From NCBI GenBank assembly GCA_023129415.1, contig JAGMCF010000192.1, forward strand, positions 1 to 60,135: 60,135 bases of DNA. The letters are read 5' to 3'. Shown here piece after piece: positions 1-60,135 of this stretch; position 1 is the first letter of the stretch; every line of letters starts with the position of its first letter. The DNA comes from Candidatus Cloacimonadota bacterium (GTDB lineage Bacteria; Cloacimonadota; Cloacimonadia; JGIOTU-2). Both the position numbers and the translations under genes were made by a program. The notes beneath the pieces are model-generated. The model worked only from the letters and a program-made list of their open reading frames with translations, had not been told where the DNA came from and made no database searches.

Positions 1-154
1 GATTTTATATATTTTGACTATAAGTTTGAATCCTAACTGTCAAACAGGCATTTTCGTAAAGTCTTCGAAACTCATAATCTATCTCTTTATTTAAATCTTC
101 GCCTTAGCCTCAGCCTTAGCCTTTTTTAATCAATTTACAAGGTTATGTTCTTAT

Positions 155-1750
155 CTAATAAACTATCTCATAATCAATTATATTTATCCGATGATCTGCC
201 TTTGGCATGATTGGATTCTGAATATTATCATTATAAGAAATCAAAACATTAACTAATTCACTATCATTCAAATTTGGGATATTATTAATTTCTCTTCTTT
301 CTAATTCTTTTCGAGATATATTTTTATTAATAAAAATTGGTGGCCTATTCTTCTCTCCAAAAGGCGTGAAATTCTTAAAAATTTTTTGCAATAATTCTAT
401 ATTAAAATTTTCTTTTGACAATTGATAGTCAATGTAAATCTTATGCTTCAGATATCCTGTATTTTGAGTGGTAGCTGAATTCTCTCTTGCAATTTTTTCT
501 AATTTTTTCTTAATATTTTCAAACTCATTAGCATAGCAAGTAAAACCCGCAGCTTTTTTATGGCCTCCAAATTGGATCAAATGCTTTTCTATTTTATTAA
601 AACTTTCAATCCAATCAAATCCATCTGGTCCACGAGATTCTGCAGATAGAATATTATTATCTCTGGTTGTAAGAACTAATGAAGGTATTCTATATTTATC
701 TGCAATGTATGATGAAACCATTCCAATAAATTGTATAGGTATTTCGTTTTTATTATCTGAATATATGAAAATATTATCACCTCTGTTTTCATAATATTTC
801 TCATCAATTAATCTAATTACTCTTTTGACTTCCATCTCATTTATAACCAATCGTTTTTTGAGAATATTATAGTTTTCCTTTACATCAGATAAACTATTTG
901 AAAGAAGAATTTCCACACCAATATGTAAACCATCAATATCTCTTCCAACTGTAATAAGTCTAATAAGTTGATTAATAAGTTGATTTTTTTGATAATTCAT
1001 ATTTATTTCAGCAAAGAAACTGAATAATAAATTTTCAGATTTTTCAATATTCTTATATATATATTTTGAATAGATACGATTATCATCAAGAAGAGGAACT
1101 CTATCAGCAATAGTGCCAAGTCCAGCCAAAGTAATATCAAAAGGATCAGATGAGATATTCTTCAAATCTTCAATAATTTTTACAATATTATACACAACTC
1201 CAACCCCAGCTAACATATTAAAAGGAAACTTACAATCTTTTCTTTTAGGATTAACAACTGCGAAGGCATCAGGTAACTCATGAAAAATTATGTGGTGGTC
1301 TAAAACTATTGTATCAATATTATGTTTGTTAAAGAAATCTATTGCTTCAATATCATTAATTCCAATATCAACAGTTATGATTAAATTTGCTCTATCTTTT
1401 AAAACTTTATTTTTGAAAGCATCCTGAATTCCATACCTCTCAAATTCTCTATTTGGAATATAATAATTATGATTTTCTGAACCAAACTTAGTAAGACATT
1501 TATACAATTGGACAGTACTTACCACTCCATCAACATCATCATGACCAAATATGATTATCTTTTCGTTATTTTCAACAGCAGATATTATTCTTTTTGCAGC
1601 TTTTTCACCATCAGCAAGAAGATACGGATTGTTGAGTTTATCAAGAGTGGGAAAAAGAAATTTTTCATAATTAGTAATTCCTCTTCCAAGAAGGATAGAT
1701 CTTTCTATGTCATTATCTTTATACGAATTACAAATCCAATTTTCTTTCAT
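155..1750 (-). CDS. RecJ-like DHH-family single-stranded DNA exonuclease/phosphoesterase
   Basis: Motifs IIIFGHDDVDGVVS, VDIGIND, LDHHI and GGHKKAAGF (DHH/DHHA1). Confidence 0.9.
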   Translation of the reverse strand: MKENWICNSYKDNDIERSILLGRGITNYEKFLFPTLDKLNNPYLLADGEKAAKRIISAVENNEKIIIFGHDDVDGVVSTVQLYKCLTKFGSENHNYYIPNREFERYGIQDAFKNKVLKDRANLIITVDIGINDIEAIDFFNKHNIDTIVLDHHIIFHELPDAFAVVNPKRKDCKFPFNMLAGVGVVYNIVKIIEDLKNISSDPFDITLAGLGTIADRVPLLDDNRIYSKYIYKNIEKSENLLFSFFAEINMNYQKNQLINQLIRLITVGRDIDGLHIGVEILLSNSLSDVKENYNILKKRLVINEMEVKRVIRLIDEKYYENRGDNIFIYSDNKNEIPIQFIGMVSSYIADKYRIPSLVLTTRDNNILSAESRGPDGFDWIESFNKIEKHLIQFGGHKKAAGFTCYANEFENIKKKLEKIARENSATTQNTGYLKHKIYIDYQLSKENFNIELLQKIFKNFTPFGEKNRPPIFINKNISRKELERREINNIPNLNDSELVNVLISYNDNIQNPIMPKADHRINIIDYEIVY

Positions 1751-1841
1751 TTCTTGCCATTAGTTAGTGTCTGTCCGTAAACTCAAATCCTTGCGAATGG
1801 GCATCCCAATATATCGGGACGCAATGGTTGATTCGCTCTAC

Positions 1842-3110
1842 TTAATCCGGGACTTCATATTTTTTATCCAATTTTGGTATTTCCTTGTCCTTTTTAAATT
1901 TCTTAGGATTTCTCCATAAATCTACAGAAGAAAAACCAATGGATAATTTAATAAATTCATCTTTATACAAATTTTTTGAAATGTCTCCTCTAACTCCCCA
2001 GATTAATGCTAAAGAAATATTCCCTTTATTTTTTTCATTTAACGGGATATCAAAACCAAATGTTAGTGCTTTTTCATCTATAAAATGCCCATTCTTTTTG
2101 CAGGGTAATTGTTTGTAATATCCGCCTAATCTTGTAGGAACTTTCCAAAATAATTTTTTATATGGAATATATGACAAACCTACTGAAATGAATTTACTAT
2201 CTCTATCATTCATCCCTGAATAAGTAGAATTCTTCCAAAAAGAATGTCTGTAATTAGTTTCAGCATATAAATAATCAGTAATTTGCATACCTATTCCTAA
2301 TCCAATTTGTGATGGAAATTTTATTTTTTTCTCAACTACTTCAATATAATCAAAATCAAGATCAGGATTATATTGAATAGTATATTTTTTATCTGAATTC
2401 ATATTTAATGTGCTCTCATAAAAACCACCAAATGAAAATTTTGAATAAGGAATTGCAAAGCCAAAAGAAAAATTCGCACATTCATATTTCTTTTCAACAC
2501 ATTCAAAATGGTCTACAAATTCATTATCATCAAAATCAATAGATATTTCATTGTTTTCATTGCCAAAATTGTAATTCAAATTTGCTCCAATTAAAATCCC
2601 CAATATCGGGGATTTCATTTTTCTAGTATATGAGAATCCAATCTGATTTATTGAACCACTTAGATTTTGATATGTAGATATATTACCAATATCTTGAATT
2701 GAATCCTCTCTGCATGTTTCTAATCCTAAATGATATTTTTCAATAAAACTAATACCTATAAAATCGCTTTTGGTAACAGGAATAATAATTTTTATGTATG
2801 GAAAATCAGCAATTTTATCTTTGTATTTACTGTTCGCATCCTTATAATAATTATAACCAAAAATCAAATTTGAAGAAAAATTTGCTTGTGATACTGTTCC
2901 ATTTAAGGCTGGATTGCATATTGAAATATTTTTCCGAAATAATGAACTAATTCCCGTTTGACCCATTCCAATAGAATAGTTATCCAATCCATAATTCTCT
3001 TCAACAAATCCATTTGCTGAAAAGATTGAGCTTGCTAAACATATATCCCAAAAATTGGGACAAGTTGCTAATATAAATAATAGTGGCAATCCTAATATTA
3101 ATTTTTTCAC
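1842..3110 (-). CDS. PorV/UPF0164-like outer-membrane beta-barrel protein
   Basis: N-terminal hydrophobic signal; YSIGMGQTGISSLFRKNISICNPA motif; alternating barrel strands. Confidence 0.6.
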   Translation of the reverse strand: MKKLILGLPLLFILATCPNFWDICLASSIFSANGFVEENYGLDNYSIGMGQTGISSLFRKNISICNPALNGTVSQANFSSNLIFGYNYYKDANSKYKDKIADFPYIKIIIPVTKSDFIGISFIEKYHLGLETCREDSIQDIGNISTYQNLSGSINQIGFSYTRKMKSPILGILIGANLNYNFGNENNEISIDFDDNEFVDHFECVEKKYECANFSFGFAIPYSKFSFGGFYESTLNMNSDKKYTIQYNPDLDFDYIEVVEKKIKFPSQIGLGIGMQITDYLYAETNYRHSFWKNSTYSGMNDRDSKFISVGLSYIPYKKLFWKVPTRLGGYYKQLPCKKNGHFIDEKALTFGFDIPLNEKNKGNISLALIWGVRGDISKNLYKDEFIKLSIGFSSVDLWRNPKKFKKDKEIPKLDKKYEVPD

Positions 3111-3112
3111 TT

Positions 3113-4261
3113 TTAATCCTTTAAAATAGGTTTTGTATATGTTATTTTCAAGTATGGTTTTTCATTTTCAAATGTAAATTTTATAAAAGAAAAATCTTTA
3201 TTTTCAGTGGTTGATTTGAGCATAATTTGGTTATTTCTTCCTTCTTCTCTAAGATATCTTTGTAATAATGCGGTTATATTTATTTTGAATAAATCTTCTG
3301 GATCAAACTTTGATATCTCCCTTTCAAGTAAAGGAAGACGTTCAGTTGTAATATAAGTTGTATCACAAATATAATAAGGCTCGATATATAAATATGATTC
3401 AGAAATAAAATAAGAATCTATCATTGTTGAGTTAATAATAATTTCTGCTTTATTAACAGAAATTTTTGATAAATCTAATGGATTTTCTAATTTATTTATT
3501 AATGAATCCAAACAAAAACTTACAATGATTCCTGTAGGTGGTAAATTTCTTATTACTGTAGAATCCAATATTTCACAATTTGTAATATTTCCAATAAATG
3601 TATCTTCTGATGCTTTGTAAGTTTTTGTTGTATCTGTATCTGTTGTATCAGTATAGTTTATTTGTAAATAAGGGTAATTACTACTTTCTGAAGAATAAAA
3701 TTCAACAAAATCATTTACCAAACATCCATCAAATTTTAGCATTATACCAAAGTTTGTTGAATCTGATTCTATCCAATTTTTTAAAGTATCAATTTCAATA
3801 TTGAAAATTATCGTATCTTGTGAAGTGTTGAATTGAGCTAATTGGTTGGAATAGGCATTCCACAAACTATCAAAATTCACAGAATTTTCATTCCAATCTA
3901 GAGTAACTTTATAAACATTTACATCAAAATCTGTATCAAATAAGAGTTTCTTTATTATGATTATTTCACAAGAATTAATTGTAGTTGAATCAACCCAGGC
4001 AGAATCTGGTAAATTTTTAAATTTAAGTAAACTTCTCACTTCAACACCATTGAATTTTCCTACAATTAGTTTAGTATTCCCTTGATAATTAGATATACTA
4101 TCTTTATAAGATTTTTTGAAATTTATAGAATTAGTAAGCGTATCAGTTATTATTTTATCTTCGATATCTTCTTCAAATCCAATAAAATTGCTCTTTTTAG
4201 AACAAGATAGAATAAACAATAATAATAAAATTGTTAGAGAGATGATTTTTGCTTTATTCAT
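3113..4261 (-). CDS. Lipoprotein, possibly DNRLRE-domain-like
   Basis: Lipobox-like LLFILSCSKKS; pattern such as VRSLLKFKNLPDSAWVDSTTINSCEI; 2 bp from the next gene. Confidence 0.5.
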   Translation of the reverse strand: MNKAKIISLTILLLLFILSCSKKSNFIGFEEDIEDKIITDTLTNSINFKKSYKDSISNYQGNTKLIVGKFNGVEVRSLLKFKNLPDSAWVDSTTINSCEIIIIKKLLFDTDFDVNVYKVTLDWNENSVNFDSLWNAYSNQLAQFNTSQDTIIFNIEIDTLKNWIESDSTNFGIMLKFDGCLVNDFVEFYSSESSNYPYLQINYTDTTDTDTTKTYKASEDTFIGNITNCEILDSTVIRNLPPTGIIVSFCLDSLINKLENPLDLSKISVNKAEIIINSTMIDSYFISESYLYIEPYYICDTTYITTERLPLLEREISKFDPEDLFKINITALLQRYLREEGRNNQIMLKSTTENKDFSFIKFTFENEKPYLKITYTKPILKD

Positions 4262-4317
4262 ATTTTCCTTTATTAATATTATTATATTAATATATTATAT
4301 ATATATATAATATACGC

Positions 4318-4501
4318 TGTGGAAATGTGGAAAATTACTGAAAATCCATTAATACTGGGTATATTATTCATTTTATTATGTGGATATTTTTGTTGATATT
4401 TCTTTTTTATACACATTGAAAAATAAATATCTCATTTTAATATTTTAAAATGATAATTATCTACAGAAATTAACATACTATGTGAACAAATTTGTGGATA
4501 A
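4318..4501. promoter_or_regulatory. DnaA-box cluster on the 3' side of dnaA
   Basis: TGTGGATAA (4493-4501, perfect R-box on the minus strand), TGTGGATAT (4379-4387), TGTGGAAAA (4326-4334), TGTGGAAAT (4318-4326). Confidence 0.65.
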
Positions 4502-4551
4502 GTTCATAAAAAAGTTTTTTTAAGGGAGATAAGGGAATTAAAGTAATATTT

Positions 4552-5880
4552 TTATCCATTTATATTCTGAATAATTTCATTGATTTTTGATTTCAGGTTT
4601 GGATCATCAGCAATCTTATTTGATATGATTTTTTTTGCATGGATTATTGTTGTGTGATCTTTTTTATTGTAATGATTTGCAATTTCAAGAAGTGAAGTAT
4701 GAGGTATAAGTTTAGTAGAAAGATACATCGCGATCTGGCGCGGGAAGGCAATCTCTTTTTTTCTGGTTGGTTCTTTTATCTGATTTTTACCAATTTCAAA
4801 ATATTTTGCTACCTCTTCTTGAATAATATCTAAAGTAATTGGTTTTTTCTGGTTTGCTATTAAATCTGCAAGCATTTCTTTTACTTCATCAATTTTGATT
4901 TGATGAGGTTTGATTTTTTTATATGATGTATATGCTAAAATTTTAATAAGAGAACCCTCAAGTTGTCTTACATTATCATCAAAAGTATTTGCAATATAAT
5001 CAATAACTTCGTTATTCATAGTAACATCTTCTTCAATACATTTTTGTCGAAGAATAGCGACACGAGTTTCAAAGTTTGGTTTTTTTATATCTGTAAGAAG
5101 TCCCCATTCAAAGCGGGAAATCAAGCGTTCCTGCAAATCTTGAATTTCTTTTGGAGGACGATCACTTGTTAGAATTATTTGTTTTTTTGCATTGTATAGT
5201 GTATTGAAGGTATGAAAGAATTCTTCCTGACTTCCTTCTTTTCCTGCAAAAAAATGAATATCATCAATCATTAAAACATCAAAATTGCGAAATCTTTTTC
5301 TGAAATTGATAATTGTATTAGTTTGGATTGCAGATATCATTTCATTAATAAAATCTTGAGAAGCACTGAATAAAATATTTCTATTTTTTTTATCATTATT
5401 TATTATATAATTTCCAATTGCTTGCATAATATGAGTTTTTCCCAATCCGACACCACCATAGATAAAAAGAGGATTGTAAATTTTTCCTGGTTTATCAGCA
5501 ACAGCTTGAGCAGCAGAATAAGCAAAATTATTATTATTTCCAACTACGAATCGCTCAAAAGTATATCTTGAATTCAGTCCAGATTCCTTTGTAGAATCTA
5601 TAATACTTTTCATAGTAGTTTTTTTGGTATTATTTGATGAACCTATGAAATCAATATCAATGTTTTGTGCGGTGATGTTGTAAGCTATTTCTTCTACAAT
5701 AGATTTATAATGTTGTTCAAGCCAGTCTGCAAAAAATTTTGTTGGAGCTTTTATTGTGAGAGTATTATTTACAAAGCTAAATTCTTCTGTTTTTTCAAAC
5801 CAGGTATTAAAAGTTTGAGAATCTACCTGCTTTTTTAATTCAGGTAAAATTCTTTTCCACATAATATTTGATTCTATCAT
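4552..5880 (-). CDS. dnaA: Chromosomal replication initiator DnaA
   Basis: NPLFIYGGVGLGKTHIMQAIGN Walker A, VLMIDDIHFFAGKE Walker B, C-terminal KKDHTTIIHAKK DnaA-box binding motif. Confidence 0.98.
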   Translation of the reverse strand: MIESNIMWKRILPELKKQVDSQTFNTWFEKTEEFSFVNNTLTIKAPTKFFADWLEQHYKSIVEEIAYNITAQNIDIDFIGSSNNTKKTTMKSIIDSTKESGLNSRYTFERFVVGNNNNFAYSAAQAVADKPGKIYNPLFIYGGVGLGKTHIMQAIGNYIINNDKKNRNILFSASQDFINEMISAIQTNTIINFRKRFRNFDVLMIDDIHFFAGKEGSQEEFFHTFNTLYNAKKQIILTSDRPPKEIQDLQERLISRFEWGLLTDIKKPNFETRVAILRQKCIEEDVTMNNEVIDYIANTFDDNVRQLEGSLIKILAYTSYKKIKPHQIKIDEVKEMLADLIANQKKPITLDIIQEEVAKYFEIGKNQIKEPTRKKEIAFPRQIAMYLSTKLIPHTSLLEIANHYNKKDHTTIIHAKKIISNKIADDPNLKSKINEIIQNING

Positions 5881-5945
5881 ATATTCACAATTTTAGATTG
5901 TGTAACTCAATGAATTAAAGAGAGGTAGTTTTGAGAGAATAATTT

Positions 5946-6044
5946 TTATCCACATATTTATCAACATTTTATCCTTATTTGTATTTATCACCTGCACAAC
6001 AAATTACAAGAAAAAAGACCAATAACAAAAAACAGTTATTCACA
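5946..6044. promoter_or_regulatory. oriC: Putative oriC: DnaA-box cluster upstream of dnaA
   Basis: TTATCCACA (5946-5954), TTATCAACA (5958-5966), TTATTCACA (6036-6044) in the AT-rich divergent region between dnaA and rpmH. Confidence 0.75.
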
Positions 6045-6179
6045 TTGTTGAAATTCTAATCTATAAATATTTGACCAAAACAGGAAATATTTATTTAGGG
6101 CTGTCAATAAAAAACAAAAATCTTGACACTAAAAATATCTCATCTGGATTCTAAATTATAATTTTCAGGAGGATTTGTT

Positions 6180-6314
6180 GTGAAAAGAACATATCAGCCA
6201 CATAATAGAAGCAGAAAAAGCACACATGGTTTCAGAAAAAGAATGAGATCAAAAAATGGTAGAAAAATCATTAATCGCAGAAGAGCTAAAAGAAGAAAAA
6301 GAATATCTGTATAG
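6180..6314 (+). CDS. rpmH: 50S ribosomal protein L34 (GTG start, 44 aa, absent from the ORF track)
   Basis: My translation: [53 protein letters not shown] upstream. Confidence 0.98.
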
Positions 6315-6489
6315 TGAATTGGTTAATTTGTGAATTGGTAAATTGGTGAATTTGTAAATTTTTATATTTTAGTAGAAATTTTTTTCTATAAAATTTTTGC
6401 TATAAAATCATCTTAGTGTCTTTGTGCCCATTCTCCGTAGCAGTAGTACTGCTACTGCGAAGGATGAATCTTAGTGGTAAAATATACAT

Positions 6490-6828
6490 GTGAAAAGCAT
6501 AAGAAGATATTATCAATTTAAAGAATTAAGGGAAAATGGAAAGAGATTTAGAAAATCATTTTTTGATTTGATTGTAGTGAAAAAGGATATCTACGGAAAT
6601 AGGGATTTTGGCCTTGCAGTTATTACATCTAAAAAAATTGGCAATGCCGTAAAAAGAAATAAAATCCGCAGATGGATAAAAGAATATTTCCGTATGTCAG
6701 ACCATTCCATACCATTAAACATAAATTATTTAATAATAACAAAGCCAGGAATTTTTGAATATGGTCGTGATAATATTTTGAAAGATTTAAAAAATGGTAT
6801 TGAAAAGATTAGAAAAGAATATTTGTAA
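6490..6828 (+). CDS. rnpA: Ribonuclease P protein component
   Basis: [30 protein letters not shown] motif; position after rpmH. Confidence 0.95.
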
Positions 6829-7060
6829 AACATTGATTAAATTTATTGGGATATATCAGAGATTTATCTCACCAATGTTTCCGGATTCATGTAGATTTGT
6901 GCCTTCTTGTTCTGCTTATTCTAAATTAGCATTTGAGAATTTTGGCATTTTAAAAGGCTTATATTTATCAGCCTGGCGAATATTACGATGTAATCCTTTT
7001 TGCAAAGGTGGAGAAGATCCTTTACCTTCTATGAAACAGACCGCGAATGCACGCGAATAG
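6794..7060 (+). CDS. yidD: Membrane protein insertion efficiency factor YidD
   Basis: [26 protein letters not shown]...[14 protein letters not shown]. Confidence 0.95.
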
Positions 7061-7161
7061 TCGCTAATAAATAAATAATATTTTGGGAAAATGGCATTCA
7101 TTAGTAGTATTTTTTTATAGGACTATGATACATAAGGTTTGGAACTAAAGAGAATATAATT

Positions 7162-8793
7162 ATGGATAAAAGGACAATACTTGCTTTATTACTAATTTTT
7201 ATTGTATTTATTATTAGCAATAAAATACTATGGAAGAAACCTCAACAAGAACAAATTGTTATTCAACAAAAGAAAGAAGTTGTCTCTGAAACTATTACAG
7301 ATAAAGAGTTGGAACCAAAAGAACCGATCATTCCTCTTGGGGATAAAGAGGATTTTCAGGAAATAGATATTAACGATAATATAGTATTGGAAAATGATGT
7401 AGTTAAAATTATTTTTACTAATCGTGGTGGAAATATCAGGCAGATTATATTAAAAAATATAATGAAAGATGATAAGGTAACTCCTGTTGAACTTCTTTTA
7501 TCAGAAAAAGGATTATTAAATATTAAATTTATAACAGAGTCCGATAGTTTTGATATGAGAAAAAATAATTTAGCATATTACCAGAGTGATAATTTTGTTG
7601 AATTTTATTTAGAAGTAGAAGATAAGAAGATAGTTCAGAAATCATTTCAACTTCATGATAATTACCAACTAACTATGAATCTGTTGATTGAAGATTTTGG
7701 TTTGATACATTCGTATAATTTAGGAATGGATTCGGGTGTATTTTTTGACCAGAAAGGAGATAAACGTTTTGTAAGTTATATCAAAGCAGTATCTCAGATT
7801 GATAATAAAATTTCTAAGGTTGGATTAAAAAATGCTATTAAAGGCGAGTTATTATATGGAAATGTTGATTGGACTGTTGTAAAATCTAAATATTTTATGT
7901 TAGCAACAATTCCTGACCGTCGTGTAAAATTAAGAGAAATTTCTATTTTTGCTGGTAATAACTCATTAAAGCAGATTTCAAGAGTAGAAGTATCACGAAT
8001 AAAAATTGATCATAACTTTAATTTTTATTTTGGTCCTGTTGATTATGATAATTTAAAAGCAATTGGTTTAGAAAAGTCTATGAGTTTTGGAATGATACCG
8101 CCAATTAGTAAATTGATTCTAAAATTACTTATGTTTTTGTATAAACTTGTTCCTAATTATGGATTTTCTATTATCATATTATCAATAGTCTTGAAATTAT
8201 TATTTTCTCCTTTAACTCATAAAAGTACTCAATCCACACAGAAGATGCAGCATGTACAACCATTAATTAAAGAGATTCAAGCTAAGTATAAAAATAATCC
8301 CCAGAAAGCTCAGAAAGAAATAATGGCTCTTTATAAGGAACATGGTGTAAGTCCATTAGGTGGATGTTTACCATTGCTTCTGCAGATGCCAGTTTTCTTT
8401 GCTTTATATCCAGTTTTGCAATCTACTATTGATCTTAGGCATGCAAATTTTATTCTCTGGATTAAAGATTTATCCATACCTGACCCATATTATATTTTAC
8501 CAATTATTATGGGAATAAGTATGTTTTTGCAACAGAAGTTGATGTCTGCCAAAACCTTACCAAACATGGACGATAAGCAAAAGGCACAGTTACAAACCCA
8601 AAAGATTATGATGTATGGAATGCCAATATTTTTAGTATTTATTTTTAAATCTCTTCCTGCCGGTTTAGTGCTTTATTGGCTTTCATATAATATACTTTCT
8701 ATTTTTGAGCAGATTTTAATAAGAAAAGGCGGAATTCGGAAGTCAGGATCCGAAATGAAAAAGGTGGAATTCGGAAGGCAGAATCCGAAATGA
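7162..8793 (+). CDS. yidC: Membrane protein insertase YidC
   Basis: LLMFLYKLVPNYGFSIIILSIVLKLLFSPLTHKST...LLQMPVFFALYPVL; N-terminal periplasmic domain. Confidence 0.97.
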   Translation: MDKRTILALLLIFIVFIISNKILWKKPQQEQIVIQQKKEVVSETITDKELEPKEPIIPLGDKEDFQEIDINDNIVLENDVVKIIFTNRGGNIRQIILKNIMKDDKVTPVELLLSEKGLLNIKFITESDSFDMRKNNLAYYQSDNFVEFYLEVEDKKIVQKSFQLHDNYQLTMNLLIEDFGLIHSYNLGMDSGVFFDQKGDKRFVSYIKAVSQIDNKISKVGLKNAIKGELLYGNVDWTVVKSKYFMLATIPDRRVKLREISIFAGNNSLKQISRVEVSRIKIDHNFNFYFGPVDYDNLKAIGLEKSMSFGMIPPISKLILKLLMFLYKLVPNYGFSIIILSIVLKLLFSPLTHKSTQSTQKMQHVQPLIKEIQAKYKNNPQKAQKEIMALYKEHGVSPLGGCLPLLLQMPVFFALYPVLQSTIDLRHANFILWIKDLSIPDPYYILPIIMGISMFLQQKLMSAKTLPNMDDKQKAQLQTQKIMMYGMPIFLVFIFKSLPAGLVLYWLSYNILSIFEQILIRKGGIRKSGSEMKKVEFGRQNPK

Positions 8794-8797
8794 AAAA
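8728..8797 (+). repeat. 35-bp tandem duplication at the 3' end of yidC
   Basis: GGCGGAATTCGGAAGTCAGGATCCGAAATGAAAAA / GGTGGAATTCGGAAGGCAGAATCCGAAATGAAAAA. Confidence 0.9.
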
Positions 8798-9155
8798 ATT
8801 TGCCATTGAATTAGAAAAAAGGACAAAAGATTTTTCAATAAATTTGATAAAGACTATCTCTAAAATTGGGAATACACCTGAACTAAAAATTATTAGATAT
8901 CAAGTTGTAAAATCAGGAACTTCTATTGGTGCAAATTATAGGGAAGCAAATCGAGCCATAAGTAAAGCGGAGTTTAAAGCAAAAATATCAATCTGTGAGA
9001 AAGAGGCTAGTGAAACAGTTTATTGGCTTGAAATATTAAAAAGTATTTTGGGCAATGAAAATATCAAGAAAGATATCAATAAACTCCGAAATGAAGCCAA
9101 TGAATTATTGGCTATATTTATTTCTTCTGGAAAAAGTTTAAGTAAAGACCGATAA
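8790..9155 (+). CDS. Four-helix-bundle protein (S23/23S rRNA IVS protein family)
   Basis: QVVKSGTSIGANYREANRAISKAEFKAKISICEKEASETVYWLEIL. Confidence 0.9.
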   Translation: MKKFAIELEKRTKDFSINLIKTISKIGNTPELKIIRYQVVKSGTSIGANYREANRAISKAEFKAKISICEKEASETVYWLEILKSILGNENIKKDINKLRNEANELLAIFISSGKSLSKDR

Positions 9156-9236
9156 ATTTTCCAAACATTTTTTGTATTGGTAATAATTTTTTGTTTATCA
9201 TTCCGAATTTCAAACTTCGCATTCCGAATTCAAATT

Positions 9237-9507
9237 GGGGTGTGCTAAGTGGGAAGTTAGCGGTGTCCTGTAACCTGCAATCCGCTATAGCAGGGCTGAA
9301 TTCCTATCCGCGGGATTTGATAGCTGAGTTTTATTTTATGAAAGTGATGTTGAGAGTCAAGTCTAACGCAATCATGCTCTGTGAATCTTGTCAGAACCGG
9401 AAGGTAGCAGCAATAAGCAGTTAGCCAGATGTGCCGTTAGTAAACTTGACTTGAGTTAACTACATAAAAGAGCTTGGAATAGAATCACAAGGATAGGTGC
9501 ACACCCC
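9237..9507 (+). ncRNA. ffs: Bacterial signal recognition particle RNA (large type)
   Basis: GTCCTGTAACCTGCAATCCGCTATAGCAGGG...GAATTCCT core; GTCAGAACCGGAAGGTAGCAGCAATAAG helix 8/tetraloop; closing stem GGGGTGTGC/GCACACCCC. Confidence 0.96.
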
Positions 9508-9575
9508 TTTTAAAATTCCAAATATCAAATTTCAAATTACAAATTAACGGAAAATGAGGAGTTAAATTTTTTCTA

Positions 9576-10523
9576 ATGAGATATCAGCATATTTTTGGTC
9601 CAGTACCTTCCCGCAGATTGGGAATATCACTGGGTATTGACCCAATTCCTTTTAAAACCTGTACATATAACTGTGTTTATTGTGAATGTGGGGCTACAAC
9701 CAATCTTACTACAGATAGAGAAGAATATATTCCAGTAAAAGTTATAATTGCTGAATTGAAAGACTATCTTGATGCAAATCCAAAATTAGATTATATAACA
9801 TTTTCTGGCTCTGGTGAACCAACTTTAAATACTGGTATTGAAGAAATAATTGATTTTTTGAAAGAAAACTATCCACAATACAAAATAGCAGTTCTGACAA
9901 ATGGCTCTCTTCTATATCAAAAGGAAGTAAGGGATGAAATTATTAGGGCTGATTTGGTTATGCCTTCTCTAGATGCTGTTTCTGCGCAAGCATTTAGGAG
10001 AATAAATAGAGCATACATAGGTTTAGAGATTCAAAAAATTATTTCTGGTTTAATAGAATTTCGAAAGGAATTTAAAGGAAAAATCTGGCTGGAAATATTT
10101 ATAGTCCCGGGGATTAATGATACTGATAGTGAAATGAAATTATTGAGAGAAGCCATTATGAAAATCAATCCTACACATGTGCAGATTAACTCTCTTGATA
10201 GGCCAGGAACAGAAAATTGGGTAAAGCCAATTAACAGTGTTTCGCTAAAAAAAGTTGTTTCATATTTTAAGGATTTGCCAGTGGAAATGATTACGAATTT
10301 TAAATCAAGGGAGAAAATTGCCAGTTTTAACCATAATATAGAAGACAAAATAATAACTACTATTAAGAGAAGACCTTGCACCGCTGAGGATTTATCAGAA
10401 ACACTTGGAATACATATTAATGAGATAAATAAGTATTTGCAGGCGCTTCTTGAGAGGGAACGGATAGAAAGTATGTATTTGAAAAGAGGGGTTTTCTTTA
10501 AGACTACAAAAGATAACAATTGA
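9576..10523 (+). CDS. Radical SAM protein (COG0731-like Fe-S oxidoreductase)
   Basis: CTYNCVYCECG cluster motif; FGPVPSRRLGISLGID; FSGSGEPTLN. Confidence 0.88.
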   Translation: MRYQHIFGPVPSRRLGISLGIDPIPFKTCTYNCVYCECGATTNLTTDREEYIPVKVIIAELKDYLDANPKLDYITFSGSGEPTLNTGIEEIIDFLKENYPQYKIAVLTNGSLLYQKEVRDEIIRADLVMPSLDAVSAQAFRRINRAYIGLEIQKIISGLIEFRKEFKGKIWLEIFIVPGINDTDSEMKLLREAIMKINPTHVQINSLDRPGTENWVKPINSVSLKKVVSYFKDLPVEMITNFKSREKIASFNHNIEDKIITTIKRRPCTAEDLSETLGIHINEINKYLQALLERERIESMYLKRGVFFKTTKDNN

Positions 10524-10556
10524 AAATAGGAAAGAACATAATAATTAAGATTTAAT

Positions 10557-11747
10557 ATGAACTTAACAATCTGGCTTGGCTTTCTCTTATCTTTAGCTTT
10601 GATGATAATTATCGCTCGGAAGAATCTCTGGGTGGGATTTATTATAGGTGCTCTTGTTCTGGGCATATTCAATCTTAGTTTTAGAGAGATACTTGCTCAA
10701 ATACAGAATACTCTAACTGATCCATCAATATTATTGTTAGCTTTTGCTGTTGGTTTAATTCCACTTATTGGTGGAGCATTAGAAGTTTCTGGACTTATGG
10801 ACGATCTTGTTAATAATCTTAGAATGAAAAGAAAATTGTTTCTTGCATTCGGTCCAGCTTTTCTTGGAATGCTTCCCATGCCAGGCGGTGCGCTTCTTTC
10901 AGCTCCACTTGTTCTCCGAGCCGGAACTGACATTTCTGATGATAAATACACTGCAATAAATGTTTGGTTCAGACATGTTCTTGTATTAATTTACCCACTT
11001 GGAGCTTTGCTGGTTACAAGTAAGATGGCTAATCTAAGTCTCTATGTTGCTATGTTGTATATTATTCCTGGTTTTATACTAATGATTGTTTTAGGTTATA
11101 TTTTTTTGCTTAAAGGGATACATGGCAACCTGAAAACAAGTGATAATATTATACGGAAAAAAATTTTTATACCACTTGCAATAATACTATCTGCTCCTAT
11201 TATTCATTTAATTTTAATGAGTTTATTTAAGAACATTATTCAAGAGATACCTCTTTCGGTTGGTGTTTTGACCAGCCTTATTCTTGCATTTTCTATTGGA
11301 AAATTAGATTTGAAAAAGATAATACCTATTTCATTAAAGATGAAACCATGGAAATATTTCCTCATAATTATTGGAATGTTTCTTTTCTTGAATATATTTC
11401 AAGCTTCAAACATTTCAAAAGTAATTGCTGATATAGTTTTTTGCAAAAGTTTTTTAATTGTAGGAGTCGCTGCATTCCTGGGTTTTGTGACAGGTAGGGT
11501 TCAAATGCCTTTTGCCATTTTATTGCCAATTTATTATTCAAAGTTTGGAGTTGAGGCAACGACATATTTAGTTTTTGCAGTTATGTTCTTCTCTATATTT
11601 ATGGGGTATGTTATCTCACCAATACATCCCTGTGTGTCAGTTTCCGTTGAATTTTTTGGCTCATCTCTAAAGGATTTCTTTAAAAGATTAATTATACCTA
11701 CTGGAATATCTTTGATTTTTGCACTCATTATTTCATTAATATTATGA
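10557..11747 (+). CDS. DUF401-family integral membrane protein
   Basis: Polytopic hydrophobic profile; GMLPMPGGALLSAPLV. Confidence 0.75.
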   Translation: MNLTIWLGFLLSLALMIIIARKNLWVGFIIGALVLGIFNLSFREILAQIQNTLTDPSILLLAFAVGLIPLIGGALEVSGLMDDLVNNLRMKRKLFLAFGPAFLGMLPMPGGALLSAPLVLRAGTDISDDKYTAINVWFRHVLVLIYPLGALLVTSKMANLSLYVAMLYIIPGFILMIVLGYIFLLKGIHGNLKTSDNIIRKKIFIPLAIILSAPIIHLILMSLFKNIIQEIPLSVGVLTSLILAFSIGKLDLKKIIPISLKMKPWKYFLIIIGMFLFLNIFQASNISKVIADIVFCKSFLIVGVAAFLGFVTGRVQMPFAILLPIYYSKFGVEATTYLVFAVMFFSIFMGYVISPIHPCVSVSVEFFGSSLKDFFKRLIIPTGISLIFALIISLIL

Positions 11748-12766
11748 TTATCACAGTTTTTAGGCAAGCCTTGATGATCACTGGCTTTGTGTTTGTAATG
11801 ATGCTGGTTATTGAGTATATCAATGTGCAAACCAGAGGTGTATGGCATGATTCTCTTAAAAAAAGTAAATGGAGGCAATATCTTTTATCAGCGTTTTTAG
11901 GAGCCATACCTGGATGTCTGGGAGCATTTACCGTTGTAGCTCTGTATTCACATAGGATAGTTTCGTTTGGAGCTCTTGTTGCAGCTATGGTTGCTACAAG
12001 CGGAGATGAAGCATTTGTAATGCTTGCCTTGTTTCCGGGGAAGGCTTTAATTTTGACAGTCATTATTTTTGGTATTGGAATTGTTTCTGGATTTATTACT
12101 GATAAAATTCTTCCTTTAAAATATATTTATGAAAAAATTGAATTACGCAAACTGTCTTTGCATGAAGAAGAGAGATGTATATGTTTTCAAAAAAATCTGA
12201 TTTTAAACCAGCTTAAACATTGTTCATTCCAGAGAGCTTTATTAATCGGAATATTGCTAATCTTTATTGTAGGATTAGTTATTGGAGAGATTGGTCCTGA
12301 TAAATGGAATTGGATAAGAGTTACACTTCTTGTAGCATCATCAGTTTCACTTTTTATTGTCACAACTGTACCTGAACACTTTTTAGAAGAGCATCTTTGG
12401 AAGCATATTGTTAAGGTTCATATACCCAGGATTTTTTTCTGGTCACTTGGCGCACTTTTAATAATGCATTTGTTATTAAGCCAACTGAATATTGAACAGT
12501 GGATTGAATCTAACAAATTTATAATATTAATTATCGCATGTTTAATAGGTCTTATTCCGGAATCTGGTCCTCATATGATATTTGTTACTTTGTTCTATCA
12601 AGGTGCAATTCCATTTAGTATACTTATGGCAAGCTCAATAGTTCAGGATGGTCATGGGATGCTGCCTATGTTAGCAGAATCAAAAAGAGGATTTGTATTT
12701 GTAAAATTTATTAATCTTTTGATTGGCTTTTTGGTTGGGATTCTGGGGTATTTTATCGGATGGTGA
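11744..12766 (+). CDS. Putative manganese transporter/ArsP_2-like permease
   Basis: AIPGCLGAFTVVALYSHRIVSFGALVAAMVATSGDEAFVMLALFPGKA; 4-bp overlap with the previous gene. Confidence 0.7.
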   Translation: MIITVFRQALMITGFVFVMMLVIEYINVQTRGVWHDSLKKSKWRQYLLSAFLGAIPGCLGAFTVVALYSHRIVSFGALVAAMVATSGDEAFVMLALFPGKALILTVIIFGIGIVSGFITDKILPLKYIYEKIELRKLSLHEEERCICFQKNLILNQLKHCSFQRALLIGILLIFIVGLVIGEIGPDKWNWIRVTLLVASSVSLFIVTTVPEHFLEEHLWKHIVKVHIPRIFFWSLGALLIMHLLLSQLNIEQWIESNKFIILIIACLIGLIPESGPHMIFVTLFYQGAIPFSILMASSIVQDGHGMLPMLAESKRGFVFVKFINLLIGFLVGILGYFIGW

Positions 12767-13040
12767 TTTTTGGAGTTGGCGAATCTCTCACCTTATAGTG
12801 AAACAGGATAAACCCTGTTAGATAATATTTTCCTTGTTAAGATAGTAATATTTAATTGAGCTAATCCCGAAAACAAATCGGGACACAAAAGAATATGAAA
12901 ATATCTTATTTGATGAGTGTGAACAGCAACAGGATAAACCTGTTGCTACCCCCCTTGTGGGTAGATTTGGGTTTATCCCAAATTTTGATATAAAGAAGGT
13001 TATTTTCATATGAAACATACATGTCCCGAAAAAAATCGGG

Positions 13041-13199
13041 ACACAAAGGAACATGATAATTATTCACCCCGTGGAATAATCCGACAGTTGTAGGATTAAA
13101 ATCTTTGATTTTATTCCACAGGGTAAAGAATTTAAAATAGTTTAATTTTATGAATAAAATATTGTTCGTGTCCGTCTGGGCGCCGAGACCGATTAGTTC
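13041..13199 (+). repeat. Dispersed repeat, left copy of inverted pair
   Basis: GATAATTATTCACCCCGTGGAATAATCCGACAGTTGTAGGATTAAAATCTTTGATTTTATTCCACAGGGTAAAG...TGTTCGTGTCCGTCTGGGCGCCGAGACCGATTAGTTCGTG. Confidence 0.85.
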
Positions 13200-13229
13200 G
13201 TGTGGTTCGTGGCAAAAAAGGATTTTAAG

Positions 13230-13658
13230 ATGAAAAACAATAAAAGTTTTTTAAAAGCACTTCTTAACTCATTAACAAGCTTTGGTAGATTATTTCCGAT
13301 TATGCTTGGAGTCATACTCTGTATTGGATTGTTCCAGGTTTATATTTCAAAGCACTTACTTAAGAATGTATTTACAGGAAAAATTATTCAAGATACATTA
13401 ATCGGTGGATTTATCGGTAGTATTACTACAGGAAACCCGATAAACAGTTATATTATTGGCTTACAATTATTAGATGATGGAGTTACACTCTTTGCTGTTA
13501 CTGCTTTTATTATCTGCTGGGTAACGGTTGGCATTGTTCAACTTCCTTATGAAATTTCAGCTTTGGGAAAAGAATTTGCCTTATCCAGAAACTTAATTAG
13601 TTTTGTAATTTCATTTTTTATAGCGATAGCCACTGTTCTAATTCTACAGATAGTGTAA
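13230..13658 (+). CDS. Half-size permease (ArsP-like), N-terminal half protein
   Basis: ORF 13200-13658; likely start at MKNNKSF. GGFIGSITTGNPINSYIIG membrane segment. Confidence 0.6.
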   Translation: MKNNKSFLKALLNSLTSFGRLFPIMLGVILCIGLFQVYISKHLLKNVFTGKIIQDTLIGGFIGSITTGNPINSYIIGLQLLDDGVTLFAVTAFIICWVTVGIVQLPYEISALGKEFALSRNLISFVISFFIAIATVLILQIV

Positions 13659-13659
13659 T

Positions 13660-14166
13660 ATGGAAGATAAAAGGAAAACGAGGAAAGTCCCAACCGGTAT
13701 TTACTTTTTATTAGCAGTTATTCTTATATTTATCGTTTTATTTTTTATTGACCGAACAGGAGCAAAGGAATCGCTAAAAATTAGTTTCAACATAGCTAAA
13801 ACAATTATTCCGATTCTGGTTATAGTAATTGCTTTTACCGCCTTTGTAAATTATTTTTTAGACTCGCAAAAAATCGCCAAATATTTGAGTAAGGAATCTG
13901 GCATTAAAGGTTGGGCAATAGCAACAATAGGTGGCATTATTTCTCATGGTCCGTCTTTTGTCTGGTATCAGCTGATTCAAGATTTGCGAGGGAAGGGAAT
14001 GAGCTCTGGAATGGCTGCGGTTTTTTTCTATAATCGTGCTATTAAGATACCACTTCTGCCAATGATGATTTTCTACTTCAGTTTAAAGTTTGTAGTTGTG
14101 CTAACTTTACTTATGATAACTGCATCTTTAATTGTATGGAAGGTTATGGATATAATTAATAAATAA
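13660..14166 (+). CDS. Half-size permease (ArsP-like), second half protein
   Basis: SGIKGWAIATIGGIISHGPSFVWYQLIQDLRGKGMSSGMAAVFFYNRAIKIPLLP; adjacent to the preceding half-size permease. Confidence 0.6.
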   Translation: MEDKRKTRKVPTGIYFLLAVILIFIVLFFIDRTGAKESLKISFNIAKTIIPILVIVIAFTAFVNYFLDSQKIAKYLSKESGIKGWAIATIGGIISHGPSFVWYQLIQDLRGKGMSSGMAAVFFYNRAIKIPLLPMMIFYFSLKFVVVLTLLMITASLIVWKVMDIINK

Positions 14167-14363
14167 AATAGTATGGTAAACCGCAAATAACAAATATCAA
14201 ATAATAAATTCCAAATAAATTCCAAAACCCAATAATCAAATGACCAAAATATTTTGTATCAGTCATTAGTGCTTATTTGTATTTAGAATTTGGAATTTAA
14301 TCCCGACTTGTCGGGAAAACAAAGATTTTACTTGTAATACTATAATATAAAATCAATAAATAT

Positions 14364-14822
14364 TTATACATCAGGATATCTTTTTTTAGTAAAATATACT
14401 ATATCTGCAAACATATTATATCCCAAACTTTCAAAAAATTTCTTAGAATTCATATTCCAATCTTCAACTAAACAAGCTATGATATTAATTCCAAGTTTAT
14501 GAAGCCAACCTTCTACTTTATCTACAAGTCTTCTTGCAATACCTTGCATTTGATATTCAGGAGCTACTGCTAATCTATTTATCCAACCTTTTCGTCCATC
14601 ATGGGTTCCTTAAATTGAGCCTACTAATTTGCCATTTATCTCAACAACCAAGAAAAGAGCATTCCCTTGTTTCAGTTCAAATTCAATCTTATCTTTACTA
14701 TCTCTGCCTTTTGGTTTATAAGGAAGCTGTGAATCATTCCATAGTTTAATTAGTGCATCGTAGTCTTCTGTGCTGAATTTTCTTATTAAAATATTTGGTG
14801 TTTGATTATAATTTGAATTCAA
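14364..14822 (-). pseudogene. GNAT acetyltransferase interrupted by one in-frame TAA
   Basis: ORFs 14610-14822 and 14364-14549 share a frame; codons between read ...LVGSI*GTHDGRKGWINRLAVAPEYQMQGIARRLV. Confidence 0.85.
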
Positions 14823-15099
14823 TAGTGTTTCACCAATTTTGCATAAATATAAAGTATGATTCCACTCTAAAAAGGAATCTCCCGTCCCGAATCATCGGGA
14901 CGAAAAATACATACGGATATTATCAGGCTCGGCGCCCAGACGGGCTGGAGTTACATGAACCATTTTCGGGTATTTCGTGTGTTTCGTCGGTCTCGGCCAG
15001 TCTTGGCTAGGCCAAGCCTAGACAGGCGCCCAGACGGACGGGTTTTTATAGTGAACTTAAGTATAAATTCACAGAATTAATTCGAACCCCACCTTATTA

Positions 15100-15459
15100 T
15101 TATTTTGCGTCTTTATTTGTTTCCCAAATACCAAAAGCATTATTCTCAGTATCAAGGCATACTGCGAAATATCCCATACTGGGGACAGCAGTTTTGGGCA
15201 TAACTACTTTACCACCCAATTTTTCAATTTTTTTAGAATATTCATCTACACTTGAGACATCAATATAGTTAGTAATTTGCTGTTGTGGATGTTGCCTTTT
15301 CATCATACCACCGTCAACTGCTTTTTCACCGCTCGTTGTAATCATATGATATTCCATTTCTGGTTCTTCCTTAATTTCCCATCCAAAGAGCTCAGTATAG
15401 AATTTTTTTGCTCTTTCAATATCATCTACCGGGATTTCAAAGTGAACTATTGTTGACAT
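15100..15459 (-). CDS. VOC-family (glyoxalase/bleomycin resistance-like) protein
   Basis: IVHFEIPVDDIERAKKFYTELFGWEI...GGMMKR. Confidence 0.9.
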   Translation of the reverse strand: MSTIVHFEIPVDDIERAKKFYTELFGWEIKEEPEMEYHMITTSGEKAVDGGMMKRQHPQQQITNYIDVSSVDEYSKKIEKLGGKVVMPKTAVPSMGYFAVCLDTENNAFGIWETNKDAK

Positions 15460-15767
15460 TTTTCCTCCAATTCATATTTTTTTTATTAGTTGATTATTCA
15501 AAGGTGGGGTTCGGAATTTAACTTAAATAGATTTTAGATTCATCTTAAATAATTTTGAATAAATCTTATTAAATTTTAATATTACAATTCTATATTTTTT
15601 CTTTTATTGATATTATATAGAATATTTGTTTTATTTGTGTCAAATTTTCTATGAACATATCTTTATTTTTAGAATTCTGATAATTCATTTCACATTGAAC
15701 TTCTTGACATCTAATGGTGTTTAATTAGAAATATATAGTCATTATAAAATGAATTTTAGGAGATAGA

Positions 15768-16256
15768 ATGTTGAAGCGAAGCGAAAATCCCGTCCCTGAT
15801 CGAATCGGGAATTCGGTGAGAGATAAAAAAATCATAGCAGTTCTTGGTGGAAATATTGCCACAGAGGAAATATACAAAAAAGCATATCAAGTTGGGAAAA
15901 TCATTGCTGAGAAGGATTATATTCTTATATGCGGTGGACTTGGGGGTGTTATGGAAGCAGCTTCTAAAGGGGCAAAAGGTAATAACGGATTGACAATTGG
16001 AATTCTCCCAGGGAAAAGTAAAACAGATGCTAATCCATATATTGATATTCCAATAGTAACTGCGATGTCAAATGCTCGTAATGCCATAATTGCCAGAACT
16101 TGTGACCTTGCGATTGCAATAGATGGCAAATACGGCACCCTTTCTGAGATTGCATATTGTCTAAATTTTGGAAAAACCGTATTGGGGATTGATACTTATG
16201 ATATAGAAGGGATTATCACAATTACTGATGTAGAGGAGATTAAAGGATTTCTGTAA
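15768..16256 (+). CDS. TIGR00725/LOG-like Rossmann protein (SLOG superfamily)
   Basis: ILICGGLGGVMEAASKGAKGNNGLTIGILPG...GTLSEIAYCLNFGKTVLG. Confidence 0.85.
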   Translation: MLKRSENPVPDRIGNSVRDKKIIAVLGGNIATEEIYKKAYQVGKIIAEKDYILICGGLGGVMEAASKGAKGNNGLTIGILPGKSKTDANPYIDIPIVTAMSNARNAIIARTCDLAIAIDGKYGTLSEIAYCLNFGKTVLGIDTYDIEGIITITDVEEIKGFL

Positions 16257-16364
16257 TACTATGAAAATGTAACGCTCCGATAAATCGGAACAATATTTTA
16301 CACACCCCGTCCGTCAGTCCCGTTTACGGGATGCCGAAAGTCGGCGCTGGTGGACAGAGAATGG

Positions 16365-16560
16365 GCTGGGTTTCAGAGATTTCTAAAGGATTTTCTATCA
16401 GATTTTCCACTTTCTCTTTTGTTTTTTGTAAAAGTTTTTTGGCTTCTTTGCGAGATTCGTGGGATTGTACAACTACATTAGATATTTTTTGTTGGACAGA
16501 TTTCGATTCTTGATGGAAGTTTCCATTTCATTTTTTAAATTTCTCAGCTTTTTTGATTCA
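16365..16560 (-). pseudogene. Degraded remnant of a type I R-M S-subunit-like C-terminal tail
   Basis: Reverse translation SVESKKLRNLKNEMETSIKNRNLSNK(frameshift)KISNVVVQSHESRKEAKKLLQKTKEKVENLIE. Confidence 0.5.
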
Positions 16561-16566
16561 ACAGAA

Positions 16567-17306
16567 TTATAGTATTTCTAAAAGCTTATCTTTATGAAAA
16601 AGTATAACTTTTTCTTCTTTTGCAATTTTCTTCATCGCTTCAGTAAATCCACTTTTTGAAAAAAGTGAGAAATATTCTTTTCTTTTTTCGTTTTTCCAAT
16701 TTACTTTGTCTGTTTTTCTTTTTAAATTTTCATATACATTTGTTCCAACTTGTCTATTACTCCACTTAACTTCACAAAAGAGGATTTTATTTTCCTCTTC
16801 ATTCAAAGCTAAAACATCAATCTCTTCGTTTCTATCCCACCATCTACCAATTTTATCTATTTGAAAAAATTTTGTCTCATTACTTTTTATCTGAAAATCC
16901 TTTTTTTGCCACGAATTTACCCCGTGAAATATTTTATCTGTACACCAACTTACCATCTTTCTTGTTAGTTATTTCACGGGGCAAGCACGAACTAATCGGT
17001 CTCGGCGCCCAGACGGACACGAACAATATTTTATTCATATAAACTATTTTAAATCCTTTACCCTGTGGAATAAAATCAAAGATTTTAATCCGACGACTGT
17101 CAGATTATTCCACAGGGTGAATAATTTTCATGCTCCTTTATCTTTTGTGCCAGAAAATAAATATATGGTTTTTGTTTAATAAAATGCTTTATCAGTTCAG
17201 TTTTACCTATTCGTCTTTTTCCATAAATAACAATTAGCGGGCTTTGGCTTTCCTGCCAGAATCTTTCTAAAGCTTTTAATTCTCTTTCTCTATTAATAAA
17301 TTTCAC
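16567..17306 (-). pseudogene. ATPase of the archaeal ATPase/DUF234 type, interrupted by a repeat element
   Basis: N-terminal FINRERELKALERFW...VIYGKRRIGKTELIKHF (17100-17306) and C-terminal IDKIGRWWDRNEEIDVLALNEEENKILFCEVKW (16567-16956); repeat DNA lies between and the AAA core is missing. Confidence 0.75.
16984..17150 (-). repeat. Dispersed repeat, right copy of inverted pair
   Basis: Near-identical reverse complement of 13041-13199. Confidence 0.85.
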
Positions 17307-17665
17307 TATTTATCCTTTCAAATATTAGTCTACTCTGGATTAGACTACTCAAAAGTAGACTCTTTCTGTCAAGGGAAATTGAAGATATTTTATTATCACC
17401 AATACTGCTACTGGTCTGGGTGCCCAAGCCCGAAGTGCTTCGTAAATATTAAATTTTGGTGGGTGTAATAGAAGATTATTATACGGTTCTAATCCGTCTG
17501 GATGCCGAGACCGATGGATTAAAATTCCTTGTATCTCCTGTTTCTTGAATCTGATTGGCTTGAGTTAAGTTGAAAAAAAGCTAACATTGCTTTATCATAT
17601 TTTCTACTTTTTCTTTGGCTTCTTTCTGTAAACTTTCTGATTTTTGCCAATAACCAATTATATTC

Positions 17666-18553
17666 TTATAACTTTTGGGCAATCTCACCCACAAACTCAA
17701 ATACTTCATCAAAATTAAAATCTTGAAAATCTTTCCTTCGAAGGACTGGTTTTAATTCAGAATCAACTTGCAATTTCAGTTTTTTCTTTCTTTCCAGACT
17801 CATATTAACAGAAAGATTACCTGGAACAAAAAGCTTTCTCCTAACAAGTTCTAAAAAGTATTCACATTTAAAATCAATTTGTAAATTTTTCATTGCATAA
17901 AAGATATCAAAAAAATCACGAATTGCAGGTTCTCGCCTGGTGAGTGCAGCACGAAATTTCTCAGCATAAAGTTCATTTATCGTTGGAACATTTGTTTTAT
18001 AACTTTGGATAATTCTTTCCTCGCGAAAAGGGGCTATCAGCAAAGTTGAAGTTTCTCTTTTGTAAACTTCCTCGACCAGTTCTTCCCTTAGACCAATTTC
18101 TATTTTTATGATTCCCTTTCTACCAACAGCTCCAATAACAGAGTTATACTCAAGCTTACCAATATATTGCTTAGATTCATTGTGCCCGGTGATTGTTTCT
18201 TTCCAATTCAAACAATTATACCGAGCAAGAAGTTTATCAAAATCTTGTCTTATTGGACAGATTAAACCTTTCCTGGTATTCTTTGATAATCCTGTTGAAA
18301 CCGAAATCATAAAATCGAGGTCTTCACTCATCCTGTAGAAATCTGTATAAACTTTACTGATACAGGTTCCACCCTTAAAAACAAGCTGAGTATCTTCATT
18401 TCCAAATAAATAATCAAGGAGCAAGGAGCAATAATAATCTTTTTCTATTAACTCTTGATTTATTTCAGTTCGAGATGATGTATAATAAATTGCTTTTTGA
18501 AAATACTCTTTATCATTGTGAACTTTATATTTTTCAGTTTTGTTACTCTGCAT
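17666..18553 (-). CDS. AbiEii-type nucleotidyltransferase toxin (type IV TA)
   Basis: LVFKGGTCISKVYTDFYRMSEDLDFMIS; antitoxin partner upstream. Confidence 0.88.
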   Translation of the reverse strand: MQSNKTEKYKVHNDKEYFQKAIYYTSSRTEINQELIEKDYYCSLLLDYLFGNEDTQLVFKGGTCISKVYTDFYRMSEDLDFMISVSTGLSKNTRKGLICPIRQDFDKLLARYNCLNWKETITGHNESKQYIGKLEYNSVIGAVGRKGIIKIEIGLREELVEEVYKRETSTLLIAPFREERIIQSYKTNVPTINELYAEKFRAALTRREPAIRDFFDIFYAMKNLQIDFKCEYFLELVRRKLFVPGNLSVNMSLERKKKLKLQVDSELKPVLRRKDFQDFNFDEVFEFVGEIAQKL

Positions 18554-19382
18554 TAATTATCAGCCCCCATTTTTTATTTATTTTTCCTCTTGCTTTTTTA
18601 TTGGGAATATAGGAAATGAATGATTTGCCAGCATTGATCTTTCTTTGAAGTTTTTCTAATCGTTGGGAATCTACATTCAAGGTTTCTAATAAATAGCCTA
18701 ATCTTTTTTGAACTGACTTATTTCCATATCTATTTGCATTACTAATAAGTTTTTCAGTAAAAGCACTATCCCGATTAATTTCTTTACTAATCCATAAATA
18801 AACAGCAGGAATTGTATTATACCTGTTCCAATCATAAATACAATCTATCAAAAATCTGGATTTTGTAGCAAAGGGGATTTTACTTCCGTCATTCATCTTC
18901 ACCAACTCAGAGCCCTTTAACCTCTTTGCTGCAGTCTTCATAAAAACAAACGATTTACTACCAATTTGTTTTTCACCATAAATTTGGTCGTTATAAACAT
19001 ATATCTTGTTAGGAATTTGCTCGGTATAACCATAGTAATACATTGCAGTGGGACCACTAACCATATAATATGCACCATATTCTTTCATTAAATATTCTAA
19101 TATTTCATATTCACTGATAAAAGAAAATCCACCGGATGGAAGTTGCCTTGAAGCAAGATATACACCCCGCTTTAAACGAATCACTGCATTTTTTTTACAT
19201 AAATTACTTAAAAGTGTATTTTCACGCTGCTTTGAAATTCCTAAAGCCTGAACAATATCACCAGTTCTAACAATTCGGAGCTTTCTAAGCTGAAGATACG
19301 ATAATAATTTAATCTCAAGCATACCAAATTTTTGGTTTATCCCGTTGGATATGCATCCTACGGGATTTATCTTTTTATTCAT
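18543..19382 (-). CDS. AbiEi-like antitoxin
   Basis: N-terminal wHTH ...GISKQRENTLLSNLCKKNAVIRLKRGVYLA; YYMVSGPTAMYYYGYTEQIP; 11-bp overlap with the toxin. Confidence 0.85.
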   Translation of the reverse strand: MNKKINPVGCISNGINQKFGMLEIKLLSYLQLRKLRIVRTGDIVQALGISKQRENTLLSNLCKKNAVIRLKRGVYLASRQLPSGGFSFISEYEILEYLMKEYGAYYMVSGPTAMYYYGYTEQIPNKIYVYNDQIYGEKQIGSKSFVFMKTAAKRLKGSELVKMNDGSKIPFATKSRFLIDCIYDWNRYNTIPAVYLWISKEINRDSAFTEKLISNANRYGNKSVQKRLGYLLETLNVDSQRLEKLQRKINAGKSFISYIPNKKARGKINKKWGLIINAE

Positions 19383-19868
19383 AAATATTAGCTACCTTAT
19401 ATTTACTAATAATTTTATAAAACATGTCAATACCCTTAATTTACTTATTATGTTTATATTATAAAATGTAACAAGAAATATTTTATTTTTGTGTCAAGAT
19501 ATTTTTTACATCTATCATTCAAATTAAATATCTAAAATGCTCGTTTGCAACTTTTTAAATTTTCCAGGTTTTCTTTTGCGTTTTCTTTAATTTTTCAGCT
19601 AATTAAAAAATTTATGAATTAAAAATTAATTTTCTTGATAAATGGTTTTAATGCTCTGGATTAATTGTTTAAGATCATCTTCTCCACTTTTTCTTTTGCT
19701 TTTCGTAGAACTTGCCTTGCTTTATTTTGTAATTTCTCAGCTTTATGCATTCTTCGTTTTACTTCTTCTGCGATAATGCAGATGGTAATTTCCCCTGAAA
19801 TGACCAGCAGCCTGTTATTGGTGAATTGCCAACTGCTCGACCTCTGAGTAAGAATTAATTATCAAACT

Positions 19869-20942
19869 TTAATGATATGCACCCACAAAGGAAACATCCA
19901 TAAGCAATGTATTATAACCATAATCTTGTATAGTCCAGGTCTGTCCACCATCAACAGTATGCAAAATCATACCAAGGTCTATTTTTCCACCATAGGGACC
20001 AACTACCCAGGCTTCATCCTTATTTAATGGAGAAATCCTGTATAGCAAAATACCTCCTGCTGAACCAGGGGTTTCTTGTAACTCCCAATTCTCACCTCCG
20101 TTTTCTGTATAAAGGATCCATCCAACATCTTCTACGACCCATGCTACATCTTCACTTATTGCACAAACACCATTTGCATCCCATGTCGGATAGATATCGG
20201 TCTTTTGTATTTCCCATGTATCGCCACCATTCGAAGTATGAAGAATTGTTCTTCCATGTCCTACAACCCATAAACAGGAATCTGATGCTGCACTTATCTC
20301 AATCATTCCTCGTTCTGAAAGGAATTCACCTTCAGCTTGATGAAACCAGGTATCACCATAATCTGAAGAGTGAATTATTGTTCCACCTAATTCCATCTCA
20401 TTACCACACACCCAAATTTTATCGTTGACAACAGCAATGGAACATAAATTATAAGGTAAAAAGGAAGTGTCAGCTTTAGATGTCCAGGTATTTCCACCAT
20501 CATTTGTGTAAATAATTGTATTGTTAGAACCAACAACCCATAATTCATCCAGGCTATAAACATGTAATCCAAGTAACTCTTCATTTGGAATACCTCCGCG
20601 ATTTTCAATTCGCTCCCAGGTAGAACCACCATCAGAAGTTTTTAAAATAGTAGCATATTCATCTGCTTGATCACCTAAGATCCATGCATGTAATGAATCA
20701 ACAGCTTTGACAGCACCCAAGGATACATTCGGAATAGATAATGAATCTCCCTGACGAACCCAATTTTGGCCACCATCATTAGTATAAAAGATGGAACCAT
20801 AACCATCTAACGGGGATCCAACGATCCACCCAATTTGCTTTTGTTCATTATCTGGACCAGTTGTGTCTTTGGAACAATTTACTATCCAAAGTGAAATAAT
20901 GAAGCAAACCAGTAACCATTTGATGATATTATTCTTAATCAT
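19869..20942 (-). CDS. YCF48/BNR-like beta-propeller lipoprotein
   Basis: Repeated YTNDGGQNWVRQ / TSDGGSTWERI / TVDGGQTWTIQ motifs; lipobox WIVNCSK. Confidence 0.85.
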   Translation of the reverse strand: MIKNNIIKWLLVCFIISLWIVNCSKDTTGPDNEQKQIGWIVGSPLDGYGSIFYTNDGGQNWVRQGDSLSIPNVSLGAVKAVDSLHAWILGDQADEYATILKTSDGGSTWERIENRGGIPNEELLGLHVYSLDELWVVGSNNTIIYTNDGGNTWTSKADTSFLPYNLCSIAVVNDKIWVCGNEMELGGTIIHSSDYGDTWFHQAEGEFLSERGMIEISAASDSCLWVVGHGRTILHTSNGGDTWEIQKTDIYPTWDANGVCAISEDVAWVVEDVGWILYTENGGENWELQETPGSAGGILLYRISPLNKDEAWVVGPYGGKIDLGMILHTVDGGQTWTIQDYGYNTLLMDVSFVGAYH

Positions 20943-21132
20943 GTTTTTCTCCTTTCAAGATTATTTAGTTTTTAACAATCGGCAAATGTATTAATGTCAA
21001 GAACCTTTATAAATATTTTATCCATTTTTAAAATTTAAAATCATCTTCTCCACTTTTTCTTTGGCTTCTTTTTGAGAAATAAAAACATTCTCTTAACTTA
21101 TTATTGATATTTAAATTGATTATCGGAATAAC

Positions 21133-22518
21133 CTAAATTTCAAAATAATTATCAATTTCTTCTCTTACTTCTTTAATCAATTTCTTTTTTTTTTCTTTTA
21201 ACTCAAAAGCTTGTTTTACAAGTTTTGTGATTTCATTGATAGAATTTTTATCTAATATAGGTATTTCGAATTCCTTTAATCTTTCTTCTCTTAAATGCGG
21301 AATTGTTGAAGCTACAACCGTTCTTCTTATTGCAGGATAAAGACCTGTTTCTTTTAAAGACAGTACCAAAAACAAATATTCTTGTGTTAAATTATATTTT
21401 TTAGCTTCTATTTTTAATCTTAATCTTGTCATTCCTGATGCAATAATTGCCTCATCATTTTTTGTAATCATCCCAGTCATTCCGACTTTTCCGTCTTTTG
21501 TAAAAACTACATCTCCTACTCTAATATCTTGCTTTAATTCTTGATAAATTTCTTCTGGGATATAAAAATCAGGGAATTGATCTACTTCGAAATTTACAAT
21601 GTCAGAAGTTCTAATAAATGGAACATCGGTATCTTTTTTATTTAAGTATTTATTGTAATTATAGCTTCCAACTTCATCGCCCTTTTTTACGGTAGCAATT
21701 TCGTCAAGAGAAACAGTTTTCCATTTTTTTTTAATAGTATTTAATGTCTTTACATAAAAAGGATAAGAATATTTTGGTGTCCATAAATCTACATATTTAA
21801 AATCAGAAAGATTCACAGAATAAAATTTTTCTTTTTCAATTTTTGAAAAATCAATATTTAACTTACGATAAAAAAGATTTTGGGCTTTATTTAGTAATGA
21901 AAGAGATTTTTCTGCGGTTTCTTCTGCTTTTGCAACCAAGTCGCTTATTTTCTTTATTCTTTTTTTTGGAAGTTCAACAACTTCAATGTTTCTGATATCG
22001 TTAAGATTTAATTTATCTTGAAGTTGTTTTTTCTTGTTTTTCTTAATTTGTAATAAGGCTAATTTTGAAAGTAAAAAAGCAAAAATATAATTTTTATTCG
22101 TTTCTTTTTTTAATCCAACGCCGATTATATTTTGGCTTATATTAACTTCGGGAAAACGCTTTCCAATTCTCAAAATTTTCCCCAAAGTTCCTATTTTTGA
22201 AAAAGCAATATCTCCGTGTCTTAAAATAGTTTTGAAGTTGGCTTTATTGTCTTCTTCTGTGATATAAACTAAATCTTCTGTTCCCAATTCAAAATATTTT
22301 AGATTTGATATTCTCAAAAAAGGTATTCCCTTATTTTGATATCTTTCGGCTTTTAAATCAAAAATTCCTTTCTTGATAAATTTAGAATATTCAGAAATCT
22401 TTTTATGTTGGTAGTTAAACAAAACATCATCAATAAATTTTCCAATAATCCAAAATCCAGGCTCAAATCTATCATCTTTTTTTATGCTATCTATATTAAT
22501 TGTAATTGTTTTTAACAT
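21133..22518 (-). CDS. Type I-like restriction-modification specificity subunit (HsdS-like)
   Basis: Two target-recognition halves: KGIPFLRISNLKYFELG...GDIAFSKIGTLGK and KDTDVPFIRTSDIVNFE...GDVVFTKDGKVG. Confidence 0.9.
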   Translation of the reverse strand: MLKTITINIDSIKKDDRFEPGFWIIGKFIDDVLFNYQHKKISEYSKFIKKGIFDLKAERYQNKGIPFLRISNLKYFELGTEDLVYITEEDNKANFKTILRHGDIAFSKIGTLGKILRIGKRFPEVNISQNIIGVGLKKETNKNYIFAFLLSKLALLQIKKNKKKQLQDKLNLNDIRNIEVVELPKKRIKKISDLVAKAEETAEKSLSLLNKAQNLFYRKLNIDFSKIEKEKFYSVNLSDFKYVDLWTPKYSYPFYVKTLNTIKKKWKTVSLDEIATVKKGDEVGSYNYNKYLNKKDTDVPFIRTSDIVNFEVDQFPDFYIPEEIYQELKQDIRVGDVVFTKDGKVGMTGMITKNDEAIIASGMTRLRLKIEAKKYNLTQEYLFLVLSLKETGLYPAIRRTVVASTIPHLREERLKEFEIPILDKNSINEITKLVKQAFELKEKKKKLIKEVREEIDNYFEI

Positions 22519-22530
22519 TTTTAAAACCCT

Positions 22531-24354
22531 TTAAAAGTTAAATTGCTTTTCTTTTGCCCATTCTTTAAATTTATCTGCAACTTTCAAAATATCATCGTCT
22601 TCAAGTTTTTTTCCTCTTCTATCATGTCCGCAAGTTTCAGCCACAGCCATAAAAACAGGGTATTTTTTAGGAATTTTACTTTCAGGAAGTTTTTGAAATA
22701 TCATTATTGTTGTTTTTGTAGATGTATTTGGCATAAATGTTTCAAGAGGAACATCAATTACCGCAATTAGCCTGCCTTTCTTTAACAACCAATTTCTAAT
22801 ATAACCCAAACTTTCATTCCCATAAACACCATCAGGCAAAACTATTGCCATTTTTCCGCCATCTTTTAATAACTGCAAACATCTTTCAATGAATAGAATC
22901 TGTGGTGCTTCTTTATCTTTTAATTTCCCTTTTTCCCATTCGCCAGTTTTTTTATTTAATTTCCATTTATGCCCTAATTCAAATTGTTTTAATTTATCTT
23001 CACCACGAACAGGAATTTTTGAACCAAATGGCGGATTAGTTAAAAGAATACTAAATTTCCCCATATCTATTTTTAACATTGTTTTATCTTTCCAATTTTC
23101 AGGTTTTTCTAAACTATCCTCACAAAAAATACCGCTTTTACCATCTCCAATTATCGCCATATATGCTTTGGCTACTTTGGATAAGAAATAATCTTTATCA
23201 ATCCCTCTAATTTTGTTTAAAGCAACTTCCATTTTTTCTTCTTGAAGATTACTCTTATTCCAATTATATTTTTCGCCCTCTGTATCAAGTTTTTTCCAAA
23301 CATGTCTTAATGCTTCAATTAAAAACCCGCCACTACCACAAGCAGGATCAATTATTAAATCCTCATCATCAGGGTCTAAAACATTAACCATCATTTTAAT
23401 AACATTTCTTGGGGTAAAAAATTGCCCTTGTCCGCCTTTTAATGCATGCCCTATAAATGTCTCAAAAGCATCAGCAATAACATCTCTTTCTGCCTCGATT
23501 AAACAATAATTCTGTAATTCACCAACTACATAAGCAATAGATTTAGCATCTAAATTTATTACATCAATTTTATCTAAAACTTCTTTATATTTTCTTTTTA
23601 CTAATTCAAACAAATCTAAAATTCTTTTCTTTATATCTTCTGCTTTTTCATTAACGCCAGCTCTAAAAGTAACTATGTCGTCTGGCTCTGTGAATCTTTC
23701 ATCGTAAATTTTACAGAAAATAATATTAATAAGTTGCTGTGCCAAAACTTCATCTCTTGTAGCCCCAATAGTATTCGCAGCTAAATGATTTCTAATCGCT
23801 TTGAAAGTTGCTTTAAGATTGTGTGTAGGTTTTAGGTCTTTTCTTTTAAACTTACCAACATCTTCAACTCTTTGTCCAAATTGTGGAATGTTTGGAATTT
23901 CTTCAAATTCTATTCTGCCTGATTTTTCAACTTTTCTTAGAAAAAGTCTTTCTTCACCATTAAACCATACACCTAGAAATGCCCTTGAAAATCTTAAATA
24001 ATCCTTTAACTGTGTTTTTCCGTCTTTCCTTGTTTTCTTTTTACATTCAACAACAATTAAAATATTGTCTTCTGTATGATTTTCTGAATTAAAGACAGCA
24101 ATATCAACAGGATATTCTTTTCTTGTATCTGAAGGTCTTATCTTAACTCTCCATTGAGGTCTTGTTTGGATATGGTCTTTTGGATATTCATAATCTTCAA
24201 CAAGTTGCTTAGAGAATACTTGAACTGCTTCAATTTCTTCAGGTTTTTTTTTAATATATCTTCCAGAGATATAATCTATTACAAAACCACTCTTATCCTC
24301 CGGTTCTACTTTAATTTCTTCTTTTTTTTCTTCGTATAATATTTTGCTCATCAT
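22531..24354 (-). CDS. N6-adenine DNA methyltransferase with N-terminal HSDR_N-like nuclease domain
   Basis: DPACGSGGFLIEALRH and LLTNPPFGSK; N-terminal YPVDIAVFNSENHTEDNILIVVECKKK resembling PD-(D/E)xK. Confidence 0.9.
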   Translation of the reverse strand: MMSKILYEEKKEEIKVEPEDKSGFVIDYISGRYIKKKPEEIEAVQVFSKQLVEDYEYPKDHIQTRPQWRVKIRPSDTRKEYPVDIAVFNSENHTEDNILIVVECKKKTRKDGKTQLKDYLRFSRAFLGVWFNGEERLFLRKVEKSGRIEFEEIPNIPQFGQRVEDVGKFKRKDLKPTHNLKATFKAIRNHLAANTIGATRDEVLAQQLINIIFCKIYDERFTEPDDIVTFRAGVNEKAEDIKKRILDLFELVKRKYKEVLDKIDVINLDAKSIAYVVGELQNYCLIEAERDVIADAFETFIGHALKGGQGQFFTPRNVIKMMVNVLDPDDEDLIIDPACGSGGFLIEALRHVWKKLDTEGEKYNWNKSNLQEEKMEVALNKIRGIDKDYFLSKVAKAYMAIIGDGKSGIFCEDSLEKPENWKDKTMLKIDMGKFSILLTNPPFGSKIPVRGEDKLKQFELGHKWKLNKKTGEWEKGKLKDKEAPQILFIERCLQLLKDGGKMAIVLPDGVYGNESLGYIRNWLLKKGRLIAVIDVPLETFMPNTSTKTTIMIFQKLPESKIPKKYPVFMAVAETCGHDRRGKKLEDDDILKVADKFKEWAKEKQFNF

Positions 24355-24384
24355 TCCTCTTTATTTTCAAACATTAATATTCAT

Positions 24385-24430
24385 TCTACAATTTCCCAAT
24401 AGCCGCCTTTAGCAGGTCCAACTTTTTATA
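24385..24430 (-). pseudogene. Orphan C-terminal tail remnant KVGPAKGGYWEIVE*
   Basis: Reverse-strand peptide matches the C-terminus of ORF 27364-27561 (KRIGPAKGGYWEIVE). Confidence 0.6.
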
Positions 24431-24448
24431 AATCTGTTTTTGATCAAG

Positions 24449-25192
24449 TTATACTTTTATTGGTAATTTTTTAGAATTTTCTAAATCTTTGGTAAGTTTT
24501 TTATAACACCTATCTATTGTAAATGGAATATTTTTATGAAAATTTTCAATAAAACTTTTTAGTTCATAGTCTTTTTTATATGTAAATGGTCTCTTTTTAG
24601 GATTATCTGGTATGGGAATTTTTAAGGTTTCTTTTTCCACTGTTGCATCAAAAGTAGTATCTATATTCTTTGCTATTATTGCTTCATGTGTAATTGCATT
24701 CCTAAACTTTTCTAAAGTTTTCCACCATCTTTTTTTTATTAAAATTTCAGAAGTATATTTATAAAATTCAGAATTAGGCATTTTCTGTTCAAATTCCTTA
24801 AAAATTGTATAGAAATAAATTTTTGTATTAGGATCAGAACTTAAGAATTTAAATAGACTATTAACCTCATGAGCAAGCGAATCAAAAATACTCATAACGC
24901 TCATAAAATAACCATCAATATAAAGGTTACAATATCTTGCTATTTCTACTTTATCTAAGGACATGATGACAGTGACAGTTTGTGTTTTTTCCCCCAGTGT
25001 TTCAGAGTAGGCAAAATTATCTCCACTGAAATTTTTAATTTCGTTAATATAATAATTTGATTCCCATAACTTTTGCTGAACTGAAAAATGGAAAATATCA
25101 AAATCGCTCTTTATAATAGATTGTTTATTTTTATTATAATAATATTCAATCTTTTCTTTAAATTTTTTACTTATAGACTTTCTTATAGCCAT
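24449..25192 (-). CDS. Uncharacterised protein with HEPN-like R-x4-H motif
   Basis: 247 aa, helix-rich; KTLEKFRNAITHEAII (R164-x4-H169); 6 bp after the Ntn-hydrolase-like gene. Confidence 0.55.
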   Translation of the reverse strand: MAIRKSISKKFKEKIEYYYNKNKQSIIKSDFDIFHFSVQQKLWESNYYINEIKNFSGDNFAYSETLGEKTQTVTVIMSLDKVEIARYCNLYIDGYFMSVMSIFDSLAHEVNSLFKFLSSDPNTKIYFYTIFKEFEQKMPNSEFYKYTSEILIKKRWWKTLEKFRNAITHEAIIAKNIDTTFDATVEKETLKIPIPDNPKKRPFTYKKDYELKSFIENFHKNIPFTIDRCYKKLTKDLENSKKLPIKV

Positions 25193-25198
25193 AATAAA

Positions 25199-25966
25199 TT
25201 AATATTCTCCTTTTAATTCTTTTCTTTGTATCCACTTTGCACCTTCCGGAGTAATTACTAATACATCAATATGACCACCTACATTTTTGGAACGAGCTTG
25301 AAAACGTATAGTGTCAATTGTAGTACGTATTGCATAAATTGAAAAATCAACTGCATCTTGAAGGGACATTGCACCCCATATAATTGGATGTTTTTTCATT
25401 GTAAGGGCTTTACCTTTGGGTCCTGGAAGTGAGGATGGTTGTAGAATTCCAGCAAGAACATCGATTTGTCCTGACCAAGTTGAACCATAATCTAGACTAC
25501 CATCTGGTTTAACATTTTTCCTTTGATTAAAGATATTTTTACCCACATGACAATAATAAACATATGGAATGCTCTTTTTATCCTCTTTTTTGTATCCAAC
25601 CACATGGAATCCTGTATCAGCTTTCGGAAAATCTGATTTAAAAAAATCCAACAATTTTTTAGGGATTGTGGTAACATTATCTTCATTAATTAACTTTTCT
25701 TCAACAAATCTTTTAATGTGACTTGAGGTTGAGATTCCTCCTAAAAGATCTTGACCAAAAGAGTTAACTCCTACTTGAAAAATTGGATCGTTTGATTTAC
25801 TAAATCTTGATAAAAGAAAGGTTTTGTAAACATTATCTGAATTAATTGTCTCGATTTTTTTTAAAGATTTTCCATCAGGTGATTTGGTTTCAATAGTTAT
25901 TATTTGACGGCTATCAGAAGCCATAACAATGCCTTCTGGCACAAAGGTTGTTATTACTAAACTCAT
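25199..25966 (-). CDS. Proteasome-like Ntn-hydrolase with penultimate Ser
   Basis: MSLVITTFVPEGIVMASDSRQ resembles proteasome/HslV/Anbu N-termini; with Ser2 as residue 1, the conserved Asp falls at position 17. Confidence 0.65.
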   Translation of the reverse strand: MSLVITTFVPEGIVMASDSRQIITIETKSPDGKSLKKIETINSDNVYKTFLLSRFSKSNDPIFQVGVNSFGQDLLGGISTSSHIKRFVEEKLINEDNVTTIPKKLLDFFKSDFPKADTGFHVVGYKKEDKKSIPYVYYCHVGKNIFNQRKNVKPDGSLDYGSTWSGQIDVLAGILQPSSLPGPKGKALTMKKHPIIWGAMSLQDAVDFSIYAIRTTIDTIRFQARSKNVGGHIDVLVITPEGAKWIQRKELKGEY

Positions 25967-26078
25967 ATTTTACCTCCATTTGTTATTTGTTTTTTATTCA
26001 CTATTTAGATATACTTAAATATTTATATAAAAGAATCTTTGTTGTTTTTAAAATTATTAACTAAACTCATTGGAAGTG

Positions 26079-26453
26079 TCAACTTTTTCCATAATATTTA
26101 TTTATTCTCTCCCTATCTTCATTCTCTTTATCACCTTTATAATAAATTTCAATAAATTCTATGATATCCTCCTTCTCATAATAAGCATAAATTATTCTTA
26201 TGCCACTTCTTGAGCCGGTGCCTTTTAATGATTTACAGGCAAATTTTGTAACTTTATAAATTTGGGGATATTTAATACCCAATCCGGAAATTTCAAAAAT
26301 TCCTTTATTATCTATATCTAATTTATGGAACATTTTTAATTGCACTTTAATGAAATTTTTCAGATCGGAATCCAGAGTCCTAAATCTCTTCTTCAACTTT
26401 TTGAACTCCTTTTCGAATTCACTGAGCTGTGTGATCTTGTTAAAGAGCTTCAT
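26079..26453 (-). CDS. RelE/ParE-like toxin
   Basis: FEKEFKKLKKRFRTLDSDLKNFI...SLKGTGSRSGIRIIYAYYEKEDIIEFIEIYYKGDKENED. Confidence 0.75.
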   Translation of the reverse strand: MKLFNKITQLSEFEKEFKKLKKRFRTLDSDLKNFIKVQLKMFHKLDIDNKGIFEISGLGIKYPQIYKVTKFACKSLKGTGSRSGIRIIYAYYEKEDIIEFIEIYYKGDKENEDRERINKYYGKS

Positions 26454-26456
26454 AAA

Positions 26457-27230
26457 TTAATCTCGAACAGAATAGGGAGTGGTACGGTAGAAGACGGTTT
26501 CATATTCAATTATTTTACCTTCATCTGTGGTCAACCAGGGAACATCATTGTGAGAGTATTCACTTATCTGTGTAGCATTCATATCAGCAAATCTATTGAT
26601 TACCTGATCGATAAGAGTGATTTCCCGAGCTGATAGAATAGACAGATCGGGTTCTCTTAAAGGAAGGTATTTTGTTTGAGGATACTTGAAATATTCATCC
26701 TTAATTTTTCGCAGGTCTTTGCCTTCCATCAGAGAGACAATCTTGATGAATTCTTTGGGAGTGGGTCCATAAGGATTTTTTTGATAAGTTGCTCCAATCA
26801 ATTGTTCTTCATATTTTTCATAATAATCAAAATCGATGAAATAGAGTATTTTGTAGATAACGGTTTCGCCAATGTTTGGTTTTGAGCCAACTTTGTTTAA
26901 GATGTAAAGTAAGACTTCCTTAAATTTTTCTACATTTTTTTGTGGGACACTTATTCGTATTTCTCTTTTTTTCTTTGGAGTGATTTTCTTCCCTTCTTCC
27001 AGAACGACTTTTATATCTTCTTCTAAGTTAAGAAGTGCATCGGTTGAAATATTAAATAGCGTAGCAATTTTTGCAATTTCTTCAGCAGTTAACTTTCTTA
27101 CACCATTTTCTATTTGAGAAATTGAAACTCTTTTCATTTTTAGCATTTGTGAAAACTTTTCTTGGGAAAGACCTGCTTCATCTCTTAATTTTTTTATCCT
27201 TTTTCCTAAGCTTTTGTAAAAATTTTTCAT
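26457..27230 (-). CDS. XRE HTH plus Panacea (DUF4065) domain antitoxin
   Basis: KRIKKLRDEAGLSQEKFSQMLKMKRVSISQIENG; C-terminal ILYFIDFDYYEKYEEQLIGATYQKNPYGPTPKEF. Confidence 0.85.
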   Translation of the reverse strand: MKNFYKSLGKRIKKLRDEAGLSQEKFSQMLKMKRVSISQIENGVRKLTAEEIAKIATLFNISTDALLNLEEDIKVVLEEGKKITPKKKREIRISVPQKNVEKFKEVLLYILNKVGSKPNIGETVIYKILYFIDFDYYEKYEEQLIGATYQKNPYGPTPKEFIKIVSLMEGKDLRKIKDEYFKYPQTKYLPLREPDLSILSAREITLIDQVINRFADMNATQISEYSHNDVPWLTTDEGKIIEYETVFYRTTPYSVRD

Positions 27231-27363
27231 TTTTTTCCTTTCAAATAACCAATCAATTGTTTGTAGGATTTTCTGTCAAGTTATTGTAAGATTTTATTAC
27301 ATTTATATGTTTATAAGTTGTATTATTTTTTACAACTAAATTTATTTTACCTAATTATATTAG

Positions 27364-27665
27364 TTACTCTACAATTTCCCAATAACCACCTTTAGCTGGT
27401 CCGATTCTTTTTAATTTTCCATCTTCCTTAAGTTTTTTAATATTCCATTCAACTCCCTTAACTGTTAAACCTATCTTTGCAGCAAGTTCTGGTATGGTTA
27501 TTAAAGGGTTCTCTTTAATAAGAGCAATTATATTCACCCCGGTTTTCACCCTAATTTTCACCCTAGCTTTTGGGGTAGTACTCTCTAATTCAACATATTC
27601 ATTACTCTGCTTAAAAACGATATAAAAATGCGTGTCGGTATATTCTATTTCAGGATAGGGAGAAT
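27364..27665 (-). pseudogene. Truncated wHTH C-terminal fragment, AlbA_2/ATP-binding type
   Basis: Open frame without ATG: PEIEYTDTHFYIVFKQSNEYVELESTTPKARVKIRVKTGVNIIALIKENPLITIPELAAKIGLTVKGVEWNIKKLKEDGKLKRIGPAKGGYWEIVE*. Confidence 0.55.
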
Positions 27666-27674
27666 TTTCTTTTT

Positions 27675-28727
27675 TTATTCATTTTTCTCCAATAACCTTT
27701 TTTCCATTTCTATAAATTCTCTTTCTCTGGTTAATTCTCTTTCTAATTCTTTTTCTGTTGGTAAATACGGTTTATATTTTGAAGCAAATATCTGTTTTTT
27801 ATCCTTAATTAAAATATATTTAACCATTGTTTCGTTTTTATCGGAACATAAAATCAAGCCAATTGTAGGATTATCATTTTTTTGTTTTTCTTCCTTTTCA
27901 AAATAACGAACATAGAAGTCCATTTGTCCAATATCTTTATGTGTAAGTTTGCCGATTTTCAAATCGATTAGAACAAAACATTTTAAAATGAAATTATAAA
28001 AAACAAGGTCAATATAAAAGTGGTCACCATCTACAGTAATTCTTTTTTGCCTTGCTACAAAAGAAAAACCTTTTCCTAATTCTAACAAAAATTGCTGTAA
28101 TTTGTCAATTAATGCTTTTTCAATATTTTTTTCCAGGTACTTTTTATTTTCTTTTAAATCTAAAAATTCCAGAACATAAGGATCTTTAATGACATCTTTT
28201 GGTTGGTTAAGGGTTTAACCTTTTACGGATAATTCCAGAACTTCTGCTTTATCCTTACTTAATGTTATCCTTTCGTAGAGAAGTGAATTTATTTGCCGTT
28301 CTAATTCTCTTGTGCTCCATTTATTATTGATTGTTTCTATCAAATAGAAATCTCTTGCTTTTTCTTTTTCAACCCGGAGAAGCAAACGGTAATGTGTCCA
28401 GCTCAATTCTGAACGCAGTGCGTTCACTTTTGGGAAGATCGAATAAAAAGTTCTCATATACCACAAGTTTCTTTCATTAAACCCTTTTTCATAATCATAA
28501 GTAAGTTTTCTTGAAAGTCCTTTAATCAGGGATTTCCCATATTCTGCTCGGTCTTTGCCCTTTTGTTCCTGTTCAATAATAATTCTACCAATCTGCCAAT
28601 AAGCCTGAACCATAGCAAAATTAATAGAACGACATGCTGTGCTTCTTGCTTCTTCAAGAACTTCTCTTATGTTTTGATATGCTGTTTCAATTACAGGTTG
28701 TTTAATGAGATTATTGTTTATTGACAT
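27675..28727 (-). pseudogene. YhcG/DUF1016 PD-(D/E)xK nuclease interrupted by one in-frame TAA
   Basis: Two ORFs share a frame: ...LELSVKG*TLNQPKDVIKDPYVLEFLDLKENKKYLEKNIEKALIDKLQQFLLELGKGFSFVARQKR... Confidence 0.9.
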
Positions 28728-28733
28728 AATATT

Positions 28734-29423
28734 TTATAATAGATTTTTCTCTTTAAAACTACAGAATGAATCTTTTGATATAATAATATGATCAACCACA
28801 TCGATCCCCAGAATCTTACCGGCTTCTATCAATCTTTTTGTAATATCCAAATCATCTTCTGAAGGTTGTGTATCACCTGAAGGATGGTTGTGAACAATGA
28901 TTACAGTTGATGCGGAGTTTTTTATAGCAGGTAGAAAAACTTCTCTTGGGTGTGCTAAACTTGCACTTAATGTGCCTGTTGAAACTTTATCTACACCTAT
29001 TAAATTATTTCGCGTAGTTAATGAAAGGATATAAAAACTCTCTTTCTTTTTATTGCCGATTTCATTTTGCAAAAGTTTGAATACACTTTCAGGTCCTTCA
29101 ATTTTTTCTCCATACTTTGTAATTTGGATTTCTGCTTTTTCACCTAATTTGAAAGCAGCTTGAAGTTTGCATGCAGTAGCAAAACCGATACCTTTTACTT
29201 GTTTTAATTCCTCAATACTGGCATTTTTCATATTATTAAGATTTCCAAAGTGTGCAAGCAGGTTCTGGGCAACAGTTAAAACAGTTTGTCCTCTCCCTCC
29301 TTTTTCAATTATTAACGCAAGTAATTCCTGGGTGGAAAGATTATCTGCACCAACTTTTTGCAACCTTTCTCTTGGTCGCTCTTCTACTGGTAAATCTCTA
29401 ACCGTGTATGTTTTGTTATTCAT
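28734..29423 (-). CDS. radC: RadC-family JAB-domain protein
   Basis: LPVEERPRERLQKVGADNLSTQELLALII; VHNHPSGDTQPSEDD. Confidence 0.95.
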   Translation of the reverse strand: MNNKTYTVRDLPVEERPRERLQKVGADNLSTQELLALIIEKGGRGQTVLTVAQNLLAHFGNLNNMKNASIEELKQVKGIGFATACKLQAAFKLGEKAEIQITKYGEKIEGPESVFKLLQNEIGNKKKESFYILSLTTRNNLIGVDKVSTGTLSASLAHPREVFLPAIKNSASTVIIVHNHPSGDTQPSEDDLDITKRLIEAGKILGIDVVDHIIISKDSFCSFKEKNLL

Positions 29424-29558
29424 AGTTTTTTAAGGAATTTTCTTAATTATCATACATTAAAGTCAAGTTTTACTTTTTGGTTAAACTTATAATTGTAGAA
29501 GGTAAAAATAGATTTATATTCGGATTTGTATTTTGAAGTATATTTAGAATGAAATTTA

Positions 29559-30569
29559 TTAGAAATTTACAGTCAGCCCTACTCTGTGAGAATTTCCCAA
29601 ATCAACGTTTGTAATAAATGCGTAGTTAATGTTATATCGTTTATATCTAATTCCCATTCCTGCAGAAAAGTGTTTATCATAAAGCCCGGAACGGAATGAA
29701 AGCTGGTTATTGTATGTAAATTCTAATCCAACATTACGGGTTAATTCATACATATTGTCCCAATCATAAGCTAATATGATTTCTGATTTGATAAATTCAA
29801 GGGGTTGGACTATAGCTAATCCCAATTTTGGATTAGTAATAATTTCATCACTATGCTTAGATTTTGTATCCCAGGTAATTTCAGTACCAGCAACATCTTG
29901 AAGGTTGATAGCAAACTTGATTGCACCAAGCCAATCAACATCTGTAAGTAATGCAAAATCTGTTTTTATCATAAATGAGAGGTCAAATCCCATACCTGTA
30001 CCCATATTTTTGTAAAGATTTCTCTTGATATATTTGAATGTACCACCAATATAGTAGTCTACAGGAAGATCAAAAAGTGACCAGCCCAAATTTAAGATCT
30101 GTGATACTTTTTTCGCAAAAGCAAATTCAAAAAGCTGGTCTGTACTACTGAATGTTCCATCAGGAATACCTGTAAGTTGTTGTTCAACATCTGATGATCT
30201 TATATCAACATTTGTTCCAATAAGCCATTTTTCCTCATGAAGATCTATATCATCAATAGAAAGTTGTGTGAAACTAATGCCAATTGTAGTATTTGCTGGT
30301 AAGGGAATACAAAAAGAGAAGAAGTCATAAGCAGCTAAATTACCATATAGAAATGCTCGCATAACTTCTGCTTCAATCTCCTTTATCTGAGCCAAACCAG
30401 AAGCATTCCAATAAATAGCACTTCCATTATCAGCCACAGCAGCAAAGGCTCCACCCATTCCAAGTGGTCGAACGCCGCTTCCAATTATTATAAAATCGCT
30501 AGCATATCGTCCAGCAAATAAGATCTGTGGGAGTAATAAAATAATGATGATTATAAAAATTTTTTTCAT
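29559..30569 (-). CDS. PorV/PorQ-like outer-membrane protein
   Basis: SGVRPLGMGGAFAAVADNGSAIYWNASGLAQI; start probably at MKKIFIIIIILLLPQILFAG rather than 30638. Confidence 0.8.
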   Translation of the reverse strand: MKKIFIIIIILLLPQILFAGRYASDFIIIGSGVRPLGMGGAFAAVADNGSAIYWNASGLAQIKEIEAEVMRAFLYGNLAAYDFFSFCIPLPANTTIGISFTQLSIDDIDLHEEKWLIGTNVDIRSSDVEQQLTGIPDGTFSSTDQLFEFAFAKKVSQILNLGWSLFDLPVDYYIGGTFKYIKRNLYKNMGTGMGFDLSFMIKTDFALLTDVDWLGAIKFAINLQDVAGTEITWDTKSKHSDEIITNPKLGLAIVQPLEFIKSEIILAYDWDNMYELTRNVGLEFTYNNQLSFRSGLYDKHFSAGMGIRYKRYNINYAFITNVDLGNSHRVGLTVNF

Positions 30570-30983
30570 ATGAAAATCCTTTCGCCACAAAGGTTCATCC
30601 ATCGTCCCGATTAAATCGGGACTACGGAGAATGGACACAAAGACACAAAGAAAAAAATTAGAAACATAATAAATTCAACAACTCTAATGTAATTTTCATA
30701 CTCCTTTGTGTCCCGATTTGTTTTCGGGACATGTATGTTTCATCTGAAAATCCCTTGCCACAGAGACACAGAGAACACAGAGATAATTTCTATTTCTTTT
30801 TTGATTATCTTCAAATTCTGCATATAATTTTCATGCTCCTTTGCTTGCCCCCTTAAATATTCTTTTTATATTTAACTGGGGTGCTGGTTTGCTGTCCCCG
30901 TATACACGGGGATGTATGTTTCATATTTAATCTGTCAACTTTGCGTCCCGATACCGGGACGAACTTTCGCAAAGATTATATCT

Positions 30984-33900
30984 TCATCTTAGGATAGCCA
31001 GCTTCTCTATTTTTTCAATCACTTTCTTACCTTTTTTTGCAATGATTTTATAGAAATAAACACCATTTGCCAGTTTTCTTCCATCAAAATCCGTGCAATC
31101 CCATCCCCTTTCTTTTCGAGGATATTCATGGTATCCCACTGTGGTTGCCAGGTCTGATAATGTATTGACCAATCTCCCAGATACTGTGAAAATTTTTATT
31201 GTGATATCATCTGCGTCGTCAGTTAAAGTATATGTAAATCTTGTTCTTCCTTCATTATTTGGATCACTTGTTAATGAATACACAGGATTAGGATAGTTCC
31301 CAATATGAATTATATTAAACTCTTTTTGAACGGAGAAATTAACAATTTGTTCTTGATAGTTTCCATTAGCATCATTTACAGAAATAATAATTGTATAACT
31401 TCCTTCATCCACATCTATTTGGTATTTAACAGGAACTAAATTAAGATTTTGTTTGGAGATATGATAATTTGTGACCGTCTCACCATTTAGGAAGAGTTTA
31501 ATCTTCTCTACATCAATCCCGTTATCATCCTGAAGAAGGAAAGAAAAAGTAGCATTATCGTCAACATATTCACCGTTGGTAAACTCTTGACCTTGGACAT
31601 TCACATCGATTTTCGGGGGAGTAAAGTCATTGTTCTGGAAGAGAGAATAAATTCCAGGTCTTTCTATAAAAGCATATTTGACAGAGTCACCTTCTGGATA
31701 TGTATCTCCTCCGACTAAAAACCAATGCATAAGTTCGGGTTTATAACGATATATTTTGAAATTTCTTTTGTCTTCTGAAGATTGTGTTGAACTGTCAGTT
31801 TGTGAATAATTAAATCTGAGTTCAATATTTTTTCCATTTTTGAAAATACCTGAAGTGGTTAATTTTGTGGAATCAAAGATACCGATTTCATAACTGGCTT
31901 TTTTGTCATTCCGTAGCAGGATTTGAGAAATATCAGGTTGTCCACCTATTGGCTGATTGTTATCTTGATATTTATGGATGTAGAAGTAGCATTCGTTATC
32001 TACCAATCCTTCCGGAAATGTAACAACGAGATTAGAATCAAGACTACTATGCATACTCGGAAAATCAGAGGAAACAATAAAATTGTTTATTTGAAATTCT
32101 TTAGTGAGTTCGTTATTTGAATAATCTAATTCAAAGAATGTTGAACACAAATTCATCTTAATTAACCAATTTCTATTATAATATGGATATTGAGATATAA
32201 GAGCCCATCCTGATGGGGTTTTCCACCAGCCTCCTTTGTCTGGTGTGCTGGGACCACCATCCATCCATCCAACTTTTCCATCAAGGGTATGAATCTCATA
32301 TCCAATCCAATATTCAGTTAGTGGTTTAATTTTTATAGGAAAAGTAGGAATATGATCTACCCATTCATTAGCGTGGGAGTATCCTAATAGGGCTTCATAC
32401 ACTAACTCTCCGGGTGGATTTTCTGGAGAACCGCCTTCATAAATCTTTATAGTAATTTCACAGTTATAAGAAGCTGTTGGTGAATAAAATGAAACTTTAC
32501 CAATGACATCTCCTACATTGTCCTCAAGTTCATCAGGTGTAAAACGAGAAGCTATTTCCAGAGTGTGTTCATGAAACACATCAAAAACAAAAGATGGGTC
32601 ACCACAATAATTAATAATAATCCCAGGATTAACCCAAGCATTTAAATTATAAATTCCAGTAGTTAGATTACATGGAAATAAAATCTTTTCACTTTCCATT
32701 GGAAACAAACTATCAACTATTGTTGAATCAATCTTTGTTTCACCATTTTTAATAACAAGTTTTGCAGGTGGGGAGGTAAGATTTCCTTTGTTGAGTAACT
32801 TAACTTCAAAGTAGATTGAGTTATTTGAAATTATATTTTCAAAACTTTCGATAGCAATATCAGGTCCTGTTACTGTATATTGTATATCTTCAGAACTAAA
32901 TTGATTTAACGAGTCGTCTTTTACTTCAATCAAGTAAGATACAATTGTTTCATTGAGAAAAGCACTTATTGGTGACTCAGTGGCATAGGTTAAAGTATCA
33001 CATTGCTGCATCTGCATTGGAATAGTATCTCTTTTACCGGGATTTGTCCACCAAATACATCTTACAGTATCAATACCATCTTTATCATAGATTTTTGCAG
33101 AAATTGTAATAGAATCTCCAAGACAAGGTATCTCAGGCATAGCTGTAATATTAAAAATTGCAGATTTGCCAACAGTAAAAATTGTATAACCAATATAATC
33201 ACTTGTATCATCATAAGCATAGCTTCTAACTATTTGAGTAAATTCTGGTTCTGTATGTGTTGTATCAATTATGTATTCATATCCAGAATCATTATAGAAT
33301 TTTCTATTAATATCATAAAGCTCAACCTGTTTTTTTTCATCCTCGTGATATGGGTCGGGTATTAAGTCCTGCTCATCAGTAATATAATATGCAACTCTAT
33401 TTAATGTTGAGTCTATATTATTTATGAATATTTGAACAGTATCTCCCAACACAAATTCATAACTATTAAGATCAACATCAAGTTTCTTATTCTTTTTGGG
33501 AAGCACAATATTTATTGCTGGGTCACCCATATAATTGAAAGTTCTTAAGAAAGTTAGACCTATATCGTCAAAACCATTATAGATACAATACTCAATTTTT
33601 GAAAGGTTGGAAAGTTCAGCAAAGTTACGCATATCTCTATTAAATATGTTGTTGAACATTAATTCAGCTAATACTTTATCTTGGGTTAGAAATCCTTTAG
33701 CTGCACCACCAAAGAATCCAATAGCTCCTTTTTCCGGTTCAATAATAAATGCTTCTCCGAGACAGCTACAGCCAGGATATTCAAAGTTTGAAGTATAACA
33801 GGTCAAACTGCTAATTATTGGATAATTGTCATTAAAAAGAGTAAAAATATCAGCAAGATTCAACAAGTTAAGGTCAGACCATATCTGCCCACCACCATGT

Positions 33901-36434
33901 CCCATAAATTGTATAAATGCTGTTCCATCATCGATATAGTCCTTTAAATCAGTTGTGCCTCCCCAGTATGGATGATCATGGGATTGTTGAGCATAAATTC
34001 TGGAAACTCGAAATTCATCAGGGATGTATTCCTTTTTCAGGCTTTCATTTTGCTCTTCAAATGTGCCTTCACCACCTGCAATTAGCATACAATGATTACG
34101 CCAAACATCATTGAAATTTGGTTCAGTATTATAATGAATTGTCTTTTCTAAAACTGGAGCAATTTGTTCCTTTTCACAGATTGGAATTCTACCAATTGCA
34201 AGATCCGGCAATTCATCATCTCCAACTATACAAGCAAACCAATTATCATTAACAGTTGCTCCAAAATGATATGACCAGCTCATCTTTGTTGGGACTATAC
34301 TGTACTTCTTATCTGGAGAAGAATCTCGCTCATCATAGCAGGCATCACCTAAAAGGAGAACATATTGAACTGCTGGTTCTTGCCAATTATTATATGCATA
34401 TTTCAGGAAATCCTGGATCGCCTGAATGGATCGGATTCCGTAACTAAATTCGCCAAAGATATCTTCAAGAGCGACTGGCATTACAGTGAGATTTCCATAT
34501 TCCTGCCAATGAGCAACGAATTCAAGTATTGCTTCATCATTAATAAAATCTCTAATAGAAATTAAGATATAATCTGCCTGATTATTTGTATCGTGTAGAT
34601 TGCTGGGCATATCAGGTTTAACAAGTTTGGGAACTAATTTTTGTTGGGAATTTGCTGCAATATATTGTGTCGAATCATCAATTACTTCATCTTGAAATAT
34701 GACTATAAAAGGTGGTCCTCCAGCAGGCATTGTTGATTCTATGCTAACATTTTCAAGCTTGCTTACTCCAATTTTATAAACATCTATATCAGAAGATAGG
34801 AAGCCATTAATCTCAAATTGGAATAATCCGGATTCATAAAAGGAAGGTTTATTAAATTCAAGGATTTCATCATAAGGAATAAATTCCCGCCAATAAGTGA
34901 TATCAATATAGTCCAATATAACCATATCATAACTTGCATCAGTATCACCGGGCATAGAAATATAAATCATATTAGTCCCATTATTCAAGTTGTCATTGGA
35001 CATTGTGCCAGTAATGATTTGTTCTGTTTGATTCTGCCAATATTCAGATCCCACTTGAGAAGAGTTTATATAAGCTAATGCATGATGCCTTCCTGTATTT
35101 GTTACCTCGCCCGTCTCTGGGTCAGTTTTGAAATATGTATTGCCAAATAGTTCAACTTGAATTGTAGCCCGAGCATCTTGTATATTAATTTGTGCTGGAT
35201 TGTGTAATGTAAATGAAAAACTTTTCATATTAGGAGCACTGATTTGAGTCCAGAACCAATAATCCTCTCTATCGTAAACCCGACTGAGTTTATTATAAAT
35301 ACTTTGACGCTCTAAGTGAATATTTGTATCAAAATAATATGGTCTTTTATATTTTCTCGGATCAGTTTCGTATAATCCACAGTCTTCAACAGCAAGTCGT
35401 GCTCCTAAATGTTCCTCATTGTATTCAAGAATAAAGCAATTTTCCCATGAGTAATTATCATAAAAACAATCTTTACCGTGATTAATATCAGCATAAAATT
35501 CAAAATAATCTTCCTCATCAAAAGAACCATCATATTCACCGTAAAAATAGATTGGCACAGGATTTCCTTTATTGTATAATTCAAGATAGTGAGGATTTAT
35601 CTTATCAATGTCAAAATCGAACTGATAATCAAATCGCAAGGAATCTTGCCAGAATGCAATTGTATCCTTTAGATAAGAGTATGTTATTTTGTAAATACCT
35701 TTTTGGTCAATAATAAATTGGAATTTATTTATAATAGGCTCATCCTGTCTATATTTTGGAGAGTAAGAAGTTTCCCTTTCTTTTCTCCAATTTTTTGAGA
35801 ATTTATTGTTAATAATAAAGTCATCAGCGATATTATCGATATAATTTAATCCTGTGAAATTATTTCTTTTCTTACTTCCAATTATCTCAATATTAATTGT
35901 TAAATCATTATAAATTTTTACTTTATTCTCTACGGGATTAAACTGGATTGGGAAAATTCGGATTACACCCAAATTTCTATCTCCCACATATCCAATGATT
36001 TCAGATTCAGTTATCTTCCCCGGAAAATATGAGTGTGACCGGTAACTCGCTGGAATTTTAAAGTTTGTTATTAATTTGTCGTTTTTCTCAATATATGTGG
36101 GGTTAAAAGCTATATTTTTATTTTCAATTAACTTGTGATTTTCATATAATATTTTAGCTTTAATATTTCCATCAGGGGGTAGGCCAATTACTTTAGAAAG
36201 AAATGGAAGTTGTGGTGCACTTTCTTCACTAATTATAAGAAAGTCAATTTTTGGAAGGGCAATATTTTGATATAGTTGACCTTCAATATTAATATCAGAG
36301 AAAGAGTATTCATCTATATGAAGTTTAAGCTGAATGTTGTTTTCAGTCATTTTTGTAATCGTGAAACTATTTTCAGACCATAAATAATTGAAAATTAAAA
36401 GAAATAGGATGCTTACAAAAAGTATTTTTCGCAT
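30984..36434 (-). CDS. Gingipain-like C25 cysteine peptidase with C-terminal T9SS/FlgD-like sorting domain
   Basis: FIQFMGHGGGQIWSD and SLTCYTSNFEYPG catalytic blocks; C-terminal NYPNPVYSLT...GRKLANGVYFYKIIAKKGKKVIEKIEKLAILR. Confidence 0.85.
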   Translation of the reverse strand: MRKILFVSILFLLIFNYLWSENSFTITKMTENNIQLKLHIDEYSFSDINIEGQLYQNIALPKIDFLIISEESAPQLPFLSKVIGLPPDGNIKAKILYENHKLIENKNIAFNPTYIEKNDKLITNFKIPASYRSHSYFPGKITESEIIGYVGDRNLGVIRIFPIQFNPVENKVKIYNDLTINIEIIGSKKRNNFTGLNYIDNIADDFIINNKFSKNWRKERETSYSPKYRQDEPIINKFQFIIDQKGIYKITYSYLKDTIAFWQDSLRFDYQFDFDIDKINPHYLELYNKGNPVPIYFYGEYDGSFDEEDYFEFYADINHGKDCFYDNYSWENCFILEYNEEHLGARLAVEDCGLYETDPRKYKRPYYFDTNIHLERQSIYNKLSRVYDREDYWFWTQISAPNMKSFSFTLHNPAQINIQDARATIQVELFGNTYFKTDPETGEVTNTGRHHALAYINSSQVGSEYWQNQTEQIITGTMSNDNLNNGTNMIYISMPGDTDASYDMVILDYIDITYWREFIPYDEILEFNKPSFYESGLFQFEINGFLSSDIDVYKIGVSKLENVSIESTMPAGGPPFIVIFQDEVIDDSTQYIAANSQQKLVPKLVKPDMPSNLHDTNNQADYILISIRDFINDEAILEFVAHWQEYGNLTVMPVALEDIFGEFSYGIRSIQAIQDFLKYAYNNWQEPAVQYVLLLGDACYDERDSSPDKKYSIVPTKMSWSYHFGATVNDNWFACIVGDDELPDLAIGRIPICEKEQIAPVLEKTIHYNTEPNFNDVWRNHCMLIAGGEGTFEEQNESLKKEYIPDEFRVSRIYAQQSHDHPYWGGTTDLKDYIDDGTAFIQFMGHGGGQIWSDLNLLNLADIFTLFNDNYPIISSLTCYTSNFEYPGCSCLGEAFIIEPEKGAIGFFGGAAKGFLTQDKVLAELMFNNIFNRDMRNFAELSNLSKIEYCIYNGFDDIGLTFLRTFNYMGDPAINIVLPKKNKKLDVDLNSYEFVLGDTVQIFINNIDSTLNRVAYYITDEQDLIPDPYHEDEKKQVELYDINRKFYNDSGYEYIIDTTHTEPEFTQIVRSYAYDDTSDYIGYTIFTVGKSAIFNITAMPEIPCLGDSITISAKIYDKDGIDTVRCIWWTNPGKRDTIPMQMQQCDTLTYATESPISAFLNETIVSYLIEVKDDSLNQFSSEDIQYTVTGPDIAIESFENIISNNSIYFEVKLLNKGNLTSPPAKLVIKNGETKIDSTIVDSLFPMESEKILFPCNLTTGIYNLNAWVNPGIIINYCGDPSFVFDVFHEHTLEIASRFTPDELEDNVGDVIGKVSFYSPTASYNCEITIKIYEGGSPENPPGELVYEALLGYSHANEWVDHIPTFPIKIKPLTEYWIGYEIHTLDGKVGWMDGGPSTPDKGGWWKTPSGWALISQYPYYNRNWLIKMNLCSTFFELDYSNNELTKEFQINNFIVSSDFPSMHSSLDSNLVVTFPEGLVDNECYFYIHKYQDNNQPIGGQPDISQILLRNDKKASYEIGIFDSTKLTTSGIFKNGKNIELRFNYSQTDSSTQSSEDKRNFKIYRYKPELMHWFLVGGDTYPEGDSVKYAFIERPGIYSLFQNNDFTPPKIDVNVQGQEFTNGEYVDDNATFSFLLQDDNGIDVEKIKLFLNGETVTNYHISKQNLNLVPVKYQIDVDEGSYTIIISVNDANGNYQEQIVNFSVQKEFNIIHIGNYPNPVYSLTSDPNNEGRTRFTYTLTDDADDITIKIFTVSGRLVNTLSDLATTVGYHEYPRKERGWDCTDFDGRKLANGVYFYKIIAKKGKKVIEKIEKLAILR

Positions 36435-36437
36435 AAT

Positions 36438-37721
36438 TTACTTGTTAGACGAGATTTTTTGAATCCCTTTTTGTGCAATATCAGTTCTGAAATACATACC
36501 TTCAAAAGAGATATTTTTTAAGTTTGTATATGCTTTTTCTTTTGCACTTATTAAATTATCTGCAACAGCTGTTACAGAGACAACTCTTCCACCATTGGTT
36601 TGGTATTGTCCATTTTCACATTTAACTCCAGAGAAAAAAAGTAATACATCTTTATCATCGATATTTTCAATCCCTGATATTTTTTTACCCTTTTCATATT
36701 TTCCCGGATAGCCTTGGGAAGCCAATACTACAGCGACAGCACTTTTATTTTTCCATTTAAGTTCGATTGTATTTATTTTCTTTTCAGTTATTGCTTGGCA
36801 AATATCAACTAAATCATTTTCTAATAATGGAAGTATTACCTGAGCTTCTGGGTCACCAAGACGGCAATTGAATTCCAATACTTTTGGTTCATCTTTTGTA
36901 ATCATCAAGCCAGCATATAAAATTCCAATAAAAGGACGATCTTCTTTAAGCATACCATTTAGCGTAGGAGCGATAATTTTATCATCTATTTCTTTTTTTA
37001 GATTTTCTTGAAAGATAGCTGGAGCATATGCACCCATTCCACCGGTATTTGATCCTTTATCTCCATCTTTTAATTGTTTATGGTCTTGAGAGAGGATTGT
37101 TGATACAAAATGATTTCCATCACAGAATGCAAAAAGTGAAGCTTCCTCACCTTCTAGGAAGTCTTCAACAATAACTTTATGTCCCCCTTTTCCAAGCATA
37201 TCATAATGCATCAGGTGATTCAATATAATTTCCGTATCAGTATAATTATCACAAATAAATACACCTTTTCCACCAGCAAGCCCATCTGCTTTTATGACCA
37301 ATGGTCCGCCAGCTGGCGGATGATGAAGGATATAATCCAATGCCGGGACAATATCATCAAATGTCTGATATTTTGTAGTTGGAATATTATATTTTTTCAT
37401 GAAATTTTTAGCAAAGATTTTACTACTCTCAATCTCAGCGGCCAATTTTGAAGGACCAATTATATTCTTTCCAGCTTTATTAAATTCATCAACGATACCA
37501 TCAGCCAGAGGTTGTTCGGGTCCAACAAATGTAATATCAATACCTTCTGATACAGCAAATCTTAGAATGTCTTTGTTGGTATCCAGTTGAATTAATTGAG
37601 CAAGATTTTCCATACCGCAATTGCCTGGAGCAGCAAAAATTTGATTAACTTTGGGGCTCTGAGCAAATTTCCAAACCAATGTGTGCTCTCGCGCCCCACT
37701 TCCTATTACTAATACTTTCAT
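36438..37721 (-). CDS. purD: Phosphoribosylamine-glycine ligase
   Basis: MKVLVIGSGAREHTLVWKFAQSP; VVIEDFLEGEEASLFAF-like block; GGMGAYAPA. Confidence 0.97.
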   Translation of the reverse strand: MKVLVIGSGAREHTLVWKFAQSPKVNQIFAAPGNCGMENLAQLIQLDTNKDILRFAVSEGIDITFVGPEQPLADGIVDEFNKAGKNIIGPSKLAAEIESSKIFAKNFMKKYNIPTTKYQTFDDIVPALDYILHHPPAGGPLVIKADGLAGGKGVFICDNYTDTEIILNHLMHYDMLGKGGHKVIVEDFLEGEEASLFAFCDGNHFVSTILSQDHKQLKDGDKGSNTGGMGAYAPAIFQENLKKEIDDKIIAPTLNGMLKEDRPFIGILYAGLMITKDEPKVLEFNCRLGDPEAQVILPLLENDLVDICQAITEKKINTIELKWKNKSAVAVVLASQGYPGKYEKGKKISGIENIDDKDVLLFFSGVKCENGQYQTNGGRVVSVTAVADNLISAKEKAYTNLKNISFEGMYFRTDIAQKGIQKISSNK

Positions 37722-37739
37722 TATTATCAGTTAAATTAG

Positions 37740-37802
37740 TTGAATCAGTTGAATTTGTTGAATCAGTTGAATTTGTTGAATCAGTTGAATTTGTTGAATC
37801 AG
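37740..37802. repeat. Tandem repeat of 18-bp unit TTGAATCAGTTGAATTTG (about 3.5 copies)
   Basis: Direct reading of the intergenic sequence between purD and the FecR gene. Confidence 0.95.
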
Positions 37803-37837
37803 TACAACCAGTTCAACCAGTTAACCAGTTCAACCGA

Positions 37838-39988
37838 TTAGAATTTTAGCTTCACACCCAAAGTGAAAGATGTGATAGTTTCATCATCTCCTTTAATCTT
37901 ACCATCACCATTAAGATCTTCGTAATACTCTTTATAATCTGCTATAAGTATTGTATTAGGAGATAATTCATATCCAAATTGTGCTTCTATAATAGCATTT
38001 GGGCTTTTCCATGTAGTAATGTCTTTAACTTTTGATTGAGAATAGCGAGCATAAGCATAAGATAATCTGGGGATTAAGCTTCTTTTAAGATTAATCTGTC
38101 CCAGAATAGTTTTTCCCATCTCATAATCGTCTCCATGAATGTCTTCATAAGCAACAGAGAAATCAATGACATTAAATATATGTGTGATTAATTCTCCCCG
38201 CCACCCTTGAGCACTTTTAATGCTATCTAATCGGCTTTCTTTAGTAACAACAGAATCACCCATAATGATTGCTCTTTCATTATCATACAAATAGTTGAAG
38301 TAGTTAGGTTCAAATTCCTTTCCGAATATTCTATATTCAAGATTAAGATCGAATATAAAGAAGCGTGCACCAAAACCCGGGAAAATAAAGCCATTTCCAT
38401 AATCTAATATCTGAGCAAATTCTCCATAATGATATAATTTTAATGGTTTGCTTTTGAATAGTGGTAGTATATAATCAAAACCGAGAATTGTAACTTTTTC
38501 TTCTTTTCCTAATTTAAAAACCCTTTTTAGACTTTGGAAAAGTGAATCCAAATTCTGGTTTTCATCAAGAATATTATCATTATTAGCATCAATATCAACT
38601 TCAGGTGATCCAATTTGCGTAGTATCTTGAGGATCTGGCCAGCCATCTCCATCAGTATCTGCCCACCAGTTTTCATCATCAGGGAAGTCATCGAATTTGT
38701 CAGGACAACCATCTCCATCTTCGTCCTTTAGTCCACCTAATTGGTCTAAATCTGTAGCTGCTGTAACTCCGAATTGGATGTTTTTGATAATAGGAATATC
38801 AAGATTTTTCAATGGCTTGCCTTTAACCCTGGTAGCAAAAATGTCTGATTCAGAGACATTTGGACAAAAAACTTCAAATCCTAAATCAGAAATATTTGTA
38901 TTTACAGCTATTTCTGCGCCAAGTTGCTTCTTACCTGGATAGTTTAGCATATTGGTGTAGTCATTCATAATAAGACCTTGACCATATTTTACCCTTGGGA
39001 AACCACCAAATCGAAAATAGAAAGGATCAGTTTTTTTTGCAAACTGGACAAATAGGAATTTGTTAATATAATCCTCTGTGTCATCCCAATCTTCTTTTCT
39101 AATCTTGCCATTACTATCGATAAGCAAGTCAAAATCGAGTCCAACTCTAAACTTCCAGATTGGAAATTCTGGCATAAGTCTTATTTGCGAATAGGTCTTT
39201 CCATCTATAGTTACAGAACCTATTCCAATGGACATTGGGGATGGTTTAGCTGGTTCTTTTTCCTTTTCAGTTTCTTCAACTTTCTCTACTTCCTCTTGTT
39301 CTGGCGGTGCTTCAGGTATTTCAATTTCTTCTTCGACCTCTGGAACTTCTTTTTCTATTTCTACCTCAGCTTCAATTTCTTGTTGAATCTCCTCAGGAAT
39401 CTGATTTAGTTGTATTGGTTGCATTACAGGTGGGTCAATACCATTTGAGAATCCCTGATTTCCAACAGTAACATTAATAAGACCAAACTCGTTTCCGAAT
39501 TCAACAGTTCCTTCAAATACTGAGACTGTTGTATAAAGGGTTTGTGGGTCAACAGAGGTTAAGAACTTTGTACCTTTTACTGCTGCTACAGAAGTGGGTG
39601 TCTGAACAGTAAAATCACCTAAACCAGTTGTAACTTCAGCCCACAGGTCACCAACAGCCAGATTAAGTTTCTTATTAAGTCCAATATCTTTTTCCATTCC
39701 TATTGTCAGGGTGCTGTTGGAGAATAGTTTTAAAATAGCACCATTATCTGAGAATTTGACAATTCCAAGGGAATACTCTTTTGTGAGTAACATATCACCA
39801 TTATAAACTAAAGTACCCGTCTCAGCAGGTTGTAGCTGGTAATTATGACTTAAGATAACTTCTCCTTTTGTTTTTAAAACTACTGCAAATGGGTCTGGTT
39901 CTTGAGCAAATATTGAGCCAGCAATTAATGATATAATAAAGAGTGGTAAGATGAATAAGATTGCTTTGGAATTTTTATTATCAGTCAT
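37838..39988 (-). CDS. FecR-domain protein with C-terminal barrel and thrombospondin-3-like repeats
   Basis: GDFTVQTPTSVAAVKGTKF; DEDGDGCPDKFDDFPDDENWWADTDGDGWPDPQD. Confidence 0.8.
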   Translation of the reverse strand: MTDNKNSKAILFILPLFIISLIAGSIFAQEPDPFAVVLKTKGEVILSHNYQLQPAETGTLVYNGDMLLTKEYSLGIVKFSDNGAILKLFSNSTLTIGMEKDIGLNKKLNLAVGDLWAEVTTGLGDFTVQTPTSVAAVKGTKFLTSVDPQTLYTTVSVFEGTVEFGNEFGLINVTVGNQGFSNGIDPPVMQPIQLNQIPEEIQQEIEAEVEIEKEVPEVEEEIEIPEAPPEQEEVEKVEETEKEKEPAKPSPMSIGIGSVTIDGKTYSQIRLMPEFPIWKFRVGLDFDLLIDSNGKIRKEDWDDTEDYINKFLFVQFAKKTDPFYFRFGGFPRVKYGQGLIMNDYTNMLNYPGKKQLGAEIAVNTNISDLGFEVFCPNVSESDIFATRVKGKPLKNLDIPIIKNIQFGVTAATDLDQLGGLKDEDGDGCPDKFDDFPDDENWWADTDGDGWPDPQDTTQIGSPEVDIDANNDNILDENQNLDSLFQSLKRVFKLGKEEKVTILGFDYILPLFKSKPLKLYHYGEFAQILDYGNGFIFPGFGARFFIFDLNLEYRIFGKEFEPNYFNYLYDNERAIIMGDSVVTKESRLDSIKSAQGWRGELITHIFNVIDFSVAYEDIHGDDYEMGKTILGQINLKRSLIPRLSYAYARYSQSKVKDITTWKSPNAIIEAQFGYELSPNTILIADYKEYYEDLNGDGKIKGDDETITSFTLGVKLKF

Positions 39989-40040
39989 TTTAACTCCTAT
40001 GTGTTATTTTTGCAGTGAGTTATGCAAAATAGTATATTCT

Positions 40041-40159
40041 AACTCACCCTCGGTCCCTCTCTTCAAAGAGAGGGATGACTTCAAATTCCCCTTCTTCCCG
40101 ATTTCATCGGGAGGGTTATCCGCCAAAGGCGGATCTGCCTCTGGCAGAGGGGATGAGTT
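40041..40159. repeat. Structured multi-hairpin intergenic element, MITE-like
   Basis: CCCTCTCTT-CAA-AGAGAGGG, TCCCGATTTCATCGGGA, ATCCGCCAAAGGCGGAT, CTGCCTCTGGCAG; outer ends AACTCACCC.../...GGGGATGAGTT. Confidence 0.6.
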
Positions 40160-40435
40160 ATTAAAGTTAATTTTTCTAAAATATTTCATCTTTTTTAAAT
40201 CTTACTTCATTTTGCGGATCTCATTAATTTTTTGTAAAACCGACATAAACTCTCACCAATTATTTATTTTTTTTTACTAAAAATATTAAAATTTTACTTG
40301 ACACCCTTGTTTTCATTTTAAAGGAAATAAATGAAGGCGATGAAAATTGGTGTCAAGATATTTGCAAGAGTAAAACGATCAGTGCTTATTAGTAAATACT
40401 TTCTTTTCGGAAAAAAATTTTAAACAGGAGAAGGC

Positions 40436-41653
40436 ATGATAAAGATAAGCTTAATTACAATTGGGAATGAAATATTGCTTGGTAAAACAATAAATACAAA
40501 TCTTGCATTTATTGGAAATGAACTTGCTAAAATAGGACTTCCTTTATATCAGTCAGTAACAGTAAAGGATAACGGTAAGGATATTCTTAGAGCATTAGAA
40601 GAGCTCTGGGGGAAAAGTGATATATTAATTACAACAGGTGGTTTGGGTCCAACAAAAGATGATGTTACAAAGAGAAGTATAGCAAAATTTTTTCATAAAG
40701 ACCTTGAATTCAAAGAAGAAATATGGATGAATATCGAAAAGCTATACAACCAAAAGAACATACGAATCCCTAAAATTGTCAAAATACAAGCAGAGGTTCC
40801 CAAAGGATTCAATACAATTGAGAATAAATATGGAACTGCACCTGGCCTGCACTTTCAGAATAATAAAAAGAATTTTTTTGCCTTTCCGGGTGTGCCCTCA
40901 GAAATGAAAGAGATGGTCACAGGTTATCTTTTACCATTTTTGAAGAGTAATTACCAAACCAAATCATTCTATTTAAAAACAATACGAACAATTGGATTAT
41001 TAGAAGCTGAATTAAGTGGAAGACTAAAAGATGTTAAAGAGACACAGAATGTAAATATGGCTTCCCTTCCTCAACTTGGAATGGTGGATATAAGAGTATA
41101 TGGAACTGATCTTAACGAATTTAATGAAATGATAAATATGATTGAAAAGAGAATCGGGGAGTTTGTATATGGGTATAATGAAGACAATATTGTTGAGCTC
41201 TGTCATAAGAAATTATTGAGCCAAAACAAAACATTAGCAGTTGCAGAATCTTGTACAGGTGGTTTAATCCAGAATATGTTTACTAATAATTCTGGCAGTT
41301 CGAAGTATCTTTTGGGCGGAATAGTTTCTTATAGTAATGAGGCAAAGATGCATTTATTAAATGTAAGGAAAGAGACTCTTGAAAAATTCGGAGCTGTGAG
41401 TGAACAAACTGTGAAAGAAATGTTGCAAGGTGTAAGAGAAAAATTCAATAGTAATTATGCAATTGCTGTTTCTGGAATTGCTGGACCAACTGGTGGAACC
41501 CCTGAGAAACCTGTCGGACTTGTCTTTATTGGAGTAAATATTGAAGATAATATTATTATTAAAAAATTTAATTTTTCAGGAACGCGGAAACAGATTAAAG
41601 AAAAAAGTGCAATTAATAGTATTTATTTGTTACAAAAGAATTATGTAAAATAA
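40436..41653 (+). CDS. cinA: CinA-family protein
   Basis: MIKISLITIGNEILLGKTINTN; TTGGLGPTKDD; C-terminal AVAESCTGGLI...VSGIAGPTGGTPEKPVGLV. Confidence 0.96.
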   Translation: MIKISLITIGNEILLGKTINTNLAFIGNELAKIGLPLYQSVTVKDNGKDILRALEELWGKSDILITTGGLGPTKDDVTKRSIAKFFHKDLEFKEEIWMNIEKLYNQKNIRIPKIVKIQAEVPKGFNTIENKYGTAPGLHFQNNKKNFFAFPGVPSEMKEMVTGYLLPFLKSNYQTKSFYLKTIRTIGLLEAELSGRLKDVKETQNVNMASLPQLGMVDIRVYGTDLNEFNEMINMIEKRIGEFVYGYNEDNIVELCHKKLLSQNKTLAVAESCTGGLIQNMFTNNSGSSKYLLGGIVSYSNEAKMHLLNVRKETLEKFGAVSEQTVKEMLQGVREKFNSNYAIAVSGIAGPTGGTPEKPVGLVFIGVNIEDNIIIKKFNFSGTRKQIKEKSAINSIYLLQKNYVK

Positions 41654-42186
41654 AAAAATTAATGAAAGAATTTCTAATATTTTTGAAAATAATTAAATAA
41701 TAAATAGTAAGCAAAGTCAAACATAATAATCAAATTTTCAATAAGATATAATTGAAAAAGTAAATGTTATTTTATATTATTTTTAATATTAATTTTCTTG
41801 TAAGTATGTTTTATTATAGTAATAATACTTAACTATTTAATTAAGTTGTTGAAAAACTTGACAGGTAAAATTTTTAAAATTTATAAATGACTTCATCAAT
41901 TAATCAAAAAATTTAAGGCATGAAGGAGATTTTAGCAAGAGAATTATTATTGTTTTTTGGGAAGTATTGATTTAACTTAGGAGAGATTTTTGTTTATGGA
42001 GAACAGAATACAATTATTCACTAAATTAAAAAGCGATTTAATAATTTGTAAACTTCTTAAATAGGCAAATTATAGATGTTAATGTCACTATTAGGATGTA
42101 TTTATATTACAATTATATTAATGTCAAAATAATAGGAAAAGTTACAAAAAAAATCCCGATAACATCGGGAAAAGGAGAAATTAATT

Positions 42187-45100
42187 ATGAAAAAGAAATT
42201 TATAATAATCATAACTATATTAGCAATTGTAGGAATAGCTACTAATGCATTTGCTGATAAATCAACACCATTTACTGCAATAACTCTTGACACAAATAAT
42301 GATGGTTTTGTTGATGTTATCGATGTGTATCTCACTTTTAATATACTAGATGTTCAAGTTAATTGGGCTAATCTTACTGATGATTTCCAGGTGGGTGGTT
42401 ATACCAGCGCTGTTACAGTTGATGGTATTGATACAGGAGCGTTTCCAGACGATAATGTTTTTCGTGTTCATATTCATTCAGGTGTTCCAAACACTATACC
42501 CACAAGTACAGAAGATCTATTAATTGAATATACTTATGATGGGACCAATCAAATTGTTACCACTGATCCACCTCCTGGTGGTTACCTTTGGTCTTTTCCA
42601 TGGATGAATGTAGAAGATGGTGCAGCTCCAAGTTTGGTTTCAACAACTTTTGTATCAGATCATCAAAACACATCATTAGCTATAGAAGGAACTACAATTA
42701 CAGTAGATTTCGAATCTAATGAGGAATTACTTGATTTTCCAGTTGTAAAAATATATGCTGTTGGTGGTCCCGAGGGCGCTGAAATTAATGCAACTATGGG
42801 TGTCGACAGATATCATTGGAGTGCAAGTAGAGTAATGACTGGAGACGATAATGTTTCTGGTTTGATAAAAGCTGATTTCACTATTGAAGATCTGAATTAT
42901 AATGAAGATACAAAAACTGATACAAGCACGATTGCCTACAAAACGGACCCTGCAACAGAAGTTTATGTTGATCCAACATATACTGCCCAAGCAAATGTAC
43001 CAGCAGGTAAATATTGGTTATGGGATTGCTTTGAAAAAATTCAAGAAGGTATTAATGGTGTTGCAGATCCAGGAACCGTAATTGTTCTTGCAGGAACAGG
43101 AACATACAAAGAAGATCTCACTATTAATAAAACTCTTGAAGTTCGACCTTATGGAACAGCAAAAGCTTATGATGATGTTACTATAAAAGGTGAGGCAACT
43201 GTCGCAGCTGCTTTATGGCCTTTAGCAGACCCAAATATAGAAATTACTGCAAGTGGTGTTTCAATTCACAACTTCAAAATCGAAGCCCCGGACTATGTTG
43301 TCGGTTTTTATTCAAGTGGTATTGTAATTGGAGCTACAAATGTTTCTATTTATTTAAATGAATTTTATGCCACTTCTGCAAGCAATACAGATGATATCTG
43401 CCAATCAATCCAAACCTATAACGGTGTAGATGTCTCCGGTTTGAATATTTATACGAACACATTTACACATAAAGTTTATAAATGGACTGCAGACTGGGGA
43501 TATGAAGCTATCTATATTAATCCCGGTGGCACAGGATTAGTGAATATTGAAGATAATACTCTTGGCGGAAAACTGTTCAGGGCAATTACTGCTCAACGAT
43601 CCAACTGTAACATTGAAGCTAATAACATAAGTACTGACTTAAATCCTGTTTCTGATGATTGGGTCACAGCCGGTGCCTGGGTTGGAATCTGGGCTTACAC
43701 TGATATTTCCAATATCACTATAACCGGAAATACAGTTCAGGGTGATGTTGGTGGAGCTGGTTTCAATAGAGGTATCCGTCTAGGTTCGACCGGCGGAAGC
43801 ACATTCACAAACCTGAGTGTAACTTCTAACGAGATCTATTACAACAAAAACGGTATCTACTCACAAAGTGCTACCGGCATTACTATCACAGGCAACGCTA
43901 TTGTTAATAACACTCTTAATGGTATTTTCTGTGATACCGGCACACTCGATGCAGAACACAACTGGTGGGGCTCTCCAAATGGACCTACTCATGTAAATAA
44001 TACTTATAATATCGCTCTAGGTCAAGGTGATGCCTCTTCAGACCATGTAGATTATGTGCCTTGGTATGATACAGGTATGACAGGTACTACTTTTGCTCCT
44101 GTTCACAGTGATGATGGTTTAGTAAAAGCTATAACCTATTTCTCTTCTATCCAAACTGCCATCGATGCTGCCGCTGCTGGTGCTACACTTACCTGCCAGG
44201 ATGGTACATTCACCGAAGATTTCGAAGTTGACCAGGATGTAACCCTGCAATCTGCAAACGGTCTTGGTAATACAACTATTCAGCTTATAGATTCTGAAAA
44301 CGGTATCAATTTGATATCGGGTGCAGGTGGATTTACTTTCGGTGGTAGTAGCGGTCATGGATTCACATTATTAGGCGGTACATTTTCTGAGCAGGCTTTA
44401 ATTGGTACAGGATGTGGACTTAGCAATGTAACTATCTCCTACAATACTATTAACACTACCGGAAATGCCGCTTATGGTATTCAGTCTTGGACTGACGCTC
44501 CTCTTATTAACCTTATTATCGAATATAATAACTTCATTGCGGATGAAGTTGCAGGTACTCAACCTGGAGATCGTTCTCTTAATTTGTACAGTATTACTAA
44601 TTCCAGTATTTCATATAATCCATTCACAGGGCCAAACAGTGTTGTATCTAATAGTAGTTATGCAATGCAGTTTGCTGGAGTTACAACCTCGCAAATTTCA
44701 GGAAATAGCATAACAGGTTACTATAATGGAATTTATATTGGTAGTGGTTGCGATGGCGGTGGAACCTCTGATTTAACAATAACTGACAACACATTTACAG
44801 AATGTTATAGAGCTATCAGGATAAGAGACTGGGGTGAATCTTGGGTCGGAAATGTTACGACCTTGGATATCAATCTAAACACTTTCTCTCCTGATAATAC
44901 TTACGGAATTTACATTTATGATGGTATTCAGCTAAAACCTGAAGATTTTACAATTGTTAATAATGATTTCAGCGGTTGTACTACAGGAATTGAAAACTTA
45001 CACACAACACAAGTTGTTGCAGAAGACAACTGGTGGGGTTCCGGTTCGGGTCCTGACCATGTTGATAATACCTTCATAAATCCTGCAGGTGAACCACATG

Positions 45101-48100
45101 GTGTTATAGTCTCAAATAATGTGGATTATGTGCCCTGGATGGATACTGATATGACATGTACTTCCTTTGCTCCAGTTGAAAAACTTCCAGGTGCAATCAA
45201 AAATGGTATTGAATACTTCTCATCTATACAGACTGCAATTGATACTGCAAGTTCTAATGATGAGATTATTTGTTATGCTGGTACATTTACAGAAGATATT
45301 TCTATTCCACTAACAACAACAGGTCTTGAAATTAGACCTAATGGCACAGCAAAGGTATATGATGATGTAACTATTAAGGGAGTTGATACTTTAGCTTGGG
45401 CTAACTGGCCACTTGCAGATCCGAATATCAATATACTTGCAAGCGGAACAAAGATACATCACTTTACTATAGAAAGCCCGGATGTTGCTGATGGATACTA
45501 TTCCAGTGGAATGGTTATTGATGGAACTAATGTTGAAATCTATAATAATGATTTTGTTATGATTGGTTCAGGTACAGTTGATCCAGGTGGTGTTGCAATT
45601 CAAACATATCGTGATAATGTACTTGGTTATTATAGTAATATTACTGGCTTGAATATCCATGATAATACATTTAGCGGAACACCAGCAGGTGATTATGTTG
45701 CAATATTCATTAATCACCAGTCTTTCACTAAACCTATAGATTATCGTATTTATATTCAGAACAATGATTTCTCTGGATATGTCCATCAGGGTATTGTAAC
45801 TGAGCGTGATTATACAGTGATAAGTGGTAATACAGTTACAAGAAGTTATTCGATAAAACAAAAAACTGGTTATGGAATGATAATACAAGATTGGGACGCA
45901 CGTCCTCAAAATGATGTAGAAGTTTATGATAATAGCATTTCAAACTTTGCTTATGGTATTCTTATTGGTAGAACAACCCCATCTCCACAAACATTAACAA
46001 ATATCTATATTCATGATAATGATATTAACCAGAATGATGTTGGTGTTAAAGTTCGTGCTTCTTTATCTGGTGTAACAATTAATTACAATAACATATCTGG
46101 CAATGATACCTTTGGTGTTGAAAATGCAACTTATGATAAAGTTGAATTTCTAAATGCAGAAAAGAACTGGTGGGGTGATGCAACAGGTGCAACTCATCCA
46201 AGCAATCCTCATAATATTCCCAAAGTATATGGAGATGGTGATACTGTAAACGATGGTGTTGATTTCATCCCCTGGTATGCAACCATTACCACAACACCCA
46301 GCACACAATATGTTGGTGTTGATTGGGATGTTAAGAAACGAGGATCTGATAAGTGGAGCAAAAAACCCAGAGAAAGAAGTGGAGAAAAAGTAGATGTTGG
46401 AGATTTAAATTATCCTCTTGCATTTTCTGATATAATTCAGGATGCTATTGATGCTGCTGTGGATTACTGCGATATAATTATCGGTACAAGTGGAAGTCCT
46501 TATACTGAGGATTTAACTATCAATAATAAGAACTTTATTTGGTTATATGGATATGATGATAGTGAAAAACAGTTCAGCTATCCTGAAATTTATGGTTCAC
46601 ATCAAGTATTAACTGATTTTGTAGGATTTAGTTATTTGAATTTTATACCCGGAAATGATGCTGTTGCTATTTACATTAATTCTTCAGGTTATCCAATTAC
46701 CGATGTATATGTTATTAACAATGAATTTACTCTTAATGATGGAGCAGTAGGTGTCCAGGTTGGTGGTTTAAATACTCCATATTTAGTATCTTATGTTTTT
46801 ATGTATGAGAATACATTCAACGGTCCGACGAGTAAAACAGCAGGTTGTGCAAATCCATTCAGGATTGGCGGTTGGTTTGGAATTCCAGTTAGCTGTCCAG
46901 TTGAATTTGTATATTTCTATGGAAATTATGTAAATTATGCATCAATTCCAATTAATTTGCATAATGCCGATATTAATTATTTGTTGATTGGATATAATAC
47001 CTTCAGAAATACAGATGGAGTAATTTATATCTGGGATGATGGCGAAACTCCAACCGGTGCTTTATCAGATTTCTGGTTTAATAATAATGATGTAGATTAT
47101 ACAAATACCTATGGTGTTGGGATTGATGTGTTTGATGTATATGATGATTCAAACTTTGATCAAAGCTTAGGTTCCCATAGTTGTATCAATGAGAATAGTT
47201 TTGATGGTATTCCTGGGGACTATGGCTTTGAAGCTGTAAGTATATTGTCTAATTTAACCACATATGTTCTTGATGCAGAAAATAACTGGTGGGGTTCAAG
47301 ATCTGGACCTATTCATTCAGGTAATACCTATACTACTCCTCCTCCACCTAAAAATGGTGGTAGATGTACAGTCAGCGATAATGTTGATTATGTAAGATGG
47401 TATGACGATGGCACAAATGCTATGTGTCCACCAGGAGATCCAGGTTGGGAACCATATGGAAATCTATTTGCCCCTGTTGTTAGAGATGATGGCTATAAAG
47501 CAATTGTTGGATATTATTCTTCCATACAAGCTGGAATTGATGACGCTTCTAATAATGATGAGATAATTTGTTATGCTGGCACATTCACAGAAGATTTCAG
47601 TGTTCCTAATACAGTAACAGGTCTTGATATTAATCCAAGAGAAGTTGTCAAAGGTTATGACGATGTTACAATAAAAGGTATAGCAACCCTTGAAGCCGCT
47701 CAATTCCCGAATGTAGATCCTAATATTGATATTTGGGGAGCTAATACAGAAATTCACAATTTCACAATTGAAGCACCTGATTATGTTGAAGGATATTATT
47801 CAAGCAGTGTTGTCATCGGTGCACAGAATGTTACTATAGCTGATAATGACTTTATTATGAATTCTGTTTCTTCATGGGATGATGTTTCTCAAGTAATTCA
47901 GACATATGCAACTATTGATGTTTCCGGTTTGAATATTTCCGGTAACACTTTCACTCATACTGTATATAAAAATGGAGCTGACTATGGTTATGAAGCGATT
48001 TACATTAATTCAGATGCAGGCACTGGAACAGTTACAATAATTGATAATGTATTAAGTGGTTATATATTTAGAGGAATCACAACTGAACGTTCTTATACAA

Positions 48101-51100
48101 CAATAACAGGGAATTCAATAATAACTGATCTTGGAATTCTGCCAGATGATTGGAGTGCTCCTGGTTCATGGCAGGGAATTAATGTTTATAACTACGCTGG
48201 TGATCCTCAAACAGATATTACTGTAACTGGAAATACAGTCAAAGGTATCGATGCTACAAAAGGATTCAACCAGGGTTTGAGAATTGGTAAGGATGGTCAA
48301 ACCTTAACAAATGTGCTTGTAGGTGAAGTATTACCTAAAGGATTAGCTCTTGGAAATACATTTAATTATAACAAATATGGTATTTTAGTGAAATCTGCGA
48401 GTGGAGTTACAATTAATGGCAACGCTATTGTTGATAATACTTTATATGGTATTCAAAATACAGATACAGGAGCAAAAGCTATTCTTGATGCTATAAACAA
48501 CTGGTGGGGTGACCCAACCGGTCCGAGCTTCTCCTTTGATTACGGATTGGGTTCGGGATTAGGTGATACAGTCTCCACTTATGTTGATTACACACCCTGG
48601 TACGATACAGACATGTATGGAACTTCATATTATCCGACTGTAACTCAATTTGTAATGGAATTAAATCCAACATCTCCTTATCAAAATAATTACTTTGATA
48701 TCAGAATTGCAGCCGCTGACACATTTGGAACAAGAAACCAGGATTATGGAAACTTAGCTGATTTCAGCAGCAGTCATGCTGCTTTAACTGTGCCAGAAGA
48801 ACAGCTTCTTGTTGACGGCTTCAAAGAAGTAACAAACGGATGTATTTCTACTGAAGCATTTGCTGCAACTGATCATCTGACAATCTATTCTTGGGAATAC
48901 AACACAAATCCACCAATCTACTATTCTTCATTAACCGATATTGTAATTCAACCGCAATGTGCACCAGCTCCTCCTACTGCTGTATCAGTCTTGGATGTCC
49001 CGGATGATAATGGTGGTTGGATATATCTTGATTATACAGTCTCTACAGATGATCCATTCTACATAAGTAAAGATACTACTTGCGCAGGTGTTAGTTACTA
49101 TATAGTAGAAAGAGATGCTGATACAACTGCTGCTACAAACTGGCAGTACTTCGCAACAATAGGTTGTTATGATGATGGTAGTGGAACAAACGATAGAAGA
49201 GCACTACTTAATGCACCTGCATCTGATGTTGCTTATGATTATCAGATGTGTTCTGTCCATAATCCATCAAAAGAGGAAATCATATTTGATGATAACCACA
49301 TCTCATATGAACCAATTCTTTTGTCTAAGGATGCTTCACAATCTGCTTGGGTATTTGCAGGAAGCGCTCCAGCAAAGGATAACCTTCCAGCATACGCAAA
49401 TATGAATGTGTTCTTTGAGGGTCCCTATCAGACTGGCGGCATAATGACCAATGACCTCTACACTGCTGGGCTTCTTCCTGTTGGTGCTCCTGCTAATGCC
49501 GTTGATGTAATTACCGTAGAACTTAGATCTACAACTACTGGTACTACTGTAAAATCAGCAATTGCTTATGTAGCAACCGACGGTTCTATCATTAACGATA
49601 GCGGTGAAAAGAGTCTCCCATTCTACTACACAACTGGTATTGAATACTACATTGTCATTCTTCATAGAAATCACCTAGCTATCATGAGTGCTGCTACTCA
49701 TAAATTTGGTGACTTTGCAAGCCAGGCTACAACCATTGATCTGACTACTGTTGGAGCTGCCTATCTTAACGGTTTTAAAGAGGTTGATACAGGTGTGTAT
49801 GCTATGTATGATGGTGATGCTAATGGATCAGAACTAGTAAATGTTAATGATGCATATGATTTGATTGATCATTTTGGCATGGCTGGATATCTTGGTAGTG
49901 ACCTGAACTTAAGCGGTTATGTAAATGTCAATGATGCGTATGAACTTATTGGCAACTTTGGTGTTGGTACATCTGTACCTGGAAATCTTAAGGATGACCT
50001 AAATAATGGGCAAAATGTTAGCTTCAACGTACCTATTACTACAGGAACAAAAGTTCTTGAATGCACCCTAGAAATTAAGAATGTTCAAATAATAGCAGGT
50101 GTTTCTTATAGCTTTGATATTTACATCACAAGAAATACTTCTAACTGGTCAGCACTTGGACACCTTACATTCTTAACTGAGACTTACTATTCTGACCTTG
50201 TGTTCAACTACAATGGCTCAGCACTAAATAATCCAGTTGTCAGTAGTTTAAGTCCTGTTGCAACAGGTACAAATGTGACCACGCCTTCATCTGGTGTGTT
50301 ATCAATTGAAGTGATTGATGGTGGATCTAATGTTCCAACATCTGAGACAAAACTGTTAACCGTTACTTTCGATATTACCGATCCCTCTGCTACTGCTCAA
50401 CTAAGCTGGAGAACAGGTGATACATCAATTATCAATGAATCCAGTAATAACTACAACGTTGCAGAAGGAACTCTCAGCTTGTTAGGTTCAGATGACTCTA
50501 CGCTTCCTGTTGAGCTTTCAGCATTCACTGCTTTGTATAATGTTGAGCATGAAAATGTTATACTTAAGTGGACAACTGCAAGTGAAACTGATGTTCAGGG
50601 ATTCAATATTTATCGTTCTGAATGTGATGATATAGAAACAGTAGGAAATCGTATTAATTACTCACTGATTTCACTACCGGAGACAGGAACCACTACAAAT
50701 CCAATCGATTATTCATATGAAGATATTGTAGCGAATGTTTATTCACCTTACTATTATTGGCTTGAAGTAGTAGATTATGGTGGCACTTCCAGCTTTCACG
50801 GTTCTATTGTATATACCCCTGGAGATATAACAGGAGACAATACAACTGATGTCTATGCTGCAACCAGACTTATTGGAGCTTATCCAAATCCTGCTCATAA
50901 CTATACGATAATTAAATATCAGTTATGCGGAAGTGTGCTTGAGCAGAATGCGACAATAAAAGTGTATAACATTCTTGGTAAGTGTGTGAAGACTGTTGAA
51001 GGTAGAATCGGTAAAGTAGAATTTGATGTATCTGATCTTGGTTCTGGTATCTACTTCTATCAACTGAAAACTAGCAATTATAATATTGTGAAGAAGCTGA

Positions 51101-51114
51101 TTGTTATTAGATAA
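42187..51114 (+). CDS. Giant modular secreted beta-helix protein with dockerin-like motifs and T9SS-type sorting domain
   Basis: Signal peptide; five NWWG modules; DxNxxxxxNVNDAY repeats; C-terminal YPNPAHNYTIIKYQL...GSGIYFYQLKTSNYNIVKKLIVIR. Confidence 0.85.
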   Translation: MKKKFIIIITILAIVGIATNAFADKSTPFTAITLDTNNDGFVDVIDVYLTFNILDVQVNWANLTDDFQVGGYTSAVTVDGIDTGAFPDDNVFRVHIHSGVPNTIPTSTEDLLIEYTYDGTNQIVTTDPPPGGYLWSFPWMNVEDGAAPSLVSTTFVSDHQNTSLAIEGTTITVDFESNEELLDFPVVKIYAVGGPEGAEINATMGVDRYHWSASRVMTGDDNVSGLIKADFTIEDLNYNEDTKTDTSTIAYKTDPATEVYVDPTYTAQANVPAGKYWLWDCFEKIQEGINGVADPGTVIVLAGTGTYKEDLTINKTLEVRPYGTAKAYDDVTIKGEATVAAALWPLADPNIEITASGVSIHNFKIEAPDYVVGFYSSGIVIGATNVSIYLNEFYATSASNTDDICQSIQTYNGVDVSGLNIYTNTFTHKVYKWTADWGYEAIYINPGGTGLVNIEDNTLGGKLFRAITAQRSNCNIEANNISTDLNPVSDDWVTAGAWVGIWAYTDISNITITGNTVQGDVGGAGFNRGIRLGSTGGSTFTNLSVTSNEIYYNKNGIYSQSATGITITGNAIVNNTLNGIFCDTGTLDAEHNWWGSPNGPTHVNNTYNIALGQGDASSDHVDYVPWYDTGMTGTTFAPVHSDDGLVKAITYFSSIQTAIDAAAAGATLTCQDGTFTEDFEVDQDVTLQSANGLGNTTIQLIDSENGINLISGAGGFTFGGSSGHGFTLLGGTFSEQALIGTGCGLSNVTISYNTINTTGNAAYGIQSWTDAPLINLIIEYNNFIADEVAGTQPGDRSLNLYSITNSSISYNPFTGPNSVVSNSSYAMQFAGVTTSQISGNSITGYYNGIYIGSGCDGGGTSDLTITDNTFTECYRAIRIRDWGESWVGNVTTLDINLNTFSPDNTYGIYIYDGIQLKPEDFTIVNNDFSGCTTGIENLHTTQVVAEDNWWGSGSGPDHVDNTFINPAGEPHGVIVSNNVDYVPWMDTDMTCTSFAPVEKLPGAIKNGIEYFSSIQTAIDTASSNDEIICYAGTFTEDISIPLTTTGLEIRPNGTAKVYDDVTIKGVDTLAWANWPLADPNINILASGTKIHHFTIESPDVADGYYSSGMVIDGTNVEIYNNDFVMIGSGTVDPGGVAIQTYRDNVLGYYSNITGLNIHDNTFSGTPAGDYVAIFINHQSFTKPIDYRIYIQNNDFSGYVHQGIVTERDYTVISGNTVTRSYSIKQKTGYGMIIQDWDARPQNDVEVYDNSISNFAYGILIGRTTPSPQTLTNIYIHDNDINQNDVGVKVRASLSGVTINYNNISGNDTFGVENATYDKVEFLNAEKNWWGDATGATHPSNPHNIPKVYGDGDTVNDGVDFIPWYATITTTPSTQYVGVDWDVKKRGSDKWSKKPRERSGEKVDVGDLNYPLAFSDIIQDAIDAAVDYCDIIIGTSGSPYTEDLTINNKNFIWLYGYDDSEKQFSYPEIYGSHQVLTDFVGFSYLNFIPGNDAVAIYINSSGYPITDVYVINNEFTLNDGAVGVQVGGLNTPYLVSYVFMYENTFNGPTSKTAGCANPFRIGGWFGIPVSCPVEFVYFYGNYVNYASIPINLHNADINYLLIGYNTFRNTDGVIYIWDDGETPTGALSDFWFNNNDVDYTNTYGVGIDVFDVYDDSNFDQSLGSHSCINENSFDGIPGDYGFEAVSILSNLTTYVLDAENNWWGSRSGPIHSGNTYTTPPPPKNGGRCTVSDNVDYVRWYDDGTNAMCPPGDPGWEPYGNLFAPVVRDDGYKAIVGYYSSIQAGIDDASNNDEIICYAGTFTEDFSVPNTVTGLDINPREVVKGYDDVTIKGIATLEAAQFPNVDPNIDIWGANTEIHNFTIEAPDYVEGYYSSSVVIGAQNVTIADNDFIMNSVSSWDDVSQVIQTYATIDVSGLNISGNTFTHTVYKNGADYGYEAIYINSDAGTGTVTIIDNVLSGYIFRGITTERSYTTITGNSIITDLGILPDDWSAPGSWQGINVYNYAGDPQTDITVTGNTVKGIDATKGFNQGLRIGKDGQTLTNVLVGEVLPKGLALGNTFNYNKYGILVKSASGVTINGNAIVDNTLYGIQNTDTGAKAILDAINNWWGDPTGPSFSFDYGLGSGLGDTVSTYVDYTPWYDTDMYGTSYYPTVTQFVMELNPTSPYQNNYFDIRIAAADTFGTRNQDYGNLADFSSSHAALTVPEEQLLVDGFKEVTNGCISTEAFAATDHLTIYSWEYNTNPPIYYSSLTDIVIQPQCAPAPPTAVSVLDVPDDNGGWIYLDYTVSTDDPFYISKDTTCAGVSYYIVERDADTTAATNWQYFATIGCYDDGSGTNDRRALLNAPASDVAYDYQMCSVHNPSKEEIIFDDNHISYEPILLSKDASQSAWVFAGSAPAKDNLPAYANMNVFFEGPYQTGGIMTNDLYTAGLLPVGAPANAVDVITVELRSTTTGTTVKSAIAYVATDGSIINDSGEKSLPFYYTTGIEYYIVILHRNHLAIMSAATHKFGDFASQATTIDLTTVGAAYLNGFKEVDTGVYAMYDGDANGSELVNVNDAYDLIDHFGMAGYLGSDLNLSGYVNVNDAYELIGNFGVGTSVPGNLKDDLNNGQNVSFNVPITTGTKVLECTLEIKNVQIIAGVSYSFDIYITRNTSNWSALGHLTFLTETYYSDLVFNYNGSALNNPVVSSLSPVATGTNVTTPSSGVLSIEVIDGGSNVPTSETKLLTVTFDITDPSATAQLSWRTGDTSIINESSNNYNVAEGTLSLLGSDDSTLPVELSAFTALYNVEHENVILKWTTASETDVQGFNIYRSECDDIETVGNRINYSLISLPETGTTTNPIDYSYEDIVANVYSPYYYWLEVVDYGGTSSFHGSIVYTPGDITGDNTTDVYAATRLIGAYPNPAHNYTIIKYQLCGSVLEQNATIKVYNILGKCVKTVEGRIGKVEFDVSDLGSGIYFYQLKTSNYNIVKKLIVIR

Positions 51115-51158
51115 ATTTCCACTTGGTCAGTAAATAGATTCTGATAATCTTATAGATG

Positions 51159-51196
51159 CCCGGGTCCCGATTATTCGGGATCCGGGTTTTGTTTTA
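51159..51196 (+). terminator. Rho-independent terminator of the giant beta-helix gene
   Basis: CCCGGGTCCCGA-TTAT-TCGGGATCCGGG followed by TTTTGTTTT. Confidence 0.9.
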
Positions 51197-51351
51197 ATAA
51201 AGTAAGACTTGCAAAATACTTTAAAGGTCTTGTAGTTCTTGTTTATTGGATTAAGAAAAAGGGACGATAAATTATTAAAGAATGCTAAATTATTTAATAA
51301 TGATTATGAAAGATGCTAGAGGAAAAATTGAAGGATTAAAGTTTTTCAAAG

Positions 51352-52269
51352 ATGAAGAGAATTATAATTTATAAAAATTATGTAATTACATTTGCTTTCA
51401 TTTTTGTTGTATTTGCTCAAATACTGTTTGCAGTTGAACCAAAGGAAGAAGTTGGAATTACTTTTACCTTTGCAAATGGAGAAGTTACAACTCAAGGTGA
51501 TAGCAGCTATTATGAGTTTGATGTTATGCTTGAAGCAGATGAATCAGATACTTTTTTTGGTTCAGGGATGGTTTATATCAATTACAACATAGATGGATTT
51601 GGTGATTACATTTCAACAAATAATAATATTATTTTAACTAAAGGTGCTCTTATCCAGGGAGAATTGACACCAGGATTGCCTCTTTATAACATTGTTAATA
51701 CTGTTGATAATACCCCATTTAGAATAGCAATTACAACAGATTATAATTATCCAGCAAACCCATTATTTGCAAATCCTTTAACTACATCACCAATTCAATA
51801 TCTTCATATTAAGATTCTAATTTATGACCCATCACAAAATGCAGGACTTAGCTTTGAGCAAAATTTGATGGAGGGACAACAATATCACTCAAACAACTCA
51901 ACAATTTACTCACCAGTTATTGCGATTGATATTGATAATTCCAGCCTTCCGGTAAGCAATGCTGATATATCGGAACCAAAATGTGGATTATTGCAAAATA
52001 CTCCAAATCCTTTTGGAAGAACTAATTCTTCTACAGAAATAAATTTTATAATTGATAAGAATGCTTTAGCTGAAGTAAAAATTTATAATATACGCGGACA
52101 ATTAGTAAGAAATTTATTTATAGGCATTGTTAATAAAGACGAGGAATTGAATCTTATCTGGAATGGAAAAGATGAGGAAGGAAATATTCTCCAGTCAGGT
52201 ATTTATTTTTATCAATTAAGGGTTGATAAAGAGTCTTATCAGTCAAAGAAGTTGCTATTAATAAGATGA
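51352..52269 (+). CDS. Secreted protein with cohesin-like region and T9SS-type sorting domain
   Basis: N-terminal signal; C-terminal QNTPNPFGRTNSSTEINFII...LQSGIYFYQLRVDKESYQSKKLLLIR. Confidence 0.75.
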   Translation: MKRIIIYKNYVITFAFIFVVFAQILFAVEPKEEVGITFTFANGEVTTQGDSSYYEFDVMLEADESDTFFGSGMVYINYNIDGFGDYISTNNNIILTKGALIQGELTPGLPLYNIVNTVDNTPFRIAITTDYNYPANPLFANPLTTSPIQYLHIKILIYDPSQNAGLSFEQNLMEGQQYHSNNSTIYSPVIAIDIDNSSLPVSNADISEPKCGLLQNTPNPFGRTNSSTEINFIIDKNALAEVKIYNIRGQLVRNLFIGIVNKDEELNLIWNGKDEEGNILQSGIYFYQLRVDKESYQSKKLLLIR

Positions 52270-52310
52270 TACTGTAAATAAATATAAAGTAAAATTTAAT
52301 ATATCAAAAA

Positions 52311-52347
52311 AGCCATCTCAAGATTCAAGATGGCTTCTTTATTTTTT
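52311..52347 (+). terminator. Rho-independent terminator
   Basis: AGCCATCT-N9-AGATGGCT followed by TCTTTATTTTTT. Confidence 0.85.
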
Positions 52348-52360
52348 CTCAGCGTACCTA

Positions 52361-52787
52361 CCCTGCTGGTTCAGGTATATTACCTGAACCATGAGTTTAT
52401 TCACTTTCTGTCTTTTTAACTTTATGGTTCAATTTACAAAATTGAACCAGCAAAAGTGTTTGGAGCCCGATTCTCCAGAATTGGAAGTTACCCAATCTGG
52501 AGATAGGGATTTCATAGTGAATAAAATTTTATTCGTTTACATCAGTTGTATCTGCAGCACTTGCAAACATTTCCCCTGCTGGTTCAGGTATATTACCTGA
52601 ACCATGAGTTTATTCACTTTCTGTCTTTTTAGCTTTATGGTTCAATTTACAAAATTGAACCAGCAAAAGGTGTTTAGAGTCTGATTCTCCAGAATCGGAA
52701 GTTACCCAATCTGGAGATAGGGATTTCATAGTAAATAAAATTTTATTTCTTTACATCAGTTGTATCTGCAGCACTTGCAAACATTTC
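52361..52787. repeat. Tandem duplication, about 213-214 bp x2, including the ctpA 3' end
   Basis: CCCTGCTGGTTCAGGTATATTACCTGAACCATGAG... starts at 52361 and 52574; both copies end TGTATCTGCAGCACTTGCAAACATTTC. Confidence 0.95.
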
Positions 52788-54290
52788 ATTAAGAGTTTCA
52801 AATTTTTCAAACAATTCAAGAGCTTTTTGTAGTTGAGGGTCCTGTCTAATTGCGATTTTATTACCTTTTTCTAAGCCGAATTTATTACTGATAATTTGAG
52901 ACTCCAAGGAGTTTCTTAACCAAGCTTGCCCTTCTTCAAATTCTTTTTCAGTATATTCAGTTTCATTTTCACTAATATATTTAACAAAAGAATTAAAAAT
53001 ACCATCAGTTACCGTAAAATCCATATCAATTTCATGAGAGGCAATATAATCAACCGCGAAGTTGAAAAACAAGTTCTTACGACGAACTGCTATTTCAAAC
53101 CGATTTAAAGTATCTTGTTCAATTACTATATCAGGCTTGATACCTCCACCACCATAAACAATTCTTCCGCTCTCTGTATAGAAAATCTCTTTTTCTCTCT
53201 CATTATCTTTATCTAATTCTTCATCAGGGTCTTTATGGATACATCTTCCACTTTTTATATAATACTTTGATGTGGTGATTTTAATCCCATTATTCATTGG
53301 TAATGGAAATAATTGTTGGACTGAGCCCTTCCCGAAACTATTCTCACCAACAATTAATGCCTTATCCCAGTCTTGCAGAGAACCAGCAAATATTTCAGAT
53401 GCACTCGCACTACCATGATTGATTAGGACAATTATTGGTGCTGAGTTGAAACTGTATTTACTTTTTGTATAAAATTCTCTGTCGAATTTTTTTACTCTTC
53501 CTTTTGTATAAACTACTAATTTCTTTTTAGGTAAGAAGTTATCAACTGTTTCAATTGCCTGACTGAGAAGTCCGCCCGGGTTAGAACGCAAGTCAAGGAG
53601 CAATCCTTTCATACCTTGTTCTTCCAGTTCAATCAAGGCATTATGTAAGTCTTTACCTGTTGTAGCATTAAAATTTGTAATTCTAATATAACCTATTTTA
53701 TCAACGATTTTGTACACATAAGGAATGCTTGCAATTTTTACTACATCCCTCTCAATTTCAATTTCCATTTCATCTTTAACACCTTCTCTGATAATAGTTA
53801 TATTTACGGTTGTTCCTTTTGGACCTCGCAAGTTTTTGGCAGCTTTGCTTGAACTCCATCCTTCTGTAGATTCTTCATTAACTTTTATTATTTGGTCGCC
53901 TGCCATCAGTCCAGAACGGGAAGCAGGGGTTCCTTCTATTACAGATATTATTGTTATGTAGTTGTCTTGTGCGGAAATATGAATTCCAAGACCTCCAAAT
54001 TCACCTTTAGTTGTAGTTTTTAACTCTTCAAAGTCCTCACTTGTCAAAAAGGTTGTATAAGGGTCAAGGGTTTTTACCATTCCTCTTATAGCACCAAATA
54101 TTAATTCTTCAGGATCGATTTCATCGACATAAACCTGTGGGATTAAGTCTGAGACTTTACTCATTAGTATTAAATAATCATAGTAGGTTCTACCTTTATT
54201 TTCAGCTCGTGCAGCACTAAATCTTCCTGCCCAAAAGCCAACAAGGATTAGAATAACTATTACAAGAATAACATTCTTCTTTATTTTCAT
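52743..54290 (-). CDS. ctpA: S41-family C-terminal processing peptidase
   Basis: PDZ GLGIHISAQDNYITIISVIEGTPASRSGLMAGDQIIKVN; catalytic NHGSASASEIFAG...GKGSVQ. Confidence 0.95.
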   Translation of the reverse strand: MKIKKNVILVIVILILVGFWAGRFSAARAENKGRTYYDYLILMSKVSDLIPQVYVDEIDPEELIFGAIRGMVKTLDPYTTFLTSEDFEELKTTTKGEFGGLGIHISAQDNYITIISVIEGTPASRSGLMAGDQIIKVNEESTEGWSSSKAAKNLRGPKGTTVNITIIREGVKDEMEIEIERDVVKIASIPYVYKIVDKIGYIRITNFNATTGKDLHNALIELEEQGMKGLLLDLRSNPGGLLSQAIETVDNFLPKKKLVVYTKGRVKKFDREFYTKSKYSFNSAPIIVLINHGSASASEIFAGSLQDWDKALIVGENSFGKGSVQQLFPLPMNNGIKITTSKYYIKSGRCIHKDPDEELDKDNEREKEIFYTESGRIVYGGGGIKPDIVIEQDTLNRFEIAVRRKNLFFNFAVDYIASHEIDMDFTVTDGIFNSFVKYISENETEYTEKEFEEGQAWLRNSLESQIISNKFGLEKGNKIAIRQDPQLQKALELFEKFETLNEMFASAADTTDVKK

Positions 54291-54297
54291 AGTTTTA

Positions 54298-54957
54298 TTA
54301 CCTCATTTTTTTATTCTTAAATCGATTTTTTAGCATTTGAGAAATATGACTCATTATTTTATAATGTATGGTTTCTACCTTATCTTGTCCATCTAAAACT
54401 ATTATTCTCTCTTTTTCAGATTTTGCTAATTCAAGAAATCCTTCTCTTACTTTTTGGTGAAAATTTATATTCTCACTTTCCAATCTGTCAATTCCTTTTG
54501 ATGGATCAACATCTTTTTGCACTCTTGAAAGCCCTATTTCTACTGGCAAATCAAGCACAAAGGTTATATCAGGCTTAAGTCCACCTGTTGCTATTTTATT
54601 TATAAAGTCAATATCTTTATAAGAAATCTCTCTTGCAGCACCCTGATATGCATAAGTAGAGTCGTAATATCTGTCACAAATTACAATAATGCCTTTTTTA
54701 AGAGCAGGCAGAATCCATTCTATTGTATGTTGGCTACGGCTTGCCATATAAAGAAAGATTTCTGTAAGCCTATGCATTTCTGTGAATTCTTTGTTAAGCA
54801 AGAGATCTCTTATTTTTTCAGAAATACGTGGTCCACCAGGTTCACGAGTGAACAAAACTTTATAATCCTGAATTCTAAGTTCTTCAGCTAAAAGTTTTGC
54901 TTGTGTTGTCTTACCGCAGCCTTCTATGCCTTCAAAAGTGATGAATAAGCCTTTCAT
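54298..54957 (-). CDS. tmk: Thymidylate kinase
   Basis: FITFEGIEGCGKTTQAKLLAE; FTREPGG; CDRYYDSTYAYQG. Confidence 0.97.
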   Translation of the reverse strand: MKGLFITFEGIEGCGKTTQAKLLAEELRIQDYKVLFTREPGGPRISEKIRDLLLNKEFTEMHRLTEIFLYMASRSQHTIEWILPALKKGIIVICDRYYDSTYAYQGAAREISYKDIDFINKIATGGLKPDITFVLDLPVEIGLSRVQKDVDPSKGIDRLESENINFHQKVREGFLELAKSEKERIIVLDGQDKVETIHYKIMSHISQMLKNRFKNKKMR

Positions 54958-54980
54958 AATAAAAATTTCCTTAAATAATC

Positions 54981-55057
54981 TGGCACGCCCGGAGGGAGTC
55001 GAACCCCCAACAGTCGGATCCGAAGTCCGATGCTCTATCCAATTGAACTACGGGCGC
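54981..55057 (-). tRNA. tRNA-Arg (anticodon TCG), CCA encoded
   Basis: Reverse complement GCGCCCGTAGTTCAATTGGATAGAGCATCGGACTTCGGATCCGACTGTTGGGGGTTCGACTCCCTCCGGGCGTGCCA folds as a cloverleaf. Confidence 0.96.
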
Positions 55058-55538
55058 ACATATTACAAATTCCTATATAATTTATTTTATGTCAATAATT
55101 TTCATCATTGAGCTGAGGTGTCACGGTTTCCCGATGCATCGGGATGACATATGCAACTGTCATGGAATGGTCCATGACAGCTAAGAAGAATTTATTTTGT
55201 GTCAATAATTTTCATTCTTGAAAATGTTAGACAATTTTTTCATAATTTTTAGTAGAAAATTTGTTGACAGTGAAAATATATTTTAATGAGTTGACTAATG
55301 AATTTAAGATGCAATAAAATATTAAAAAATTTATTATGATTGTTAATATTGTTTATGACACAAACGGAAAAATATTCTCGAAAAAAATTAATATGAAACA
55401 TACATGTCTTGAATCCCCGATTAGATCGGGGACGGGACACAAAGAAGTATGAAAATGGTATTTAATTTAGAAGTTATTATATTTCTATTTCTTTATTCTT
55501 TGTGTTCTTTGTGCTCTTTGTGGTAAAGGTATTTACAT

Positions 55539-56558
55539 ATGAAAGATAAATTTTCTTCAAAAATTCTTAAGAAATTCTTATGGGCTGGTTTAGCTCTCAT
55601 AATAGTTATTCTCATAGGAACAATTGCTTACTGGTTTATTGGCAATAAACAAGATTCAATAATAAATTGCATTTACATGACGGTTATTACAATTGCTACA
55701 ATAGGGTATGGTGAAATAGTAGACCTTTCCAGCCGACCACTTGGAAGGGTATTTACAATGCTCTTGGCTTTTTCAGGATTTGGAATATTGACTTATGTAT
55801 TTTCAAGTTTTACAGCTTTTGCTGTGGAAGGTGAGTTGAAAGCAACCTTCATAAGGAGGAAAATGGAGAAAAACATAAAAAAACTTAAGAATCACTTCAT
55901 AATATGCGGAATTGAAGGAGTGGGATTTCATATTATAAATGAACTTAATAATACGAATAGGCCTTGTGTAGTTATAGATAAAGATAAGATGAAAATAGAA
56001 AAGTTAACTGAAAAGTTTCCTGAACAGATTTATATTGAGGGTGACGCAACTGAAGATATTATACTTTTAAAAGCTGGGATAGAAAATGCAAAGGGGATTT
56101 TTGCAGCTACCAATGATGACAATATAAATTTAGTAATATGTCTAAGCGCAAAGCAGATTAATAATAAAATAAAGATGGTTTCTGGTTGTAATGATATTAT
56201 GAACATAATGAAGATGAAAAAGTCTGGAGCAGATCATGTGATTTCACCAACCTTTATTGGTGGGCTCAGAATGGCATCTGAAATGATAAGACCTGCAGCA
56301 GTCTCCTTCCTGGATACTATGTTAAGAGATAAATATAAAAATTTACGCATTGAGGATTTACCTGTTTCTGATTTATATATTGGAAAACCCGTCTCAGCTT
56401 TAAATCTAAAAAAATACAATAATACATTATTATTAGCAATTAAGACTGAAAGTGATTGGATATATAATCCTTCAGAAAGTTTCATTCTCGAGTCAAATCA
56501 TAAATTAGTAGTAATGACCACGCCTGAAGAAAGAGAAGAATTAGAAAAGAACATTTAA
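55539..56558 (+). CDS. Two-TM potassium channel with cytosolic TrkA-N (RCK) domain
   Basis: TVITIATIGYGEIVDL selectivity filter; HFIICGIEGVGFHIINEL...VVIDKDKMKIEKL. Confidence 0.92.
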   Translation: MKDKFSSKILKKFLWAGLALIIVILIGTIAYWFIGNKQDSIINCIYMTVITIATIGYGEIVDLSSRPLGRVFTMLLAFSGFGILTYVFSSFTAFAVEGELKATFIRRKMEKNIKKLKNHFIICGIEGVGFHIINELNNTNRPCVVIDKDKMKIEKLTEKFPEQIYIEGDATEDIILLKAGIENAKGIFAATNDDNINLVICLSAKQINNKIKMVSGCNDIMNIMKMKKSGADHVISPTFIGGLRMASEMIRPAAVSFLDTMLRDKYKNLRIEDLPVSDLYIGKPVSALNLKKYNNTLLLAIKTESDWIYNPSESFILESNHKLVVMTTPEEREELEKNI

Positions 56559-56657
56559 ACAGAGATTCCTCTCCAATGAGGTTTAAATATATATTCAATA
56601 GGCAATAGGAAAAAAGCAGTAGGCAGTTGGCAATAACTAAAAAACATATTATAAAAG

Positions 56658-57122
56658 ATGACAAATTTTAAAGATTTAACTGTTTATAAAAAAGCTTTTA
56701 GTATGGCAATGGAGATTTATCATCTTACTAAAAGTTTTCCTAAAGATGAACTTTATTCCCTTACAAATCAAATTAGAAAATCATCTCGTTCTGTTTGCTC
56801 AAATATTGCTGAAGGATACAGAAAACGTCAATATCCAGCACACTTTATAAGTAAAATATCTGATGCGGATATGGAAAATAGCGAAACACAAGTATGGATT
56901 GATTTTGCCTTTAGTTGTAATTACATTGATAAAAATATAAAGCAAGGTTTAGAAAATAAAACAATTGAAATAGGACGACTTTTAAATCATATGATAGAAA
57001 ATCCGGAGAAATATAAGAAAAAAAGTAATCCATCAACTGGCGGGAAAAGGCAATTGAATAATGTGAGCAATCTTCCCGTCCGCGGGGATAGTAAGCAAAA
57101 GGGAAAAGTTGGCAACTGTTAA
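56658..57122 (+). CDS. Four-helix-bundle protein (S23 family), second copy
   Basis: FKDLTVYKKAFSMAMEIYHLTKSFPKDELYSLTNQIRKSSRSVCSNIAEGYRKR. Confidence 0.93.
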   Translation: MTNFKDLTVYKKAFSMAMEIYHLTKSFPKDELYSLTNQIRKSSRSVCSNIAEGYRKRQYPAHFISKISDADMENSETQVWIDFAFSCNYIDKNIKQGLENKTIEIGRLLNHMIENPEKYKKKSNPSTGGKRQLNNVSNLPVRGDSKQKGKVGNC

Positions 57123-57260
57123 TTGCCAATTGCCGATTGCATCTTAAATGTATATTTTTCTGCCGAATGGATGGAATTCCTGTTAAACAGATCTTTTTTA
57201 TAGTTTCAGTATATAGCACATTATCCATACTAACCAAGAGTATTGGTAATAATTGTAAGT

Positions 57261-58151
57261 ATGTTTACAATCAGAAAGATACGAAAATCACACAAAGAGA
57301 GGATCTTAGCTATTTCTTCAAAAATATGGGAGGGTGATGATTATGTAACTTCAATATTTGAAAAGTGGATTGATGATGAAAAAGGAGAGTTTACGGGTAT
57401 TTGGTTAAATAATCAACTTGTTGGCTTTGGTAAACTTACTTTTATTACTCCAACAGATGTGTGGCTTGAGGGTTTACGAAAAGATTTGTGTTTAGAACAA
57501 AAGGGGGTAGGATCAGCTTTAACGAAATATTATCTTGAAAGATTGAAACAAGAGCCAAATCTTACTTCAATTCGCTTTGCAACCTATTTTCAAAATTATG
57601 CTTCTATCAAGCTTTCTGAGCGATTAGGATTTGAACTGGTTGCAAAACTTTCTTTAAAAGAGTTTGACCTTAATATATATAAGAAAGAGATTAAAAAGCC
57701 TGAAAATGTAAAAGACATTTCAAATAAGGAAATAATTTTGGATTATATACATAAATCAAAATGGTTTGAGCTTTTTAAAAATTTTATCACAATTGGTTGG
57801 ATTGCTTATCCATATTCCGATGATTTCATAGCAGAGAGATTTATTAAACAAAATAGATGTTATGGTATTATTGAAAAGAATGAGATAAAAGGGCTTATTT
57901 TATGGGGTAAGGCTCATAGTAAAGTGAGTTTAAAAATTTCATTTTTTGATGCCAAAGATAATGAAAAAGCAAAAAACTTATTTGTATTCATAAAATCTTA
58001 TGCAATATCTCAAGGTTATGAAAACATTGAAGCAATGCTTCCGGATATTCCAAGAGTAAAAAAATATTTTAAAGAGAATGGATTTAAAAGCTGGGCTCAA
58101 GAACATGACTTTTTGATTTATGAATTTCCACTTCAAAAACTGGAGAAATGA
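57261..58151 (+). CDS. GNAT N-acetyltransferase, probably with two GNAT-like halves
   Basis: MFTIRKIRKSHKERILAISSKIWEG...LCLEQKGVGSALTKYYLERLK; second half GIIEKNEIKGLILWG... Confidence 0.75.
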   Translation: MFTIRKIRKSHKERILAISSKIWEGDDYVTSIFEKWIDDEKGEFTGIWLNNQLVGFGKLTFITPTDVWLEGLRKDLCLEQKGVGSALTKYYLERLKQEPNLTSIRFATYFQNYASIKLSERLGFELVAKLSLKEFDLNIYKKEIKKPENVKDISNKEIILDYIHKSKWFELFKNFITIGWIAYPYSDDFIAERFIKQNRCYGIIEKNEIKGLILWGKAHSKVSLKISFFDAKDNEKAKNLFVFIKSYAISQGYENIEAMLPDIPRVKKYFKENGFKSWAQEHDFLIYEFPLQKLEK

Positions 58152-58229
58152 ATATTTATAATATATTAGCAATTATTCGTTTTTATTAGTGGGAGAATAC
58201 TATTGAATATAATTATTTTAGGAGAGTGA

Positions 58230-60135
58230 ATGTTAGAAATCAAAATTACTTATGAAGGCACGATACCCGTTTTGAACCTAAAAGGCAGATTTGATGGGTA
58301 TGGGGCTTCTTTGTTCGATGAAGAATCAGGCAAAATAAGCAGTGACATGAAATATTGGATTATTGATTTTTCAGGTGTTGAATACCTATCAAGTGCTGGT
58401 ATCAGGTCTTTGATAAAAGTAGAAAAAGCACTCCACAAAAAAACAGGGTGGTCTATTTTAGTTGGACTATATCCTGATTTGAAGAGGGTTTTAGAACTTA
58501 CAGGTTTATTAGGACAATTTCATATTTCAGATTCACTTTCAGAAGCATTAAAGCAAGTTAAAGAAACCCAAACTGCTGATAAATCTGCAACAAAACATCT
58601 ATTTGATGATAGAGAGTACCAATTAAGATGGGCTTCTAAGAAAGCAAGTATCCTTGATTTGTGGGGTTCTTTGAAGAATATAGAAGATGGTGAATTATCA
58701 TCTAAAAGTCTCATCAGAACAAATCTCAAAGAGTTGGGGTATGCTTTTGGTATTGGTGGGTTTGGAAACACAAAAGGTCAGGCTTTTGAAGCACTTGGAG
58801 AATTTATTTCAACCCCAACATTTGCAGGAATCATTCCAGCTGATGAATATTGTCTTTCTGACTTTCTTATAACTGATAAACCTTCTGAATCAGATATGTA
58901 TCTATTATCTGCATATGGATTTTCAGGAAAACCTGCAGGAGTTTTTGATGTTAAAAGCAGATTACTCTTTACATTGAAAGAATTAATTGAGGATACATTT
59001 TATCTGACTACAAAAAATAAAGAAGAAGTACCGCCATTGATTGGTTTAATAATATTAGCTGAACCAGGCGAACTTATTTGTGCACATTTCGAAACTAAAA
59101 ATGATATTTCTATTGAAGAATATTGTAAAGAGAGATTCTCCAATGAAAGAGGAACTTTAATTATTGGAATTGCTGCTGATGAGACAGCTTTGAAATCATC
59201 AAAAGATAAATCAGTTTCGCAATTTATGGAGAATATCATTAAATATCCTATAACTGAGACTCGTTTCTTTCACGGACATGGAGTATTGTTAGCCGAATTA
59301 CCAACATTATCCATTAATATGGAGTTAGGCAATAGCATTCAGAAAATATCAAATCTTGAAAATCTTAAAACAGTTGCTCATATCCAGGTAGATTCAGAAA
59401 TTAAAAATGCCAGAGTTTGGTTCTATTTGCCCAAAGCTGTCCGTACTGCTGATGAAAAAAGGCTAAAAATTGATGTAGAGAAAGGAACGGAATTATTAGA
59501 TGAATGGGATGTTATCATCAGACGAATATACTCCAATGCTGGACGAGTTGTTATTAGAGAATTGCATGGAGGTTTCACTTCAAAAACCTTTTATGTAACC
59601 AGTTATGACAAAGAAGGCAGAAGACTGCTTCCCACAGTTTTGAAGATAGGATCAATTAAAGACACCCAAAATGAAGTAAATGCTTATCATGATTATGTTA
59701 AAAAGTTCATTTTGAACAATAGTGTAACAATTATGGGCACTACTACTTATGGAAATTGGGGTGGATTGCGTTACAATTTTGTCGGTATAAATGGTCCTGA
59801 TAGTAAATTAACATGGTTGACAGATTACTATCGAAGACTCCCAGCAGATGAGCTGATTCCTCTTTTTGATAGAGTATTTACTGATATACTAAAGCCCTGG
59901 TATGGTCAACCTAAATGGGAACCAATTTATCCTTATGCTGAGCACAATCCACTTGAAATGTTTCCAGGCATATTTGATTCTTTAGAAAAGGAAGTTGGCA
60001 TCTCACCTGATGAAAAGATTGTGTATTGTAAGGAACTTGGGATGGAACTTCCAAATCCATTTTACTTCCTAAAGTACGAATATCCAAAGCGTAAGGGATA
60101 TTCCCAACTTTGGTATAAATCCATTACTCATGGAG
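58230..60135 (+). CDS. Multidomain signalling protein: N-terminal STAS domain plus C-terminal kinase-like region; runs off the window
   Basis: My translation is open from ATG 58230 to the end: IDFSGVEYLSSAGIRSLIKVEKAL; C-terminal LHGGFTSKTFYVTSYDKEGRRLLPTVLKIGSIKDTQNEVNAYHDYV. Confidence 0.75.
   Translation, partial: MLEIKITYEGTIPVLNLKGRFDGYGASLFDEESGKISSDMKYWIIDFSGVEYLSSAGIRSLIKVEKALHKKTGWSILVGLYPDLKRVLELTGLLGQFHISDSLSEALKQVKETQTADKSATKHLFDDREYQLRWASKKASILDLWGSLKNIEDGELSSKSLIRTNLKELGYAFGIGGFGNTKGQAFEALGEFISTPTFAGIIPADEYCLSDFLITDKPSESDMYLLSAYGFSGKPAGVFDVKSRLLFTLKELIEDTFYLTTKNKEEVPPLIGLIILAEPGELICAHFETKNDISIEEYCKERFSNERGTLIIGIAADETALKSSKDKSVSQFMENIIKYPITETRFFHGHGVLLAELPTLSINMELGNSIQKISNLENLKTVAHIQVDSEIKNARVWFYLPKAVRTADEKRLKIDVEKGTELLDEWDVIIRRIYSNAGRVVIRELHGGFTSKTFYVTSYDKEGRRLLPTVLKIGSIKDTQNEVNAYHDYVKKFILNNSVTIMGTTTYGNWGGLRYNFVGINGPDSKLTWLTDYYRRLPADELIPLFDRVFTDILKPWYGQPKWEPIYPYAEHNPLEMFPGIFDSLEKEVGISPDEKIVYCKELGMELPNPFYFLKYEYPKRKGYSQLWYKSITHG

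Follow-up and report, generated by a model that had tools for sequence, protein, structure and literature searches.

The window, meaning the whole stretch of 60,135 nucleotides of a Candidatus Cloacimonadota contig that was analysed, carries a gene for a proteasome-like Ntn hydrolase followed directly by a gene for a HEPN protein of the Cthe_2314 type. The same pairing was identified once more, in a genome of another phylum, and we put the probability of a functional link of some kind between the two proteins at about 0.45. Both families are already known. The pairing is new as far as the literature was searched (work combining HEPN, proteasome, Ntn and defence describes no such pair), and it gives a modest hint of joint function. 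The original prediction had picked out the pair from the DNA. Both ORFs were confirmed, in coordinates and sequence, and the ORF features, residues and setting that it had seen are not attributable to chance. The features of the pair are as follows.

24449..25192, minus strand: Cthe_2314-type HEPN protein, 247 aa, second gene of the pair (PF18730; homolog in the same position at locus L017)
24686..24688, minus strand: codon of His169 in the R-x4-H motif (invariant in 13 HEPN relatives)
24701..24703, minus strand: codon of Arg164 in the R-x4-H motif (invariant in 13 HEPN relatives)
25199..25966, minus strand: proteasome-like Ntn hydrolase, 255 aa (MSLVITTFVPEGIVMASDSR...), identified from the ORF, AF2 model, Foldseek and profile match
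25823..25825, minus strand: codon of Lys48, equivalent to proteasome Lys33 (no exception in the 30 rows of alignment A7; in register with the Lys of 8oix_H)
25913..25915, minus strand: codon of Asp18, equivalent to proteasome Asp17 (Asp in 40/44 relatives, Glu in 4/44)
25961..25963, minus strand: codon of Ser2, the predicted N-terminal nucleophile once Met is removed (Ser or Thr in 44/44 relatives)
26053..26082, minus strand: promoter-like site TTGACA-18-AATAAT 5' of the Ntn gene (consensus scan, 11/12 matches)

The two genes are separated by 6 bp (25193-25198). A clear ribosome-binding site (GGAGG) lies ahead of the Ntn gene, the first of the pair, and the promoter-like site at 26082-26053 is the highest-scoring of the scanned stretch (24300-26300), as a consensus match only and in a stretch that shows no clear excess of such sites over shuffled sequences. 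Terminator-like sites were not found within the same stretch. These signals make it likely that the two genes are co-transcribed, as a two-gene operon.

The upstream ORF is well supported by its fold as a proteasome-like Ntn hydrolase. In Foldseek the AF2 model (pLDDT 90.6, pTM 0.87) retrieves both Anbu and beta chains of the proteasome, with probability 1.00 (best E 4e-8). A profile built from 30 relatives matches the proteasome beta chain 8oix_H among PDB sequences (E 8.6e-5), and in this alignment the GVVMASDSR segment and the catalytic Lys are in register. The family had been proposed from residue spacing at the N-terminus, where removal of Met makes Ser the first residue and Asp the 17th, and the relatives bear this out. 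Among the 44 distinct relatives whose N-terminus is readable, residue 2 is Ser in 34 and Thr in 10, with no other residue present, a pattern that fits selection for catalysis; the Asp17 position is acidic in all of them. Glu replaces Asp there in two clostridial relatives (L035 2722-3402 and L036 6786-7469). The Lys of DNVYKTFLLS, suggested earlier as the Lys33 equivalent, is invariant, and D18 and G71 are near-invariant; Gly71 was matched to proteasome Gly47 by eye.

Besides a same-family genome (L002) and viral contigs, 27 other genomes contain relatives of the Ntn protein; across the 30 aligned rows, identity to the window protein spans 26-73%. No family covering the window protein was found in Pfam, NCBIfam, PADLOC or PHROGs; phrog_5990 is matched by 14 of the 30 relatives (best E 1e-7). 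The window protein and two phage relatives gave no match when searched against a phage collection.

At the level of sequence, the assignment of the downstream protein to the Cthe_2314-type HEPN proteins is supported. It matches PF18730 (Cthe_2314-like HEPN) with an E-value of 1e-8 and 35.8 bits, above the curated cut-off of 27.1, and its counterpart at L017 reaches 31.0 bits against the same cut-off. The motif FRNAITHEA had been read as the R-x4-H motif of HEPN proteins, and R164 and H169 are, together with Met1, the only invariant columns among 13 divergent relatives. This pattern, too, fits selection for catalysis. The assignment rests on sequence because the AF2 model, an all-helical core, is weak (mean pLDDT 66) and has no PDB match that is significant by E-value; the top probabilities, up to 0.69, are for HepT-type HEPN toxins, and the fold evidence is suggestive only. 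The AlphaFold and Foldseek comparison proposed in the original prediction recovered proteasome beta and Anbu for the Ntn protein, and the HEPN call stands on PF18730 and on the conserved Arg164 and His169. Within Cthe_2314-like HEPN, the window and L017 proteins are a divergent subfamily. A weak Enc34 ssDNA-binding match of the HEPN protein falls below cut-off and was discounted. The HEPN protein was searched for in viral contigs and was not found, and a plasmid collection searched with both the Ntn and the HEPN protein returned no match.

The stretch around the pair is rich in toxin-antitoxin and restriction-modification genes (AbiE, Panacea, type I R-M-like) and also contains gene debris. 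As had been noted earlier, the pair lies between restriction-modification and Panacea genes: downstream is a type I R-M-like methyltransferase and specificity pair (PF02384, 2e-42; PF01420, 2e-16), and upstream is an HTH-Panacea protein (PF13274, 6e-20). The methyltransferase and specificity genes (21133-24354) also match MADS components at sub-threshold scores (MAD2, 440 bits with a cut-off of 720; MAD5, 130 bits with a cut-off of 400). PADLOC defence models matched neither the Ntn nor the HEPN protein of the window. An ORF of 124 aa (26079-26453) lies 3 bp downstream of the HTH-Panacea gene; it resembles a RelE-type toxin by eye, has no significant Pfam match, and is likely the partner of the HTH-Panacea gene. 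The Ntn, HEPN, RelE-like and Panacea genes are bracketed by a direct repeat of 57 nt (81%; 24375-24431 and 27358-27414) that consists of the tail of a winged-HTH gene; it is possibly paralog debris or the trace of an insertion. Further on, a DUF1016/YhcG protein is split across ORFs 27675-28088 and 28215-28727, with PF17761 and PF06250 on separate ORFs, and is probably a broken gene.

The second pair is encoded in a Chloroflexota genome (SZUA-161; L017), where a HEPN gene lies directly behind an Ntn gene on the same strand. The two HEPN proteins are 30% identical over 227 residues (BLASTP E 3e-32). Gene order and strand are common to both pairs, the spacing is 6 bp in the window and 35 bp at L017, and the catalytic residues are present in both. 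At L017 the HEPN gene is wedged into a dapF-Ntn-dapL block that lacks HEPN in close relatives; in L014, L018, L020 and L024, no gene separates Ntn from dapL, and the distance is about 50 bp or less. A tblastn search of other Dehalococcoidia found no HEPN remnants between Ntn and dapL, and the ORF in this position in L012 belongs to no recognisable family. In the Ntn tree the window protein groups with that of L011, outside the Dehalococcoidia relatives among which the L017 protein is deeply nested. The pair therefore does not derive from one recent transfer. It seems either that HEPN was recruited to Ntn genes on two or more occasions, or that an old pair lost its HEPN gene many times. In both genomes the GC content of the HEPN gene is 7-8 points lower than that of the Ntn gene (24.5 vs 32.4% in the window and 43.9 vs 51.3% at L017).

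Conserved co-occurrence, offered earlier as a check, is thus limited to this one independent second case, and the evidence that the pairing recurs in two phyla is thin. Only one of the 27 Ntn genome loci (L017) has a HEPN neighbour and 26 do not, an absence that is less firm at the several loci that end close to the Ntn gene. Most of its relatives lack a HEPN gene alongside, so the Ntn protein is not dependent on HEPN. To survey the HEPN side, a profile of the window and L017 proteins was used to search 664 genomes from four phyla. Close copies were identified in 1 of 125 genomes of the window's phylum and 1 of 400 Chloroflexota genomes, both adjoining an Ntn gene, and in none of 44 genomes (phylum of L029) or 95 genomes (phylum of L022). 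The order to which L017 belongs yielded only one distant, unpaired copy (L039). Of the 400 Chloroflexota genomes, 21 contain Ntn relatives. In this sample, therefore, the HEPN subfamily always occurs with Ntn, as two cases in two phyla, and Ntn occurs mostly alone. Chance would place a HEPN gene next to any of the 27 Ntn loci with a probability of about 6e-5 to 1.3e-4, a rough figure that rests on one event; the calculation allows at most 3 HEPN copies among the 664 genomes and assumes that a genome has 1900 genes. A general pairing of Cthe_2314 HEPNs with Ntn genes was ruled out in 399 genomes of the L031 phylum (titled Clostridia) and 301 Chloroflexota genomes; 11 Cthe_2314 HEPN genes of another phylum have no Ntn neighbour. 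The description of the pair as a new two-gene system has weak support: there is one recurrence, in another phylum, and the 26 Ntn loci without HEPN and the 11 HEPN genes without Ntn speak against it.

If the two proteins are linked, the first gene would produce a proteasome-like N-terminal-serine hydrolase whose Ser1 is exposed by methionine aminopeptidase, with catalysis predicted to involve the Ser1/Asp17/Lys33-type residues. The second would produce a Cthe_2314-type HEPN protein, a predicted metal-independent RNase acting via Arg164 and His169. The lower GC content of the HEPN gene in both genomes suggests that it may be mobile, toxin-like cargo recruited behind a resident proteasome-like gene. 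The Ntn protein may then restrain the HEPN protein or turn it over, and the pair could constitute a toxin-antitoxin or abortive-defence unit. Control of HEPN by Ntn is the favoured direction because HEPN toxins are often accompanied by a protein that controls them, and the protein encoded alongside in this case is a protease-fold enzyme. In this specific form, with the Ntn hydrolase as a dedicated regulator that would hold down a HEPN RNase toxin within a toxin-antitoxin or abortive-infection module, the proposal is unlikely by our own estimate.

The pairing may instead be a coincidence, in which a solitary HEPN gene inserted twice behind a stand-alone, perhaps housekeeping, Ntn gene whose promoter it uses, with no interaction between the products. 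We consider this quite possible, at somewhat short of even odds. Coincidence would agree with the mostly solitary occurrence of the Ntn relatives, whose genes are spread across housekeeping and phage contexts, with the higher AT content of the HEPN gene relative to its neighbour in both genomes, and with the abundance of movable toxin-antitoxin and restriction-modification genes and gene debris around the window pair. However, both close HEPN copies lie directly behind a same-clade Ntn gene, an arrangement for which random placement gives a probability of about 1e-4.

Were the two proteins linked in the opposite sense, Ntn would serve as a sensor or as an activator, switching HEPN on by cleavage or modification, or the two would have a third target in common as a defence effector pair. 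HEPN RNases are common defence effectors (Anantharaman et al., 2013; PMC3710099), and the window pair does lie among AbiE, Panacea and type I R-M-like genes, but no sensor domain is seen, no PADLOC model is matched by either protein, and the L017 pair is located among amino-acid biosynthesis genes rather than in a defence island. We thus regard this arrangement as improbable. A still more doubtful reading, to which we give very little weight, is that HEPN is a helical protein that binds RNA or protein and is not an RNase, with Ntn a pseudo-enzyme or a connectase-like ligase. The low-confidence HEPN model, the lack of significance of its PDB matches and the existence of connectase, which has the same fold and is able to ligate rather than cleave (PMC8665760), are compatible with it. 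Yet R164 and H169 are the sole invariants besides Met1 across divergent relatives, and residue 2 of the Ntn proteins is always Ser or Thr. If the favoured reading of Ntn as the regulator of HEPN is true, it would provide the first functional context for an uncharacterised proteasome homolog; a link of any kind would connect the fold of the proteasome with the control of toxins or defence in bacteria.

The Ntn protein resembles the 22 new groups of proteasome homologs described by Fuchs, Alva and Lupas (2021; PMC8665760), for example PMI, WPH and FC, in its proteasome-beta fold with Thr1/Ser1-Asp17-Lys33, lack of a propeptide, broad scattered distribution and absence of an obvious AAA+ partner. 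An insertion of about 20 residues before the last helix (~176-200) resembles the H3/H4 insertion of PMI-2 to PMI-6, by description and not by a group test. Genomic contexts that hint at specific function were not found for the new homologs (PMC8665760), whereas the HEPN partner of the window protein would be one, and it offers a testable hypothesis for one uncharacterised proteasome homolog. Fold and catalytic residues are shared with the 20S proteasome beta subunit and Anbu, at about 11-18% identity in fold alignments and a TM-score of about 0.5-0.6 on the query. In contrast to these, the window protein lacks a propeptide, and neither an alpha-subunit gene nor an ATPase gene accompanies it in the window.

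The HEPN protein shares with the Cthe_2314-like HEPN proteins the Pfam match above cut-off and the R-x4-H motif. No genome association is listed for Cthe_2314 HEPN in Anantharaman et al. (2013; PMC3710099), whereas here the partner is a proteasome homolog. As in HepT-MntA pairs, the HEPN gene adjoins a second enzyme gene, and its top-probability (non-significant) fold matches are HepT-type chains; the partner, however, is an Ntn hydrolase and there is no nucleotidyltransferase. HepT proteins have a Tyr two residues after the motif His. The motif of the window protein, R-x4-H-E-A, lacks this Tyr.

Ntn relatives also occur in quite different settings. In Dehalococcoidia (L014, L015, L016, L017, L018, L020 and L024) the gene is fixed beside dapF and/or dapL, genes for synthesis of lysine and cell-wall precursors, with an hflX-like gene further on at several of these loci. 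This fixed place among biosynthesis genes suggests a housekeeping role there, and the family would merit study in this context even if the link to HEPN fails. Viral-contig relatives (L007 6001-6645, L008 5001-5654, L010 5001-5633 and L087-L096) retain Ser or Thr at residue 2. The contigs resemble Firmicute phages or prophages, and several of their Ntn genes lie between tail and holin/lysin-like genes; in PMC8665760, Table 1 has no phage mark for its Firmicute clusters. In three rumen bacteria (L029, L030 and L037 7001-7756) the order gpsA-like, Ntn, radical-SAM-like is kept. The genome that contains the window also encodes a second, longer proteasome-like protein of 438 aa (contig C14; L006 367-1683) that matches phrog_5990 and whose neighbours resemble fatty-acid synthesis genes. 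In the same-family genome, the Ntn relative (L002 1501-2933) has a CPKC-containing insertion and is followed by a Fic/Doc gene.
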